A program made the position numbers and the translations under genes. From positions 460-64,459 of the forward strand of contig UEHQ01000011.1 of assembly GCA_900489925.1 (NCBI GenBank): a stretch of 64,000 bases of DNA, written 5' to 3'. The notes under the pieces were generated by a model. It ran no database searches and was not told where the DNA came from. It was given only the letters and a program-made list of their open reading frames with translations. This document shows positions 1-64,000 of the stretch, in pieces. How positions within the stretch are numbered: position 1 is the stretch's first letter; each line of letters opens with the position of its first letter. The DNA comes from Hyphomicrobiales bacterium. GTDB lineage: Bacteria; Pseudomonadota; Alphaproteobacteria; Rhizobiales; Rhizobiaceae.

Positions 1-52
1 CGCCGTTGCCGCCGCCGTTGCCGCCGCCATTGCCGCCGCCGTTACCGCCGCC
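1..52. repeat. 12-bp tandem repeat encoding GGGN units
   Basis: At least four tandem copies of a 12-base unit close to GTTGCCGCCGCC run from the window edge, with single-base changes (GTTG, ATTG, GTTA). Read on the minus strand each unit is Gly-Gly-Gly-Asn. The array continues beyond the window, so its total copy number is unknown. Confidence 0.8.
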
Positions 53-259
53 AGGATCCGCCGGTCCATTCTGGCCATTACGATTGTGATCGTCGCTCAG
101 GAATGGATTCTGGAAGATGGTCTGAACGGGGTAGCACAGTCTTTCTTCGATCGATCCGGGACGGACAATATTGCAATTGAGCGCCTATGCGCTCCCCAGG
201 CTTGTTCCTGCCAGCAGAAGTGCCATGCCGACAGAGAGCTTGATTACTGTTCTGTTCAT
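1..259 (-). pseudogene. Secreted Gly-Gly-Gly-Asn repeat protein, interrupted by amber codon, 3' end off window
   Basis: Reading from ATG at 259 (preceded by GGGAGTGAG), the first 24 codons give a good signal peptide: basic start MNRTVIK, a hydrophobic core with LLLAG, and a small-residue end GSA. Codon 25 is TAG at 187-185. The same frame then stays open to the window edge, with ALNCNIVRPGS and a tail of GGGN tetrapeptides. No ATG, GTG or TTG lies early after the stop to restart translation. The gene is therefore either a pseudogene, an amber-suppressed reading frame or a base-call error. A more upstream in-frame ATG at 274 is possible. I recognise no family; Gly/Asn-rich secreted proteins of this kind are common in rhizobia. 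The C-terminus is outside the window. Confidence 0.5.
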
Positions 260-442
260 ATCGCTCACTCCCATGGTTAAAGTGACGTTAACAGGGGAAG
301 AGTTTATTAGGGCAACCTAATTTTGAAAGAAGAAACAAAATATGAGCGTGTACTCAATTTGGCTACAATTACATTATTAAGAGCTAATACGTCATCCAAT
401 AGTAGCGCTAGAGCAAATCACGGGCGAACATAGGAGCTTTGC

Positions 443-1030
443 ATGCGGAAGATTTTGGCCATTCTCGGTGTTGTTGTTTCGGTTCCTTTATGGACCAGTC
501 AAGGTTTTGCTGGATCTGAGGTTCCAGCAAGTAGATCTATCGCAGCGCCGATTGGCTTCAGTTCTGCTTGCGCCAGATATGGTTGGGTGTGCCACGGCAA
601 GGGTGGCGGCAACATCGACGACGGGCAGGCTTTGCGCGTGTTGCAGCAGGTCAACCGCTACGTAAACGCCAGCGTGATCCCGGCCGAAGACCGAACCACG
701 ACGGGGAAGTCCGAGTACTGGTCGCTGCCGATCAACAACCGGGGGGACTGTGAAGACTATGCGCTTCTGAAAATGAAGACCTTGCTCAATGTAGGGTTTC
801 CCTCTAACAAGCTGGCCCTGTCCGTCGTCCTCGATCATAGCGGCAACAACCACATCGTCTTGCTCGCCCGCCTGAACTCTGGCGACTATGTTCTCGACAA
901 TCTCAGCGGCAGCGTCAAACCATGGCATCGGACGGGCTACACCTTCCTCGCCAGCCAGAACTTCAAGCGCAAGGGCAGCTGGCAGGTTACTCTTGCCGGC
1001 CCTCGCGCAGGCCAGTTCTACAAGGGCTGA
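443..1030 (+). CDS. Bacterial transglutaminase-like cysteine proteinase (BTLCP, DUF920)
   Basis: The protein has 195 residues with an N-terminal signal peptide (about residues 1-23), so it is probably periplasmic. The papain/transglutaminase-type triad is visible: Cys103 in GDCEDYALLK, His137 in NNHIVLLAR and Asp152 in YVLDNL, in the order and spacing of the BTLCP family. The start is supported by AGGAG 6 bases upstream. Family members in proteobacteria are often linked to type I secretion and to LapG-like processing of surface adhesins, but no LapD- or adhesin-like gene is next to this one, so the substrate is unknown. The following gene is a lytic transglycosylase in the same direction, after a 144-base gap. 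Confidence 0.88.
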   Translation: MRKILAILGVVVSVPLWTSQGFAGSEVPASRSIAAPIGFSSACARYGWVCHGKGGGNIDDGQALRVLQQVNRYVNASVIPAEDRTTTGKSEYWSLPINNRGDCEDYALLKMKTLLNVGFPSNKLALSVVLDHSGNNHIVLLARLNSGDYVLDNLSGSVKPWHRTGYTFLASQNFKRKGSWQVTLAGPRAGQFYKG

Positions 1031-1174
1031 ATGCAATATCCGCCACCAAGGCGGCAGCCAGGGAAGATCGCGCCCAGCGGTCTTCCGCCCGTCCAGTGGC
1101 AGGCATGGAAAACCATCTGGTTGCCTTCCCTCGCCCGCCGATGCTACTCAAGGAGCACGCGGGACGACACTCAG

Positions 1175-2128
1175 ATGACGGCACTTCGGCGGAACTGGTG
1201 CATTTCGACAGCGGCACGCTTGGCGGCCGCGCTGGTGCTTGTCGCGCCTGCCCCCCGCCCCGCGACGTCTCAAGAAATCGCGAGCGAAGCCACCTGCCTC
1301 TATTCAAGCGCAACGGACCTCACCAGCGACGATCACCTCTGCATCAAGGCCGCGAGCTTCAATCGCGACCTTTGCACCGCGATCGCCCATGTCGCAAACG
1401 CCAACGCCCTGCCGCCTGACTACCTCGCCAGGCTCATATGGCGGGAGAGCCGATTTCGCGCAGATGCCGTCAGCCCCAAGGGCGCGCGCGGCATTGCCCA
1501 ATTCATGCCGGGCACTGCCGAATTGCGCGGATTGAACGACAGTTTCGACGTCGTTCAAGCCTTGCGCGCGTCGGCGGAATATCTGGGCGAACTGAAGGCC
1601 CGTTTCGGCAACCTGGGCCTGGCGGCAGCCGCCTACAATGCCGGCGAACAGCGCCTCGCGAATTTCCTGAACGCAGGCACATTGCCGTTCGAGACGCGAA
1701 GCTACGTCCTCAATATCACCGGACACACCGTCGAGGAATGGAAGACCTCCAAGAGCGATTTCGCTCAACCCCTTCTCGACCAGAACGCTCCTTTTCTCGA
1801 CGCCTGCGTGACCCTCGCCGAAAGCCGCCGGCTGGCCGCGCCTACCTATAAATCCGAGGGCGTCTGGGCGCCCTGGGGCGTACAGCTCTCGGCAAGCACG
1901 ACGCCGGACACAGCACGCGCCCTCTTTGCCAGCGCCATCGTCAGGCTTCCATCGCCGCTCAAGGACGAGCTGCCGCTTATCATTCCCCATAGAGACAGAA
2001 GCTTCGGCTTCCGCCCCCGCTACAGCGCCCGCATCGGAAGGCAGACACGCGCGGAAGCCAACGACACCTGCGACCAGATCAAGAAGAACGGCGGAACCTG
2101 CCTCGTATTCAAGACGCAGCCCCTCTAG
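1175..2128 (+). CDS. Lytic transglycosylase (SLT/GH23 family)
   Basis: From ATG 1175 the protein has 317 residues: a hydrophobic export segment (about 10-30), then an SLT domain. The catalytic glutamate is probably Glu91 in IWRESRF; it is followed by SPKGARGIAQFMPGTA and AAYNAGEQR, the standard goose-lysozyme-like motifs. It should cleave murein glycan strands in the periplasm with 1,6-anhydro product formation. The reading frame stays open upstream to 1031, but that extension is Arg/Pro-rich, lacks an export signal and looks non-coding. About 150 residues after the SLT domain match nothing I recognise and carry two Cys near the end that could form a disulphide. Similar SLT proteins occur with conjugation or type IV secretion systems, none of which is visible here. 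Confidence 0.82.
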   Translation: MTALRRNWCISTAARLAAALVLVAPAPRPATSQEIASEATCLYSSATDLTSDDHLCIKAASFNRDLCTAIAHVANANALPPDYLARLIWRESRFRADAVSPKGARGIAQFMPGTAELRGLNDSFDVVQALRASAEYLGELKARFGNLGLAAAAYNAGEQRLANFLNAGTLPFETRSYVLNITGHTVEEWKTSKSDFAQPLLDQNAPFLDACVTLAESRRLAAPTYKSEGVWAPWGVQLSASTTPDTARALFASAIVRLPSPLKDELPLIIPHRDRSFGFRPRYSARIGRQTRAEANDTCDQIKKNGGTCLVFKTQPL

Positions 2129-2263
2129 CCCGGTCAGCGCGCGATCGGTCCTGCCCCACCGCCGCATGGACGCGTCAAGCGCACAGGCAAGGCTTTTCCC
2201 CCACTCAATTGGAATGCTCCTTGCACAGTTATCAATATCTTCATTGTGTAGAGGCCAGTTGTA

Positions 2264-2527
2264 ATGTTTCGGCACACATATATGGAATTTCCCGCTCTGA
2301 CCCTCGTCCTGGGTGGTCAGGAACGATCCAGGCCCGTGCGAACCCTCGGAGAGGCCGCGGAGATCCTGATAAAGCGATGGCCAAGCGATGACGGCGAAGA
2401 ATACGTCGTCGCCGTTAAAGCCTGCCTCGACGCCATCCACGGCATCATCTCCCCAACCGCCGCCCGCGACGCACTGATCCGCGCCGCGCACGAAGCCGGA
2501 ATCCGCTACATCGCGGTTGTCCACTGA
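2264..2527 (+). CDS. DUF982 domain protein
   Basis: The 87-residue protein has the usual size and layout of the rhizobial DUF982 family: a short beta-strand start (FPALTLVLGG), a central VRTLGEAAEILIKRWP segment, then YVVAVKACLDAIHG and a helical end AARDALIRAAHEAG. A GAGG box lies 9 bases before ATG 2264; a second in-frame ATG at 2282 is possible. DUF982 proteins are small, occur in many paralogous copies in Rhizobiales and have no established function. It stands alone, between the transglycosylase and a gene-free stretch. Confidence 0.8.
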   Translation: MFRHTYMEFPALTLVLGGQERSRPVRTLGEAAEILIKRWPSDDGEEYVVAVKACLDAIHGIISPTAARDALIRAAHEAGIRYIAVVH

Positions 2528-3013
2528 GATCTGGTATTCGTTGACTGGTCGACACACGTTGCGCGGAGCCCATCAATCAGTCTTACGCGCCAATTGCCGG
2601 ACACGACCATGCTGATTGATAGATGTTGGCGGAGAAACTGTCTCATTTGATAAAACGCCAGCTTTTTGGAGTACTCCGACCGCGCTTCTTGCTCCCGCCA
2701 ATCCTAGTCGCGCGCCACTTGCTCGACATCAGGACGTGAAATGACTGGATGGCCTAACGGCAACCAGCGCTCCTCAAGAAGCGAAAGCAGCAGATTAAGA
2801 AGTACCGTCCATAACTGATAAAACTGCGGATCGCATAAGATCGGCGCCGAAATAGTTCAGCGACTAACGTATCATTGCGAACTACCGCAAGCTGGATGTT
2901 GATTACGCACAACACGAACGCCCCAGACTAAACGCTGGTTGGCGAGTCTGCTAGCCATATGGCCACGGAGCCTTTATATGGCGTGGCAATCGGAATTGTC
3001 AGAGGTTTGAACG
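2528..3013. other. Gene-free stretch upstream of ABC exporter
   Basis: No open frame here has a credible start, codon use or recognisable product. The composition falls from the GC-rich pattern before it to a more mixed one, which continues through the next genes to about 12.6 kb. It presumably holds the promoter of the ABC exporter; I see no confident -35/-10 pair, hairpin or repeat. Confidence 0.5.
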
Positions 3014-4789
3014 TTGGGTAAGCGCCAGACAAAAGTCAAAAGCTTGAGTCGAGAGGATGGACTGAGAGTGCTCCGGCGCGTCTTTGCAGAGAATGGCCGT
3101 GCGCATATCCGCGGATACATCTTTGCAGGGATCTGTCTGGTCACAGTAGCGCTTTCAACTTCTTATGTGGCATACATAATGAAGTCGTTCATCGATCAGG
3201 CCTTTGCGGCAGGAAACGCGGAAAACGTCTGGCTAATCTGCCTATCTATTTTTGTTGCATTTTCGTTGAGAGGGTTTGCCAGCTATGGGCAAGCTGTGGC
3301 GCTCTCCAGAGTTAGCAACAATATCATCGCGACTTATCAGCGTCGCGTCGCGGCGCACCTGATGAAACTGTCAGTCGAATTCTTCAATTCACGACGTTCC
3401 GCACAGGTTGTTGCTCAGATAAACCAGAATATTACGGGCGTGCGCGAAGTTCTCAATCTCACGATCACGTCGACAACACGCGATATCTTGTCGCTGATAT
3501 CGCTTGTCGGTGTGATGTTTTATCAAGATTTCGTCTTGGCCTTCATAGCCTTGGTTTTTGCGCCACCCATGCTCTTCGGATTGCAGCGTCTCGCACGTGA
3601 ACTGAGACATGCCAACTCGGAAGGCGTCAAAATTACCGGTCGGGTTTTTGGGGCGTTCCAGGAAACGATACAGGGGATTTCCATCGTGAAAGCCTTCACG
3701 ATGGAACGCCAGTTGGAAAAAAACCTTGATGAGGTAATTCGCGCAGCAGAAAGCCGTTCTAACCAGATTGTGCGGCTGTCCGAGCGCAATGGCCCCATGG
3801 TCGAAACTTTTGCGGGTGCAGCGGTTGCAAGCGTGATCGGTTACGCGGCGTACCGAACGATATACCACAATGTGCCCCCGGGAGCGTTCTTCTCATTTAT
3901 TACCGCGTTGTTGATGGCCTATGATCCTGCGCGTCGACTGACCAAAATTCAGGTTCAGATGCAGCGCGCAGCGAACAACGCCAAGATGTTGTACGCGCTC
4001 TTGGATTCGGAACCCAACCAACCAGATGCTCCTTCTGCACCCAAACTGGAAGTTTCCGGGGGAAAGGTTGAATTTCGGGAGGTGTCCTTTGGCTACGGTG
4101 AACAACACGTTCTGAACAAGGTCTCGTTCACAGCGGAACGCGGCCAGACCACTGCGCTTGTGGGACCATCAGGCGCCGGCAAGTCGACGTTGGCGACTTT
4201 GCTGCTGCGTTTCTTCGATACCGCAGAAGGCGGTATCTTCGTTGATGACCAAAATATTGCTTCGGTGACCAAACGATCCTTGCGAGAAAAGATCGCTTAC
4301 GTTTCGCAGCAGCCATATCTGTTCGAAGGCACGATTGGCGAGAATATCAGACTTGGCCGTCCAGGTGCGACGACCGGTGAGATCGAGGAGGCCGCCCGCC
4401 TCGCTTATGCGCATGATTTCATTTTGGAGCAGCCGCAAGGGTACGACACACCACTCGGTGAAAATGGCATCACTCTGTCGGGCGGCCAACGTCAGCGGCT
4501 ATCTATCGCACGGGCAATCCTGCGCAACGCTCCGATCTTACTTCTCGATGAAGCCACTTCATCGCTCGACGTAGAGTCAGAAGCGATTGTTCAGAAAGCC
4601 CTCGAAGCGGCCATGGCCGGCAGAACAGTTATTGTTATCGCGCATCGTTTTTCAACAATCCGAAACGCTGACAAGATCGTGGTGATGAACAACGGAAGGG
4701 CCGTAGAAGAAGGCACCCACCAATCGCTTTCGCAGAAAGATGGTGGGGTTTATTCTCGGCTCAACGAGCTACACAGTTTTTCCGCTTAG
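3014..4789 (+). CDS. ABC exporter, fused permease and ATPase (MsbA/ABCB-like half transporter)
   Basis: The 591-residue protein starts with a type I exporter membrane domain of about six helices (residues about 35-310). The nucleotide-binding domain follows: Walker A GPSGAGKST near 383, Q-loop YVSQQPYLF, signature LSGGQRQRLSIARA, Walker B ILLLDEATSSLD and the H-loop IAHRFSTIR. It would work as a homodimer in the inner membrane. The start is a TTG with AGAGG 8 bases upstream. The neighbouring glycosyltransferase, ManNAc and acyltransferase genes suggest a lipid-linked or surface-saccharide substrate, but this is inference from context. Codon use is less GC-biased than in the genes after 12.8 kb. 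Confidence 0.88.
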   Translation: MGKRQTKVKSLSREDGLRVLRRVFAENGRAHIRGYIFAGICLVTVALSTSYVAYIMKSFIDQAFAAGNAENVWLICLSIFVAFSLRGFASYGQAVALSRVSNNIIATYQRRVAAHLMKLSVEFFNSRRSAQVVAQINQNITGVREVLNLTITSTTRDILSLISLVGVMFYQDFVLAFIALVFAPPMLFGLQRLARELRHANSEGVKITGRVFGAFQETIQGISIVKAFTMERQLEKNLDEVIRAAESRSNQIVRLSERNGPMVETFAGAAVASVIGYAAYRTIYHNVPPGAFFSFITALLMAYDPARRLTKIQVQMQRAANNAKMLYALLDSEPNQPDAPSAPKLEVSGGKVEFREVSFGYGEQHVLNKVSFTAERGQTTALVGPSGAGKSTLATLLLRFFDTAEGGIFVDDQNIASVTKRSLREKIAYVSQQPYLFEGTIGENIRLGRPGATTGEIEEAARLAYAHDFILEQPQGYDTPLGENGITLSGGQRQRLSIARAILRNAPILLLDEATSSLDVESEAIVQKALEAAMAGRTVIVIAHRFSTIRNADKIVVMNNGRAVEEGTHQSLSQKDGGVYSRLNELHSFSA

Positions 4790-4805
4790 TGCGGTACAAG
4801 CAACA

Positions 4806-4838
4806 TTTCGACCGGGCCGCGTCGCAGCCCGGTCGAAA
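4806..4838. terminator. Perfect 12-bp inverted repeat after ABC exporter
   Basis: TTTCGACCGGGC and its exact complement GCCCGGTCGAAA flank a 9-base loop, 17 bases after the exporter stop codon. It lies between two convergent genes. Neither strand has a proper T-tract after the stem, apart from the TTT that closes the palindrome itself, so it may be a weak or factor-assisted bidirectional terminator, or an mRNA-stabilising hairpin. Confidence 0.6.
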
Positions 4839-4962
4839 AGGGGGGACTTCAGTGTGCTGAGGCTGAGCGGCGTTACCATGCACCATCGATCGCTAAGCGC
4901 GCACGATTTGCCCATCTGTAATCGACAACGAGCTTCCTATTAGCAGGAACCCAAGCGCCGCT

Positions 4963-6807
4963 TTACACTCTTCTCAAGCCTAGGTGGCCTGCCGCTCGCT
5001 CGCAGATCGCCGACCAAGTGCGATTTTCACGCACGAACTGTTGGGCATTGACCTTCAGGGTGCTGCGAAGCTCCGGTTTATCCAACGCCAGGCGAATTTT
5101 AGCTTCGAGATCGGCGACATTGCCTTTCTCAAACAGTAATCCGGTTTCGCCTGCCTGGGCGAAATCCTTCAATGCCTCAACGTTAGACACGATGAGCACC
5201 TTGCCCATCGCCAAAGCCTCAATTGGCTTTATGGGAGAAACCATCTCGCTCACCTTGAAAGGTAGGCGCGGAATAGGAGCGATCTCGATCAGTGAGTAGT
5301 AAGAACTCACAGTCTCGAAAGGAACGCGGCCCGGCATGATCAGCTTGTCGCTTAGACCCGCCGCGCGAAAGCACCCTTGGATCTCGTCAGTTATGGGAGC
5401 CGTGCCGTCCTTGAGACGCTTCTCACTTCCAACGATCAGAAGCCTGAAGTCATATCCCTTTTTCGCCAGCGCAACAGACGCCCGCGCAAGATCAGGAAGG
5501 CCTTCATATTCGATGATCGAACCGACATAGCCAATAACAGGAATGCCCGCCGGTATCTTCAGCTTTTCAGCAAGCGTCCGATCTTCTTCAGGGCTGAAAA
5601 CCGATGCATCATCCACCCCATTCGGCATCAAGTGGATCCGTCGCGGATCAACGCCACGCGAAATAAGGTCCGTCTTCATAGGCTCGGTTAGCGTTAGTAC
5701 GACATCCGCCTGCTGCGCCACAAAACTCTCCAGTGCGACGGTAACAGCATAATCCGGTGTCTTGTTGTAGCCGGCGTCCTTGGACTCTCTCGTAAGTTCC
5801 CACATTCCACGAACTTCATAAGCGAACGGCAATCCAAGGCGCTTAGCAGCAATAAGCGCCGGCAGGCTATTCATGAAGTTAGAAGCGGCGACGACGATTT
5901 CCGGCTGTAGCGCACGTATTTTCTGCTCCAAAGCATCCGCAGCCGATTTGACCCACGCAAGCGTATCGTGTCGCGATTCATTAGGCTTCAATATGCGATG
6001 GTAAGGTACGCCATCGATCTCGTCGATGGCGGGTATACTTTCGACCGCAAGGTCCTTGTGGAAATTCAAGGGGAAGGACGGCCGCGTAATCACCTGCACG
6101 TCCAGCCCAATACCTTGGTAACCCTTGGCTACGCCATGGGTACGCGTCGTGTAACCGGTAACGTTATATGGGAGGCTGGAGGCCGCAATGTAGGCAACCC
6201 TATTTTTTGTTGTCTGCCCTGCTGAAACAGTCGCCTCTGCGACCAATTTTCGAGCAGAAAGCAACATTACTGGCTGCCGTGTTAGAAATGAACGTTGCGC
6301 CGTTGTCAGGTGGTTGCTCGCTAACAACTCCTCCGCAGTCGAGAGCGCACTCTCCAAGTCTAGCGCGGACTGCATCAGCGAAAAGTAGACCAACTTGTCG
6401 AAGAATTCGCTTTTATTCCGCTGCGCTATACCGACAAATTGCTTGGCAACATTTTTGTCCAGTCTGGAAAGCGCTGCCAACAAAGCGCCTGCAACCTCTC
6501 CCCGGACTGCCGCAGGGAGTGGTGCGCGCGATATCTGCTGCCATATTGATGAGGCAACGCTATCCGGGATGTGGCTATTCTCATCCGCCAAGCGCTGTAT
6601 TTGCCGGGCGATCTTCTTTATCCTCCCCGCCATAATGAGCTTGTGAGGCGTCAACAGATGCTTCAGGGGATGCCTCGCCGCCCGCTTCTTGTGTGCTCGC
6701 ACCAAATCGACGGAGTATTGGACAAGTTCATCTCTCAGTTCGAATCCGAAAGAGGCCGTGTTTCGTCCATCTACGTTGTCGAGCCTCGTCGCATGCATCA
6801 AAGCCAT
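4963..6807 (-). CDS. Family 4 glycosyltransferase
   Basis: The 614-residue protein has a C-terminal GT-B fold of the GT4 type: FAYEVRGMWELTRES in the acceptor domain, LMPNGVD, PVIGYVGSIIEYEGLPDLA at the start of the donor domain, and SPIKPIEALAMGKVLIVS with the donor-binding E-x7-E region, followed by GETGLLFE. The first 200 residues are not part of the GT fold and look helical; I cannot assign them. GGGGGAC precedes ATG 6807. It is the third gene of an operon with the ManNAc(A) genes wecB and wecC, 25 bases after wecC, so it probably builds a ManNAcA-containing surface glycan. Donor and acceptor are unknown. Confidence 0.85.
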   Translation of the reverse strand: MALMHATRLDNVDGRNTASFGFELRDELVQYSVDLVRAHKKRAARHPLKHLLTPHKLIMAGRIKKIARQIQRLADENSHIPDSVASSIWQQISRAPLPAAVRGEVAGALLAALSRLDKNVAKQFVGIAQRNKSEFFDKLVYFSLMQSALDLESALSTAEELLASNHLTTAQRSFLTRQPVMLLSARKLVAEATVSAGQTTKNRVAYIAASSLPYNVTGYTTRTHGVAKGYQGIGLDVQVITRPSFPLNFHKDLAVESIPAIDEIDGVPYHRILKPNESRHDTLAWVKSAADALEQKIRALQPEIVVAASNFMNSLPALIAAKRLGLPFAYEVRGMWELTRESKDAGYNKTPDYAVTVALESFVAQQADVVLTLTEPMKTDLISRGVDPRRIHLMPNGVDDASVFSPEEDRTLAEKLKIPAGIPVIGYVGSIIEYEGLPDLARASVALAKKGYDFRLLIVGSEKRLKDGTAPITDEIQGCFRAAGLSDKLIMPGRVPFETVSSYYSLIEIAPIPRLPFKVSEMVSPIKPIEALAMGKVLIVSNVEALKDFAQAGETGLLFEKGNVADLEAKIRLALDKPELRSTLKVNAQQFVRENRTWSAICERAAGHLGLRRV

Positions 6808-6832
6808 TGGGTCCCCCGATCGCCAATTGAAA

Positions 6833-8089
6833 TTAGACTGCTACAGCCTTCACCGTTGAGTGCGGAAAGCACTTCCCTGCAAATTCCTTATGCGCAACCA
6901 AGACGACGTGAACGTCGGCATATCCCAGTGCATCATCCACATCCATCAGCCGAAGATGCTCAAATCCTCTTGGAAGGTCGTCGATGTTCGGTTCTACAAC
7001 GACAACCTCACCCGGATGCTCCTTACATAGGTTCTGGATGATTTCCAAAGCAGGGCTCTCTCTCAGGTCATCAATATTTGGCTTGAATGCCATGCCGTAG
7101 CACGCAACCTTCAGGTCAACCGCCCGGCGCTCGGGTGAGCTCATCAGGGTTTCGCCGACGACCTTCTTTATCTTTTCCAACACCCATCCCGGCTTACTAT
7201 CGTTGACCTCCCGAGCCGTCCTTATCAGACGCGATTCCTCCGGAGCACTGGAAACGATGAACCAAGGATCAACTGCGATACAGTGCCCCCCAACCCCCGG
7301 GCCAGGCTGCAGGATATTTACCCGAGGATGATGGTTGGCTAGGCTAATCAACTCCCAGACGTCAACTTTCAAGCGTTCGCATACCAATGAGAGTTCATTG
7401 GCAAACGCAATATTCACGTCCCTAAAGCTGTTCTCCGTCAGTTTTGCGAGTTCCGCCGTGCGAGGATTAGTCAATACGCAATCGCCCTCAACGAAGGCAC
7501 GATATAGCTGCACTGCCAAGTCGGAGCACCGGCGGGTCATGCCGGCGATAATACGATCATTGGACACCAGCTCTTGAATAACCTTCCCTGGCAAAACCCG
7601 CTCGGGACAGTGCGCAATTCGGATGTCCGAGTCCTCGCCTGCTTGCTGCGGGAAAGAAAGATCTGGTCGTGCTTCGGCCAACCACGCGGACATCTGTTCA
7701 GTTGCTCCGACCGGAGACGTCGACTCCAACACCACGAGATTTCCCGGCTGAAGTACAGGAGCAATCGATTTCGCCGCCGCTTCGATGTACCTGAGATCGG
7801 GATCATGGCTCTCACCGGTAAAGGGCGTTGGAACAGCGATCAGGAAGGCTTCTGCGGGTTCTGGAACAGTTGATGCACGCAAATAACCCTCGTGGACAAC
7901 GCTATGAACAACGATATCGAGGTCGGGTTCTACGATATGGATTTCGCCCTTGTTGATGGTGTCCACGACGCTTTGGCTGACGTCAATTCCGACAACCTGG
8001 ATTTTCCGCGACGCAAATAGGGCTGCAGTCGGAAGACCAATGTAGCCCAATCCTATGACAGAGATTTTTGTGAAGTTCTTCGCAGTCAT
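6833..8089 (-). CDS. wecC: UDP-N-acetyl-D-mannosamine dehydrogenase
   Basis: The 418-residue protein belongs to the UDP-glucose/GDP-mannose dehydrogenase family. It has the NAD-binding GLGYIGLPTAALFA motif near residue 12, the central helix segment AELAKLTENSFRDVNIAFANEL, the catalytic Cys in GPGVGGHCIAVDPW, and a C-terminal domain with YGMAFKPNIDDLRESPA. It oxidises UDP-ManNAc to UDP-ManNAcA with two NAD+. The assignment over other UDP-sugar dehydrogenases rests on sequence type and on the partner epimerase: its ATG overlaps the wecB stop as TAATG, so the two are translationally coupled. Confidence 0.88.
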   Translation of the reverse strand: MTAKNFTKISVIGLGYIGLPTAALFASRKIQVVGIDVSQSVVDTINKGEIHIVEPDLDIVVHSVVHEGYLRASTVPEPAEAFLIAVPTPFTGESHDPDLRYIEAAAKSIAPVLQPGNLVVLESTSPVGATEQMSAWLAEARPDLSFPQQAGEDSDIRIAHCPERVLPGKVIQELVSNDRIIAGMTRRCSDLAVQLYRAFVEGDCVLTNPRTAELAKLTENSFRDVNIAFANELSLVCERLKVDVWELISLANHHPRVNILQPGPGVGGHCIAVDPWFIVSSAPEESRLIRTAREVNDSKPGWVLEKIKKVVGETLMSSPERRAVDLKVACYGMAFKPNIDDLRESPALEIIQNLCKEHPGEVVVVEPNIDDLPRGFEHLRLMDVDDALGYADVHVVLVAHKEFAGKCFPHSTVKAVAV

Positions 8090-9207
8090 TATTTATGCAA
8101 CCAATCTATAATCCGCTTGCTTGCGTATCCGTCGCCATAAGGGTTGTTAGCCGAGCTCATTGCTCGGTAGGCGTCCGAATTGGATAGCAGTAGAGATACC
8201 TCGTTTGTGATTTTGTCGACATCAGTGCCGACCAGCCGAACGGTGCCCGAAGCCACCGCCTCAGGCCTTTCTGTCGTATCGCGAAACACAAGGACCGGCT
8301 TCCCAAGAGACGGCGCCTCCTCCTGGATCCCTCCAGAGTCAGTCAAGATTATCTCTGATTGGCTCATGAGATAAACGAAGGGAACGTAATCTTGAGGTTC
8401 GATAAGCAGAATGTTCTGAACATTCCCGAGTATGCGGCTTACCGGCTCACGGACATTCGGATTCAAGTGAACTGGATAGACAATCGTGCAGTCCGGAAAC
8501 CGTTCTGCGATATTGCGCAAGCCTTGACATATGCGCTCAAAACCGGCGCCGAAATTCTCGCGCCTGTGTCCCGTCACGAGGATGATCCGATTGCAGTCCG
8601 ATAGGAACGGAAAACGCGACCTGATGCTTGCTTGGAGCAAGCGGTCAGCGTCCAGTCGCTGCTTTACGCTGACAAGGGCATCGATAACCGTATTGCCGGT
8701 GACGACGATTGACGAGGGATCAACATTCTCGGCCAGAAGATTTTGCCGCGCAGCCTCGGTCGGCGCAAAATGATGCGTCGCGATCGCGCTCGTGAGCTTT
8801 CGATTCCCCTCTTCAGGCCACGGAGAATAAAGATTGCCTGTCCTCAGACCTGCCTCGACATGCCCAACCGGTATCCGGCTGTAATAGCCAGCCAGGGACG
8901 CCGCAAAAGTAGTTGCGGTATCTCCGTGCACCAATAGCACGTCAGGCTTTTCCGCCTCTAGGATCGCCTGCAATCCAAGCAGGATAGCCGACGTCACATG
9001 AAACAACGTCTGGCCTGCCCGCATGACATTCAGGTCGTGATGCGGCTTAATCGCAAAGACATCGAGCACCTGATCGAGCATTTCGCGATGCTGAGCGGTG
9101 ACACACACGCAGGAGGTGAAATCGGCTCGTGTTTGCAGTTCCGAAACAATCGGAGCCATTTTAATCGCTTCGGGTCGGGTCCCAAAGACCGTCATAACTT
9201 TCTTCAT
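8089..9207 (-). CDS. wecB: UDP-N-acetylglucosamine 2-epimerase (non-hydrolysing)
   Basis: The 372-residue protein matches WecB/MnaA in length and motifs: [13 protein letters not shown] at the start, [22 protein letters not shown] with the conserved acidic and arginine residues, TGHRRENFG and [30 protein letters not shown]. It interconverts UDP-GlcNAc and UDP-ManNAc in the cytoplasm and supplies the WecC substrate. GGGGG lies 6 bases before ATG 9207. It is the first gene of the wecB-wecC-glycosyltransferase operon; the phased repeats at 9287-9328 are in its upstream region. Confidence 0.93.
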
Positions 9208-9286
9208 AAGGTACCCCCTATGAGGGGCAATAGATTAGCTTGCATCCGTAAGCAATATCCGATGATCGATATAACCCCTCTAAGTT

Positions 9287-9328
9287 GTTTACAAAGTGTT
9301 ACAGGCTGTTCACAAACGGTTACAGCGA
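9287..9328. promoter_or_regulatory. Tandem 21-bp imperfect repeat, four phased TT(N)ACA boxes
   Basis: Two adjacent 21-base units (9287-9307 and 9308-9328) match at 15 of their first 18 positions. Each unit holds two boxes of the form TTTACA, GTTACA or TTCACA, so ACA recurs at 9293, 9303, 9314 and 9324: spacings of 10, 11 and 10 bases, one per DNA turn. That arrangement is typical of direct-repeat sites for OmpR/PhoB-type response regulators. It lies in the AT-rich 358-base divergent region between wecB (start 9207) and the acyltransferase (start 9566) and could control either. I see no other feature in that region; short frames there look non-coding. Confidence 0.5.
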
Positions 9329-9565
9329 GAAAGATAAAGCGTTTAACCAATCCAGAAGGGCGCCACATAAAGGCCAACAATTCAAATATTACATGCCATA
9401 GATTGCAATATAGATACACAAGCAACCACGAGGGGATGAAGCGTCACTACAACCAACGTCATATGGGAACGTCCCGATCACCTTTGCTGCTCACTGTGAC
9501 ATCGCGTCCCTAGAGTTTACTTAAAACGGCGTGTACGGAACTGCCCACGAGATTTGGAGACCTCA

Positions 9566-11509
9566 ATGGCTGGGAAAAAAAGGGCAGATATACAGCTTTT
9601 ACGAGCAGTCGCTGTTCTTGCGGTGATCGGCTATCACGCGCGCGTTCCTGGCATGGGAGGTGGTTTCACCGGCGTTGATATCTTCTTTGTCATCTCGGGT
9701 TTTTTGATAACGGGCAAGCTCTCAACTGAACTTTTCGAGACCGGCAGAATTCGTTGGTTCAGCTTTGCGAGCGCGCGGGCTGCGCGTCTTCTTCCGAATG
9801 CGCTGCTGACGCTCTCGGTAACCCTTCTGCTGAGCTATATTTGTCTCGCTAGGTACAGAGGCGCCGGCTTGGCAAAAGACGTTCAGACGGCCGCTCTGTT
9901 TTTTGGAAACATTCGTTTTTCAAAGCAGTCGAGCGACTATTTCAGTTCGACCGATCTGCCGAGTGCTGTCTTGCATTTTTGGTCATTGAACGTCGAAGAA
10001 CAATTCTACCTCGTGCTACCCATAGCGCTACTGGTCGTCAGCTTCGTAAAGGGAACTTGGCGCAAGCGCGTGATTGGTTATGGCCTTGCCCTTACAGCGG
10101 CTGTCTCGTTTTCCCTCACCGTCTGGACGGTGCATTTCAACCAGAATCTCGCTTTCTTTTTGCTGCACACACGCGCTTGGGAGTTTGCGATTGGCGGCCT
10201 TCTAGCGCTGTACATCAGGCCAATATCGATGTTAGGAAACCCCCAGCTCCGCGGTATTATCGCTTGGGCAACTTTTGCCGGCATGCTCGCTGGCATTGTG
10301 CTGATCTCCGAAGATGAGCTCTATCCGAACTGGATAACCCTAGCGCCCACACTATGCGCCGCATTTTTCATCGCCTTTGCCCCGGACTCGCGCCTCCTCG
10401 CTCAAACCTTTCCAAAAAGGAGTGGCCTCGGCCTAGTGGGAGACTGGTCCTACAGTTTGTACCTGTGGCATTGGCCCGCGCTGGTATTTGCTGCGTCGTC
10501 AATCAACGGAAAAGTCGCCTCCCCAGCTGTCGGCGTTACTATCGGAAGTGCCATTGCGATCGCGGTTTTCTATCTCGTCGAGGAGCCGCTACGAAAGCAG
10601 GCACGCATCGGAACTAGAAGGACCATCGTTGCATCTGCGTGCGGACTAAGTGTAGTGGCGGTCGCCTTCGGCTCTGCCGGCTACAACAGAACCATTAACC
10701 GGCACTTCCCCCCAAGCGCGTTGGATAATGAGATCATTGCTGCGCGCAAGGACCTACCGAGAAGTTACCGCGACGGCTGCCACGTCAATAAAATCTGGGA
10801 TAAAAAGCCGACACACTGCATATATGGGAATGGCGAGAAGACTGTTCTTCTTTTCGGCGATAGCCATGCTGCTCAATGGCTTGAAGCGATCATTCTAGCC
10901 GCTGATGGCTCCGGTTGGCGCGTCGCCAATGAGACCAAATCAGGTTGCCCCTCAATCAGCGGAACAGTGTTGTATGCGCCTACCAAATCCCCGTTCATCG
11001 ATTGCGATCACTGGAGAAATGCGGTTTTCGAAAGCCTAAGGAAAACGCCGCCCCAGGCCGTAATTATTGCTAATTCATCGACCTATGCGCTGGACCGCTA
11101 TGGCATAGAGGCAGGAAGCTCGAAGGACTTGCCAACCGCCCTCAAGAAAACCGTGAGCATTTTCCGCGGTATGGGCATCCCAGTATATTTGATTCGAGAT
11201 ACACCGCGAATGAGTCTCGGTGTGTCCGACTGCCTGTCCAAGGGCTATGGCGACGGATGCGCATTACCGCGCGAAACGGCTATGGCATCATCGTATGCAT
11301 CGATCCCTGACGTCGATCCGGATGTGACTCTGCTGGACTTCACGAATGATATATGCGCTGGCCCGATCTGCTCGCCGGTCCAAAACGGACGCATAGCCTA
11401 CCGCGACCAGCACCATATCACCTCCACCTTCGCCGCGACCTTCTCAAATCGATTCCAACCTATCTTTGCGCTTTCTGGACCACAGGATACACTTTCATAC
11501 AACAGATAG
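9566..11509 (+). CDS. OafA-type acyltransferase with C-terminal SGNH domain
   Basis: From ATG 9566 (GGAGA 5 bases before it) the protein has 647 residues. About ten membrane helices form an acyltransferase-3 domain: the N-terminal IGYHARVP with the catalytic His, FTGVDIFFVISGFLITG, FWSLNVEEQFYLVLP, and WSYSLYLWHWP. The periplasmic C-terminal part is an SGNH/GDSL-like domain, with LLFGDSHAAQWLEA carrying the Ser and a late RDQHHITSTF carrying the Asp-x-x-His pair. Such proteins O-acetylate surface glycans, LPS or peptidoglycan. The TTG four codons upstream is a less likely start. The gene points away from the wec operon and belongs to the same glycan block by position only. Confidence 0.88.
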   Translation: MAGKKRADIQLLRAVAVLAVIGYHARVPGMGGGFTGVDIFFVISGFLITGKLSTELFETGRIRWFSFASARAARLLPNALLTLSVTLLLSYICLARYRGAGLAKDVQTAALFFGNIRFSKQSSDYFSSTDLPSAVLHFWSLNVEEQFYLVLPIALLVVSFVKGTWRKRVIGYGLALTAAVSFSLTVWTVHFNQNLAFFLLHTRAWEFAIGGLLALYIRPISMLGNPQLRGIIAWATFAGMLAGIVLISEDELYPNWITLAPTLCAAFFIAFAPDSRLLAQTFPKRSGLGLVGDWSYSLYLWHWPALVFAASSINGKVASPAVGVTIGSAIAIAVFYLVEEPLRKQARIGTRRTIVASACGLSVVAVAFGSAGYNRTINRHFPPSALDNEIIAARKDLPRSYRDGCHVNKIWDKKPTHCIYGNGEKTVLLFGDSHAAQWLEAIILAADGSGWRVANETKSGCPSISGTVLYAPTKSPFIDCDHWRNAVFESLRKTPPQAVIIANSSTYALDRYGIEAGSSKDLPTALKKTVSIFRGMGIPVYLIRDTPRMSLGVSDCLSKGYGDGCALPRETAMASSYASIPDVDPDVTLLDFTNDICAGPICSPVQNGRIAYRDQHHITSTFAATFSNRFQPIFALSGPQDTLSYNR

Positions 11510-11635
11510 CGTCACGAGAACTCCAGATTGCGGTGGCAAGCCAAAAACTCGCCGAGAGGGCGAGCAGCTATTTACGACAACAGTTTCAGATATTAGAACG
11601 ACGGGTGGCCGGCTTGGCATCGCAGGAAGGAATCT

Positions 11636-12435
11636 GTGACATACGACCTAGACCTGTTTCTGTCTCTGAACGAGGAATACAAGACAAAGCCGTTGGTGCC
11701 GGCTCCGCCCACCTATGATCCGGCGACTCTCGTGGAGCGAGCCGCCCGCCGCGTTGAAAACATCAATCGCAAAGTCCCAGTTGCTGGCAAGCGGGTTCTT
11801 GAAATCGGGTGCGGCAGAGGCGAAGTCTGTTTCGCCTTGAATAAGACCTATGGCGGCGATGTCGTTGGTGTGGATGTTCGGAGCTACCCAGAATGGGAGG
11901 AAGCGCCCCGTGGCGTTTGCTTCAGACCGATCAAACGGCAGAAGACCCGCAAGACATTGGGAAATTCGACCTTATATATTCAAACTCCGTTTGGGAGCAT
12001 GTTCGCCACCCTTTTAAAATGCTGAAGAGAGCGTTTGACGTTCTGAAGCCAGGCGGCCACCTTTTGCTCAGCGCGAACCTACATCGCGGACCAAAGGCAT
12101 CTCACCGCTATCGCGATGTATTTTTCCCGTGGCCGCATCTGTTGTTTGACGATCAAATCTTTGAACAGTTTTACAAGACACTGAACCTCAACAGAACGTC
12201 GGCTTGGGTCAGCCAGTTGTCGATTACTGACTATTTCAACTATTTCAACATGGTTGGCTTTGACGTGCTTCATACGTCATATTCGATAACGCCAATCGAT
12301 GAAGCCTTTGTTCAGCGTTTCTCGGACAAGCTTGATCGCTTCCCCCGCTATGATCTTGAGCGCGACTTTATCCATGTCAAATTGAGGAAGCCCTCCAATT
12401 GGAGCAGCGGTCTGCATAAATTCAAGCGACCATAG
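11636..12435 (+). pseudogene. SAM-dependent methyltransferase, frameshifted
   Basis: A GTG at 11636 with AGGAAGG 5 bases upstream opens a frame containing motif I, VLEIGCGRGEVCFALNK, and the acidic end of strand 2, VVGVDVRS. After about 11920 that frame turns to nonsense and stops at 12025. The next frame takes over with DIGKFDLIYSNSVWEHVRHP, LKPGGHLLLSANL and FFPWPHLLFDD, continuing to 12435. The two halves join into one class I methyltransferase of about 266 residues if a single base is missing near 11915-11945. It could be a true decayed gene or a base-call error. The glycan context suggests a sugar methyltransferase. It is the last gene before the tRNA. Confidence 0.8.
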
Positions 12436-12672
12436 CTGCCGGGTAAAAGCCCCCCTCGAGGCGTCCCAGAGAACCAAGCGGCTCGGGGAAAACATCGAAG
12501 CCTTGGCTCAGATTATCGCGAACAATAACGGACAGCCATCGCCGAAGCTTACCGCTACGCCCCGATAGCTGGTCGCAACAGCGGTGGTGTAAATGGCCGA
12601 AACGCTCCGACCTCAGAGATCGGATGGAAACATCCTTTGGTCTGGGCATTTCAGAACTGTCGGGGATAAAGA

Positions 12673-12749
12673 TGGTAGCGGGGGGCGGAATTGAACCGCC
12701 GACCTCAGGGTTATGAATCCTGCGCTCTCACCAACTGAGCTACCCAGCC
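12673..12749 (-). tRNA. tRNA-Met (CAT)
   Basis: The 77-base cloverleaf has D-stem GCTC/GAGC, anticodon loop TTCATAA with anticodon CAT, variable loop AGGTC, T-stem GGCGG/CCGCC with loop TTCAATT, and an encoded CCA end at 12673. The D-arm and stems resemble elongator Met rather than initiator tRNA; a tRNA-Ile2 with lysidine cannot be excluded. Two oddities: the acceptor GGCTGGG pairs with CCCCGCT leaving a T-C mismatch at the fourth pair and a G-T at the first, and pair 31-39 is A-C. The 236 bases between the methyltransferase relic and this tRNA hold nothing I recognise. Confidence 0.9.
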
Positions 12750-12859
12750 ATCTATCAACGATGCCGTTTGCGAAGCGTCCGGCCCGTCGAATGAGCGGCT
12801 TATATGGCGACCTTTGCAGTCATGTCAAGCGAATGATCGAGAAAATGCCCGAGAGTCTT

Positions 12860-14059
12860 TCAGGCCGCGACGGCACTCGCCAGCAGTGCCTTCAGCGAGG
12901 CTTCGGCAGCCGGTTCGCGCTCGGAGCGCTCGATGAAACCGCCACCGTAGACACGGGCGTTGTCCCCTGGCGCCGAGTAAAGGGCACAAGCCTGCCCGGG
13001 TGCCACCCCCGCTTCACCGACAGCGAGATCGACATAGATCCCGCTCTGGTCGGCATGGAGAACGGCCGGCGTTGGCGCGCGGGTCGAGCGTACCTTGGCA
13101 AAACAGGCGAAGCCCTCGCCCGAAGCCGCCTGCAGCAGCTCTTCGTCGCCCAGCCAGTTCACGTCGCGAAGATAGACGCGATGCGTCTCCAGCGCTTCCT
13201 TTGGCCCGACGATGACGCGGCGTGAACGCGCATCGAGATAGACGACATAGAGCGGCTCGCCGGTCGCAACCCCGATGCCGCGGCGCTGGCCGATCGTGTA
13301 GTGCAGGATGCCTTCGTGACTGCCGAGCACGCGCCCGTCGAGATGGACGATCTCGCCGGCAAGCGCCGCATTCGGCTTCAGCTTGTTGATGATATCGGTG
13401 TATTTCCCCTGCGGCACGAAGCAGATGTCCTGGCTATCGGCCTTCTTCGCGACGACGAGGCCCATCTCTTCGGCGAGCTTGCGGGTTTCGGCCTTCGGCA
13501 GTCCCCCCAACGGAAAACGCAGATAGTCGATCTGCTCCTGCGTGGTCGCAAACAGGAAATAGCTCTGGTCGCGGTCGGCATCAGCAGGACGATAAAGCGC
13601 GCGGCGACCGGGATTGCCCGGTGCCGGGTTCGCACGCGAGCGGATATAATGGCCCGTCGCCAGCGCATCGGCGCCGAGCTCCTTGGCGGTCGCCAGCAGA
13701 TCCGCGAACTTGACCGTCTGGTTGCAGGAGACGCAAGGGATCGGCGTCTCGCCGGCCACGTAGCTCTCCATGAACGGATTGATCACGGTGTCGCGGAAGC
13801 GCTTCTCGTAATCCAGAACGTAATGCGGAATGCCAAGCGTTTCGCAAACGCGGCGCGCATCGTCGATATCCTGGCCAGCACAGCACGAGCCGGCGCGATG
13901 AACGGCGGCGCCGTGGTCGTAGAGCTGCAGCGTGATGCCGAGCACATCGTAGCCCTGGCGCTTTAGAATGCCGGCCACGACGGAACTATCAACGCCGCCT
14001 GACATGGCGACGACAACGCGGGTGTCTTCCGGCTTCTTGTCAAAATCCAGTGTGTTCAC
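12860..14059 (-). CDS. mnmA: tRNA-specific 2-thiouridylase MnmA
   Basis: The 399-residue protein has the PP-loop [16 protein letters not shown] near residue 15, the catalytic Cys in [12 protein letters not shown] and the second redox Cys in [12 protein letters not shown], plus the C-terminal [15 protein letters not shown]. It thiolates U34 of tRNA Lys, Glu and Gln to give the s2U part of mnm5s2U. The start is a GTG at 14059 with no strong ribosome-binding site; translation may be coupled to the small gene that ends 15 bases upstream. It is the last gene of an operon with the K+ channel gene. Confidence 0.95.
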
Positions 14060-14074
14060 GGGCAGCAGCCAATT

Positions 14075-14212
14075 CTATAAGCGTGTCTTCGTCTGCCCTG
14101 CAATGCGCAAATCCGGCAGATATTTCATCCTGCCGGCGGGATCGACCGCGGGCACTTCGTAGGCGAGGATATAGAAAGGATTGCCTTGCGGCGCAAGGGG
14201 CGGCACTGCCAT
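14075..14212 (-). CDS. Small protein of 45 residues, unknown function
   Basis: The frame reads MAVPPLAPQGNPFYILAYEV, continues with a Pro/Asp segment and ends IAGQTKTRL. The start is well supported: GGGGAGG lies 6 bases before ATG 14212. It begins 12 bases after the stop of the K+ channel gene and ends 15 bases before mnmA, all in one direction, so it sits inside an operon with no spare sequence. Codon third positions are GC-rich like its neighbours. It has no membrane segment and no Cys. I do not recognise the family. Confidence 0.6.
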   Translation of the reverse strand: MAVPPLAPQGNPFYILAYEVPAVDPAGRMKYLPDLRIAGQTKTRL

Positions 14213-14224
14213 GGCGATCCTCCC

Positions 14225-15292
14225 CTATTCCTTCGGCACGGCACCACGCCGCTCGAGCGCCGTCTTGCGGATGACCTCGGCGATATCGGGGTTGCTGCTG
14301 GACAGCACCTGGAAATCCACGGCGTAGAGAGACAGCAGCGAGACCTCGGTGGCCGCGCTCACCGTCGCCGAGCGCGGTTCGCCCGTAATCAGTGCCATCT
14401 CGCCGAAAAAGCTGCCGGCGGATAGATCCACCGGATTAGGCGTCGCGACGCTGACATGTCCCTCGACGATAAAGAACATCTGGTCACCCACGTCGCCCTT
14501 GCGAAAGATCACGGTGCCGGCCGGCACCACGCGCGATCGCAATGCCCGCACGATCTCGACAAGTGCCGCCGAGCCGAGCTTCTGGAAGAGCGGCACCGCC
14601 GCCACCAGCTGCCAGTTGCGCACGAAATCCCGGCGCCGCACCTCTTCGGCAAAGCCGGTCGCCAGAATACCGGCCCAGAGCGCGAAGATGCCGATCCCGC
14701 TCATCATCACCAGCCCGGCAAGCACACGCCCGGCGAAGCTCTGTGGAATTTCGTCGCCATAGCCCGTGGTCGATAGCGTCACCACGGCCCACCACATCGC
14801 CTGCGGAATGCTGCCAAAGCGGTCAGGCTGAACATCGCGCTCGATCAGATAGGCGGCAAGTGCCGCACCGAAGAGAACGATGCCGAAGATCGAGGTCACG
14901 CCAACCAGATTGCGCGCCTCATTGGCGACCACGCGACCTAGCATTCGGAAGAAGGTTGAATCGCGCAACGGCTTCAGCAGCCATATGGCGCAGTAAAGGC
15001 TTTGATCGCGGCTGCCGGCAAACAGGAAGGCACCAAGAGGCACCACAACAGCGAGCACGTCCACCGCGATCGCGGGCGTTCTGTCGCGAGAGCGCGATGC
15101 CCGCTGGATGATCACGGTATCGATGAGTTGCAACACGTAGGCGGCCCATATGGCCACGAGCACAGCGTCAAGAGCGATCTTGGTTCGCCCAGTCACATCG
15201 GGGGTCGTGAGAGCGGCAACTGCGAACAGCCCGGTAACGGCAAGCAAGGCGCTGACCGCCGCAGATATCCTGAAGAAAGGCCGTGCCGACAT
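14225..15292 (-). CDS. Cyclic nucleotide-gated K+ channel, MloK1-like
   Basis: The 355-residue protein has six membrane helices in the first 220 residues, with the pore signature TTGYGD in LSTTGYGDEIPQSF, then a C-terminal cyclic nucleotide-binding domain. That domain shows the phosphate-binding cassette GSFFGEMALITGEPRSATVSA with the conserved Arg. Length and layout match the Mesorhizobium loti channel MloK1, a cAMP-modulated potassium channel. It acts in the inner membrane. Physiological roles of these rhizobial channels are not established. It is the first gene of the operon with the 45-codon gene and mnmA. Confidence 0.92.
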   Translation of the reverse strand: MSARPFFRISAAVSALLAVTGLFAVAALTTPDVTGRTKIALDAVLVAIWAAYVLQLIDTVIIQRASRSRDRTPAIAVDVLAVVVPLGAFLFAGSRDQSLYCAIWLLKPLRDSTFFRMLGRVVANEARNLVGVTSIFGIVLFGAALAAYLIERDVQPDRFGSIPQAMWWAVVTLSTTGYGDEIPQSFAGRVLAGLVMMSGIGIFALWAGILATGFAEEVRRRDFVRNWQLVAAVPLFQKLGSAALVEIVRALRSRVVPAGTVIFRKGDVGDQMFFIVEGHVSVATPNPVDLSAGSFFGEMALITGEPRSATVSAATEVSLLSLYAVDFQVLSSSNPDIAEVIRKTALERRGAVPKE

Positions 15293-15444
15293 TCATTCCT
15301 CCGAACGGCCTGAAGCGTCGTCAGAATAGATACCTTCGCGCGATCTGCAACGGAAACAACAAGGTGGTACGGCAAAACCAGTGCTTCGCGCATACATTTG
15401 CAACCGCGCGCGAGGTCTGGAACACCCGGAAAAGACGATCGGAT

Positions 15445-16572
15445 CTATTCCTGCAGGCAAGGATCTGAAAACAGCGCCCCATCAAGCGCCCCCAGGGCTG
15501 TGCGGGTGGCGACCAGAAGCCATGTCGCCGCAAGGACGACGACTAGGAGCGCCCCGAATACGCCAAGTGCCGGAACCGGAATCAGGGTCGACAGACGCAA
15601 CGTCGCCACCGCATAGACCCCCATCGGAAATGTGTAGGCCCACCAGCCAAGATTGAACGACAGGCCGATCTTCAGATAGCGAACGGTGACCGCCGCAGCC
15701 ACGCCGAGCCACCAGAGACCGTAAGCCCACAACAGGATGGCGCCGAGGAGTGCCGCGCCCGAAATGGCCACCGCGATGGCATCAAGACCATTTGCCTCCA
15801 GCACACCGCGGCCGTTTGCTGCAAACAGCATCAGGCCAAGCGCTCCCGTGCCGATCGGCCCGAGCGCCAGAAATGCGGTGGCCGCCATGCTTGCCGGCGG
15901 CAGCTTGTGCAGCGCCAATCGCAGGAAGAGGATCGTCAGAATGCTGAGGGCAAGCGGCAAGGAGCAGGCCCAAAGCACATAGCTTGCAAACAGCACCGTG
16001 AGCTGCGCACTCGCCCCGTCGATATGCGGCAGCAGAAGACCACCGCTTGCGGCCGTCACGCCGCTGGCGACGATCGGCAGCAGCCAAATGGCGCTCATGT
16101 GCTCGAAGGCATGCTCCTGCCGCGTGAACATGGCATACGGAATGGCAAGCCCTGCCAGAACGGCCAGAAACGCATCGATCCACCAGAGATAGACAGCCAC
16201 CTGCGCGGCGACCGCGCCGAACATCGAAATACCGAAGATCAACGCACCATTCACAATGGTCGCCAATCCCATGGGAATGCAGCCGAAGAACATCGACACG
16301 ACGGGATGCTCCAGGGCCCGAACGGCATCGCGCGGATAGAGCAGCCATTTGGCGACATAGAGGGCTGCGAGAGCAACGAAAAGCGCACCGTTTGCGAGCC
16401 ACAAAACGCCGCCCATCTGCACCAGCAGCGATGAGTGAGGGAACTGCCCCAAGCAGATGGCAAATATGCCTGTCCCCATCGTGGTCGCAAACCAGTTGGG
16501 GGTGAAATGCCGGATACGCACATTGTTAAGCAGACGTGTCGCGCTGCGGCTGGATGCGGTGAGTGTGGCCAT
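15445..16572 (-). CDS. TDT/SLAC1-family transporter (TehA-like)
   Basis: The protein of 375 residues from ATG 16572 has about ten membrane helices and the family signature FTPNWFATTMGTGIFAI near the start. The TDT family includes plant SLAC1 anion channels, bacterial TehA, yeast malate permease and the SSU1 sulphite exporter; this N-terminal motif is most often seen in the sulphite or C4-dicarboxylate exporter branch, so sulphite efflux is a fair guess only. AAGGA lies 9 bases upstream of ATG 16572, which I prefer to the TTG at 16614. It is transcribed divergently from a LysR regulator that probably controls it. Confidence 0.82.
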   Translation of the reverse strand: MATLTASSRSATRLLNNVRIRHFTPNWFATTMGTGIFAICLGQFPHSSLLVQMGGVLWLANGALFVALAALYVAKWLLYPRDAVRALEHPVVSMFFGCIPMGLATIVNGALIFGISMFGAVAAQVAVYLWWIDAFLAVLAGLAIPYAMFTRQEHAFEHMSAIWLLPIVASGVTAASGGLLLPHIDGASAQLTVLFASYVLWACSLPLALSILTILFLRLALHKLPPASMAATAFLALGPIGTGALGLMLFAANGRGVLEANGLDAIAVAISGAALLGAILLWAYGLWWLGVAAAVTVRYLKIGLSFNLGWWAYTFPMGVYAVATLRLSTLIPVPALGVFGALLVVVLAATWLLVATRTALGALDGALFSDPCLQE

Positions 16573-16649
16573 TGCTTTCAATCCTTGATCTGGCCCAATC
16601 GATACGCTCGCCAATCAATCGATTCCAACGAATTGTAATTGTCATTTTA

Positions 16650-16664
16650 TTCGATAATATCGAA
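16650..16664. promoter_or_regulatory. Candidate LysR operator
   Basis: TTCGATA-A-TATCGAA is a perfect 7-1-7 palindrome that contains the T-N11-A core typical of LysR-type sites. It lies 20 bases before the LysR start codon and 77 bases before the divergent transporter start. This position fits autoregulation plus control of the transporter. Confidence 0.55.
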
Positions 16665-16684
16665 CGATATGGAACGAGACCGAA

Positions 16685-17584
16685 ATGACGCTGGAACAAC
16701 TCAGAATTTTTACCGAGGTCGCCGCCCGCCAGCACATCACCCAGGCGGCGGCACATCTGAACATGACCCAATCGGCCGTCAGCGCCGCCATCACCGCCCT
16801 GGAAAGCCGCCATCGCGTTACGTTGTTCGATCGTGTCGGACGTTCTATCGTTCTGAATGAGACAGGGCGTCTCTTTCTGAAGGAGGCCCATGCCGTGCTG
16901 GCCAGCGCAAAAGCGGCCGAAGCGGCACTCATGGACCTGTCAGGCTTGATGCATGGCGAACTGTCGATCATGGCGAGCCAGACCGTGGCGGGCTATTGGC
17001 TGGCACCGCGCCTGGCGGAGTACCAGAAACGCTATCCGGGCATCGCCCTTGGCGTTCGCATCGCGAATACATCGGAGGTCGCCGACGCCGTTGCCGAAGG
17101 TCGGGCGGAAATCGGCCTGATCGAATGGCCGAATGAACGGCGAAGCGTGTCCGCACGCATGGTTGCGACCGACGAGATGATCGTCGTCGTAGCACCGGGC
17201 CATGCCTGGGCGGATGGAAGGCCGAGAAGCGTTCGAGACTTTGCCGAGACTGCCTGGATCCTGCGCGAAACCGGTTCGGGCACGCGTCGCGCATTTGAGA
17301 GCCTGCTGGAAGGCTCGGCAATGAGCATCGGCTCTCTCGCCATCCCGCTATCGCTTCCGGGCAATGAAACCGTCATAGGTGTCGTGGAAACAGGCGCGGG
17401 AGCAACATTGATGTCCCGCAGCATCGTGGCCCCGCTGCTGCGTAGCGGCGCGCTGGTCGAGGCGAACGTGCCGGCGCTTCCCCGCCCCTTCTTCCTGCTG
17501 CGCCATCAGGAGCGCTATCGCAGCAAGGCAGCCGATGCGTTTGACGACATGGTTTCAGCGTCCGGCGGCAGCCAGCAGGCTTGA
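16685..17584 (+). CDS. LysR-type transcriptional regulator
   Basis: The 299-residue protein has the LysR winged helix-turn-helix at residues 1-60 (MTLEQLRIFTEVAARQHITQ, then AAAHLNMTQSAVSAAITALE), and a periplasmic-binding-like effector domain from about 90. It probably controls the divergent TDT transporter, judged by position and the palindrome between them. The nearest described type by N-terminal sequence is the CysL/YwfK group, which would fit sulphur anions, but this is inference. Its 3' end overlaps the convergent PAS-GGDEF-EAL gene by 30 bases. Confidence 0.9.
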   Translation: MTLEQLRIFTEVAARQHITQAAAHLNMTQSAVSAAITALESRHRVTLFDRVGRSIVLNETGRLFLKEAHAVLASAKAAEAALMDLSGLMHGELSIMASQTVAGYWLAPRLAEYQKRYPGIALGVRIANTSEVADAVAEGRAEIGLIEWPNERRSVSARMVATDEMIVVVAPGHAWADGRPRSVRDFAETAWILRETGSGTRRAFESLLEGSAMSIGSLAIPLSLPGNETVIGVVETGAGATLMSRSIVAPLLRSGALVEANVPALPRPFFLLRHQERYRSKAADAFDDMVSASGGSQQA

Positions 17585-19645
17585 CGCGCCAACGCCGATC
17601 AAAGCTTCGGCTTCCGCACGCGGCATGGGCTTGCCGAGCAGAAAGCCCTGTACTTCGCTGAAGCCTTCGTCCCGCAGCTTCTGCAATTGCTCCTCGGTCT
17701 CGATGCCTTCGGCAAGCGTCGTCGCATTGAAGCCGGATCCAATGCCGACCACGGCGCGTACGATAGCGAGATTGCCCGGATCGCTCTCGATACCCGACAC
17801 GAAGCTGCGGTCGAGCTTGATCTTGTCGAAGGCAAAGGCGCGCAGGTAGCTGAATGAGGAATAGCCCGTGCCGAAATCATCGATGGCGATACGGATTCCG
17901 AGTTCCTTCAGCGCCCGCAACAGCGGCAGGCTTTGCTCGACATCCGCAAGAAAGACCGACTCCGTGATCTCGATCTCCAGCCGTTCAGGCCGCAAGCCGG
18001 TTTCGTCCAGAGCTGATACAACAGTTGCAAGCAGGCTGTTGTGTCGAAACTGGCAAACAGAGAGATTGACCGCGATCTTGAGATGTTGCGGCCATGTGGC
18101 AGCCGTTCGGCAGGCCTCGCGCAGCACCCAGTCGCCGATCGGGACGATCAGCCCTGTCTCCTCCGCCACCGGAATGAAGTCCATGGGCGGGATCAGCCCA
18201 CGCTCGGGATGACGCCAGCGGATGAGCGCTTCGAAGCCGCCGAGGCCGTCGTCGTCGAGCTGGACAATTGGCTGGTAATAGAGCTCGAACTGGTTCTTCT
18301 GCAACGCTTCGCGCAGCTCGACGGTGAGCATGTGGCGGCGCTCCGCCTCGCGGCGCATCTCCGCTTCGTAGAACCGGTAGGTGGAGCGCCCGCTTTCCTT
18401 GGCCGCATAGAGCGCCAGATCCGCATGCCGCATGAGAACGTCGTCGTCAGCGGCGTGACCGGGCGCCATCGCAATGCCGATGCTGCAGGTCACATGCTCA
18501 TTGACTCCATCGAGATCAAAAGGCTTCGACAGGACTGCGAGCAGACGTTCGGCAAAGCGCTCGATACAGCCGTCTTCGGTGAGCCGAAGAACAAGCGCGA
18601 ATTCATCGCCACCGAGACGGGCAACAAGGTCCCCGTCCCTCACGAGCGCGGTCAGGCGCGCGGCCACCTGGCAGAGCAATGCGTCACCCGCCGCATGCCC
18701 CTTGCTGTCGTTGATGTGCTTGAAATGGTCCACATCGAGATAAAGGAGCGCGATCGGGTTTTCGGCGCTCGCATGCGCCGCCTCGCGCTGGATATGCTCG
18801 GAGAAATAAGCGCGGTTCGGCAAGCCGGTCAGTGCATCGTGCATGGCCATGTAGGCAAGCCGGGTCTCGACCGAGCGCTCCTCCGTCACATCCTGCGATA
18901 TGCCAAGCAGATAGCGCGGCGCCGAACCATCCGGCGCCGGCAAAGCGCGTTTTACCGTCCGCAGTATGCGGGGCAGGCCATCGACGCGGCGCATCGTCTC
19001 CTCGAAGCTGATCGTGGAAACGGCTTCGAATGCCTGGGCATCCTGCTCCCGGAAGATGGCGGTCTGCTTGTCGTCGAAGATGGCGCGATCGCTTTGACCA
19101 ATCACGTCCGCCGCATTGAAGCCGACGATCGATCCGCAGGCCTCGTTGAACAGAATGTAGCGACCGTCGGCTTCCATATCCTTCACGAAGACGCCGACCG
19201 GCAGATTGTCGACGATACTGTCGAGAAGCGAGCGCGTATCGGTCACCTCGCGATGCGCGGCATTGACCTCGGTACGGTCCTGCACGATCGCCAGGATAGC
19301 ATCGCGACCGTCGAAGCGCACCGCCCGGCCGTAGGTCAGAACCTCCAGCATCTCGCCATTCGCCTTGAGATGCGTCCAGCGCTCGGCCTTTTCCATATCG
19401 GTGCGCGCGTACACCGCATTCAGCATCCGCCGGCGCTCCTGCGCGGGGCGAATGTCGAGAACAGTCATCCTGGCATATTGCTGCGGCGAATAGCCGTAGA
19501 GATCGACCGCGGCGTTGTTGACGATCAGGAAGCGCAAGGTGTCCGGATCGTAAACCCACATCGGTGACGGATGGGTCGCAAACAACGACTGGAAATCATC
19601 GTTGGGAGCATCGAGCGGAACAAGTGCTGTCAAAAAGCCGGTCAT
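17555..19645 (-). CDS. PAS-PAS-GGDEF-EAL cyclic-di-GMP signalling protein
   Basis: The 696-residue cytoplasmic protein has two PAS domains (about 20-125 and 140-255), a GGDEF domain with intact GGDEF at 345-349 and an inhibitory-site RxxD (Arg336, Asp339) exactly five residues before it, then an EAL domain beginning near 452 with EAL at 472-474, ITESVF, IDDFGTGYSS and the QGFLLGKP end. Both the cyclase and phosphodiesterase signatures look complete, so it could make or break c-di-GMP depending on the PAS input. There is no membrane segment. No haem- or flavin-binding residue set is obvious in the PAS domains. Confidence 0.93.
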   Translation of the reverse strand: MTGFLTALVPLDAPNDDFQSLFATHPSPMWVYDPDTLRFLIVNNAAVDLYGYSPQQYARMTVLDIRPAQERRRMLNAVYARTDMEKAERWTHLKANGEMLEVLTYGRAVRFDGRDAILAIVQDRTEVNAAHREVTDTRSLLDSIVDNLPVGVFVKDMEADGRYILFNEACGSIVGFNAADVIGQSDRAIFDDKQTAIFREQDAQAFEAVSTISFEETMRRVDGLPRILRTVKRALPAPDGSAPRYLLGISQDVTEERSVETRLAYMAMHDALTGLPNRAYFSEHIQREAAHASAENPIALLYLDVDHFKHINDSKGHAAGDALLCQVAARLTALVRDGDLVARLGGDEFALVLRLTEDGCIERFAERLLAVLSKPFDLDGVNEHVTCSIGIAMAPGHAADDDVLMRHADLALYAAKESGRSTYRFYEAEMRREAERRHMLTVELREALQKNQFELYYQPIVQLDDDGLGGFEALIRWRHPERGLIPPMDFIPVAEETGLIVPIGDWVLREACRTAATWPQHLKIAVNLSVCQFRHNSLLATVVSALDETGLRPERLEIEITESVFLADVEQSLPLLRALKELGIRIAIDDFGTGYSSFSYLRAFAFDKIKLDRSFVSGIESDPGNLAIVRAVVGIGSGFNATTLAEGIETEEQLQKLRDEGFSEVQGFLLGKPMPRAEAEALIGVGASSLLAAAGR

Positions 19646-19800
19646 GGCAAAATCACATGGAATATTGAGGGCGGACCGACTTGTTATAATCGAAAAAACT
19701 AAATGAAATCAGAATCATAGTTCGCCTAAACTTTAGGCGAACGCCTTCCCGTTGTGCAACAAAGCGCGTTGCGCTCCGGCTTTTTGCCTTTTCCCGCGTT

Positions 19801-20223
19801 TCAGTGGTGCGAATGAGTACACTGGCCATGATCAGCCAGCACCTCGATCACCCTGCACTCGTCGACACGGCCGTGCACGCATCCCTTGATCATCGTCTCA
19901 AGCTCAGCCTTCAACGCCGTCAGGCTACGGATACGCTGTTCGACCTCCACAAGACGTGCCTTGGCAATCGCATCGGCCGACGCGCAGGACTGGTTGGGGT
20001 CGTCCTGAAGGGTCAGCAGCGCACGAATGGCATCCACCTCGAAGCCGAGTTCGCGGGCATGTCTGATGAAGGCGAGCCGGCGCAGATCGGACGGCTCGTA
20101 GGAACGCTGGTTCCCTTCGCTGCGGTTGGGCTCGGCCAGCAGTCCGATGCTCTCGTAGTACCGGATCGTCGGCACCTTCACGCCACTTTGCCGGGAGGCT
20201 TCACCGATAGTAATCTTCTTCAT
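19801..20223 (-). CDS. zntR: MerR-family heavy-metal regulator (ZntR/CadR-like)
   Basis: The 140-residue protein has an N-terminal MerR helix-turn-helix (TIGEASRQSGVKVPTIRYYE), a long dimerisation helix, and metal-ligand Cys residues: one in DPNQSCAS, then CVHGRVDEC in the metal loop and a Cys-His rich tail QCTHSHH. This Cys pattern fits the Zn/Cd/Pb branch (ZntR, CadR, PbrR) rather than CueR. It is divergent from the zinc/cadmium ATPase gene, with the operator between them, the normal arrangement for activation by DNA untwisting. The exact metal is not settled by sequence. Confidence 0.88.
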   Translation of the reverse strand: MKKITIGEASRQSGVKVPTIRYYESIGLLAEPNRSEGNQRSYEPSDLRRLAFIRHARELGFEVDAIRALLTLQDDPNQSCASADAIAKARLVEVEQRIRSLTALKAELETMIKGCVHGRVDECRVIEVLADHGQCTHSHH

Positions 20224-20233
20224 GTTTTTCCAC

Positions 20234-20264
20234 TTGCACCTCTAGCCACTAGAGGATGTAGGGA
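20234..20264 (+). promoter_or_regulatory. MerR-type promoter and operator of zntA
   Basis: A -35 TTGCAC (20234-20239) and a -10-like TAGGGA (20259-20264) are separated by 19 bases, the over-long spacing that MerR activators correct. A perfect inverted repeat CCTCTAG-CCA-CTAGAGG (20239-20255) fills the spacer. Both the layout and the repeat match known Zn/Cd-responsive MerR sites. Confidence 0.8.
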
Positions 20265-20294
20265 AGGTGCATCCAAATCGCAAGGAAGCATGTC

Positions 20295-22556
20295 ATGGGT
20301 GAAACGGTCGAGAAGCGGTACAGAGTGGGTGGTATGGATTGCGCCAGTTGCGCTGCCAAGATCGATACCGCCGTCCGTCGAATGCCCGGCGTAGCGGACG
20401 TCAAGGTGTCGGTTACGGCGGCCACGATGACCGTGCGCCACGACGGCAGCAGTGATCTCTTGGCCATCGAGCGAAAGGTGACCGGCCTCGGCTATTCCCT
20501 GGCACCCACCGGCGATCACGCCGAACACCGGCACGAAGCCCACAGCCATGCAACATGCGATCACGACCATCATCACCACGAGCACGATGGCCATGACCAT
20601 GGGGGGCACGACCATGCGCACCACGATCATGGCAGCGAGCACGGAAAGGAAGCGGAGATCGAAGGCCTGCATGGCCACGATCACACCCCGATGTCCGGCC
20701 CCTGGTGGCAGAGCCGAAAGGGTCGCCTGACGATCGCCTCTGGCGCCGCTCTCGTCGTCGCCTATGTAGTCGGTCACCTCGTGCCGCAGATCGCGCCTTA
20801 CGCCTTCGTGGCCGCCATGCTGGTCGGCCTCGTCCCGATTGCCCGCCGCGCCATAATGGCTGCGCTGGCCGGTACACCCTTCTCGATCGAGATGCTGATG
20901 ACAATCGCCGCCGTCGGCGCCGTCATCATCCATGCCGGCGAGGAAGCGGCCACCGTCGTGTTCCTCTTCCTTGTGGGCGAACTGCTGGAAGGCGTGGCCG
21001 CCGGCAAGGCGCGCGAAAGCATCCAGTCCCTGACGACCCTTGTGCCGAAGAGCGCGATTCTGGAGGAGAACGGCCAGACACGGGAGATTCCGGCAGAACA
21101 ATTGACCGTCGGATCGACGATCCTCGTTCGCCCCGGCGACCGGATTTCTGCCGATGGCGTCATTCTTTCCGGCGAAAGCGGGATCGACGAGGCACCGGTA
21201 ACCGGTGAAAGTACTCCCGTGCGCAAGACCGAAGGCGACATCGTCTTCGCAGGCACCGTCAACGGCGACACCGCGCTGCGGGTCAGGGTCACGGCTGCCG
21301 CCGCCGACAACACGATCGCCCGCGTCGTCAAGCTGGTTGAGGAAGCACAGGAATCGAAGGCACCAACGGAGCGCTTCATCGACCGCTTTTCCCGTTATTA
21401 CACCCCGGGCGTGGTCGCAGTGGCCGCACTCGTCGCCATCCTGCCCCCTCTCCTTGCCGGCGGCATCTGGAGCGAGTGGGTCTACAAGGGCCTTGCCATC
21501 CTCCTGATCGGCTGCCCCTGTGCGCTGGTGATCTCCACGCCCGCTGCTATTGCAGCCTCGCTTTCGGCGGGGGCGCGTCGCGGGCTGCTGCTGAAGGGTG
21601 GTGCGGTGCTGGAAACGCTCGGCAAGGTTACCGCCGTCGCCGTCGACAAGACGGGCACGCTGACGGCCGGCAAGCCAAAGGTCACCGACGTCCTGGGTTT
21701 CGGGCGAACAGAAGCCGATGTGCTGAAATACGCGGCCGCCCTTGAGGCTGGTTCAAGCCATCCCCTGGCCGTTGCAATCCTCGCCAGAGCAGCGGAGGAC
21801 GGCATCGCGCCGGCACCGGCAGCCAACCCAGGCGCCCTGCCCGGAAAGGGCGTGACAGGAACGGTCGAAGGCGTTGAGATATTCTTCGGCTCCCCCAAGG
21901 CCGCCGACGAGCGCATTCCACTCTCCCCCGATCAGGCCACGCGGATCGCCTCGCTGAACGATGAGGGCAAGACGGTCTCCGTCCTGATTGCCGACGGCGT
22001 ATTGGCCGGCGCCATCGCCATGCGCGACGAGCCGCGCGACGACGCGAAAGCAGGCATCGACGCCCTGAAAACCGCAGGCGTCAAGGTGGTCATGCTGACC
22101 GGCGATAACCGGCGCACGGCTACCGCAATCGGGGAGACGCTCGGCATCGAGGTTCGCGCCGAGCTGATGCCTGAGGACAAGCAGCGCATCGTGGGCGAAT
22201 TGAAGCGTGAGGGTTTGGTCGTCGCCAAGGTTGGAGACGGCATCAACGACGCACCCGCCTTGGCCGCCGCCGACGTCGGCATCGCCATGGGCGGTGGTAC
22301 CGACGTTGCGCTGGAGACCGCCGATGCAGCCATCCTTCACGGACGCGTAAGCGACGTGGCGTCCATGATCGCCCTTTCCAAGCGGACGATGCGCAACATC
22401 ATGCAGAACATCACCATCGCGCTCGGGCTGAAGGCCGTATTTCTGGTCACCACCATCGCCGGCATCACCGGCCTCTGGCCCGCGATCCTGGCGGATACGG
22501 GTGCAACTGTCCTCGTCACGATCAACGCCCTGAGGCTGCTGCGCCCGCAGGAATAG
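20295..22556 (+). CDS. zntA: Zn2+/Cd2+/Pb2+-exporting P1B-type ATPase
   Basis: The 753-residue protein has an N-terminal HMA domain with GMDCASC (Cys16, Cys19), then a very His-rich linker (about residues 77-120, with runs of His-Asp and Gly-His), eight predicted membrane helices, the transport motif CPC near 405 in IGCPCALVIST, the phosphorylation site DKTGTLT near 451, SSHPLA and GDGINDAPALAAADVG. CPC with the His-rich N-terminus places it in the P1B-2 Zn/Cd/Pb group. It exports metal from the cytoplasm. AAGGA precedes ATG 20295. Its promoter has a MerR-type operator. Confidence 0.93.
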   Translation: MGETVEKRYRVGGMDCASCAAKIDTAVRRMPGVADVKVSVTAATMTVRHDGSSDLLAIERKVTGLGYSLAPTGDHAEHRHEAHSHATCDHDHHHHEHDGHDHGGHDHAHHDHGSEHGKEAEIEGLHGHDHTPMSGPWWQSRKGRLTIASGAALVVAYVVGHLVPQIAPYAFVAAMLVGLVPIARRAIMAALAGTPFSIEMLMTIAAVGAVIIHAGEEAATVVFLFLVGELLEGVAAGKARESIQSLTTLVPKSAILEENGQTREIPAEQLTVGSTILVRPGDRISADGVILSGESGIDEAPVTGESTPVRKTEGDIVFAGTVNGDTALRVRVTAAAADNTIARVVKLVEEAQESKAPTERFIDRFSRYYTPGVVAVAALVAILPPLLAGGIWSEWVYKGLAILLIGCPCALVISTPAAIAASLSAGARRGLLLKGGAVLETLGKVTAVAVDKTGTLTAGKPKVTDVLGFGRTEADVLKYAAALEAGSSHPLAVAILARAAEDGIAPAPAANPGALPGKGVTGTVEGVEIFFGSPKAADERIPLSPDQATRIASLNDEGKTVSVLIADGVLAGAIAMRDEPRDDAKAGIDALKTAGVKVVMLTGDNRRTATAIGETLGIEVRAELMPEDKQRIVGELKREGLVVAKVGDGINDAPALAAADVGIAMGGGTDVALETADAAILHGRVSDVASMIALSKRTMRNIMQNITIALGLKAVFLVTTIAGITGLWPAILADTGATVLVTINALRLLRPQE

Positions 22557-22594
22557 CCGCGCGGCCCAGGGAACCGCCACCGAGCAAAGCAAAA

Positions 22595-22625
22595 GCCCGG
22601 CGCAGTCGCCTGCGCCGGGCCTTTG
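22595..22625. terminator. Terminator between zntA and serA
   Basis: GCCCGGCGCAG and its exact complement CTGCGCCGGGC flank a TCGC loop, followed by CCTTTG on the plus strand and by CTTTTGC on the minus strand. It lies between convergent zntA and serA and probably ends both transcripts. Confidence 0.85.
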
Positions 22626-22648
22626 TATGTTTCCCTTGGGAGGAAAGC

Positions 22649-24244
22649 TCAATCAACAGCAAATACGAGCGGCTTGGCCTGTCGGATCGCAGTGTTCGCA
22701 GTTAATTTTGCAAGCACATCGTCGCTGACAGGTCCATCGACGTAAAGCAGCGCGATCGCATCGCCGCCCTGCTCGCCGCGACCGAGCTGGAAGTTGGCGA
22801 TGTTGACATTCGCCGCACCGAGCGTCGTGCCGATGAAGCCGATCATACCGGGAACGTCGGTGTTGGAGATGTAGACCATGTTGGCGCCGACATCGGCGTC
22901 AAGGTTGATGCCCTTGATCTGGATGAAGCGCGGCTTGCCATCGGAGAAGACCGTGCCGGCAACGGAACGGGTCTGCTTGTCGGTTGTCACCGTGAGCTTG
23001 ATGTAGCCGTCGTAGACACCGGTCTTGTCGCGCTTGACCTCGGAGAGCACGATGCCCTTTTCCTTGATCATGATCGGCGCGGAAACCATGTTGACGTCGG
23101 CGACCTGGTTGCGAATGAGGCCCGCCAGCAGCGCAGACGTCAGCGCCTTCGTGTTCATCGTGGCGGTGGCGCCGTCATACAGGATCTCGATTTCCTTGAT
23201 CGGATCTTCCGACACCTGGCCGACGAAGGCGCCGAGAACGTCGGCGAGCTTGATGAACGGCTTCAGGATCGGTGCTTCTTCAGCGGTGATCGACGGCATG
23301 TTGATGGCGTTGGAGACCGCCCCCTTGACGAGATAGTCCGACATCTGCTCGGCGACCTGCAGGGCAACGTTTTCCTGCGCTTCCGTGGTCGACGCGCCGA
23401 GATGCGGCGTGCAGACGACGTTCGGCAGGCCGAACAGCGGGCTTTCCTTGGCGGGCTCGACTTCGAAGACGTCGAAGCCGGCGCCGGCGACATGGCCCGA
23501 CTTGATGGCTTCGGCAAGTGCCGCTTCGTCAACTAGGCCGCCACGGGCGCAGTTGATGATGCGCACGCCGGGCTTGGTCTTGGCGAGGTTTTCCTTGCCG
23601 AGGATGCCGCGCGTCTTGTCGGTCATCGGTACGTGCAGGGTGATGAAGTCAGCCTTGGCCAGCAGCTCGTCCAGCTCGACCTTGGTGACGCCCATTTCCT
23701 GAGCGCGCTCAGCCGAGAGGAAGGGGTCGTAGGCGAGAACGTGCATGCCGAGGCCGATGGCCTTCTTGCAGACGATGCCGCCGATGTTGCCGGCGCCGAT
23801 GACGCCGAGCGTCTTGCCGGTGATTTCGACACCCATGAACTTCGACTTTTCCCACTTGCCGGCCTGCGTGGACACGTCCGCTGCAGGCAGCTGGCGGGCA
23901 ACGGCGAACATCAGCGCGATGGCGTGTTCGGCCGTCGTGATCGAGTTGCCGAAGGGCGTGTTCATGACGATGATGCCGCGCTTCGACGCAGCCGGGATAT
24001 CGACGTTATCGACACCGATGCCGGCGCGGCCGATGACCTTGAGGTTGGTGGCGGCGGCGATGAGCTTTTCCGTCGCCTTGGTGGCGGAGCGGATGGCGAG
24101 ACCGTCGTAGTTGCCGATGATTTCGGCGAGCTTGTCCTTGTCCTTGCCGAGCTGCGGCTGGAAATCGACTTCGACGCCGCGATCACGGAAAATCTGGACG
24201 GCGGTTTCCGACAGTTCGTCGGATACGAGAACGCGAGGTGCCAT
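22649..24244 (-). CDS. serA: D-3-phosphoglycerate dehydrogenase
   Basis: The 531-residue protein is the long form of SerA: substrate domain, NAD-binding domain with LGVIGAGNIGGIVCKKAIGLG, the Arg and Glu-His catalytic region (INCARGGLVDEAAL, then CTPHLGAST), an intervening domain, and a C-terminal ACT domain (DVPGMIGFIGTTLGAANVNIANFQLGR). It catalyses the first step of serine synthesis, 3-phosphoglycerate to 3-phosphohydroxypyruvate, and is probably feedback-controlled by serine through the ACT domain. It follows serC on the same strand after 86 bases that hold a strong hairpin. Confidence 0.96.
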   Translation of the reverse strand: MAPRVLVSDELSETAVQIFRDRGVEVDFQPQLGKDKDKLAEIIGNYDGLAIRSATKATEKLIAAATNLKVIGRAGIGVDNVDIPAASKRGIIVMNTPFGNSITTAEHAIALMFAVARQLPAADVSTQAGKWEKSKFMGVEITGKTLGVIGAGNIGGIVCKKAIGLGMHVLAYDPFLSAERAQEMGVTKVELDELLAKADFITLHVPMTDKTRGILGKENLAKTKPGVRIINCARGGLVDEAALAEAIKSGHVAGAGFDVFEVEPAKESPLFGLPNVVCTPHLGASTTEAQENVALQVAEQMSDYLVKGAVSNAINMPSITAEEAPILKPFIKLADVLGAFVGQVSEDPIKEIEILYDGATATMNTKALTSALLAGLIRNQVADVNMVSAPIMIKEKGIVLSEVKRDKTGVYDGYIKLTVTTDKQTRSVAGTVFSDGKPRFIQIKGINLDADVGANMVYISNTDVPGMIGFIGTTLGAANVNIANFQLGRGEQGGDAIALLYVDGPVSDDVLAKLTANTAIRQAKPLVFAVD

Positions 24245-24294
24245 TGGGGGCTTCCTTCAAAAGGTTCAACGATGGAATGTAATCGGGATTGCGA

Positions 24295-24317
24295 GGCTCC
24301 GCTTCGTGAGCGGAGCC
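24295..24317 (-). other. Intercistronic hairpin between serC and serA
   Basis: GGCTCCGCT and AGCGGAGCC form a perfect 9-bp stem with a 5-base loop in the 86-base serC-serA gap. No T-tract follows on the minus strand, so it is not a standard terminator; it may stabilise or partition the mRNA. Confidence 0.5.
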
Positions 24318-24330
24318 GGATGCGATCAAC

Positions 24331-25512
24331 TCAGGCAGCGGCCTGGGAAAGCGTCGCCTTCTGGGTCGAAAACGCCCAGGAGAGCCACGGCATCAGCTTC
24401 TGCATGTCTGCAGTTTCGATCGTGGCGCCGGCCCAAATGCGCAGGCCCGACGGCGCGTCGCGGTAATGGCCGATGTCGTAGGCGACACCTTCCTTGTCGA
24501 GCAGGCTGACGATACCCTTGGCGAAGTTAGCCTGGCCGTCGGCGTCAAGCGCCAGAACGTCCTTGTCGGTGATCTTCAGGCAGACGGACGTATTGGAAGC
24601 CGTCTCGGCCTTGACCGCCAGGTTGGCGATCCAGTCATTGGCGGCGACGAAGTCGGCGATGACCTTGGCATTGGCGTCGGCGCGAGCCATCAGGCCCTTC
24701 AGACCGCCAACGTCCTTCGACCACAGCAGCGCATCGATATAGTCCTCGACGCAGAGCATCGACGGCGTGTTGATGGTTTCGCCGGTGAAGATGCCCTCGA
24801 TCAGCTTGCCACCCGAGGTCATGCGGAAAATCTTCGGCAGCGGCCAGGCCGGTGCGTAGGTCGTGAGACGCTCAACGGCGCGCGGCGACAGGATGATGAC
24901 GCCATGAGCGCCCTCACCGCCGAGAACCTTCTGCCAGGAGAAGGTGACGACATCGAGCTTGGCGAAATCGAGGTTCTGCGCGAAGGCGGCAGAGGTCGCG
25001 TCGCAGATCGTCAGACCCTTGCGGTCGGCGGGAATGAAATCGCCATTCGGGACGCGAACGCCCGAGGTGGTGCCGTTCCAGGTGAAGACGACGTCGCGGT
25101 CGAAGTCGATGGTCGAGAGATCGGGCAGTTCGCCGTAACCGGCTTCGATCTTGCGGACGTCCTTGAGCTTCAGCTGCTTGACGACGTCGGTGACCCAACC
25201 GGCACCAAAGCTTTCCCAGGCGACCATGTCGACGCCGCGCTCGCCGAGCAGCGACCAGAGCGCCATTTCAACGGCGCCGGTATCGGAAGCGGGCACGATG
25301 CCGATGCGGTAGTCCGCGGGCACTTCCAGAATTTCACGGGTAAGATCGATGGCCTGCTTGAGCTTCGTCTTTCCGATCTTCGCACGATGCGAGCGGCCGA
25401 GCGGCGCGTCGGAAAGGGCTTCGAGCGACCAACCGGGGCGCTTCGAGCAAGGGCCAGAAGAAAAATGGGTGTTGTTCGGACGAACGTCCGGCTTCGCGGT
25501 GGCAGTGGCCAT
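24331..25512 (-). CDS. serC: Phosphoserine aminotransferase
   Basis: The protein of 393 residues from ATG 25512 (GGAAGGG upstream) starts [20 protein letters not shown], as in alphaproteobacterial SerC. It has PLP-fold class V aminotransferase features, with the cofactor lysine in [15 protein letters not shown]. It converts 3-phosphohydroxypyruvate and glutamate to phosphoserine, the step after SerA. The frame is open 109 codons further upstream, but that part overlaps the leader RNA and a terminator and is not coding. The leader has a candidate serC regulatory motif. Confidence 0.95.
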
Positions 25513-25518
25513 GTGTAT

Positions 25519-25566
25519 ACCCTTCCAGGTAATTAGCCTCTCGTTGGGGAGAGGTGTCCCGCCGCC
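25519..25566 (-). ncRNA. Candidate serC leader motif (alphaproteobacterial)
   Basis: Directly upstream of serC, on the minus strand, a perfect hairpin CCTCTC-CCCAAC-GAGAGG (25554-25537) is preceded by GCGGGACA and followed by CTAATTACCTGGAAGG, which runs into the ribosome-binding site. A conserved cis-regulatory RNA called the serC motif is known at this place in alphaproteobacteria; position and the strong hairpin fit. I match it from memory without a covariance model. Confidence 0.6.
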
Positions 25567-25671
25567 GTGGATATAGATCGAGCCCGAATTAGTCAACGGG
25601 CAAGTGTCGCAGCCGGAGGACTTTTTGACGCAGGCGCGACCAAGCTGCCTCCACTGACACATTGCCATAAA

Positions 25672-25699
25672 CGAAAAAGCCGCCCGGTTGGGGGCGGCT
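25672..25699 (-). terminator. Terminator after outer-membrane protein gene
   Basis: On the minus strand GCCGCCC-CCAACC-GGGCGGC is followed by TTTTTCG, 22 bases after the stop codon of the outer-membrane protein gene. It separates that gene from serC. Confidence 0.85.
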
Positions 25700-25720
25700 T
25701 TGTAAGCATCTGCAATCAAC

Positions 25721-26539
25721 TTACTTGTAGACGATGGGCGCCGGAGGCGGCTCATAGGGAGCAGCGCAGCCGCCGAAGAGATAGCGGGCACCGATGCGCG
25801 CTTCATGAACGTTGAAGCCCTTGTCACGGCCGGGGCCACCGCCAGCGTTATAGCCGAACATGTCGCCGCCGTTCACGTGCAGGAAGCGATAGCCGACATC
25901 GGCCTTGACGTTGCAGGTGACGTCGATCGTGGCGCCGGCCATCAAGGCGTAGCTGAAGCGCCAGCTGCTCTTGCCATCATGCGTGAAGGTGTCATCGCAG
26001 TTCGAAGAGTTGCCGGTTTCGCACGACGTATTCCTCAGGCCCTTCCAGTTGACGTAGGTTCCACCGATACCGGCGCCCACATACGGAGTGACGTAGCCAT
26101 ACGTTCCCAGGTCGACATAGGCGTTTGCCATCAGGCTCCAGGCCGTCAGCGAAGAAATATCGCTGGAGGTACAAGCGACGGCGACGCCGCAGCTTCCCAC
26201 CGTCGAACCGTGGAAATCAGCGGATCCGAAGTAGTCGAGCGTCAAATCGGTGCGGAAGTAGTTGTTGACTTGGTAACCGACACCGACGCCACCGGTAAAG
26301 GCATCACGCAGGTCAGCGGTCTGAAAGTCGACGTCGCTGGCATTGCTGCCCTGGAAGTAGCTAGCGCCACGCAGATCGGACCAACCGTAACCGACGTCGC
26401 CGCGAAGATACCAGCCGGTCGCTTCGGTAACGACGACTTCCGGGGGCATCTCCGGCACCGGTTCCGGCGCGAGGTCTGCGGCAAAGGCATTCGACGTTAT
26501 CAGCAATGCGGCAAAAATGCCGGACAGGCTTCTCTTCAT
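25721..26539 (-). CDS. Outer-membrane beta-barrel protein (Omp25/Opa-like)
   Basis: The protein of 272 residues from ATG 26539 (GGAG 8 bases before it) has a clear signal peptide ending [10 protein letters not shown]. It then alternates aromatic strands: [55 protein letters not shown] and the closing strand [12 protein letters not shown]. This is an eight-stranded barrel of the rhizobial and Brucella Omp25/Omp31-like family. Four or more Cys in the loops suggest disulphides. The GTG three codons upstream is a less likely start. Function is unknown beyond surface structure. Confidence 0.85.
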
Positions 26540-27001
26540 GGATCCCACTCCAAAGTTCGGGGCATGGCAGGACCAATCGCTGCCAGTCGGACTCGTTTCG
26601 GGATGGATAATGAAGCGCGAACGTTAAAACGCGCTTAACTACGATTGTTTACCGTGATTTTTATCAGGTCATAAACCATGGTAGGAGTCGAGCCACCGTT
26701 CAGGCGAGCCGACGGTGCGCCGCGATCGGACGATCGCCAAGCCGACGGCCACGCGCCCACCATTCACAGGGTCGCTTGGCTCCGAAGCAGGACCGTCAGA
26801 TATCGATGATTTTGGCTCTTCAAATCCTAGCGGGCTCGGCAGGAGTGGCCGCCGCGAGGTGAAGTATGTCGACTCCACCGAAGCGCTCAACGTCCTGAAA
26901 AGCGCGTTTCCCGACATGATCGGCTAGGATCGCTCTCCCGAGGCAGGCGCCCCGGGTGCGAGGTGCCGGCGCTGTAAACGCCGGCCTCCAAAGGCTGCTT
27001 G
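26540..27001. other. Gene-poor interval with GC hairpin
   Basis: The interval between the outer-membrane protein start and the glmM stop contains the promoter region of the former (AT-rich around 26620-26680) and, at 26965-26985, a perfect hairpin GCCGGCG-CTGTAAA-CGCCGGC just downstream of glmM with no T-tract. Apart from one doubtful small frame at 26715-26927 I see nothing else. Confidence 0.5.
26715..26927 (+). CDS. Doubtful small ORF, 70 residues
   Basis: This GTG-started frame ends in a plausible helical segment, STEALNVLKSAFPDMIG, and most third positions are G or C. However, it has only a weak AGG about 10 bases upstream, a frame of similar length lies on the opposite strand, and I recognise no family. 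It may be a non-coding shadow. Confidence 0.2.
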   Translation: MRRDRTIAKPTATRPPFTGSLGSEAGPSDIDDFGSSNPSGLGRSGRREVKYVDSTEALNVLKSAFPDMIG

Positions 27002-28354
27002 TTACGCCGCCGTGCGGACGCTGGAGATGGTGCCAATCAGATCGTTCACGATCCGCTCGATCTGGGTTCGATCATCGCCCTCTGCCATGACACGGATCAG
27101 GGGCTCGGTTCCGGACGGACGGATCACGAGACGGCCGCTCTTTGACAGCTCTGCCTCGGCATCGGCAATCGCCTTCTGGACCTGAATGTCCTCCAGCGGC
27201 TTGCCACCGGAAATCCGGACGTTGCGCAACAGCTGCGGCACGGGCTCGAAGCGACGGCAGACCTCGCTGACGGTCTTTCCAGTCCGCTTGACGGCCGCAA
27301 GGATCTGCAGCGCGGCAACAAGGCCATCGCCGGTCGTGCCATAGTCGGAAAGCACGATATGGCCGGACTGTTCGCCGCCGACATTGTAGTTGTGCTGGCG
27401 CATGTGCTCGACCACGTAGCGGTCGCCGACCGCCGTACGCACGAGGTCGAGCCCCTTGTCTTGCAGGAACCGCTCAAGGCCCAGATTGGACATGACGGTT
27501 GCAACGAGGCCGCCGCCCCGCAGCTGCTGGCTTTCGGCATAGCTTTCGGCGATCACGGCCATCAGCTGATCGCCATCGACAACCGCGCCGTTCTCGTCGA
27601 CGATGATCACCCGGTCGGCGTCGCCATCGAGCGCAATGCCGATATCGGCCCGCACCTCGTCCACCTTCTTCTGAAGGGCGACGGGGCTGGTCGAGCCGCA
27701 GTTGAGATTGATGTTGGTGCCGTTCGGCTCGTTGCCGATGGTGACGACCTCGGCGCCGAGTTCCCAGAGCACGGCGGGGGCCACCTTGTAGGCGGCGCCG
27801 TTGGCGCAATCGATCGCGATCCTCAGGCCCTGCAGCGTGACATCGCGGGGAAGCGTGCGCTTGGCATGTTCGATATAACGGTCGTGAACACCATCGATAC
27901 GCTTGGCCCGGCCGATATCGTCCGACTTCGCCAGCTGCGATGACAGGTCCTTGTCGAGCAGGTCCTCGATCTGTGCTTCCAGGTCGTCGGACAGCTTGTA
28001 ACCATCAGGTCCGAACAGCTTGATGCCATTGTCCTCGTAAGGGTTATGCGACGCCGAGATCATGACGCCGATATCGCAGCGCAACGACCGCGTCAGCATG
28101 GCGACGGCGGGCGTCGGAATAGGGCCGAGAACGAAGGCATCAAGCCCGGCGGCGGTAAAGCCTGCCACCATGGCGTTTTCCAGCATGTAGCCCGAGAGGC
28201 GCGTATCCTTGCCGATGACGACCCGGTGACGGTGGTTGCCGCGGCGAAAGATTGTTCCAACCGCAATGCCGACCCGCATCGCCAGATCCGGTGTCATCGG
28301 GAACACGTTGGATTGACCGCGGATGCCGTCCGTACCGAAATATCGTCTTTTCAT
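27002..28354 (-). CDS. glmM: Phosphoglucosamine mutase
   Basis: The protein of 450 residues starts [16 protein letters not shown] and has the active-site phosphoserine in [16 protein letters not shown], the metal-binding [12 protein letters not shown] and the sugar-binding GGEQSGHI, then a C-terminal [15 protein letters not shown] phosphate-binding loop. It converts glucosamine-6-phosphate to glucosamine-1-phosphate for UDP-GlcNAc, feeding peptidoglycan, lipid A and the wecB pathway upstream in this window. AGGGG precedes ATG 28354; the GTG two codons earlier is rejected. It follows ftsH, but a strong terminator lies between them. Confidence 0.96.
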
Positions 28355-28540
28355 ATGCACCCCTGTGCCTTGGGCGCGCCCTTCGGGCTGCGCACTACCA
28401 TTTTAGCAATCTCGCGCCTTTGGGCGCCGAATTTCGCTAGAAAAGCCCTGATTGAGGCCTCCTCATGTCAGCGGCATGACATAAATTGCGGCCGCCATCA
28501 CGTAAATTAGCGAGAAAACTCATTATATCCCGTTACCAAC

Positions 28541-28575
28541 GAAAACGGCCGGGCACCATCGCAGGTACCCGGCCG
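28541..28575 (-). terminator. Terminator after ftsH
   Basis: On the minus strand CGGCCGGGTACC-TGCGAT-GGTGCCCGGCCG is followed by TTTTCG, 21 bases after the ftsH stop codon. One G-T pair lies within a 12-bp stem. It suggests that glmM is transcribed mainly from its own promoter. Confidence 0.85.
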
Positions 28576-28596
28576 CTGGATCATTTCCAAAGGAAA

Positions 28597-30528
28597 TCAG
28601 TGCGGTTGAGGCTCCAGACCGCCTTCGGTCTCATCGCCCTTGGCTGCCGGACGCGCGCCGGTCTTCGGCACGGCGGAGCCGCGTGTCGGCGTGGAATCGT
28701 CGCCAAGATCGCGCGACGGCTTCTCTCCGCGAATCAACGCCTTGATCTCCTCGCCGGTCAGAGTTTCGTATTCGAGCAGCCCCTCGGCGATCGCCACGAA
28801 CTCGTCGTGGTGGTCGGTGAGGATGCGGCGTGCTTCCGAATACGCGTCGTCGATCAGACGGCGAACTTCCGTATCGATCGTCTGAGCGGTCGCTTCGGAC
28901 ACGTTCTTGGACTGCGAAACCGAGTGGCCCAGGAACACCTCCTGCTGGTTTTCACCATAGGCGACCTGGCCAAGCGCATCCGAAAAGCCCCACTGCGTGA
29001 CCATCGCACGGGCAAGCTTGGTCGCCTGTTCGATATCGGACGACGCACCGGAAGTGATGTTTTCCTTGCCGAACGTCAGCTCTTCAGCAACGCGGCCACC
29101 CATCATGATGACCAGGCGCGACACCATCCACTTGTAGCTCATGGAATAGCGGTCGCCTTCCGGCAGCTGCATGACCATGCCAAGCGCGCGACCGCGCGGG
29201 ATGATGGTTGCCTTGTGCAGAGGGTCTGCGACGGGCACCTTCAACGCGGTGATCGCATGGCCGGCTTCGTGGTAGGCCGTCAGCTTCTTTTCGGCTTCGG
29301 TCATGGCGGACGAGCGGCGCTCCGCACCCATCATGATCTTGTCCTTGGCGTCTTCGAATTCCTGCATGGTGACGACACGCTTGTTGCGGCGTGCGGCCAT
29401 CAGGGCAGCTTCGTTGACGAGGTTCATCAGGTCTGCACCGGAGAAACCGGGCGTACCGCGAGCCAGAACCTTGAGATCGACATTCGGCGCCAGCGGCACA
29501 TTGCGGGCATGTACCTTCAGGATGCGCTCGCGGCCGACGATATCGGGGTTCGGAACGACAACCTGACGGTCGAAGCGGCCCGGACGCAGCAGCGCCGGAT
29601 CGAGAACGTCAGGACGGTTGGTCGCGGCGATCAGGATGATGCCCTCGTTCGCTTCAAAGCCGTCCATCTCGACCAGCAGCTGGTTCAGCGTCTGCTCGCG
29701 TTCATCGTTACCGCCGCCAAGACCGGCGCCACGATGGCGGCCGACGGCGTCGATTTCGTCGATGAAGATGATGCAAGGCGCGTTCTTTTTGGCCTGCTCG
29801 AACATGTCACGGACGCGGCTTGCGCCAACGCCGACGAACATTTCGACGAAGTCGGAACCGGAGATCGTGAAGAACGGAACGTTGGCTTCGCCTGCGACAG
29901 AGCGTGCGAGCAGCGTCTTACCGGTGCCGGGAGGGCCGACCAGCAGCACGCCGCGCGGGATCTTGCCGCCCAGACGCTGGAACTTCTGAGGATCACGCAG
30001 GAATTCGACGATTTCTTCAAGGTCCTGCTTGGCTTCGTCAACGCCAGCAACGTCGTCGAAGGTCACGCGGCCATGCGCTTCCGTCAGCAGCTTCGCCTTG
30101 GACTTGCCGAAGCCCATCGCACCGCGCGAACCACCCTGCATCTGCCGCATGAAGAACAGCCAGACGCCGAGGATCAGCAGCATCGGCAGCAGCGTGCCGA
30201 GATAGCTCAGGAAGCCAGACGAACCATCGGTTTCAGGCCGGGCCGAAACCAAGACGTTCTTGCTCTGCAGACGATCAAGCAGGTTGTCGTCGACAACAGG
30301 CGTATAGGTCTGGAAGGTGGTGCCATTTTCAATATAGCTGCCGGAGACTCGGTTACCCGTGACGACGACTTCCTTGACGCGGCCCGCATCCACTTCACGC
30401 AGGAACTGCGAGTAAGGGATATCGCGGGAGCTGGTCTGCGCCGGCGACGTCTGGAACATACTGAACAGGGCAATCAGCAAGAGCGCTATGATTGCCCACA
30501 AGGCGAAATTACGTAAATTAGGGTTCAT
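28597..30528 (-). CDS. ftsH: ATP-dependent zinc metalloprotease FtsH
   Basis: From ATG 30528 (GGGGAG upstream) the protein has 643 residues. Two membrane helices (about 5-25 and 100-125) flank a small periplasmic domain; the AAA domain has Walker A GPPGTGKT near 197, [15 protein letters not shown], the pore motif FVG in [13 protein letters not shown] and the second region of homology [21 protein letters not shown]. The zinc protease motif is HEAGH near 419. It degrades membrane and regulatory proteins. The 20-residue upstream extension of the frame is not likely to be translated. It sits between tilS and glmM, the usual proteobacterial neighbourhood. Confidence 0.97.
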
Positions 30529-30626
30529 CGAACTCCCCAGCACTGGAACGAGCGCCTCATGGCGACCGTCATATTTGGCTTCTAACATAGGAGTGCGTCA
30601 GGCGAATGCCAAGGCAAACCGGTCCG

Positions 30627-31964
30627 TTAGATGGTTTTTCCGTCAATAAGACCTAAAGGCGCTTTTGGATAGGGGCGTGTTCCAAAAGCAGCCGTAAGGC
30701 TATCCGCAAAGATGACGTCAAATCGTGTCAAAAAACGGTCGAACGGAGCGAAATAAGGCGTCGCCAAAACTTTCCCGGCGCGGCCTGCAGACAGAGCTTC
30801 GCCGTCGGCGTCGACAAAGCGTGGCAGAGCCGCATATGCCCGGCGCAGAGCCGATTTCGGAAGCGCCTGCAGATCTTTGGCAGTCGGCATGGCGACCGCG
30901 CCTGCGGCTTCGATCCAGACAGCCCCTCGATCGTGGTTCCTGATTTCGAACCGGCCATCCCATGTTCCACGTCCGCCTTCGGGAAGAACCAGCGGCAGGA
31001 TGCCACGACTCTCACGGCAGAGAAAAAGCCCGCTGCGACGCAGGTCGAACACCACCCTCCCCGCCGTCATGCGCGAGGGCACGCCCTTTTCGATAAGGGC
31101 AAGAAGAGCATCTGTCTGTTCGCGCCCCAGCGCATAGGGCTGACCACCAAAAACGGCGGCGAGACGAGACAGCGCATATTCGAGAACCGACCGATCGGCG
31201 GCAAGGCCGGCTAGAGACACCTGACCCAACACCGAAGCGTGAACAACGAAACGCGCGGCGAGCCATCGGGCAGCATCTTCGGCAAGGCTCGCTCGCCTGC
31301 CGCCCGCATCCACTGCCGGTGCCGCAGCCGCCTGGTCCTTCAAGGCGAGGCGCATGCGGACGCGCTCGTATTTCGGATCGTCATTGCTTGGGTCATCGAG
31401 CCAAGGCAGTTGCCGCGCCCGCAACAGAGCGCGGATGTCCTCGCGCAGACATGAGAGAAACGGCCGGGCAACCCACAGGCGCCGGTCAAACAGAACAAGA
31501 TCGGCAATTCCCGTGCTTTCCGCCTCAGAACGGGCGCCACGCATGACCAGCGTTTCGCGCTGATCGTCGAAGGTATGGCCGGTCACGACGAGATCGGCCG
31601 CGAGCTCATCGGCGGCTTCCGCCAGCAGTTTGTAGCGGGCATCGCGCGCCGCCGCCATGATGCCGGTCTTCGGCTTTGGCCCAAGCCAGGTTTTCGTAAC
31701 GTGAGGAATGCCGAGGGAACGGCAGAGAGCGGCGACCTGTCGCGCTTCGTCCGCCGACTCGGCACGCAACGCGTGATCAACCGTTGCGGCACAGAGGGAT
31801 GTTGCGGAATTGGGTGTGGCTTTCAGCGCATCGGCAAGGGCGACGAGCAGGCCAGTTGAATCGCTGCCGCCCGAAATCGCGACGAGTATGCGCGAGGGCT
31901 TTGTCAGCGCGTCCAGAAAGCGGCGCGTGGCCGTTTCAGGAGAAAGTGTGCCGTCCGGGCGCAA
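30627..31964 (-). CDS. tilS: tRNA(Ile)-lysidine synthase
   Basis: The 445-residue protein has the PP-loop ATPase motif SGGSDS at residues 31-36 and the TilS features VDHALRAESADEA, HTFDDQRETLVMR and WLDDPSNDDPKYERVRMR. It modifies C34 of tRNA-Ile2 (CAT) to lysidine so that it reads AUA. The start appears to be a TTG at 31964, 12 bases after the cpoB stop codon, with TAAGG as a possible ribosome-binding site. It follows cpoB directly, so it is likely in the same transcript. C-terminal domain is less conserved, as usual in alphaproteobacteria. Confidence 0.92.
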   Translation of the reverse strand: MRPDGTLSPETATRRFLDALTKPSRILVAISGGSDSTGLLVALADALKATPNSATSLCAATVDHALRAESADEARQVAALCRSLGIPHVTKTWLGPKPKTGIMAAARDARYKLLAEAADELAADLVVTGHTFDDQRETLVMRGARSEAESTGIADLVLFDRRLWVARPFLSCLREDIRALLRARQLPWLDDPSNDDPKYERVRMRLALKDQAAAAPAVDAGGRRASLAEDAARWLAARFVVHASVLGQVSLAGLAADRSVLEYALSRLAAVFGGQPYALGREQTDALLALIEKGVPSRMTAGRVVFDLRRSGLFLCRESRGILPLVLPEGGRGTWDGRFEIRNHDRGAVWIEAAGAVAMPTAKDLQALPKSALRRAYAALPRFVDADGEALSAGRAGKVLATPYFAPFDRFLTRFDVIFADSLTAAFGTRPYPKAPLGLIDGKTI

Positions 31965-31976
31965 AACCGGAAGGCC

Positions 31977-32978
31977 TTAGCAGGCGAGACGCTTCTGTTC
32001 GCTGGCGACCTTGGTTATGACGGCGCGCGAGGCCTTCGGATAGCGCTTCGAGACTTCCTTGAGCGTAGCGCAGGCAGTTTCGGTGTTGTCGAGAGCGGCC
32101 AGCGACATGCCGAGCTTCAGGAGCATCTCCGGAGCCTTTTCCGAGCTGCCGAACTTCTGGTGCGCGTTCAGGAACGTCTTTGCCGCCTCGTTGTACTTCC
32201 CCTGGGAATAGAGTGCTTCACCGAGCCAGAAATTGGCGTCGGCCGCGCGGGCGCTTGCCGGATACTGCGCGATGTATTGATTGAACTCCTGTTCCGCGGT
32301 CGAATAGTCGCCGGACAGCACATGGCCGTAAGCGGCCTTGTACTGGTCGTTCTCGCTGCCGAGCGATGCCGTCTGCGACGACTTGCCCGAATCGACATCG
32401 GGAAGAGGGCCGGAACCGACATCAGCGCCCGGATTGACGGAGCCGCCAATCGGATTGCCATTCTGGTCGAACTGCATCGACCCAAGCTGCTTCGGCGGCT
32501 GGCCAAGACCATCATTGGCCGGAACGTCCGTCGAGGGAGCCGTTTCGGCCCCCTGCGGTGCGGTGATCACGCGGGCGACATCGTCACCCCCCTGCCCGCC
32601 TTGGGCCGGAGGCACGACGGCTTCGCTCTTTTTCATCGTCTTGCCGCCGCTGCCGGCAGCGCTGCCGCCACCCTTTTCCAGTTCCTGGAAGCGGAATTCG
32701 TTGTCTTCCTGCGCCTTGCGGATCGTTTCCTGCATCTGCAGCAGCTGGAAGCTCATCTCCTCGATGCGGCCGTTCAGCTGGCGAAGCTGCTCTTCGAGCT
32801 GCTGAATACGGACCTCGGCACCGCCGGCGGCCTGCACGTTGACAACAGGCGCATCCTGCTGACGGTCCGCGGGCTTGCCGCCCACGTGCCAGCCGAATAG
32901 CGACGTCGCATTCGCCGACTGGCCTGCCCCGGCCACCGCTGCGAGGCAAAGCATGCCCGCCACGACAAGTTTCTTCAT
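31977..32978 (-). CDS. cpoB: Tol-Pal accessory protein CpoB (YbgF)
   Basis: The protein of 333 residues from ATG 32978 has a signal peptide (MKKLVVAGMLCLAAVAGAG), a coiled coil (VRIQQLEEQLRQLNGRIEEM and following), a Gly/Pro/Gln-rich linker, and C-terminal TPR repeats (YKAAYGHVLSGDYSTAEQEF, ANFWLGEALYSQGKYNEAAK and ASRAVITKV). In E. coli CpoB couples Tol-Pal constriction with peptidoglycan synthesis in the periplasm. It is the last tol gene. A strong terminator between pal and cpoB suggests separate or reduced expression. The frame is open much further upstream, but that part is not coding. Confidence 0.93.
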   Translation of the reverse strand: MKKLVVAGMLCLAAVAGAGQSANATSLFGWHVGGKPADRQQDAPVVNVQAAGGAEVRIQQLEEQLRQLNGRIEEMSFQLLQMQETIRKAQEDNEFRFQELEKGGGSAAGSGGKTMKKSEAVVPPAQGGQGGDDVARVITAPQGAETAPSTDVPANDGLGQPPKQLGSMQFDQNGNPIGGSVNPGADVGSGPLPDVDSGKSSQTASLGSENDQYKAAYGHVLSGDYSTAEQEFNQYIAQYPASARAADANFWLGEALYSQGKYNEAAKTFLNAHQKFGSSEKAPEMLLKLGMSLAALDNTETACATLKEVSKRYPKASRAVITKVASEQKRLAC

Positions 32979-33078
32979 ATGGTTCGTCCTGTCCCAGTGA
33001 TTCTTCGCGCCTCGATGGCACGAACAGGAGATTTTTCCAATTGCTTTCAAAAAGCAACGGAGTTCGGCCAAAGTGTGT

Positions 33079-33112
33079 TCAAAAAGAAAAGGCGGCTCGC
33101 GATGGAGCCGCC
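33079..33112 (-). terminator. Terminator between pal and cpoB
   Basis: On the minus strand GGCGGCTC-CATCGC-GAGCCGCC is followed by TTTTCTTTTT, 46 bases after the pal stop codon. It should end most tolQRAB-pal transcripts before cpoB. Confidence 0.88.
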
Positions 33113-33157
33113 TTTCCAATTTGTAATAGAACCCGGCATTTGCTGCCGGATCGGCAA

Positions 33158-33688
33158 TTACATGCCAGCGCCGCCAAGAACGGTAACGGCGCGGCGGTTC
33201 TGCGACCAGCAGGAGATGTCGTCGCAGACAGCGACCGGGCGTTCCTTGCCGTAGGAGATCGTCTTCATGCGCTGAGCCGGAACGCCGCGCGAAGCGAGGT
33301 AGTCCTTGGCAGCTGCCGCACGCCGAGCGCCGAGAGCGAGGTTGTATTCGCGCGTGCCGCGTTCGTCGGCGTGGCCTTCGACGGTGATCGCATACTTCGG
33401 ATAACGGCCGAGCCACTGAGCCTGACGGTCGAGCGTCTGGGCGGCGTCTGCACGGATCGAGGTGCTATCGGTGTCGAAGAAGATGCGGTCGCCGACGTTG
33501 ACGGTGAAGTCCTGGGCCGAACCCGGCGTTGCGGCACCGGCGCCAAGGCCGAGATCGCCGGCGCTGTTGGCCATGTTCTTCTTGTTCGCGCAACCAGCCA
33601 GAGCAAGACCGGCAACGAGCGCGATCATGACGGGGTTACGGGCGAAATTCTGCATGCGGCTCATTGCCGGGGTGTGAATTCGGCTCAT
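33158..33688 (-). CDS. pal: Peptidoglycan-associated lipoprotein
   Basis: The 176-residue protein has a lipoprotein signal with lipobox LALAGC, followed by NKK, and an OmpA-like C-terminal domain: DRIFFDTDSTSIRADAAQTL, ITVEGHADERGTREYNLALGARRA and RAVTVLGGAGM. It is anchored in the outer membrane and binds peptidoglycan through the OmpA domain; TolB loads it during constriction. AAGGAG lies 7 bases before ATG 33688. A second ATG eight codons later is a possible start. It follows tolB after 156 bases. Confidence 0.96.
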   Translation of the reverse strand: MSRIHTPAMSRMQNFARNPVMIALVAGLALAGCANKKNMANSAGDLGLGAGAATPGSAQDFTVNVGDRIFFDTDSTSIRADAAQTLDRQAQWLGRYPKYAITVEGHADERGTREYNLALGARRAAAAKDYLASRGVPAQRMKTISYGKERPVAVCDDISCWSQNRRAVTVLGGAGM

Positions 33689-33844
33689 GGCCGGTCTCCT
33701 TGCGACTTGATTAGGGTTGCCGGACTGTAACCTTACTAGGTTAATCGGCTTTCAAGAATTATGGTTAACGAATGGTTGATTTGTCCCTCTGTCGCCCAAA
33801 TCGAGGATTTTTGCGGCGACAAGAAGGCACATCCACAGTCTTTC

Positions 33845-35155
33845 CTACTCCAGAAGCGGCGACCAGGCCGGGTCGGAAGCGTATGCCGGGGTCTTGATCA
33901 TCTGCTCGTTGTAACCGGTCAGATCGATCGAATAGAGCTGCGGACCGCCCGCACCCGCCGCCTGGCGGAAGAACATGATCACACGGCCGTTCGGTGCCCA
34001 GGTCGGGCCTTCGTTGTGGAAGCCGGTCGTCAGGATGCGCTCGCCCGAACCATCCGGCTTCATCACGCCGATCGAGAACTTGCCGCCCGACTGCTTGGTG
34101 AAGGCGATCAGATCGCCGCGCGGGGACCAGACCGGCGTGGAGTAGTTGCCGTCGCCGAAGGAGATACGCGTCTGGCCGGAACCGTCGGCATTCATGACGT
34201 AGATCTGCTGGTGACCGCCGCGGTCGCTTTCGAACACGATCCGGCCGCCGTCAGGAGAATAGGACGGCGAGGTATCGATCGCTGCCGTCGAGGTCAGGCG
34301 CGTCGTGGTGCGCGAGCGCAGGTCCATCGTGTAGATATTGGCGTTGCCTTCCTGCTGAAGGCTCATGACGACCTTCTGGCCATCCGGCGAGAAGCGCGGG
34401 GAGAACGTCATGCCCGGGAAGTTGCCGACAACCTCGCGCTGTCCCGTTTCCAGCTGCAGCAGGTAGACGCGCGGCTGCTGGTTGGCGAAGGACATGTAGG
34501 TGACTTCCTGCCGGTTCGGCGAGAAGCGCGGCGTCAGAACGAGGTCGCTGCCGTTGGTCAGCATGCGCACGTTGAAGCCGTCCTGGTCCATGATGGCGAG
34601 CTGGCGCTTGCGGTCCTGCTTCGTGCCGGATTCGGACACGAAGACGACACGCGTATCGAAATAGCCTTCTTCGCCGGTGATCTGCTTGTAGATCGCGTCG
34701 GCGATGATGTGGGCCACGCGACGCCAGTTTTCAGGCTGCGTGTAGAACTGCTGACCGGTCATCTGCGTGCCGGCGAAGGTATCCCAGAGACGGAACTCGG
34801 CGCGAAGGCGGCCATCGCTTTCCTGCGTCACGCGACCGGTGACGAGCGCCTGCGCGTTGATGACCTTCCAATCCTCGAAGCGCGGTGCGGCGTCCGGATT
34901 AGAGATCTTCTCGATGAAGGCGTTCTTGTTGATGGGTGCGAAAAGGCCGGAGCGCTGAAGGTCGGCCGCCACCACCTGCGACACCTGCGCGCCCATGTCG
35001 CCCTGCAGGAAGTCGGTGATCGCGATCGGCAACGGCTCGACGTTGCCCTTGTTGATGTTGATTTCGACAAGCGCGTTCGCCGGCGTGGCGATAACCGCTG
35101 TGGTTATCATGCCGACGGCGACCATCAAGGCGCGGAAAAGAGAACACTTGGTCAT
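33845..35155 (-). CDS. tolB: Tol-Pal translocation protein TolB
   Basis: The protein of 436 residues from ATG 35155 has a signal peptide ending TPANA, an N-terminal domain with [12 protein letters not shown], and a six-bladed beta-propeller with TolB repeats such as [29 protein letters not shown] and [19 protein letters not shown]. It is periplasmic and binds TolA and Pal. ATG 35176 starts in the same frame one base after the tolA stop codon and may be used through coupling; ATG 35155 has AAAGG upstream and gives a normal signal peptide. Confidence 0.96.
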
Positions 35156-35177
35156 AGAGCACAAGCCTTTCAGCATT

Positions 35178-36308
35178 TTAAAGGGCTAGATCGCTGGGGT
35201 CGAAATTGACGATGACCTCGCCCCAGGCGTCGTATTTGTCTTTCGGAAGGTTCGTGAACGGCGACGACTTCATGACGGCGCGCTTTGCACCGCTCGCCAA
35301 CGCCATCCGCGTTGCCTCGTTGGTGCCGCCGATGGCCTCGACATCGGGCGTACCGATGATGTTGCCATCCGGGTCAAGCTTCATGTGGACCTTGATGCGA
35401 ACGTCGCTCGCACCTTCCATTCCAGGGATGACCGACCAGTTGCCGGCGATCGCGCTGCGCAGCGCGTCCATCTCGCTCATGGAGAGCTTGGAGCCACCGG
35501 TGGCCTTCTTGGCGCCGAGCGAAGCAACCTCAGTCGAGCTCTTGGCGCCGCCATTCGACGGGTCCTGCTTGTTGAGCAGGGCCGCGATGTCATCGGCGTT
35601 GAAGTCGCTCTGCTTCGAGGACGAGGCTTTGGCCTTTTCCTGCTTCTTGTCAGCCAGCTTCTTGTCCGTCGGCTTCTCGTCGCTCTTGGCCTTGTCGTCC
35701 GTCTTTTTCTCAGGCGGCTTTTCGGCCGGCTTCTGTTCCGGCGGCTTCACCTGCGGCTTGACGACAGGCGTCGGCACCTTGTCCGGCAATGCTTCCGCAT
35801 CCGGCTTCGGCGGCTCTGGCGTTTCCTGCGGCTTTTCCGGAGGCTTCTCAGGCGTCGGCGGCGTGATCTCGGGCTTCGGCGGTGTGATCGACGCAACCTG
35901 CTGCGGCTCGACGTCCGTCTCTTCCTTCATGATGTCCTTGACCTCGTTCGGCACAGGATCATTCTGGGGAAGAGGCTTTTCGACCGCCTTCGGGGCAGCA
36001 GCGCTCTCGTTGTTGTTGGGCTTGGCGTTCGGGATCGGCGGCGTCTTCAGGTCGACCTTGTTCTCGCCCATGTTCTCGGCGTTTTCGACATTGGTCGGCT
36101 TGGTCGTCGGCTTCGGCGCCGGCTTTTCGCTCGGCTTGGCGGTCTTGTCGCCCTGCTGCATCTGCGTCATTTCTTCGACGGGCACGAGGTCGACGGGCAT
36201 CGCCTCGAAATCCTCGACCTTGAATTGCTCCGGGGAGCCGATCGAAATCAGCGCCCAGGCGAGCAATGCACAGTGCAGAGCAGCAGATGTGACGATACTG
36301 GCCTTCAT
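35178..36308 (-). CDS. tolA: Tol-Pal inner-membrane protein TolA
   Basis: The 376-residue protein has one N-terminal membrane anchor ([19 protein letters not shown]), a long central domain very rich in Pro, Lys and Glu (about 50-270), and a small C-terminal domain with [17 protein letters not shown] and [17 protein letters not shown]. It spans the periplasm and links the TolQR motor to TolB and Pal. Its length, base bias and repeats create long open frames on the opposite strand, which are not genes. It begins 8 bases after the tolR stop. Confidence 0.94.
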
Positions 36309-36316
36309 AGCGTTTG

Positions 36317-36778
36317 CTATTGGTCCTTCTTCTGCTGCGTCACGAGGCCGATGTTCTTGAAGCCCGCACCCTGGATGCGCGCCATGACGTCGGCGATCAC
36401 GCCATAGGGCGCGGTCGCGTCGCCGCGAACGAAGATGCGTTCATTGTAGCCGGTGGTGGCGATCGCCTCGAGCTTCGCGGCGATTTCCTCGACCGGGATC
36501 GGGGTTTCCTGAAGAAACGCCGTACCGTCGTTCTTGACCGAGATCGTGATCGGCTGCGTTTCGGAATTCAGCGCCTTGGCCTGCGTTTCCGGCAGATCGA
36601 TCGGCACACCGACGGTCATCATCGGCGCGGCCACCATGAAGATGATCAGCAGCACGAGCATGACGTCGACGAGCGGCGTCACGTTGATTTCGGAGATAGC
36701 ACCGCCTCTGCGGCCGCCGCGACGACGACCACCACGGCCACCGCCGCTACCGCCACCGCTTGGAGCACCCATACCCAT
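36317..36778 (-). CDS. tolR: Tol-Pal motor protein TolR
   Basis: The 153-residue protein has a Gly/Arg-rich N-terminus, one membrane helix with the proton-channel Asp in NVTPLVDVMLVLLIIFM, and a periplasmic ExbD/TolR domain ending GFKNIGLVTQQKK. It forms the proton-driven motor with TolQ. An in-frame ATG two codons later is an alternative start. It lies 23 bases after tolQ and 8 before tolA. Confidence 0.96.
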   Translation of the reverse strand: MGMGAPSGGGSGGGRGGRRRGGRRGGAISEINVTPLVDVMLVLLIIFMVAAPMMTVGVPIDLPETQAKALNSETQPITISVKNDGTAFLQETPIPVEEIAAKLEAIATTGYNERIFVRGDATAPYGVIADVMARIQGAGFKNIGLVTQQKKDQ

Positions 36779-36801
36779 ATCGTTCTCTCCGTTTCCGTCC
36801 G

Positions 36802-37521
36802 TTACTGAGCGGCCGCGCGCGGCTGCAGCTTCTCGTCGATCTGGCGCGAGAGGATGGCGGAGAATTCATCCGCGAAACCTTCCATGCGACCCGAGAGCTT
36901 GCCGGCATCGGCGGAGAACTTGTTGTAGGCGATAACGGCCGGGATAGCGGCGACAAGACCGATAGCCGTTGCGAGCAGCGCTTCGGCGATACCCGGCGCA
37001 ACAACTGCAAGGTTGGTCGACTTCGAACCGGCGATAGCCTGGAACGATGTCATGATACCGACGACCGTACCGAACAGACCGATAAACGGACCGGCGGAAC
37101 CAATCGTCGCCAGCGAACCAAGGCGCGCGGACAGATATTCGGATTCACGAGCGAGCGTCACGTCCATGGCACGGTCGATACGCATCTGCAGGCCGATCGG
37201 CGAGCGTGCGCCACGCTCGAAAGACTTCTTCCACTCGCGCATCGCGGCGACGAAGATCGCGGCAAGGCCGGTGTTGTTGCGCTCGGACAGCGAGCGGTAG
37301 AGTTCTTCCAGCGACTGACCCGACCAGAACACCTGCTCGAACTTGTCGAACTGGCGCCGTGCGCGGCCATAAGCCAGATATTTGTCGATAACGATCGCCC
37401 AGGTCCAGACGGAGGCTGCAATCAGCCCGAGCATGACCAGCTTGACGACGAGACCTGCCTGCATGAACAGCGACCAGAGGCTGACGTCCGTCGCTGCTGC
37501 TGCCAATCCTACTTGTTCCAT
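36802..37521 (-). CDS. tolQ: Tol-Pal motor protein TolQ
   Basis: The protein of 239 residues from ATG 37521 starts MEQVGLAAAATDVSLWSLF and has the three-helix MotA/TolQ/ExbB layout, with GLLVK-like first helix (AGLVVKLVMLGLIAASVWTW) and the conserved pore helices LATIGSAGPFIGLFGTVVGI and EALLATAIGLVAAIPAVIAYN. It is the first gene of the tolQRAB-pal operon. In many proteobacteria ybgC comes directly before tolQ; here ybgC lies 3.4 kb away, beyond a chemoreceptor and a kinase-like gene. Confidence 0.96.
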   Translation of the reverse strand: MEQVGLAAAATDVSLWSLFMQAGLVVKLVMLGLIAASVWTWAIVIDKYLAYGRARRQFDKFEQVFWSGQSLEELYRSLSERNNTGLAAIFVAAMREWKKSFERGARSPIGLQMRIDRAMDVTLARESEYLSARLGSLATIGSAGPFIGLFGTVVGIMTSFQAIAGSKSTNLAVVAPGIAEALLATAIGLVAAIPAVIAYNKFSADAGKLSGRMEGFADEFSAILSRQIDEKLQPRAAAQ

Positions 37522-37914
37522 TGATCCAAAATCCCCGAATCCAAACGCCCGGCACTTGACCGGGCGGCACAAAGTGATCTCGCAAGAAGTGTCTGGCGGC
37601 CGCCGCCCAAAGCCCTGGTCAAGCTTCCAAGCTCTTATCCGCCTTCCTTGCCGTCAAATTTGGTCAAAGGAAGGCGTGCACCGCACAAACTCTGACAATC
37701 CGAGTAAGACACTATTATGGTTAATAGTTCGTTAGCGTCGGATGATGACGGCGAATCTATCGGCGGAAGAATTATCCCTTGGATTACTTGGTCAGAGCTA
37801 GGTTCGATGACCAGAAAACAACGCTCGTCTTGCGCGCGGCAATTCCTTCACATGAAAGTCATGTTTTTGCAAGCGCGAAATCACAACCCGCTTGCGACGT
37901 TTTGGCAGAACGCA
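37522..37914. other. Promoter region upstream of tolQ, no gene
   Basis: No frame here has a convincing start or product. The part near 37680-37740 is AT-rich (for example ACACTATTATGGTTAATAG) and is the likely promoter area of the tol operon, although I cannot place -35 and -10 boxes with confidence. Confidence 0.5.
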
Positions 37915-37943
37915 AAAACCGCCGGACAACGAATCGCCGGCGG
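37915..37943 (-). terminator. Terminator after chemoreceptor gene
   Basis: On the minus strand CCGCCGG, an 11-base loop and CCGGCGG are followed by TTTTTGCG, 29 bases after the chemoreceptor stop codon. It insulates the tol promoter region from that gene. Confidence 0.82.
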
Positions 37944-37971
37944 CTCCTTTATGGTCCCTGTGGGGGGTTGC

Positions 37972-40188
37972 CTAGAACTCCGACCAACCGTCCTGATAGG
38001 CCGGGCCGTTGGCGACCCGCTTCATGGGCGCGCGGCTGTGCGCCGGTGGCGTGGCCATGACCGCGGCTACTTCGCGAAGCGCCCTCGCCTGCCCTTGCCC
38101 TTGTCCATGTCCCTGCCCTTGCGCGCCGAGATTGAACCCGGAGATGAGCTGCCGTAGCCGGCTTGCCTCCTTGGCAAGGGTCGCGCTGGCCGCGTTGGTC
38201 TCTTCCACCATCGCGGCATTCTGCTGTGTCACCTGGTCCATCTGGTTGACGGCGGTATTGACCTCGGCAAGACCGATGGACTGTTCGCGCGACGCGGTGG
38301 CGATCGCGTCCATGTGCTGGTTGATCGAGGCGACGTACTGGCCGATGCTCTGCAACGCCTCGCCTGTCTCGCGGACCAGTTTTACGCCGGTCTGCACCTC
38401 GGTGCTGGAGTTGCGAATAAGCTCCTTGATCTCCTTTGCAGCGAGCGCCGAACGCTGCGCAAGCTCGCGGACTTCCTGGGCCACGACGGCGAAACCCTTG
38501 CCCGCCTCGCCTGCACGGGCAGCTTCGACGCCGGCGTTGAGCGCCAGCAGGTTCGTCTGGAACGCAATCTCGTCGATCACGCCGATGATGTTCGAAATCT
38601 GGTGAGACGACTGCTCGATGCGCTGCATGGCATCGACGGCATTGCTGACCACGGTGCCGGACTGAACAGCGCTGCTGTTTGCCTGGACGGCGACGCCGCG
38701 TGCTTCCTCGGCCCGCTTTGACGAGTTGGACACGTTGGCGGTGATCTGGTCGAGTGCCGCGGCGGTTTCCTCGAGAGAGGCAGCCTGCTGCTCGGTTCGC
38801 CGCGACAGGTCATCGGCACTCTGGCTGATTTCGTTGCTGCCGCCGTCGATCGAGTGGGTTGCGCCGGCAACCTCACCCAGCGTCTGGCCGAGCTGATTGA
38901 CAGCCTGATTGAGGTCATGCCGCAACTGCTCAAAATCCGGCGCAAAAGGATCGCTCAGCTGGAAGGACAGGTCGCCAGCGGCAAGACGCCGCAGCCCGTC
39001 CGCCAGACCGGCTGTCGCCTGGCGCAGACGAACCTGGGCGGCAGCCTCGGCTTCCTCCTGCATGCGAATACGATCGGCCTCAGCCTGCGCACGGTTGGCA
39101 GCGGCCTCCTCCTCCAGCCGGCGATTGGCAATCGCCGCCTGCTTGAACACTTCAAGCGCGGCCGCCATCAGCCCGATTTCGTCCCGGCGCCCAAGGCCGG
39201 GGACCGTGATAGCGGTATCACCGGAGGCAAGCGTGCGCATGGCACCCGTCACCGAGATAATCGGGCGGGCAATCGAACGACCGATGACAAACACAGCCAG
39301 GATGAGAACGACAACGGTCGTTGCGAGCGCCGCGATCACGAACACCATGTTGCGCGCCTCGACCCGCTCGTTCTCGGCAAGGTTGGCGACTTTCGCAGCC
39401 GCGTAATCCTCGCCAAGCGCGATGATCATCGGCTCCACGGCGGCGTAGCTCTGGGACGTGGCATTGCGCGCGGCCACCTCTTCAAGCACCACCGACGCAT
39501 ATTTCTGGAACGAAGCGCTGTAAGCGTTGAGCGCATCCATGATCGGGCCGCGCTGCTCCGAGGCCTTGAGTTCGTTCGCGGCGAGCGTGGCGAACGTCTT
39601 CGTCTCGGCCGCGTGCTGGTCGACGTACTTGGCATCGCGACGGATGATGAAATCCTTCTCGTGGCGACGCAGCATCAACATGCTGACCATCAGGTCGTTG
39701 TTCTTCAGCGCGCCCAGCCGATCCTCGATCGAATGGACGGCTTCGCGCATTGCGCCTTCGAGACCCTTCGATGGATCGAGACCGAGCGTGACATTCTTTT
39801 CCACCAGCACGCCGAAGTTGGCCGCATAGGCATCGTACTGCTTGGCGATATCGTCCAGCTTCGACTGTACGGCGGGATCGGCATCGCTGCGGAGATCCGC
39901 CACGATACCGCGCGCATCCGCGGTCGATTGCTCGAAGCTCTTCACCGAGGCATCGTCCTTGCGCAGCAGAAAGTCTTTCTCATGCCTGCGGTTCTGAAGG
40001 ACTGTGGTTGCCAGCTTGCCGGTCTTGGCTTCCGCAGCCGCAAACCGGTCCGTCGTGGCGCGATATTCCGCTTCCACGTTCCCCTGCACGATGAATATCG
40101 CGGAGATCGCCGCGATACCGAGTAGAGCGACGACCGCGAGCAGAAGCACGCGCTGGCCGATTTTGAGATTAGAGAGGAAGCCGGACAT
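37972..40188 (-). CDS. Methyl-accepting chemotaxis protein with HBM sensor domain
   Basis: The 738-residue receptor has an N-terminal membrane helix (about 12-33), a helical bimodular (HBM) ligand domain recognised by the twice-occurring RRHEKDF(L/I)(L/I)R, a second membrane helix near 285-305, a HAMP domain ([19 protein letters not shown]), and the cytoplasmic hairpin [21 protein letters not shown] near 545. HBM receptors of known function sense organic acids such as TCA intermediates. The protein ends GWSEF, which fits the x-W-x-x-F CheR/CheB-docking pentapeptide. It lies between ybgC and tolQ. Confidence 0.93.
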
Positions 40189-40451
40189 ATCAGACCTTTG
40201 GTGGCAACAAATGTTAGCCAGATCTGAATGAGATCAATTAAATATAGCTTAAATTCACCCTACGAGTTTCACGCCTATCTGTTTGTATTCAAGAGGTAAA
40301 ATCCGCAAACTTCAAAACCATTACGCGAAAACCATTCGCGGCTGCCGTTTATGGTGCGTCCGCTTTCTATGTTGCTTATAGTGCCTACGCAAAACCGGTC
40401 TATCTGGTCACCCCCAGCCATGTCATTTGGGTAGGCTCCAGAGGAAATGAA

Positions 40452-40961
40452 ATGCTGATCGCCTTTGCGGGACTGCCCGGATCCGGAAAATCATCCTTGG
40501 CAAAACTGCTCGCGCGGCGACTTCAGGCAACATACCTTCGCATCGACACCATAGAACAGGCACTGAGGTCTTGGGGATCACTAACGGCCGAGATTACGGC
40601 GGAAGGTTATGTAATAGCCTACAATCTGGCGCGTGAAAATTTGCTGGTTGGACAAACAGTCATCGCCGATTCCGTCAACCCAATCGAAACCACCCGCCAA
40701 GCCTGGCTCGACATCGCGGCCGACGCGAAGGTTGCAGCCGTACAGGTCGAAGTCGTTTGTTCTGATCCTGTAGAGCACCGCCGACGGATCGAAACGCGCA
40801 CGACGGATATCGCCGATTTTAGGCTACCCAGCTGGGATGCAGTGGTAACGCATGAATACCAAGCATGGCGGCAACCACGCATTGTCATCGACACAGCAGG
40901 GAAGGATCTAACCGCATCTCTCGAAGAACTGATGTCAAAGCTGCCGACAATCGATGCCTGA
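40452..40961 (+). CDS. P-loop kinase-like protein (AAA_33 type)
   Basis: The 169-residue protein has a Walker A motif GLPGSGKSSLAK at residues 7-18, RIDTIEQALRS after strand 2, a DSVNP segment where small-molecule kinases carry the acceptor-binding acid, and an arginine-rich lid (DPVEHRRRIETRTTD). It resembles predicted kinases of the gluconate/chloramphenicol phosphotransferase-like group and is cytoplasmic. AGAGG precedes ATG 40452. It converges with ybgC, with 6 bases between the stop codons. The substrate cannot be inferred from sequence or context. Confidence 0.75.
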   Translation: MLIAFAGLPGSGKSSLAKLLARRLQATYLRIDTIEQALRSWGSLTAEITAEGYVIAYNLARENLLVGQTVIADSVNPIETTRQAWLDIAADAKVAAVQVEVVCSDPVEHRRRIETRTTDIADFRLPSWDAVVTHEYQAWRQPRIVIDTAGKDLTASLEELMSKLPTIDA

Positions 40962-40967
40962 TACTCT

Positions 40968-41423
40968 CTAAAGCGGCTGGCCACCTTCGAGAAACTTCTC
41001 GGCCAGCGTTTCTGGCAGCCGCCGCGGACGACCGCTGGCGTTGATGACCGCGATGATGACCTTGGCGGCGATCAGCAAGGTGTCGCCGCGGCGAATTTCC
41101 TGCGTGAGCACCATCTTGGCGCCGCCGGCCTTTTCGGTGTGGGTCAGCACGGTCAGGATATCGTCCATCCGCGCCGGCGACTTGAAGTCGATCTCCATGC
41201 GGTGGACGACGAAAACCAGCCCCTCCTCGTCGGCCGTGATGAGTTCGCGCTGTTCGACGCCGAGGCAGCGCAGATAGTCGGTACGTCCACGCTCGAGGAA
41301 GTGGAGATAGCGGGCGTGGTAGACGAGCCCGGAGAAATCGGTGTCTTCGTAATAGACCCGCTGCAGCAGCCGGTGACCCGCCTCTGTCAGTTCACCTGAA
41401 ATCGAAAAACCGTGATCCGCCAT
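40968..41423 (-). CDS. ybgC: YbgC-type acyl-CoA thioesterase
   Basis: The protein of 151 residues from ATG 41423 (GGAG 6 bases upstream) has the hot-dog fold signature with the catalytic Asp in RVYYEDTDFSGLVYHARYL, and FLERGRTDYLR. YbgC proteins hydrolyse short-chain or acyl-ACP-linked acyl-CoA and are associated with phospholipid enzymes; the gene usually heads the tol-pal cluster. Here it is on the same strand as tolQ but separated from it by two genes. It is divergent from the sqd operon, 117 bases away. Confidence 0.92.
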   Translation of the reverse strand: MADHGFSISGELTEAGHRLLQRVYYEDTDFSGLVYHARYLHFLERGRTDYLRCLGVEQRELITADEEGLVFVVHRMEIDFKSPARMDDILTVLTHTEKAGGAKMVLTQEIRRGDTLLIAAKVIIAVINASGRPRRLPETLAEKFLEGGQPL

Positions 41424-41540
41424 AATTTTCTCCAACGTGCCGCCCCTCTTTGGCGCAAGAGTTTCCGCGGTGCAAGCATTGAACAATTGTCACGCTTCCT
41501 AAGTAATTTTCGATAGACGCGACAACCAGGAGATGGCGCC

Positions 41541-42761
41541 ATGAAGATTGCGGTGATGGGCGGGGATGGTTTTATCGGCTGGCCGACATCATTGCATCTC
41601 TCCGACGCGGGCCACGAGATCCATATTCTCGACAACCTCTCGCGGCGCTGGATCGATACGGAACTCGGCGTCCAGTCCCTCACCCCCATGGATTCGATAC
41701 AGGAGCGCACCCGCATCTGGCACGCAGAGACCGGCCGGCGCATTCACTTCAATCTGATCGATCTCGCCAGAGACTACGAACTGTTGAAGAAATGGCTTGG
41801 CGACAATAGGCCCGATGCGATCATCCATTTCGCCGAGCAACGCGCCGCGCCCTACTCGATGAAGAGCGACCGTCACAAGAACTACACCGTCAACAACAAC
41901 CTCAACGCCACCCACAATCTGCTCAACGCCCTCGTCGAGCTGCAGCTCGACGCCCACGTCATCCATCTCGGCACTATGGGCGTCTACGGCTATTCGACCG
42001 TCGGCGCGGCGATACCCGAAGGCTATCTGCCCGTCGGCATCGAGACGTCCGATGGCGAAACCGTCCGGCAGGAGATCCTCTACCCCGCCAATCCGGGCTC
42101 CATCTACCACATGACGAAGTGCCTGGATCAGCTGCTCTTCCATTTCTATGCCAAGAACGACGCCCTGCGCATCACCGACCTTCACCAGGGCATTGTCTGG
42201 GGCACGCATACGGAACAGACGAGACGCCACGCACAACTCATCAACCGTTTCGACTACGACGGCGACTACGGCACGGTGCTCAACCGTTTTCTCATTCAGG
42301 CGGCGATCGGCTACCCCCTCACCGTGCACGGCACCGGCGGCCAGACCCGCGCTTTCATTCACATCCAGGACTCGGTTCGCTGCATCGAACTGGCGTTGGC
42401 CAACCCGCCAACCCGTGGCGCCCGCGTGGAAATCTTCAATCAGGTGACTGAGACCCACCGCGTTCGCGACCTGGCCGAAACGATCGCCCGGATGACAGGT
42501 TCCGAGATCGCGTGGCTGCCCAATCCCCGAAAGGAAGCACCGGAGAACGAGCTGATCGTGAAGAACGAAAAGTTCCGCAACCTGGGTCTTGATCCGATCA
42601 CGCTGCAGGCAGGCTTGATGACCGAGATCGTCGATGTGGCGAAAAAGTTTGCCTATCGGGTCGACCGGTCGCGCGTTCCCGCGGTTTCGGCCTGGACCAG
42701 GGACATCGCTGCCACGCTCAACCGCGATCCCGAAGGCAAGCGGCTGAAATCGGTCTCATGA
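41541..42761 (+). CDS. sqdB: UDP-sulfoquinovose synthase
   Basis: The 406-residue extended short-chain dehydrogenase has the NAD-binding GGDGFIGWPTSLHL near residue 7, a conserved HFAEQRAAPYSMK, the catalytic Thr/Tyr/Lys region (LGTMGVYGYS, then SIYHMTKCLDQLL) and GIVWGTHTEQTRRH. These match SqdB/SQD1, which makes UDP-sulfoquinovose from UDP-glucose and sulphite for the sulfolipid SQDG. AGGAG precedes ATG 41541. It overlaps the next gene by ATGA, so sqdB, sqdD and sqdC are coupled. Confidence 0.94.
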   Translation: MKIAVMGGDGFIGWPTSLHLSDAGHEIHILDNLSRRWIDTELGVQSLTPMDSIQERTRIWHAETGRRIHFNLIDLARDYELLKKWLGDNRPDAIIHFAEQRAAPYSMKSDRHKNYTVNNNLNATHNLLNALVELQLDAHVIHLGTMGVYGYSTVGAAIPEGYLPVGIETSDGETVRQEILYPANPGSIYHMTKCLDQLLFHFYAKNDALRITDLHQGIVWGTHTEQTRRHAQLINRFDYDGDYGTVLNRFLIQAAIGYPLTVHGTGGQTRAFIHIQDSVRCIELALANPPTRGARVEIFNQVTETHRVRDLAETIARMTGSEIAWLPNPRKEAPENELIVKNEKFRNLGLDPITLQAGLMTEIVDVAKKFAYRVDRSRVPAVSAWTRDIAATLNRDPEGKRLKSVS

Positions 42762-43585
42762 GCCAAGCGCCGACCTGCCATGCCTATGTGACGCTGGTGA
42801 CCAATGGCGAATATGCCATGGGGGCCAGGGCGCTCGCCCGTTCACTTCTGCGCACCGAAACCGCGGCCGATATCGTGGTGCTTCACACCGCCGGCGTTAA
42901 GTCTTCCGCACTCGCGCCTCTCCAAAAGCTCGGCTGTCGCCTCATCGAAGTCGCGCACCTGCCGCTGTCGGATGCGTTCAACGAACGCCACGCGCGTTCG
43001 GCGCTGCATGCCGCGGCCCCTTTCACCAAGGGCCGCAAACCGGGCTTTCATTCGCCGCTCGACAACTTCTGCAAGCTGCGTCTCTGGGAACTCACGGACT
43101 ACGAAACCTGTGTGTTCATCGACGCTGACGCGATCGTGCTCAGGAACATCGACAAGCTTTTCCTTTATCCGGAGTTCTCCGCCGCCCCGAACGTCTACGA
43201 GAGCCTTGCCGATTTCCAACGCATGAACTCCGGGGTGTTCGTCGCAAAGCCGTCCGCTGACACGTTCCGGCACATGCTGGAACGGCTCGATCAGCCCGAC
43301 ATCTTCTGGAAACGCACGGATCAATCGTTCCTGCAGGCCTTTTTCCCGGACTGGCACGGCCTGCCCGTCTACTTCAACATGCTGCAGTACGTATGGTTTA
43401 CCATCCCCCAACTTTGGGACTGGAAGAGCATTTCGGTCCTGCACTACCAGTACGAAAAGCCGTGGGAAGCGAATCATCCGAAAGCCGCCAAATTGCGGCC
43501 GCTGATCGACCTTTGGCATGCGTTCTACGCCGGCGATGAACTGCCGGACATATCGGCAATGGCCAACCCGGAAGAGGCAGCATGA
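42758..43585 (+). CDS. sqdD: Family 8 glycosyltransferase, probable SqdD
   Basis: The 275-residue protein has a glycogenin-like GT8 fold: AYVTLVTNGEYAMGARALARS at the start, the metal-binding DxD in CVFIDADAIVLRNID and FNSGVF-like RMNSGVFVAKPS. In Rhodobacter and Sinorhizobium an sqdD gene of this type lies between sqdB and sqdC and transfers sulfoquinovose to diacylglycerol or an intermediate. Start and stop overlap its neighbours by four bases each. The assignment comes from family plus operon position. Confidence 0.82.
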   Translation: MSQAPTCHAYVTLVTNGEYAMGARALARSLLRTETAADIVVLHTAGVKSSALAPLQKLGCRLIEVAHLPLSDAFNERHARSALHAAAPFTKGRKPGFHSPLDNFCKLRLWELTDYETCVFIDADAIVLRNIDKLFLYPEFSAAPNVYESLADFQRMNSGVFVAKPSADTFRHMLERLDQPDIFWKRTDQSFLQAFFPDWHGLPVYFNMLQYVWFTIPQLWDWKSISVLHYQYEKPWEANHPKAAKLRPLIDLWHAFYAGDELPDISAMANPEEAA

Positions 43586-44490
43586 AGGTATTGGTATCGG
43601 GCGGAACAGGCCTCGTCGGACGATATATCGTCGAAGAGCTGCTGGCTGCCGGGTATTCCGTCATCATCGGCGGCCGGCATGCCCCGTTGCCGCGTGCCTT
43701 TTCGCGGCCGGTGGAGTTTGCGCCGCTGTCGCTCGATCCAGCCCACGATCACATCGACGCCTTCGACGACGCCTATTTCTTCGTTCATGCGGCCTTCCAT
43801 CACGCGCCGGGAAAATACCGCGGCGGTGAGGGTGACGATCCGGAGACATTCAGACGGTTCAACCTCGACGGCACGGTCCGGCTCTTCGAAGCAGCCAAGC
43901 GCGCCGGTACCCGTCGCTGCATCTTCATTTCCAGCCGTGCAGTCTACGGCGAGCACCCGCCGGGAACCGTCCTGACGGAAACCACGCCCGAAAAGCCCGA
44001 AACGCTGTACGGCCAGGTAAAACTGGACGCCGAGCGCAGCCTCGCCCATCTGGCCGGGCCCGGCTTTGCGGCGGCCAGCCTCAGGCTGACCGGCGTCTAC
44101 GGCAATCTTCGCCCCAACAAATGGGACAAGCTCATCGACGACTATCTCGCCGGCCGGCCCATGCTGTCGCGTGCCGGAACCGAGGTCCATGGCCGCGACG
44201 TCGGTCAGGCGGTGCGGCTGATGCTGGAAACCGAGAGTTCGCGCATCTCGGGCGAAACCTTCAATATCTCCGACCTCGCGCTGGACACCTGGGACATTCT
44301 CGAACCGATCCGTTGGGAGCGGGACTGTTCGAACAGGCTGCCTGCTGCCGCCGACAAGTCCCAGCTGACCCCCATGGACACGGCGAAGATCCGCGCGCTC
44401 GGGTGGCAGCCCGGTGGCACGCCGCTGCTGCAGGAGACCCTTCATTTCCTCGCTACCGACGGCATACCGCACAGGCCCACGCAAGCCTGA
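43582..44490 (+). CDS. sqdC: NAD(P)-dependent epimerase/reductase, probable SqdC
   Basis: The 302-residue protein is an extended short-chain dehydrogenase: MKVLVSGGTGLVGRYIVEE, a Ser/Tyr/Lys set (FISSRAVYGE, LYGQVKLDAERS), and a sugar-nucleotide-like C-terminal part. In Rhodobacter sphaeroides, SqdC is a reductase-like protein required late in sulfolipid synthesis, and its loss leads to sulfoquinovosyl-dihydroxyacetone. Position after sqdB-sqdD, with an ATGA overlap, supports the name. The exact reaction is not established. Confidence 0.7.
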   Translation: MKVLVSGGTGLVGRYIVEELLAAGYSVIIGGRHAPLPRAFSRPVEFAPLSLDPAHDHIDAFDDAYFFVHAAFHHAPGKYRGGEGDDPETFRRFNLDGTVRLFEAAKRAGTRRCIFISSRAVYGEHPPGTVLTETTPEKPETLYGQVKLDAERSLAHLAGPGFAAASLRLTGVYGNLRPNKWDKLIDDYLAGRPMLSRAGTEVHGRDVGQAVRLMLETESSRISGETFNISDLALDTWDILEPIRWERDCSNRLPAAADKSQLTPMDTAKIRALGWQPGGTPLLQETLHFLATDGIPHRPTQA

Positions 44491-44530
44491 GGTTGCAAAT
44501 TGCCCGGGTTTGTACAATCCGGGGAATGGT

Positions 44531-45286
44531 ATGCAGGTCGGATCTACTTCAGCGCTCAATATTCTGCGCAGCACCTCTGTTGCGGTTTCTGACAGCCTCA
44601 GCACCGCTGATAGCCCGACCACGGCGCGCTTGAAGATACTCCAGAATTCGGCCAAGGCGCTCGAAACGCTGCGCGAAAGCATGACCACCTCCGCCGACGC
44701 GGCCAAGGCTCGCGCCGCCCGCAAGCTGGAAGAAGCCAAGCAGCAGCTACAGATGCTGAAAAGCGGCGGCTTCCCGCCGGAAGTTGTCGCCCGCCTAGCA
44801 GCCGAACTCGCCCACAAGATCAGCGCCGCCGCGGCCGAATTCGCATCCGCCGTCGCCGCCACCGCTGCCAGTGCAACCGCCGCCGCGGCTGCCGTGAGCG
44901 CCGATGCCGCCACGGGCACATCTGGACAGACCACTGCGGCAGACGCCCAGCCTGCGGCCGCAGACGACTCCGCTTCAAACACCGGCACCGATGGCAGCTC
45001 GGCTGAGACAGCGGAGTTCGATGACGCAACGCAGGCACGCAAGGCCTACCAGAACGTCGTCGAAGACGGAAAGACTGCCACGTCGGGCATCTCTTCCGAA
45101 GATCGCCAGACGATGGAAGAGTTCAAATCGATCCTCCGCGACGTGAGGCAGCTCATGGACAAGGCAATGCGCGAGTTGCGGGAGAAGAGCGGCTGGCGCG
45201 GGCGGAACGACCAGACCGGCGTCGACGGTGCCGCACTCGAGGCTCAAGTGCCCGCCTCGTCGACACCGACCAGCATCATCGTCTGA
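44531..45286 (+). CDS. Ala-rich coiled-coil protein of unknown function
   Basis: The 251-residue protein starts MQVGSTSALNILRSTSVAVS (GGGGAA upstream) with no signal peptide. It has a charged helix AADAAKARAARKLEEAKQQL around 55-75, a strongly Ala-rich stretch (about 85-115), an Ala/Ser/Gly linker and a second helical part with EEFKSILRDVRQLMDKAMRE before a Pro/Ser/Thr tail. The layout with repeated Ser/Ala/Thr heptads recalls flagellar or secretion accessory proteins, but I find no diagnostic motif and do not assign it. It starts 40 bases after sqdC in the same direction, so it may be read with the sqd operon. Confidence 0.75.
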   Translation: MQVGSTSALNILRSTSVAVSDSLSTADSPTTARLKILQNSAKALETLRESMTTSADAAKARAARKLEEAKQQLQMLKSGGFPPEVVARLAAELAHKISAAAAEFASAVAATAASATAAAAAVSADAATGTSGQTTAADAQPAAADDSASNTGTDGSSAETAEFDDATQARKAYQNVVEDGKTATSGISSEDRQTMEEFKSILRDVRQLMDKAMRELREKSGWRGRNDQTGVDGAALEAQVPASSTPTSIIV

Positions 45287-45377
45287 CACGACGCGATTGG
45301 CGCGCCCACGTCGCATTCGCGCGTTGCAATCAGCAATGAGCGCTCTATGGTCCAGCAAAACACCACGGCGGACCCCG

Positions 45378-45965
45378 ATGAGCTCGAGAGAAATGAAAGC
45401 CGAAATGCGCGCCGAGAGGCTCGCGCTCCGTGACGCCATACCGGCCGATACCAGGATCGAGAAGAGCCTGGCGATGGCCGACCATGCAGGCGAGGTTATC
45501 GCCTTCGCGCGCGGCACGATCATATCCGGCTTTCTGCCAATCCGCTCGGAAGCCGATATCCGGCCGCTGATGGCGCGGCTGCAGGCGCGTGGCGCAAGAT
45601 TGTGCGTACCCGCCATTCTTGACCGCCAAACGATCGTCTTTCGTGAACTGTTGCGCGAGGCGCCACTCGTGAGCACGGGCTTCGGCACGTCAGGCCCCGG
45701 CCCCGATGCCGCCGTGCTCGACCCGGAGATCATGCTCGTTCCGCTCTCTGCCTTTGACGCCCGCGGCCACCGGATCGGCTACGGCGCCGGTCATTATGAC
45801 CGCGCAATCGACCGTTTGAAGCAAAAAGGCATGCATCCGAAACTGATCGGCATTGCATTCGACTGCCAGGAAGTGGCACATGTGCCCGACGAGCCGCACG
45901 ATGTAAGCCTGGATGCCATCCTGACAGAAAGCGGCCTACGCTTTTTTGCCTCTTGGATTGGATAG
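45378..45965 (+). CDS. fau: 5-formyltetrahydrofolate cyclo-ligase
   Basis: The protein of about 195 residues has the family motifs ISGFLPIRSEADI, MLVPLSAFDARGHRIGYGAGHYDRAI and a folate/ATP-binding Lys-Arg N-terminus (MKAEMRAERLALRDAI). It converts 5-formyl-THF to 5,10-methenyl-THF using ATP. The start is uncertain between ATG 45378 and an upstream in-frame ATG at 45336, neither with a strong ribosome-binding site. In many proteobacteria 6S RNA lies just upstream; the gap here is only 91 bases and shows no such structure. It is followed after 2 bases by the YmdB-type gene. Confidence 0.9.
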   Translation: MSSREMKAEMRAERLALRDAIPADTRIEKSLAMADHAGEVIAFARGTIISGFLPIRSEADIRPLMARLQARGARLCVPAILDRQTIVFRELLREAPLVSTGFGTSGPGPDAAVLDPEIMLVPLSAFDARGHRIGYGAGHYDRAIDRLKQKGMHPKLIGIAFDCQEVAHVPDEPHDVSLDAILTESGLRFFASWIG

Positions 45966-45967
45966 CA

Positions 45968-46792
45968 ATGCGACTGCTTTTTCTGGGTGACATGGTCGGC
46001 AAGACGGGACGTACGGCGGTCTGGGATCGCCTGCCCGGCCTGATATCGGACCTGAAGCTCGACTTCGTGATCGTCAACGGCGAGAACGCCGCGGGCGGCT
46101 TCGGCATCACCGAGGACATTTTCCTCGAGACGATCAACGCCGGCGCCGATGTCGTCACCACGGGCAATCACGTCTGGGACCAGAAGGAAGCCGTCGCCTT
46201 TGCCGGTCGCCACGACCAGTTCCTTCGCCCGGCCAACTATCCGCAGGGAACGCCCGGCCGCGGCTCCGGCCTCTTCTATGCGCGCAACGGCGCCCGCGTG
46301 CTCGTCGCCAATGTCATGGGCCGAGTCTTCATGCATCCGGAACTGGACGACCCCTTCAAGTCGGCGGAAGCAATTCTGGCCGCCTGCCCGCTCAAGGAGC
46401 AGGCCGATGCGATCATCTTCGATTTTCACGCGGAAGCGACGAGCGAAAAGCAGTGCTTCGGCCATTTTGTCGATGGCCGGGCCAGCTTCGTCGTCGGCAC
46501 CCACACCCACGTCCCGACTGCCGACCATCAGATCCTGAACGGCGGCACCGCCTATCTCTCGGATGCGGGGATGTGCGGCGACTACGACTCGTCGCTCGGC
46601 ATGGACAAGGAAGAACCGCTGAACCGCTTCATCTCGAAAATGCCGAAGGGGCGCATGGAAGCCGCTACCGGCCCCGCGACGATCTGTGGCGTCGGCGTCG
46701 AGATTTCCGACGCAACGGGACTTGCGGAAAAGATCGCGCCGCTGCGCCTCGGCCCGAGGCTGGCAGAGACCATTCCGGAGTTCTGGCGATAA
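45968..46792 (+). CDS. YmdB/TIGR00282-family metallophosphodiesterase
   Basis: The 274-residue protein has the metal-binding motifs LFLGDMVGKTGR, FVIVNGENAAGGFG, TTGNHVWDQKE and FHAEATSEKQ, VVGTHTHVPTAD, the dinuclear-metal set of YmdB-like phosphodiesterases. Family members act on 2',3'-cyclic nucleotides in Bacillus and affect RNA turnover and biofilm programmes; the alphaproteobacterial role is unknown. ATG 45968 lies 2 bases after the fau stop codon, and the same fau-ymdB order is common in rhizobia. Confidence 0.9.
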   Translation: MRLLFLGDMVGKTGRTAVWDRLPGLISDLKLDFVIVNGENAAGGFGITEDIFLETINAGADVVTTGNHVWDQKEAVAFAGRHDQFLRPANYPQGTPGRGSGLFYARNGARVLVANVMGRVFMHPELDDPFKSAEAILAACPLKEQADAIIFDFHAEATSEKQCFGHFVDGRASFVVGTHTHVPTADHQILNGGTAYLSDAGMCGDYDSSLGMDKEEPLNRFISKMPKGRMEAATGPATICGVGVEISDATGLAEKIAPLRLGPRLAETIPEFWR

Positions 46793-46903
46793 CCTTGGCG
46801 CCCGCTGCCATGACATAAAAGTGAGCAGCGGCCCCGGATTTCAGGTGGACCGACATTTCCTCTTGCCCCATGCTCGCGGATAACGCGCTGCGGAGGAAAT
46901 GGC

Positions 46904-47738
46904 ATGAGGCTGCATTTTCTTCTCCTGGCAATGATCTGCCTTCTGTCCCTTTCAGCTGCAAACGCCGCTGTCGCGCAAGAGCAGCGAAGAACCGTGAGCC
47001 AGTGCCAGGCAGTTGCCGAGGCGATCCCGAAAGCAACCTTCATAAGCTTCACCGGCTCCACGCCGCCGACGCCCGCAGGCATCACCGAAGAGACGGTGAA
47101 GATCACCTATGTCGGCCACTCGACCTTCCTCATCGAAACACCCGGCGGCATCTCGATCGCGACCGACTATAGCGGCTGGTACACACCGCCGCGGTTGCCG
47201 ACCGTGGTGACAATGAACCGCGCACTCCTCCCACTATACGCTGACGCCCGATCCGGGCATTCGATACGTGCTACACGGCTGGAGCGACGTGCCCGGCGAA
47301 AAGCCGAAGGTCGACCTCACGGTAGGCGATACTTATATCCGCAATGTCACCACCGATATCCGGGGCAGCTACGGCACCGCGCAACCGGACGCGAACTCGA
47401 TCTTCATCTTCGAGGTGGCAGGGCTCTGCATCGGCCATCTCGGCCATCTGCACTACGAGTTGACCGAAGCCCATTACACGGAGATCGGCAGGCTGGACAT
47501 CATCATGGTTCCCGTCGATGGCGGCCTGACCATGGGTGAGGACAGCATGAGCCGGGTGGTCAAGCGCCTCCGGTCGTCGCTCATCCTGCCGATGCATCAG
47601 CCGCGGCCGCTGAAAAGCTTTCTGGCGATGTTCGGCCCTGATTTCGACATCACCTACGCACCGACCAACACGATAACGGTCTCGATGCGCACGTTGCCGA
47701 AGAAGCCCCTGATCTATGTCGCCCAGGGGATGCAATAA
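46904..47738 (+). pseudogene. Secreted metallo-beta-lactamase-fold hydrolase, frameshifted
   Basis: The first frame has a signal peptide (MRLHFLLLAMICLLSLSAANAAVAQ) and ITYVGHSTFLIETPGGISIATDYSGW, as in UlaG-type MBL proteins, then TVVTMNRA, after which it degenerates. The remaining part follows in another frame: H-S-S-H-Y-T, GIRYVLHGW, FIFEVAGLCIGHLGHLHYE, LIMP-like SLILPMHQPRP and a normal end at 47738. The two parts fit if two bases (a GC or CG unit) are missing near 47218, where CGCGCAC would be CGCGCGCAC. The restored motif is MNRAHSSHYT. GGAGG precedes ATG 46904. The break is a real decay or a base-call error in a GC repeat. Confidence 0.82.
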
Positions 47739-47767
47739 AAAGCCCCGGGAGCTGAAAGCTCCGGGCC
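47739..47767 (-). terminator. Terminator after PNPOx-like gene
   Basis: On the minus strand CCCGGAGCT-TTC-AGCTCCCGGG is followed by GCTTTTTATTG, about 23 bases after the stop of the PNPOx-like gene. It also lies next to the end of the convergent hydrolase relic and may serve both. Confidence 0.8.
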
Positions 47768-47789
47768 GGCTTGCACCATTCGATGGCGC

Positions 47790-48293
47790 TCAAGCAAAAT
47801 GCAGATGCTGCCTCACGCCGACATCCGGCATCTTCTCGTCCCCGAGATTGGCCTTGGCGATCTCCCAGCCGAACTTGAGCTTGCTGCCGGTCGAAACCCA
47901 GATCTCAGCATCGTCGACATGCATCGCAAGCATCGTCAGGTTCGGGTCCTTCTTGCCGTCCTCATACCAGGCAGCAACGACCGAGTTCCAGTACTCATCG
48001 ATCTTCGACGGATCCACCCGCAGTTCGATCTTCCCAGCAAGGCAGGCGTGATAATCGTGATCCTTGCCGACGAGGCAGAAACGCGCCCGTGTGCCGGGTT
48101 TGATTGCGCGCGTGAGCTCCGCGTCGCACTTGGTGTAGAACCAGATGATGTTGGTCTTCGGGTCGGCATGGGGCGCCATCGGCTGCATGTGCATGTCCGC
48201 ACCCTCGACGCCGAGCATGCCCGCATGCACGTCGTTTACCTGATCCCAAAGCTGGCGTGCCGGGTGTTCCCGTGCCTCGTTGAAACTGGCCAT
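47790..48293 (-). CDS. Pyridoxamine 5'-phosphate oxidase-fold protein, general stress type
   Basis: The 167-residue protein from ATG 48293 (GGAAG 4 bases upstream) is a split-barrel flavin-binding family protein: MQPMAPHADPKTNIIWFYTKC, ARFCLVGKDHDYHACLAGKIEL and a Trp-rich WYEDGKKDPNLTMLAMHVDDAEIW, followed by a lid FGWEIAKANLG. The pattern resembles the general stress protein 26 branch, not the vitamin B6 enzyme PdxH. Cytoplasmic. Function is unknown beyond probable flavin binding. It stands alone with its own terminator. Confidence 0.85.
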   Translation of the reverse strand: MASFNEAREHPARQLWDQVNDVHAGMLGVEGADMHMQPMAPHADPKTNIIWFYTKCDAELTRAIKPGTRARFCLVGKDHDYHACLAGKIELRVDPSKIDEYWNSVVAAWYEDGKKDPNLTMLAMHVDDAEIWVSTGSKLKFGWEIAKANLGDEKMPDVGVRQHLHFA

Positions 48294-48556
48294 CGCACTT
48301 CCTTCCGTTTCGAGAGTCCGTGGTTTGAAACGTAGGCATCCCCGCTTTGTTCCGCTGCGCACAATGAGCTGCAACGTTCCGTCGCACCCGGCAACGCGAC
48401 GCGCCTGGCGCCTCGCACTGGCCCAAATCCGCGTCGTCGAGAAGTGCCGGAGGGTGGGTCGCAACCCGGCCGACAAACCGCTTTTCCCTTGAACACGCCC
48501 GATTTCGCTCTTATAAGGCGGCCCATTCCTAACAATAAGACGTGAACAGGGGTGCC

Positions 48557-49303
48557 ATGGCTGGCCATTCACAGTTTAAAAACATCATGCATCGCAAGGG
48601 CCGTCAGGACGCCGTGCGATCAAAAATGTTCTCCAAGCTCGCGCGCGAAATCACCGTTGCCGCCAAGGCCGGTCTTCCCGACCCGACTATGAACGCACGC
48701 CTGCGTCTGGCGATCCAGAACGCCAAGGCTCAGTCCATGCCGAAGGACAACATCGACCGCGCCATCAAGAAGGCAGCCGGTGCCGACGGCGAGAACTACG
48801 ATGAAGTGCGCTACGAAGGCTACGGCCCGGGCGGCACTGCGATCATCGTCGAAGCGCTGACCGACAACCGCAATCGCACCGCATCCAATGTCCGCTCGAT
48901 CTTCACGAAGGCCGGCGGTGCGCTCGGCGAAACCGGTTCGGTCTCCTTCTCCTTCGACCATGTCGGCGAGATCACCTACAAGCTGTCGGCCGGCGATGCC
49001 GACAAGATGATGGAAGCGGCCATCGAAGCCGGTGCCGACGACGTCGAGACCGACGAAGAAGGCCACTACATCACCTGCGCGTTCGAATCCCTCGGCGAAG
49101 TCGCCAAGGCGCTCGAAGCGACGCTCGGCGAAGCAGAGACCGTCAAGTCGGTCTGGCGTGCCCAGAACAACGTACCGGTCGACGAAGAGCGCGCGCAGTC
49201 GCTGATCAAACTCATCGACAGCCTCGAAGACGACGACGACGTGCAGAACGTTTTCTCGAACTTCGAAGTCTCGGAAGAAGTTCTGGCCAAGCTCTCGGCC
49301 TGA
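48557..49303 (+). CDS. yebC: YebC/TACO1-family translation or transcription factor
   Basis: The 248-residue protein begins [20 protein letters not shown] with the family hallmarks [29 protein letters not shown] and [14 protein letters not shown], and a C-terminal ferredoxin-like domain. YebC proteins were first named as DNA-binding regulators (PmpR) and are more recently linked to relief of ribosome stalling. In many proteobacteria yebC stands immediately before ruvC; here 12.7 kb separates them. A GTG five codons upstream is a less likely start. A terminator follows. Confidence 0.95.
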
Positions 49304-49331
49304 TCTGATCCAACTTGGTTTATCCTGAAAA

Positions 49332-49359
49332 GCCGGCCCCGGAAACGCGGCCGGCTTTT
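49332..49359 (+). terminator. Terminator after yebC
   Basis: GCCGGCC, a 10-base loop and GGCCGGC are followed by TTTTCGTTG, 28 bases after the yebC stop codon. Flanking A and T runs make the stem almost symmetrical, so it could also work on the minus strand. Confidence 0.88.
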
Positions 49360-49541
49360 CGTTGTCCACAGCCCTCGCCGCCCGGCACTTCACATCCTGC
49401 CGCCGGCCGGTAACACGTTCGTTACCCCGAGCCCCTCGTTAAGATCTCGCTAACCCTCCCCGACTTGAATGCGTCGCATTCGCTCCAGCCGGTCTGTCTC
49501 AAGGCCAGCCTCTCTCACACTCTCGGCGGGGAAAACCACCC

Positions 49542-50030
49542 ATGAAAAGATCAGCCCTCATCCTCTCGTTCACGCTGCTCGGCGCGGCATCGGCCATGGC
49601 GCAACCGACCATGGTCAAGCAATTCGAGGACTGGGGCGTCTATTCCTATAAAAAGGGCGGGCAGACGGTTTGCTACATATTGACCGTCCCGAAGGCGATG
49701 GAGCCGGCAAGCGTCGACCACGGCCGCAACTTCTTCGTCATCGGCACGGCCCCGAGCTCGGGATACGAGCCGCAGGCGATCATGGGCTACGACCTCAAGC
49801 CGGGGTCCCGCGTCAAGGTTGAAATCGGCGACAAGGCCTTTTCCATGTTCACAAAGGGGAAGTCCGCCTGGGTTATCGAAGAAGCGCGTGAGCCGGAGGT
49901 GATAAGCGCCCTGCGCTCGGGCAGCAATATGACCGTTCAGGCCCAGTCGCTGCGCGGAACCGCCACCAGCTATACCTACTCCCTGAATGGCGTGACCGCC
50001 GCCCTGAAGCGCATGAGCACGTGCAACTGA
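49542..50030 (+). CDS. Invasion-associated locus B (IalB) family protein
   Basis: The 162-residue protein has a signal peptide (MKRSALILSFTLLGAASAMA) and the IalB core: FEDWGVYSYKKGGQTVCYIL, DHGRNFFVIG, SYEP-like GYEPQAIMGYDLKPGSRVKVEIG, MFTKGKSAWV and TSYTYSLNGVTAALKRM. One Cys in the VCY motif and another at the end may form a disulphide. Proteins of this family in Rhizobiales are periplasmic or outer-membrane associated and of unclear role; the name comes from Bartonella. Very close to the following SH3 gene. Confidence 0.88.
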   Translation: MKRSALILSFTLLGAASAMAQPTMVKQFEDWGVYSYKKGGQTVCYILTVPKAMEPASVDHGRNFFVIGTAPSSGYEPQAIMGYDLKPGSRVKVEIGDKAFSMFTKGKSAWVIEEAREPEVISALRSGSNMTVQAQSLRGTATSYTYSLNGVTAALKRMSTCN

Positions 50031-50032
50031 GG

Positions 50033-50623
50033 ATGGCCACGCCTCATGCCACAAAGCGGACACCTCTGGCTCGACGTGGCTTAAAACGTCTTCTTGCCCT
50101 CTGTTGCCTGGGCCTGGCCCTCACATGCGCCCCGATCGCCGCCAACCCTCTGCAGCCGCAGGCACCCGCTGTCAACGGCCCGAAGGGACGCGAGACCGGC
50201 CTTGCCGTGCCACGCTTCGTCTCGCTGCGGTCGAAGGAAGCGCGTATGCGCGTCGGCCCGTCCCTCGACTACGGCACGCTGTGGATCTACCGGGTGGCTG
50301 GCCTGCCGCTGGAGATAACCGCCGAATATGGCAACTGGCGCCAGGTCAGGGACAGCGACGGCGTCTCCGGATGGATGCATCGCGCGTTGCTCGCCAGCAA
50401 GCGCACCGCACTCGTCGGTCCCTGGATCACCACGCCGGTCGCCATCCGTGCCGCACCCGGCACCTCGACGACGATCCTTGCAAGGCTTTCGCCGAGAGTC
50501 CGCCTCGCGGTCCACTCCTGCGACGGCGACTGGTGCCATGTGGACGTGACGGAACACCACCTCGAGGGCTTCGTAAGGCAATCCGCGCTTTGGGGCGTCT
50601 ATCCGAACGAGACGATCAAGTGA
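50033..50623 (+). CDS. SH3-domain protein, exported
   Basis: The protein of about 196 residues has a hydrophobic export segment (LLALCCLGLALTCAPIAA), then two bacterial SH3-like repeats: FVSLRSKEARMRVGPSLDY with GYDG-like WIYRVAGLPLEI and SGWMHRALL, and a second with VAIRAAPGTSTTILARLSPRVRLAVHSCDGDWCHVDV. It should bind cell-wall or periplasmic peptides. Start is unsure: ATG 50033 has GAGG right before it, while a GTG at 50021 overlaps the IalB stop codon. Translation may be coupled to the IalB gene. It converges with the oxidase operon with 9 bases between. Confidence 0.82.
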   Translation: MATPHATKRTPLARRGLKRLLALCCLGLALTCAPIAANPLQPQAPAVNGPKGRETGLAVPRFVSLRSKEARMRVGPSLDYGTLWIYRVAGLPLEITAEYGNWRQVRDSDGVSGWMHRALLASKRTALVGPWITTPVAIRAAPGTSTTILARLSPRVRLAVHSCDGDWCHVDVTEHHLEGFVRQSALWGVYPNETIK

Positions 50624-50632
50624 CGAGCGGCG

Positions 50633-50968
50633 TCACTGCGCGCCGCCGCCGAGAAACGCCATTCTGGTGAAGATCGTGTAGTGCGCCTCGGACGCCATCA
50701 TCGCCACGAACACCAGCACCAGAAGCGGCGGTAGCAGGATCGCGTAGACGAGCGCCAGCCGTTCCCAGGCCATGTGCATGAAGATGGCGACGATCAGTCC
50801 GGCCTTGAGCATCATGAACAGGATGATCAGCGACCAGCGCGGATAACCCTGGATGCCGAGATAATCCACCAGGTAGGAAAAGGTACTGAGCACGAACAGC
50901 AATCCCCAGACCACCAGGTAGAGCCTGATGGGATGTTGCTGGCCGGAATGGGTTTGCGCCTGTGCCAT
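50633..50968 (-). CDS. coxQ: Cytochrome c oxidase subunit IV-like (COX4_pro)
   Basis: The 111-residue protein has three membrane helices (LYLVVWGLLFVLSTFSYLV, WSLIILFMMLKAGLIVAIFMHM and LVYAILLPPLLVLVFVAMM), the pattern of prokaryotic oxidase subunit IV, with the conserved KAGLIVAIFMHM. It is the last gene of a five-gene oxidase operon and follows the subunit III gene after 9 bases. The letter in the symbol is provisional. Confidence 0.8.
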   Translation of the reverse strand: MAQAQTHSGQQHPIRLYLVVWGLLFVLSTFSYLVDYLGIQGYPRWSLIILFMMLKAGLIVAIFMHMAWERLALVYAILLPPLLVLVFVAMMASEAHYTIFTRMAFLGGGAQ

Positions 50969-50977
50969 GATGCCACC

Positions 50978-51703
50978 TCACCAGAGATAGAAGAACGCGA
51001 AGATGAAGACCCAGACGAGATCGACGAAGTGCCAGTAGAGGCCCATGATCTCGACGATCTCGTAGCTGCCCTTGCGGCTCGTGAAGAAACCTCGCTTGCC
51101 CGTCTCGAAATCACCGCGCAGCACCTTGCGCGCCGTGATCAGCAGGAAGATCACACCGACCGTCACGTGGGTTCCGTGAAAGCCGGTGATCATGAAGAAG
51201 GACGAACCGAACTGTGCCGCTCCCCATGGATTTTCCCAGGGCCGCACGCCTTCGGTGATCAGCTTCGTCCATTCGAAGGCCTGCATGCCGACGAAGGACG
51301 CCCCGAGCGCTGCGGTCAGGAGCATCAGCGCCGCCGTCTTGCCGCGCTCGTGGCGATAGCCAAAATTGACCGCCATCGCCATCGTGCCGCTGCTGCTGAT
51401 CAGGATGAAGGTCATGATCGCGATCAGGATCAGCGGCACCTCCTGCCCGCCGATATTGAGCGCAAAGACTTCGCTTGGATTGGGCCAGGGAACCGGTGTC
51501 GACATTCTGGCAGTCATGTAGGCCAAGAGAAAACAGCCGAAGATGAAGGTGTCGCTCAGGAGAAAGATCCACATCATGGCTTTCCCCCAGGAGACGTTCT
51601 TGAACGCCCGCTGGTCCGACGAGAAATCGGCGGCAATGCCGCGCAGGCCGGTGCGGCGCAAGAGAGCCCCCTGGTCGGTATCCGTGCGGGTGAGTTCCGT
51701 CAT
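50978..51703 (-). CDS. coxP: Cytochrome c oxidase subunit III (first copy)
   Basis: The protein of 241 residues from ATG 51703 (AGGAGGGGG upstream) has about five to seven helices with WIFLLSDTFIFGCFLLAY, FFMITGFHGTHVTVGVIF and YWHFVDLVWVFIFAFFYLW, the conserved subunit III segments including GFHG and HFVD. It is part of an alternative haem-copper oxidase encoded together with subunits II, I, a second III and IV. Gene letters follow the Bradyrhizobium coxMNOP operon and are tentative. Confidence 0.85.
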   Translation of the reverse strand: MTELTRTDTDQGALLRRTGLRGIAADFSSDQRAFKNVSWGKAMMWIFLLSDTFIFGCFLLAYMTARMSTPVPWPNPSEVFALNIGGQEVPLILIAIMTFILISSSGTMAMAVNFGYRHERGKTAALMLLTAALGASFVGMQAFEWTKLITEGVRPWENPWGAAQFGSSFFMITGFHGTHVTVGVIFLLITARKVLRGDFETGKRGFFTSRKGSYEIVEIMGLYWHFVDLVWVFIFAFFYLW

Positions 51704-51713
51704 CGTCCCCCTC

Positions 51714-52424
51714 CTAGCTAACCAGTTGACGGCAGAGATCGACAAGGTTGTTCGCCCAGCCGGTGAACAGTGCGAGGAGCACCAGCCAGACGATCAGCAT
51801 GAAGTGCCAATAGGTGGCGCAGAGCTCTGTGCTCAGGCAAAGCGCTGCCCGCGGAGAGCGACTGCCCGCTGCCGCCCTGATCCTGACACGGCCGAGAACG
51901 GCAAGGCCGCCGAGGATGTGCAGGCCATGCAGGCCAGTGAGCATGTAGAAGAAACTGTTGGCAGGGTTGTCGGCAAGGACATAACCCGCGGCCGCCATCT
52001 GTCGCCACGCCACAAGCTGACCGATGAGAAACAGGACCGCGGTGGCGAGAGCCGCGTCGAGTGCGATCCGCGTCGCCTCCCCGCCATCGCGCCTCGCTTC
52101 GAACGTTGCCCATTGGATCGCCGCGCAGCTGACGACCAGCACCGCGGTGTTGACCCAAAGAAGCCGTGGCACCGGCGGTGACCACCAGTCCGCGCCACCC
52201 ATGCGGACGAGATAGGCGCTGACCAGCAGCGAAAACAAGGCACCCACGACCGCGAGGAAGATGCCGAGACCGATCTTCGCCACCGGCATCGGCGAGCCCT
52301 GACGGGCTGCGACCTCTCCGACGCGCCCCGCCTCGAGCCAGGGCTTCGACATCAGCCGCTGGCCGCTCATCCACCGACCAATGATGAGCGCAAGGCCGGC
52401 CATGAAGACAAGGATCGCGCTCAT
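51714..52424 (-). CDS. coxO: Cytochrome c oxidase subunit III-like (second copy)
   Basis: The 236-residue membrane protein has a family-typical HGLHILGGLAVL and a C-terminal CATYWHFMLIVWLVLLALF, but lacks the longer N-terminal helices of the classic subunit III. Its ATG overlaps the subunit I stop as ATGA, so it is translated with it. Two subunit III-like genes in one operon is the arrangement of coxMNOP in Bradyrhizobium. It lies 10 bases before the other subunit III gene. Confidence 0.8.
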   Translation of the reverse strand: MSAILVFMAGLALIIGRWMSGQRLMSKPWLEAGRVGEVAARQGSPMPVAKIGLGIFLAVVGALFSLLVSAYLVRMGGADWWSPPVPRLLWVNTAVLVVSCAAIQWATFEARRDGGEATRIALDAALATAVLFLIGQLVAWRQMAAAGYVLADNPANSFFYMLTGLHGLHILGGLAVLGRVRIRAAAGSRSPRAALCLSTELCATYWHFMLIVWLVLLALFTGWANNLVDLCRQLVS

Positions 52425-54190
52425 GCCGGCGCCCTCGTCAAGCCGTCCGGCTGGTTCTGCGGCACGAAATCTTCGGCCGCACCCGGCACGCTGTAGTCAT
52501 AAGCCCAGCGATAGACGATCGGCAGTTCCTTGCCCCAGTTGCCGTGAGCCGGCGGGGTCTGCGGCGTCTGCCACTCCAGCGTTGTCGCCCGCCACGGATT
52601 GCCCCCCGCCTCGCGCCCGTGCCGCAGGCTCCAGGCGACGTTGAACAGGAAGACGAGTTGCGCCGCCCCGACCACCAGCGCCGCAACCGTAATGAACATG
52701 TTGAGCGTGTGGACCGAGGGCGGGATGAAGACGGTATCGCCAAGCTCGTAATAGCGGCGGGGGACGCCGATCAACCCGATGTAGTGCATCGGAAAGAAAA
52801 TGGCGTAGGCACCAAGGAAGGTGATCCAGAAGTGGATACGCCCCAGCACCTCGTCGAGCATCCGCCCGGTAATCTTCGGATACCAATGGTAGATCGCTCC
52901 GAACACCACCATGATCGGCGCAACGCCCATCACCATATGGAAATGCGCGACAACGAACATCGTGTCGGAAAGCGGCACATCGACCACCACATTGCCCAGG
53001 AACAGTCCCGTCAGCCCGCCATTGACGAAGGTGACGATGAAGCCGAGCGCGAACAGCATTGGCAATGTCAGATGGATATCGCCGCGCCACAGCGTCAGCA
53101 CCCAGTTGTAGACCTTGAGCGCCGTCGGGATCGCGATGATCAGCGTAGTGGTGGCAAAGAAGAAGCCGAAGTTCGGATTCATGCCGCTCACATACATGTG
53201 GTGCGCCCATACGACGAAGCTGAGCGCGCCGATGATCACGATTGCCCAGACCATCATCCGGTAACCGAAGATGTTCTTGCGCGCGTGCGTGCTGATGAGA
53301 TCAGAGACGATGCCGAAGGCCGGCAGCGCCACGATATAGACCTCCGGATGGCCGAAAAACCAGAACAGATGCTGGAAGAGGATCGGGCTGCCCCCCTGAG
53401 ATTTCAACTGCTCGCCCATCTCGACGATGGACGGCATGAAGAAGCTGGTGCCGAGCAGCCGGTCGAACAGCATCATGACGGCGGCGACGAAGAGTGCCGG
53501 AAAGGCCAGAAGCGCCATGACCGTCGCGGTGAAGATCCCCCAAACGGTGAGCGGCATCCGCATCAGCGTCATGCCGCGCGTGCGCCCCTGCAGCACGGTG
53601 ACGACATAGTTCAGCCCGCCCATCGTGAAGCCGATGATGAAGATGATCAGCGACGACAGCATCAGGATGATACCCCAGTCGCGCCCGCCTGGTGTGCCGG
53701 ACAACAGCGCCTGCGGCGGATAGAGCGTCCAGCCGGCCCCGGTCGGCCCGCCCGGGGCGAAGAAACCGGCGACCAGCACGAGCACCGCCAGCAGATAGAG
53801 CCAGTAGCTCAGCATGTTGGCATAGGGAAACACCATGTCGCGGGCGCCGAGCATCAGCGGGATCAGGTAGTTGCCGAAGCCGCCGAGAAAGAGCGCGGTC
53901 AGAAGATAGATCACCATGATCATCCCGTGCATGGTGATGAACTGGTAATAGTGATCCGCGTCGATGAAGGAGAAATAGCCTGGGAATCCGAGCTGCAGAC
54001 GCATCAGCCAGGAGAGCACCAGCGCCACGAAGCCGATCGAAAAGGCCGTCAGCGAATACTGTATCGCAATGATCTTGGCATCCTGGCTGAAGACGTACCG
54101 CGTCCACCAGCTCTTCGGATGATAGAGTTCGACATCCGGAACTTCGGCAGGTGGTACGATGCCGCCGGCGGTGCTGGGAATGTCAACCAT
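52421..54190 (-). CDS. coxN: Cytochrome c oxidase subunit I
   Basis: The 589-residue protein has about twelve helices and the haem-copper ligands: low-spin haem His in TMHGMIMVIYLL, CuB and cross-linked Tyr in FFGHPEVYIVALPAFGIVS, His pair in VWAHHMYVSG and the haem a3/low-spin pair in VVAHFHMVMGVAP. It is the catalytic core of a terminal oxidase reducing O2 in the inner membrane. The presence of a separate small cytochrome c and CuA subunit II next to it argues for cytochrome c as electron donor. No haem a synthesis or CuA assembly genes are in this cluster. Confidence 0.94.
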   Translation of the reverse strand: MVDIPSTAGGIVPPAEVPDVELYHPKSWWTRYVFSQDAKIIAIQYSLTAFSIGFVALVLSWLMRLQLGFPGYFSFIDADHYYQFITMHGMIMVIYLLTALFLGGFGNYLIPLMLGARDMVFPYANMLSYWLYLLAVLVLVAGFFAPGGPTGAGWTLYPPQALLSGTPGGRDWGIILMLSSLIIFIIGFTMGGLNYVVTVLQGRTRGMTLMRMPLTVWGIFTATVMALLAFPALFVAAVMMLFDRLLGTSFFMPSIVEMGEQLKSQGGSPILFQHLFWFFGHPEVYIVALPAFGIVSDLISTHARKNIFGYRMMVWAIVIIGALSFVVWAHHMYVSGMNPNFGFFFATTTLIIAIPTALKVYNWVLTLWRGDIHLTLPMLFALGFIVTFVNGGLTGLFLGNVVVDVPLSDTMFVVAHFHMVMGVAPIMVVFGAIYHWYPKITGRMLDEVLGRIHFWITFLGAYAIFFPMHYIGLIGVPRRYYELGDTVFIPPSVHTLNMFITVAALVVGAAQLVFLFNVAWSLRHGREAGGNPWRATTLEWQTPQTPPAHGNWGKELPIVYRWAYDYSVPGAAEDFVPQNQPDGLTRAPA

Positions 54191-54235
54191 CGCATACCCT
54201 TCCTTCTCACTTCACGCCATGACCACGCGCAGACG

Positions 54236-55045
54236 TCAGTTGGCCGGCGCCACCGCTGCCATCAGCTGTGAGTATGTTTGCTGCTGCTGAAGCCAATTCT
54301 TGTAGGCCTCCGCGTCGTCGACCACGACCGAGCCACGCATCTGCGGATGCCCGACGCCGCAAAGCTCGGCGCACAGCACCTCGAATGTTCCCGTCCGCGT
54401 CGGCGTGAACCAGAAATAGGTGACCGAGCCCGGTATCATGTCCATCTTGGCGCGGAATTCCGGAACGTAGAAATCGTGCAGTACATCGAGCGATCGCAGG
54501 TGGACGCGCACCGACTTGCCAAGCAGCAAGTGCAGATCGCCGCCTGATATGATGATGTCGTCGAGCCCACTCGGATCGCTGGCGATGACGCCGAGCGGAT
54601 TGTCGGCGGTCACGGCCGTGTTGTCGGCGCGCCCGAGCTTTCCATCGACACCGGGAAGCCTGAAATTCCACTGCCACTGCTGGCCGACGACCTCGACCTC
54701 GCCGGCGTCGGGCGGCACGGTCACGAACTGCTTCCACACCACCAGCCCCGGCGTCAGCATGGCCGCGACACCAAGCGCCGTGCCGCCGGCAAGCAACCAC
54801 TCCAGCCGCTTGTTCTCAGGCTGGTAGGCAGCGGTCTGGCCCGGCTTGTGACGGAAGCGAAAGACACAGTAAGCCACAAACAGGATCACCGCCACGAACA
54901 CAAAGCCCGTGATCCAGAAGGTGATGATGAGGGTGTTGTCGATGTAGCTCCAGTTCGACGCTATTGGCGTCCACCACCATGGGCTCAGGAGGTGGAAAGC
55001 CACCGAACCGACGGCAATCAGAACCAGAACCAACACGACGACCAT
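54236..55045 (-). CDS. coxM: Cytochrome c oxidase subunit II with CuA site
   Basis: The protein of 269 residues from ATG 55045 (GGGAGGAG upstream) has two N-terminal membrane helices and a periplasmic cupredoxin domain with the CuA ligands CAELCGVGHPQM near its end, and WQWNFRLPG, DVLHDFYVPEFRAKMDMIPG. There is no C-terminal haem c domain, unlike caa3-type subunits. It is the first membrane subunit gene of the operon, followed by subunit I after 45 bases. Confidence 0.92.
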   Translation of the reverse strand: MVVVLVLVLIAVGSVAFHLLSPWWWTPIASNWSYIDNTLIITFWITGFVFVAVILFVAYCVFRFRHKPGQTAAYQPENKRLEWLLAGGTALGVAAMLTPGLVVWKQFVTVPPDAGEVEVVGQQWQWNFRLPGVDGKLGRADNTAVTADNPLGVIASDPSGLDDIIISGGDLHLLLGKSVRVHLRSLDVLHDFYVPEFRAKMDMIPGSVTYFWFTPTRTGTFEVLCAELCGVGHPQMRGSVVVDDAEAYKNWLQQQQTYSQLMAAVAPAN

Positions 55046-55192
55046 GGGCTCCTCCCGAGCCGCAAACCAGATCGCGGACAAAAATCCGCAACCGTCGCGC
55101 GTTTACTTCAGCACTATCTCATAAATATGGGTTGGCGGCAATTATTCGATCGGCGCCGATGGATCGACGTCGCTCGCTCTGGTGAGCGGTCG

Positions 55193-55579
55193 CTATTTCG
55201 AGAACTGCTCGAGATAGGCGATCAGATTGGTGATGTCCTTGTCGTCCTTGAGGCCGACGAAGGTCATCTTCGTACCCTTCACCTTCAACTTCGGGTCGTG
55301 AAGATAGTCCCGCAAGGTCGCCTCGTCCCAAACGAGACCGCCCTTGCCGGCAGCCTGCATCGCGGGTGAATAGGCAAAGTCGGGATGCGTGCCGGCGGTT
55401 CGCCCGAACAGATGGTTCAGCGAAGGCCCCACCTTGTTTTTGTCGGTATCGGCGATATGGCACACCGCGCATTTCTTGAAAACGGTCTCCCCTGCCGCAA
55501 CATCGCCTTCCTGGGCCACAGCCTGGAAGGCGAAAAGACAGACGACCGGTATGCTCATGACAGCAACAAGGCAACGCAT
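55193..55579 (-). CDS. Class I cytochrome c
   Basis: The 128-residue protein has a signal peptide (PVVCLFAFQAVAQ), one haem site CAVCH near residue 37, GPSLNHLFGRTAGTHPDFAYSPAM and the likely Met ligand in GTKMTFVGL. GAGGAGG precedes ATG 55579. It belongs to the c2-like mitochondrial-type cytochromes and, being 147 bases upstream of coxM on the same strand, is the probable dedicated donor to this oxidase. It may share the transcript. Confidence 0.92.
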   Translation of the reverse strand: MRCLVAVMSIPVVCLFAFQAVAQEGDVAAGETVFKKCAVCHIADTDKNKVGPSLNHLFGRTAGTHPDFAYSPAMQAAGKGGLVWDEATLRDYLHDPKLKVKGTKMTFVGLKDDKDITNLIAYLEQFSK

Positions 55580-55759
55580 AGCAATCCTCCTCTAAAGGTT
55601 GCCCCAGACAGGGTCGGCCCTCCCGAGCCGGCCTGCTGTCCCATTCGCCCGCCACAGGCAGGCGATTGGCATGCACTGTCACTAGAAGCTATGCTCCGCC
55701 TGTACGAAGTCAATTCGTCCAAACAGCGGTGCCGCCGACTGTCGTATTTGCCGCAGACC

Positions 55760-56764
55760 TTAAGCGGCGGCAGCGCGCCGGAAGTTGCCCAGCCCGGCAA
55801 AGAGTTCGACGGACTTCAGCCGTGTCTCGATATCGTGGATCGGCATCGAGATGATCACTTCATCGGCCTGCGTGTCGCGCAGGAATTCCGTCAGCTTGGC
55901 CTCGGCGGTCTTCTGCGAGCCGACGACGGCATAGCGAAGCGTATGTTCGACCATCGTCTTTTCCATCGGCGACCAGAAGCTCTCCATGTCGCGGATCGGA
56001 CGGGGGAATTGCCCGCGGACATTGCGGCGCAGATTGACAAACTGCTGTTGCGCGGAGGTGAAGTGATACTGCGCCTCCTCGTCGGTGTCGGCGACCGACC
56101 CCATGACACCGACCATGGCATAGGGCTTCTCAAGGACGGCGGAGGGCTGGAAGCGATCGCGGTAGATATCGAGCGCATCGAGCAGCGAATCCGGAGCGAA
56201 ATGCGAGGCGAATGCATAGGGAAGCCCCAGCATCGCGGCAAGCTGAGCGCTATAGAGGCTGGAGCCGAGCAGCCATATCGGCACGTTGGAATTCATTCCC
56301 GGCACAGCCAGGATCGCCTGGTTTTCGACAGGCGCACCAAGCAGCTGCTGCAGCTCGACGACATCGTTCGGAAAACTCTGTGCGCCCGCGTCGAGATTGC
56401 GACGCAGCGCCTGGGCTGTCCGCATGTCGGTGCCCGGCGCGCGACCAAGACCGAGATCGACGCGTCCCGGAAACAGCGCTTCCAGCGTTCCGAATTGCTC
56501 CGCGATCACAAGCGGCGAGTGATTGGGTAACATGATGCCGCCGGAACCGATACGGATGCGCTTCGTCGCCGCGCCGACGTGACCGATCACCACCGCCGTC
56601 GCCGCGCTGGCGATGCCGGGCATGCCGTGATGCTCGGCCAGCCAGAACCTGTTGTATCCGAATTCCTCGGCTTTCTGCGCCATCCGCGCCGAAGCATCCA
56701 GTGACTGACGGATCGTACCGCCTTCCGGAACAGGGGAAAGATCGAGAATCGAGAAGGGAACCAT
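55760..56764 (-). CDS. Luciferase-like (LLM class) flavin-dependent oxidoreductase
   Basis: The protein of 334 residues from ATG 56764 begins [20 protein letters not shown] and has the LLM features [55 protein letters not shown] and [11 protein letters not shown]. It uses reduced FMN to oxygenate or reduce an unknown organic substrate. The upstream frame extension to 57007 is Arg-rich and not coding. No strong ribosome-binding site is visible. It lies between the cytochrome c gene and the ClC gene without close coupling to either. Confidence 0.9.
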
Positions 56765-56906
56765 GGGAGGGCCTGTCGGTAATTGGACTGAATGCCCTAT
56801 GTAGGTGCTCGCACAGGCTGACCAAAGGGCGTCGGAAGAAAAACGACGGTAGCGGCTCGCCACCACCACCATGCCGTGCCTGCAAAAGCGAACGACTTTT
56901 CGAGGA

Positions 56907-58244
56907 TCACTCGCCCGGCGGGCGATGCTCGCGAAGGTAGCGCACCGCAACGCCCGCCGGAAGGTCGCTTCGCCCCATCGTCTTCGGGATACCGACGCGC
57001 TGTGCAAGGTAGATGCTGGAATGCCCGCTGAAGAGGTAGGAGACGAAACAGGCCACGGCGAGATAGACCGCGTGCGTGGTGCCGAACAGTTCCATGCCCA
57101 TGATCAGGCAGGCGAGCGGCGTGTTGGTGGCGCCCGCGAAAACCGCGACGAAGCCGAGTGCCGCGAAGAGATCGACCGGCGCACCGAGCACGCCCGCCAG
57201 GGCGCTTCCGAGCGCTGCACCGATAAAGAACAGCGGCGTCACCTCGCCACCCTTGAAGCCGGAACTCAGGGTCACGACCGTAAACAGCGTCTTCCAGAAC
57301 CAGCTCCAGTAATCGACATGCCCAGGCTGGAAGAAACCCGGAATGGTCGCATCCCCGGGATTGGGCGACCAGACGCCTAGCCCCAGATATTCGCGCGTGC
57401 CAAGCAGATAAACGAGCAACAGCAGCACTGCGCTAGCTAGCACCGGACGCAGCAGCGCATAGGGTATCGCGCTCTTCAGCACAGCCGAAAGCCGATGCGA
57501 CACCTCCGCGAAGAGATGCGCCATGATCCCGAAGGCGACGGCGGCCATGGTTACCTTGACAAGCAGCAGCGGCTGCAGGTGAAAGCCGACGGCCGCACTC
57601 TCAAGAAAGCTGATGTGATATCGGGTGTGCTCGATGCCCCAGGCATGGCAGGTCCAGTCCGCGACGATCGCCGCCAGCAGCGCCGGCAGCAGGGCCTCAT
57701 ACTGGATGCGACCGATCGTCAGCACCTCGAGTGCGAACACGGCACCCGCAATCGGGGTGCCGAACACCGCGCCGAAACCGGCCGCGATCCCCGCCATCAA
57801 CAAGATGCGCGTCTCGGCCGGGCTCAGCCTGAACATCCGCCCGAAGGAACTCGCGAGGCTCCCTCCCATCTGCACCGCGGTCCCCTCACGACCCGCCGAG
57901 CCGCCGACGAGATGAGTGACGACGGTCGAAACCAGGATGAACGGCGCCATCCGCAACGGCACACCGCCATCGGGTTCGTGGATCTGGTCGACGATCAGGT
58001 TGTTTCCACCCTCCGCAGCACCGCCGAAACGGCCATAGACGAAGACCATCGCGAAACCCGCGACCGGCATGGCATAGATCAGCCAGGGATAGTCGAAGCG
58101 GAGCGCGGTGGCCTCATCAAGCGCCCAGAGAAACAGCGCAACGAGCGAACCGACCACAATGGCCATCGGGGTGACGACGGCGGCCCATTTCACCAAGGCG
58201 CGGACCTGCCGTAGACGCAGGCCGACAAGATCGGAGAAACCCAT
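56907..58244 (-). CDS. ClC-type chloride channel or H+/Cl- antiporter
   Basis: The 445-residue protein has the ClC anion-binding segments [37 protein letters not shown] and the later [20 protein letters not shown], with about ten to twelve membrane helices. It belongs to the voltage-gated chloride channel family; family members can be channels or proton antiporters. The gating glutamate of E. coli ClC-ec1 lies in G(R)EGP; here the motif is REGT, so transport type is unsure. It is not in an obvious operon. Confidence 0.9.
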
Positions 58245-58564
58245 CAGAAGTTTCCTCCGGCGCTCACATCAAAACGGCAAGACAAGGATGATTTGTTTCC
58301 AGGCACGACTCTACTCCTTCGCGTCAGCGCGTTGAGTAGGAGTCATCAGCTTCATCAAGGAAGCGGTTCGACCGTTATTGGTCCGGCAGAATCCATTACC
58401 GTGCGCATTGGATAGGCGAACAGGCCTTCGGCTGTCAACAGCGTCGGGAAAACATAGGCTTCGGGCAGCCCGACCGCCCGCTACATTCCCAGCGGCAATC
58501 GCGGGACCGTTTTCCGCGTCGGTGGCATGGCGACGGCTGTAACGACAAGCAGCGTCGCGCCCCA
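58245..58564. other. Gene-poor interval between ClC and acetyltransferase genes
   Basis: No convincing gene. One minus-strand frame of about 85 codons (58311-58568) overlaps the acetyltransferase stop, is rich in Arg, Ala and Cys and has no ribosome-binding site, so I treat it as non-coding. The promoter of the ClC gene should be near 58250-58330. Confidence 0.5.
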
Positions 58565-59362
58565 TCACCGGCCCGCAACCGTTGCGCTGATGTAGTGGGT
58601 TAAGGTGAGAAACCGCGTCATCCCAAGAGCCTCGGCCAATCGGATGGAAGGCCGGTTCGTGTCCTCCACCTGATAGCGAGCAACAAGTCCCCGGCGTTTC
58701 AGTTCAGCAAGTGCCGCTTGAACGACACCGCGAGCCAGACCGCGACCACGCGCCTCGGGAAGCGTATAGACACCACCGATTTCCCATATGTCGCCATCGA
58801 TTTTAAAGGCGAAACAGCCGGACAGGCACTCGCCGTCGACCTCCGCTGTGGAGGTGAACGCCTCCCCACGCTCCATGAGCGGTTGCAGCCACGCGGCAGG
58901 GTGGCCCTGTGCTGCAAAAAGATGAAAGGGCGCCTCTGCAGCAGCCGTTCCGATGCGCGCCGTTTCACCAGCCAGGGGAAAATCCGTTGAGGTGTAGGAG
59001 ATGAAGGACGTCCGTCTCTCCAACGGAAACGCCTCTCCGGCGATCGCCCTGTCATCGTCGGAGCAGAGCTTGAAGACAAGCACGCGGTCACGCGGCACAA
59101 ACGGCAGCAGCGAGCGCGTCATCTCCGGTTCATCACTGGCGATGATCGCCGACGCATGCGCATCGGGATAAGTCGCAAGATCATATTCGCTGAACGCGTG
59201 GTCGATCAGCAAAAGCGTCGCGACACGATCGCCCGACACAAGCTGATGGACACGCACACCTTCAGGGCGTGAGATGAGAAATTTCAGCAGCACGACATTG
59301 GCGAGCGGCCTGCGTCGCAGTGTCGTCAATATCTGATCCGGATCGGTTTGGGCCGACAGCAT
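58565..59362 (-). CDS. GNAT-family N-acetyltransferase
   Basis: The protein of 265 residues has a C-terminal GNAT domain with the acetyl-CoA loop in EIGGVYTLPEARGRGLARGVVQAALAEL and VEDTNRPSIRLAEALGMTR; the N-terminal half (about 1-150) is a less conserved extension. The layout is of the FR47-like/predicted two-domain group. The start is ATG 59362 with GAAGG 8 bases upstream, or a GTG three codons earlier. Substrate unknown. Confidence 0.87.
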   Translation of the reverse strand: MLSAQTDPDQILTTLRRRPLANVVLLKFLISRPEGVRVHQLVSGDRVATLLLIDHAFSEYDLATYPDAHASAIIASDEPEMTRSLLPFVPRDRVLVFKLCSDDDRAIAGEAFPLERRTSFISYTSTDFPLAGETARIGTAAAEAPFHLFAAQGHPAAWLQPLMERGEAFTSTAEVDGECLSGCFAFKIDGDIWEIGGVYTLPEARGRGLARGVVQAALAELKRRGLVARYQVEDTNRPSIRLAEALGMTRFLTLTHYISATVAGR

Positions 59363-59390
59363 TCGCGGCACCTTCGGGGCGGGAGAGTGG

Positions 59391-59414
59391 AAAAGCCCGC
59401 AAATACGGGCTTTT
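59391..59414. terminator. Bidirectional terminator between chemoreceptor and acetyltransferase genes
   Basis: AAAAGCCCG-CAAATA-CGGGCTTTT is a perfect stem with T-runs on both strands, 14 bases after the chemoreceptor stop codon and just upstream of the acetyltransferase gene. Confidence 0.85.
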
Positions 59415-59428
59415 CCTTCGTTGTTCGA

Positions 59429-61744
59429 TCAGCCCTTGCGACGCAGCACATGCACCTCGGCGCTATGCTGGTAGTGGCTCGGCGCCAGGGTAAAGTTTGC
59501 AAGCTGCCGGTCCATCTCGCCCGCCTCGGTGGCAAGCCGGTGGATCGCTGCGGTGGTCTCTTCGACCATGGCCGCATTCTGCTGCGTCATCGTATCGAGT
59601 TCGGCCACGGCGGCGTTGATCTGCCGAAGCGTATCGGCCTCCTCGCGGGTCGATTCCATGATCTCGCTGATCTGGCCGTTGATGGCCTCGACGTGGCTAC
59701 CGATCCCGGTCAACGCCTCACCTGCCCGCTCAACCAGCGCAACGCCGGCCTCGACCTCATGGGTGGATTTCTGCAGCAGGTTGGCGATTTCCTTGGCCGC
59801 GCTCGACGAGCGCTGCGCCAGTTCGCGCACTTCCATGGCGACGACCGCAAAGCCCTTGCCTGCCTCGCCAGCGCGGGCGGCTTCGACGCCCGCGTTCAGG
59901 GCCAGAAGGTTCGTCTGGAAGGCGATGGAATCGATCACGGTGATGATCGAATTGATCTGCCGCGAGGATGCCTGAATGGCTTCCATGGCGGCAATCGTGT
60001 CGCGCATGATCTGGCCGGACCCGGTCGTCTCACGCTTTGTGTCCCGCGCGATGCGCTCGGCCTGCTCGGCGCGCTCGATCTGGACACGGACGGATTGAGT
60101 GATCGCGTCGATGGCATTCGCGGTTTCGGTGATGGATGCCGCCTGCCGCTCGGTGCGGCCCGCCAGTTCGTCGGCGCCGGTACGCATCTCCTCGGAACCG
60201 CCGCGCACCGCCATCGAGTTTCCGCCGATTGCCGTCATCGTTTCGCTGAGTGCGGCGAGCGCCTGGTTGAAGTTGACGCGCAACCCTTCCAGTTCGTTCG
60301 GGAAACGGCGGTCGATCTGATAGGCAAGGTCGCCATTCGCCAGATGATGCAGGCCCTCGTCGATCGATTCAACGACGTCCTGCAGGGTTTTCGCTTCAGC
60401 TTCGCGCTCGGCCATGTGCTGCTGGCGATCCCGTTCGGCGCGAGCACGGGTCTCGGTGCTTGCAGCCTCCATCTCCCGGCTCTCGATCAGCGACTGCTTG
60501 AAGCGCGCCAGGGCCTTTGCCATGGTGCCGATCTCGTCGCCACGGTTCTGGCTGCCGATCTCGACATCGAGGTTGCCGTCAGCAACCTCGCGGGTGACGC
60601 CGGCAAGCTTCGCCAGCGGCGAAAACAGCATCTTGGTAATGATACCGGTCGCAATGGCCATGACGATAAGTACGGCGATCGCGATCATCGTCAGCAGGCT
60701 GGCGATTTCGATCGAGCCGGCATTGATCTCGCTGAGACGCACGCTCTCTACCACGAGATAGCGTCCGCCCTGATAATCGATGCCCTTGACGTAGGCGCGT
60801 GCTGCGCCGTCCGCGCGGCTAAAATCGTCCACTGTCATCGTACTGCTGGCCAGCGCATCCTTCACAAAGGTGAAGGGGGCCGTATCCAGCGTGACAAGCT
60901 GGCCGCTCGCGTCGACCGCAACGGCGGAGCCATCGTCGGACACGATTGCCGCCTGCGCGGTGCTGCCCGATACGATGCCCTTTGCCAGGATGTTGGTGAA
61001 GATGTCGTCACGCACCTTGAAGAGGAAGATCCCCTTCGGCGCCCCGAGCTTGACGATCGGCACCGCATAGAAGATCGCGGCCTTGCCGGTCGCTGCATCA
61101 ACGCGAAGTCCGGAGAACGCGGCCGGCGCGGAATCGTCGGTCGCATTCTTCGCGTTCTCGAGAGCCTTGGTGAAGGCCAGCCCCGCCCCCGTCGCTTTCC
61201 AGGCATCCGCCTTCAGATTCTCGGCAAACTCGTCGCCCTTCTTGTAGGAGTAGAGAACGTTGCCATCAAGATCGGCGATCAACAGGTCGCTGAACGGCGT
61301 GTTCTCCAGGTCGCGGGCAACCTCGCTCTGCGTCGTCTCATGGTTCGAATAGTAGAAACCGCTCGGCGCATCCGGCTTCAGCAGCTTCTCGCGCTGATCG
61401 GCCGGGTTCGGATTGTTGGTAATGAAGACCTTTTTCAGCTCGGCGCGGGCATCACCCGAGGTCTTCTCGATCGTCTTCCAGCCGCTCTTCAGGCTGGTGA
61501 TCGACATCTGCAGCGCTTCGATGCGCGCGATGGAATTCGACTGGTTTTCGAGCTGCTGCAACTGTTCCTGCAGCATGTCGCCGCGGAAGATGAGCACGCT
61601 CTCCTTGGCCTTCAACGCCTGCTCGCCGGAAATGCGGCTGCTGGCGAAATAGGCAAGACCGTTGATAACCGCGATAGACAGCGCAGTCAGCAGAATAAAT
61701 GTAGCAATGACCTTGAACGACAGGGACTGGAATCTCTGAGCCAT
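59429..61744 (-). CDS. Methyl-accepting chemotaxis protein with large periplasmic domain
   Basis: The 771-residue receptor has an N-terminal membrane helix (FKVIATFILLTALSIAVINGL), a periplasmic domain of about 310 residues with a Cache-like feel (DLLIADLDGNVLYSYKKGDEF, GKAAIFYAVPIVKLGAPKGIFLFKVRD), a second helix near 352-375, a HAMP domain (SPLAKLAGVTREVADGNLDVEIG) and the tip [21 protein letters not shown]. The C-terminus ends HVLRRKG, without a CheR-docking pentapeptide. Ligand unknown. It is the last gene before ruvC and divergent from it. Confidence 0.92.
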   Translation of the reverse strand: MAQRFQSLSFKVIATFILLTALSIAVINGLAYFASSRISGEQALKAKESVLIFRGDMLQEQLQQLENQSNSIARIEALQMSITSLKSGWKTIEKTSGDARAELKKVFITNNPNPADQREKLLKPDAPSGFYYSNHETTQSEVARDLENTPFSDLLIADLDGNVLYSYKKGDEFAENLKADAWKATGAGLAFTKALENAKNATDDSAPAAFSGLRVDAATGKAAIFYAVPIVKLGAPKGIFLFKVRDDIFTNILAKGIVSGSTAQAAIVSDDGSAVAVDASGQLVTLDTAPFTFVKDALASSTMTVDDFSRADGAARAYVKGIDYQGGRYLVVESVRLSEINAGSIEIASLLTMIAIAVLIVMAIATGIITKMLFSPLAKLAGVTREVADGNLDVEIGSQNRGDEIGTMAKALARFKQSLIESREMEAASTETRARAERDRQQHMAEREAEAKTLQDVVESIDEGLHHLANGDLAYQIDRRFPNELEGLRVNFNQALAALSETMTAIGGNSMAVRGGSEEMRTGADELAGRTERQAASITETANAIDAITQSVRVQIERAEQAERIARDTKRETTGSGQIMRDTIAAMEAIQASSRQINSIITVIDSIAFQTNLLALNAGVEAARAGEAGKGFAVVAMEVRELAQRSSSAAKEIANLLQKSTHEVEAGVALVERAGEALTGIGSHVEAINGQISEIMESTREEADTLRQINAAVAELDTMTQQNAAMVEETTAAIHRLATEAGEMDRQLANFTLAPSHYQHSAEVHVLRRKG

Positions 61745-61989
61745 GGAACGACGAACCCCTTCCGGAACGGCACATGACGACCGGACGCGCGAACGTCCGA
61801 TCGGCAGACCTGAAAACAGAAAACGGGGAGCCTTTGCTTCCGGAGAAGCCGGCTCCTCTCACATTTTATGGACCAAAAGTTGCGCACGGAGTTTAAATTG
61901 ACGTAAACGGCAACACTCGAAATCAGGCAATGTTTTTGTTTTGTTCACATATCGATGGCAGTTATTTTACAACTGCAATAGGGTGAAGC

Positions 61990-62502
61990 ATGCAAAACAC
62001 GATTCGCATCATCGGCATTGACCCCGGCCTGCGCCGCACCGGCTGGGGTGTCATCGAAACGCTCGGCAACTCGCTGCGCTTCGTCGCCTCCGGTACGGTG
62101 ACCTCGGACGGCGACATGGATCTCGCCTCGCGCCTGTGCCAGCTGCATGACGGCCTGGCGGAAGTCGTTCACAGCTATCAGCCGGATGAAGCCGCCGTGG
62201 AGCAGACGTTCGTCAACAAGGACGCCGTTGCCACCCTGAAACTCGGGCAGGCGCGCGGTATCGCCATGCTGGTCCCTGCCCGCGCCGGGCTGCAGGTCGC
62301 CGAATATGCCCCCAATGCGGTCAAGAAATCGGTGATAGGCGTCGGCCATGGCGAGAAGCGGCAGATCCACATGATGCTGAAAATCCTGATGCCGAAGGTC
62401 GAGTTCAAAGGCGACGATGCCGCCGACGCGCTTGCCATTGCGATCTGCCATGCCCACAATCGCGGCGGCAACCGCATGCGGCAGGCAGCCCTGGCCGGGT
62501 GA
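61990..62502 (+). CDS. ruvC: Holliday junction endonuclease RuvC
   Basis: The 170-residue protein starts [19 protein letters not shown], with the catalytic Asp of the RNase H-like fold, and has [21 protein letters not shown] with the second acid and [20 protein letters not shown] with the final acidic pair. It resolves four-way junctions in complex with RuvAB. AGGG is upstream of ATG 61990. It is on the plus strand, pointing out of the window with ruvA and ruvB. Confidence 0.97.
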
Positions 62503-62515
62503 CCATAGTGACAGA

Positions 62516-62540
62516 GGCGGGTCGCCCGCCGCTTTTCTTT
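62516..62540 (+). terminator. Hairpin with T-tract between ruvC and ruvA
   Basis: GGCGGG-TCG-CCCGCC is followed by GCTTTTCTTT, 13 bases after the ruvC stop codon. The stem is only 6 bp with a tight loop, so it may be a partial terminator or attenuator inside the ruv operon. Confidence 0.45.
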
Positions 62541-62577
62541 GCCTTATCAATCCCCCTACCCCTGACGGACCCAACTC

Positions 62578-63195
62578 ATGATCGGCAAGCTCAAAGGCAC
62601 CATCGACGAAATCGGCGACGACTATGTCCTCGTCGACGTGCACGGCGTCTGCTACGTCGCCTTCTGTTCGGCACGCACGCTGTCGCGGCTCGGCTCTGTG
62701 GGCGAGGCCTGCATCCTTTTCATTGAGACCTACGTCCGCGAGGACCAGCTCAAGCTCTTCGGCTTCATGACCGCGCTGGAGCGTGAATGGTTCAACCTGC
62801 TACAGAGCGTTCAGGGCGTTGGCGCCAAGGTGGCGCTCGCGGTCCTTTCGACGCTGACGCCGAGTGAGCTTGCAAACGCCATCGCCTTGCAGGACCGTAC
62901 CGCCGTTTCCCGCGCCCAGGGCGTCGGCCCGAAGGTTGCGGTGCGTATCGTCACCGAACTGAAGAACAAGGCGCCGGCCTTTGCGGGCGAAGCATCCGCC
63001 AATATCGGCCTGAAGCAGGAGCTGGGCGAAGGTGTTGCCGCCGCACCGGTTGCCGATGCCGTCTCGGCGTTGACGAACCTCGGCTACTCCCGCGACCAGG
63101 CCGCCAACGCGGTGGCCGCGGCGATGAAGACCGCCGGCGAAGGCGCCGACAGCGCCAAGCTCATCCGCCTCGGCCTGAAGGAGCTGGCGCGGTGA
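62578..63195 (+). CDS. ruvA: Holliday junction DNA helicase subunit RuvA
   Basis: The 205-residue protein begins [20 protein letters not shown] with the OB-fold [21 protein letters not shown], and the two helix-hairpin-helix motifs [19 protein letters not shown] and [19 protein letters not shown], then a short C-terminal helical domain ([20 protein letters not shown]). It binds the junction and carries RuvB. It follows ruvC after 75 bases. Confidence 0.97.
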
Positions 63196-63274
63196 CCTGT
63201 GCATCTCGGCGGGGTGCCAAAATGGCCGGCTTGGTGTATTGGTCCACAGTGTTTGAAGATTGGAAAGTGCCAGC

Positions 63275-64000
63275 ATGAGCGACGCCGCGCGCCTGATATC
63301 CTCGGAAAAGCGAGGCGAAGACCTGGATGTGACGCTGCGCCCGCAGTCGCTGGACGAGTTCACCGGCCAGGCGGAAGCGCGCGCCAACCTGAAGATCTTC
63401 ATCGAGGCTGCGAAGAACCGCGGCGAAGCGTTGGACCACGTGCTCTTTGTCGGCCCGCCGGGCCTCGGCAAGACGACACTGGCCCAGATCATGGCCAAGG
63501 AACTCGGCGTCAACTTTCGCTCGACCTCGGGCCCGGTTATCGCCAAGGCCGGCGACCTTGCCGCGCTTCTGACCAATCTCGAAGAGCGCGACGTGCTCTT
63601 CATCGATGAAATTCATCGCCTCAGCCCGGCCGTCGAGGAAATCCTCTATCCTGCGATGGAAGATTTCCAGCTTGACCTGATCATCGGCGAAGGACCTGCC
63701 GCCCGTTCGGTCAAGATCGACCTGTCGAAGTTCACCCTGGTTGCCGCCACCACCCGCCTCGGTCTGCTCACAACGCCGCTGCGCGATCGCTTCGGCATTC
63801 CGGTGCGCCTGAGCTTCTACACCGTCGAGGAGCTGGAACTGATCGTGCGGCGCGGTGCGCGCCTGATGAACCTGCCGATGACCGACGACGGCGCGCGCGA
63901 GATCGCACGACGCGCCCGCGGCACCCCGCGCATTGCCGGCCGTCTGTTGCGCCGTGTTCGTGATTTCGCGGAAGTGGCAAAGGCGGAAGCGGTCACCCGC
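63275..64000 (+). CDS. ruvB: Holliday junction branch-migration helicase RuvB, 3' end off window
   Basis: The frame opens at ATG 63275, 79 bases after ruvA, and runs to the window edge (242 of about 345 residues). It shows [20 protein letters not shown], Walker [39 protein letters not shown], sensor 1 [20 protein letters not shown] and sensor 2 [19 protein letters not shown]. RuvB is the hexameric ATPase of branch migration. The C-terminal winged helix is outside. No GGAG box is obvious; GAAAG lies about 10 bases upstream. Confidence 0.97.

Follow-up and report, generated by a model that had tools for sequence, protein, structure and literature searches.

A phased tandem array of GTTACA-like boxes between wecB and an acyltransferase gene as a candidate operator for an OmpR-subfamily regulator

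Four similar hexamers ending in ACA lie between wecB, on the minus strand, and the gene of an AT3-SGNH acyltransferase, on the plus strand, in a 64-kb stretch of DNA (the window, G000:C42:460-64459) within a 6.09-Mb genome of 75 contigs. The question raised by this locus is whether these hexamers form an operator and, if so, which kind of regulator would recognize it and which of the flanking genes it would control. The features concerned are as follows.

9286..9327, plus strand: tandem array of two 21-bp units with four boxes, from direct reading and a script
9288..9293, plus strand: box 1, TTTACA, first half-site of unit 1
9298..9303, plus strand: box 2, GTTACA, second half-site of unit 1, identical to the core of KWWGTTACAT, the OmpR motif of E. 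coli
9309..9314, plus strand: box 3, TTCACA, first half-site of unit 2
9319..9324, plus strand: box 4, GTTACA, second half-site of unit 2, again identical to the E. coli OmpR core
8089..9207, minus strand: wecB, non-hydrolysing UDP-GlcNAc 2-epimerase (TIGR00236, 519.7 bits; cut-off 210.15)
6833..8089, minus strand: wecC, UDP-ManNAc dehydrogenase (NF008286, 697.4 bits; cut-off 459)
4963..6807, minus strand: GT4-like glycosyltransferase, possibly in the wecBC operon (PF13579, PF00534)
9566..11509, plus strand: AT3-SGNH acyltransferase (PF01757, PF19040)
9268..9273, minus strand: TATATC, possible -10 element of wecB as judged from the letters, 14 nt from box 1

The ACA ends at 9293, 9303, 9314 and 9324 given in the original prediction were confirmed by direct reading and by a script; the steps between the boxes are 10, 11 and 10 bp, and the common pattern is KTYACA. 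The match of 15 out of 18 positions claimed for the two 21-bp units was also reproduced, counted from either 9286 or 9287, and up to 17 of the 21 positions are identical when the frame is moved one base to the left of 9286/9287. Tandem Repeats Finder independently reports the array (9286-9325, period 21, 1.9 copies, score 59); a default repeat finder with a seed of 9 and a minimum of 12 did not report it. Two other tandem repeats are present in the window, a second 21-bp repeat at 35846-35889 (2.1 copies) and one of period 12 at 1-52 (4.3 copies).

We favour the reading, with a probability of roughly one half, that a response regulator of the OmpR subfamily uses the array as its operator. This reading is built on the boxes themselves, their phasing, their likeness to the core of the E. 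coli OmpR motif and to E. coli OmpR-dependent promoters, and the fact that the genome encodes several OmpR-like regulators. According to excerpts of PMC5438342, 25 ChIP-exo peaks yielded the E. coli motif KWWGTTACAT, and the 17-base motif GTTACATTTTGTTACAT came from two other methods; the box of the related E. coli regulator RstA is TACATNTNGTTACA (excerpt of PMC4117788). The array units TTTACAnnnnGTTACA and TTCACAnnnnGTTACA each resemble an E. coli-type OmpR box, in which an imperfect first half-site (TTTACA or TTCACA) is followed at 10 bp by a perfect second one (GTTACA). The GTTACA core is exact in boxes 2 and 4 and is matched at five of its six positions in box 1 and at four in box 3. The spacing of the half-sites is also that of the OmpR box, namely 10 bp inside 20-bp boxes, with the boxes in tandem. 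Outside the core, the units depart from the T-rich sequence that the full motif GTTACATTTTGTTACAT has in its flanks and spacer, with 5 mismatches in unit 1 and 7 in unit 2. Nor does this motif single out the array, since at least four further positions of the window also have 5 mismatches.

As a positive control, the array pattern was applied to known OmpR-dependent promoters. Its best match in 260 bp of E. coli ompF was TTTACTTTTGGTTACA, with 1 mismatch, and in 330 bp of ompC it found TTTACATTTTGAAACA, with 2 mismatches and tied with an overlapping match. We take these to be site F1 of ompF and site C1 of ompC, respectively, with labels placed in part after PMC3050692. The original assignment to an OmpR/PhoB-type regulator can be narrowed in this way: the GTTACA core, the 20-bp boxes and the ompF/ompC control speak for the OmpR subfamily, whereas PhoB is disfavoured by the steps of 10, 11 and 10 bp. 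The PhoB box consists of CTGTCAT repeats with an 11-bp period.

In the favoured reading, two regulator dimers would bind side by side on one face of the helix, one for each 20-bp box, with TTTACA+GTTACA and TTCACA+GTTACA as the respective pairs of half-sites. Phosphorylation of the regulator by its kinase would lead to cooperative binding at the array, and the bound regulator would change transcription of the wecBC-glycosyltransferase genes, of the acyltransferase gene, or of both. We infer the binding and identity of the regulator, the promoter, and the direction of control, whether activation or repression, from the features described here.

The spacer between wecB and the acyltransferase gene is 358 bp long and has a GC content of about 45% (counted over 359 bp). 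The start codon of wecB is separated from box 1 by 80 bp, and box 4 from the acyltransferase ATG by 241 bp; this ATG at 9566, with GGAG upstream, was picked by eye, and the list of open reading frames gives TTG at 9554. A consensus promoter scan found none at the array or at TATATC (9268-9273), and one within 9150-9650, against 0.9 expected. If TATATC is the -10 element of wecB, box 1 would overlap the -35 region, as at promoters with a class II activator. In ompF, the GTTACA repeats read toward the gene; by this analogy, the reading direction in the array would favour the acyltransferase gene as the target. Beside the latter gene, a methyltransferase-like gene is found at 11636-12435 on the plus strand. 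Its coding sequence is broken into two frames that overlap, 11636-12025 and 11893-12435, and we suspect a frameshift in the gene or a sequencing error.

The array might instead have arisen by chance, or when 21 bp were duplicated locally in an AT-rich spacer, and no regulator would then be involved; we regard this as somewhat unlikely. Repeats matching at 15 or more of 18 positions are expected 0.05 times per 64 kb at an offset of 21, and 0.59 to 0.84 times over all offsets of 15-30 when overlapping positions are counted apart. Therefore, the 21-bp repeat is by itself nothing unusual. When up to 3 mismatches were allowed, the pattern KTYACA-N4-KTYACA-N5-KTYACA-N4-KTYACA was matched once in the window and never in 100 shuffles, a circular test in that the pattern was derived from the array itself. 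A less circular test used the E. coli OmpR core in doubled form, GTTACAN4GTTACA, that is, a motif found by others. It matches the array once with 1 mismatch and once with 2, the two matches lying 21 bp apart. Simulation of 198.5 million positions for each of two null compositions produced no such pair at a distance of 20-22 bp, a result that taken alone only limits the expectation to less than about 0.18 per genome (rule of three). Multiplication of the single-site rates, under the assumption that the two sites are independent, gives about 1e-4 tandem pairs per genome at the base composition of the window; if the AT content of the array spacer held throughout the genome, the figure would be about 0.01. 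A chance origin would also leave the half-period within each unit and the fit to the GTTACA core unexplained, and would not account for the recovery of the known ompF and ompC sites by the array pattern. It gains from the poor match to the full E. coli motif and from the distribution of the array: it was found neither at the wecB relatives examined nor elsewhere in the genus, its spacer was not found on plasmids, and no enrichment of a regulon is seen.

As for this distribution, relatives of wecB at E<=1e-110 were found in 10 of the 148 genomes of the genus, the window's own genome included, and the nearest is 73% identical (G140). The array was absent at all 13 wecB loci scanned, ten from the genus and three from elsewhere in the order, including that of G140; it was also absent at three wecBC-glycosyltransferase clusters on Paracoccus plasmids. 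The conservation upstream of wecB by which the original prediction was to be judged was thus lacking at the 16 relatives examined. In none of the other 147 genomes of the genus was the acyltransferase matched at E<=1e-120, with at most 8 first-look candidates scored per genome; on plasmids it had no match at E<=1e-80. For the spacer, only a weak 34-bp match was seen, in one genome of the genus, and none on plasmids. The wecB-acyltransferase locus is accessory, and because no comparable spacer or acyltransferase was found in the 147 genomes searched, the absence of the array elsewhere is weak evidence either way.

Further copies in the same genome, the other expectation attached to the array, were borne out only in part: no second four-box array was found within 3 mismatches at the 10-11-10 spacing, and two half-arrays lie at an OmpR-like regulator gene, as described below. 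The four-box weight matrix was applied to the window and to selected loci, and the genome was covered by pattern searches. There was no enrichment of GTTACAN4GTTACA with up to 2 mismatches (64 matches, against 205 for the reversed control), and no excess of the two-box pattern (85 against 141) or the three-box pattern (10 against 18). The best matrix match in the window outside the array, at 61971 on the minus strand (three boxes, 20.4), is upstream of a ruvC-like open reading frame, as named by eye, and was rejected as a poor sequence match. In a wide contig collection, the exact four-box pattern occurs in 62 stretches from many phyla, two of them from one Alphaproteobacteria MAG; none of the 62 has a rhizobial title, and the window's own genome is perhaps outside this collection. 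We treated these stretches as chance matches. It should be mentioned that a palindromic near-match to the OmpR core, TGTTACACTCTGTAACATTG, with 1 mismatch per strand, is present at about 1199-1225 of L156 (G000:C38). It precedes an envelope gene that by eye looks RlpA-like, and is a possible further target.

Which regulator might bind the array? The genome has 23 matches to PF00486 (Trans_reg_C), each scoring above the family cut-off. Among the 22 regulators extracted, five (L031, L029, L028, L037 and L022) are 43-47% identical to E. coli OmpR, and six of the ten regulators scanned had OmpR as their best NCBIfam model. None of these ten exceeded the OmpR equivalog cut-off of 331 (NCBIfam PRK09468); the scores were 273.4 bits for L031, then 257.3, 232.7, 229.0, 218.6 and 117.0. 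L031 (contig C35, about G000:C35:106841-107563) is the closest to E. coli OmpR, with 47% identity; it has N where E. coli OmpR has V203, a point against the favoured reading. Its gene precedes an apparent sensor-kinase gene that is cut by the contig end.

Upstream of L031, two inverted GCGACAnnnnGTTACA arms lie on opposite strands, 29 bp apart from start to start. They are two of the 64 genome matches to GTTACAN4GTTACA, and that search preceded the recognition of the arms as a pair. If the 64 matches were evenly spread, the chance that one match falls within 300 bp upstream of L031 would be about 0.003, and for any of the 23 regulators about 0.07. A narrower pattern, TGTAACN4TGTNRM, was composed after both the array and the L031 sites were known. 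It has 6 matches in 6.09 Mb, against 5 for its reversed control. The array and L031 account for two each; of the remaining two, one is in a spacer adjoining a GntR-type gene (typed by eye) and the other inside a listed open reading frame. The box matrix found no array at the 23 regulator loci; the best two-box score, 13.1, was common to L031 and L020. Within about 350 bp upstream of L022, L028, L029, L037 and L033, neither GTTACAN4GTTACA nor its variant with N5 was matched at 2 mismatches or fewer. Such boxless promoters do not exclude these five as regulators of the array. Judged by its boxes and its likeness to OmpR, L031 is the leading candidate, and roughly half of the probability given to the OmpR subfamily falls to it.

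Outside its own genome, L031 was not matched at E<=1e-90 in the genus (147 genomes, with 19 of about 70-120 first-look candidates scored per listed genome). Relatives at E<=1e-50 are present in 176 plasmid records. For an 18-kb stretch of C35, 121 plasmid records gave matches, all but one from Rhizobium, the best being 85.9% over 28% of the stretch. Loci from ten of the 176 records, 67 kb in total, were examined. Both inverted arms were found in six, always with the 29-bp step seen in G000, one exact arm in three, and none in one; the last is from Pannonibacter, whose regulator is the most similar to L031 (74%). The motif G[ACT][TG]ACA-N4-G[ACT][TG]ACA, composed after the upstream regions of the plasmid regulators had been seen, has 17 matches in the ten loci; the short spacer that precedes the regulator gene holds 15. 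In the window, this 16-bp motif has no full match; two of the four array boxes fit G[ACT][TG]ACA, and TTTACA and TTCACA do not. This speaks against L031, as does the inverted orientation of its arms beside the direct repeats of the array. The GNNACA boxes lie at L200:3753-3797 and at about 2885-2955 of L207-L215, between a divergent gene and the OmpR-like regulator gene. Neighbours of the plasmid regulators include EF-hand or calcium-binding, DUF302 and VTT/TVP38 proteins, each at five of the ten loci.

From these observations, a more specific history can be sketched, which we consider quite improbable as a whole. A mobile, plasmid-related OmpR-like two-component system would have taken over the ManNAcA-type glycan operon and the divergent acyltransferase gene in one Rhizobium-like species. 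Its relatives on alphaproteobacterial plasmids appear to be autoregulated via an inverted GNNACA array, and the direct two-dimer array of GTTACA half-sites would then join two accessory pieces into one circuit.

The array might also be an operator for a regulator of another kind, namely ChvI, CenR, CtrA, PhoB, a CpxR-like protein or MucR/Ros. We consider this unlikely, although some of these regulators are at hand: PhoB (L021) and CtrA (L032) exceed their NCBIfam cut-offs in this genome, and the promoter of L027, presumably ChvI by its sequence, has two loose matches to GTTACAN4GTTACA with 3 mismatches each. In rhizobia, the zinc-finger regulator MucR/Ros controls glycan genes with AT-rich promoters. 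Exopolysaccharide and envelope genes are reported to be under the control of ChvI systems. The published binding motifs differ from the array, however: that of Caulobacter ChvI is TTGC-N3-GCAA, that of Rhodobacter CenR is TGA-N8-TGA, of which no pair was seen by eye in the array, and that of S. meliloti CenR consists of inverted AgTCAC repeats. A CRP-type palindrome (TGTTA...TCACA), inspected by eye, was rejected for its spacing. Neither PhoB nor CpxR fits in spacing or core.

The CpxR box is GTAAA-N5-GTAAA. This reading was prompted by GTAAA on the minus strand and by arrays with a CTTTAC core that were found in the genus. A tolerant four-box search of 60 genomes of the genus gave 11 places in ten other genomes, against 4 for the reversed control over all 60, one of them in G000. 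Eight of the 11 places (L008-L011, L014, L015, L018 and L019, at about 1501-1537) share the CTTTAC core and the 10-11-10 steps. A response-regulator or kinase gene lies within about 120 bp at five of the eight (L011, L014, L015, L018 and L019), of which L014 and L015 are near-identical loci of two genomes and not independent. At L008, a NodT-type gene is close by and the end of a kinase gene is about 1.2 kb off; at L009 and L010, no response-regulator, kinase or NodT-type gene was seen within 1.5 kb. These CTTTAC arrays are likely to be the autoregulatory array of a CpxR/OmpR-like system, to judge from their neighbours, and four-box arrays with 10-11-10 steps tend to mark OmpR-family systems in the genus. 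In the window array, the corresponding cores on the minus strand are GTAAC, GTGAA, GTAAC and GTAAA. The CpxR reading was dropped because only one of these four is GTAAA, and because the response regulator beside the CTTTAC array of L018 has at best a 40% match among the regulators of the window's genome.

If the OmpR-subfamily reading is true, the array and its regulator would be a regulator-operator pair for the control of a rhizobial surface glycan outside the ExoR-ExoS-ChvI circuit, and would offer a sequence-based guess at the DNA motif of a plasmid-borne OmpR-like regulator family. Among the open-access papers whose titles and opening abstract lines were listed, nothing of the kind was seen.

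Compared with known systems, the array stands at different distances from its relatives. It shares the 10-11-10 geometry with the CTTTAC arrays of the genus, whereas the core of the latter is CTTTAC/TTAAC and not GTTACA. The boxes of the plasmid regulators (L207-L215) and of L031 (L200) resemble it in their 10-bp pairs of half-sites ending in ACA, GTTACA among them; their arms, however, are inverted, 29 bp apart from start to start and built of G[ACT][TG]ACA, whereas the array has its boxes in direct orientation and the G is missing from two of its half-sites. In the yersinial ompR and ompX promoters, two 20-bp elements each consist of two 10-bp halves (excerpt of PMC3050692). The resulting R1-R2 and X1-X2 arrangements, with four 10-bp sub-elements, are like that of the array, although the species, the target genes and details of the sequence differ. 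The E. coli sites F1-F2-F3 of ompF and C1-C2-C3 of ompC differ from the array in their T-rich flanks, in the distance between boxes (20 bp, against 21 bp in the array) and in their neighbours, which are porin genes, whereas the putative operator described here adjoins a glycan operon and an acyltransferase gene. They resemble it in having several boxes in tandem, with direct half-sites at 10 bp, and in the half-sites themselves, the first being TTTAC(A) and the second GTTACA, as in F1. It is plausible that the array represents a new site of this known kind of switch.
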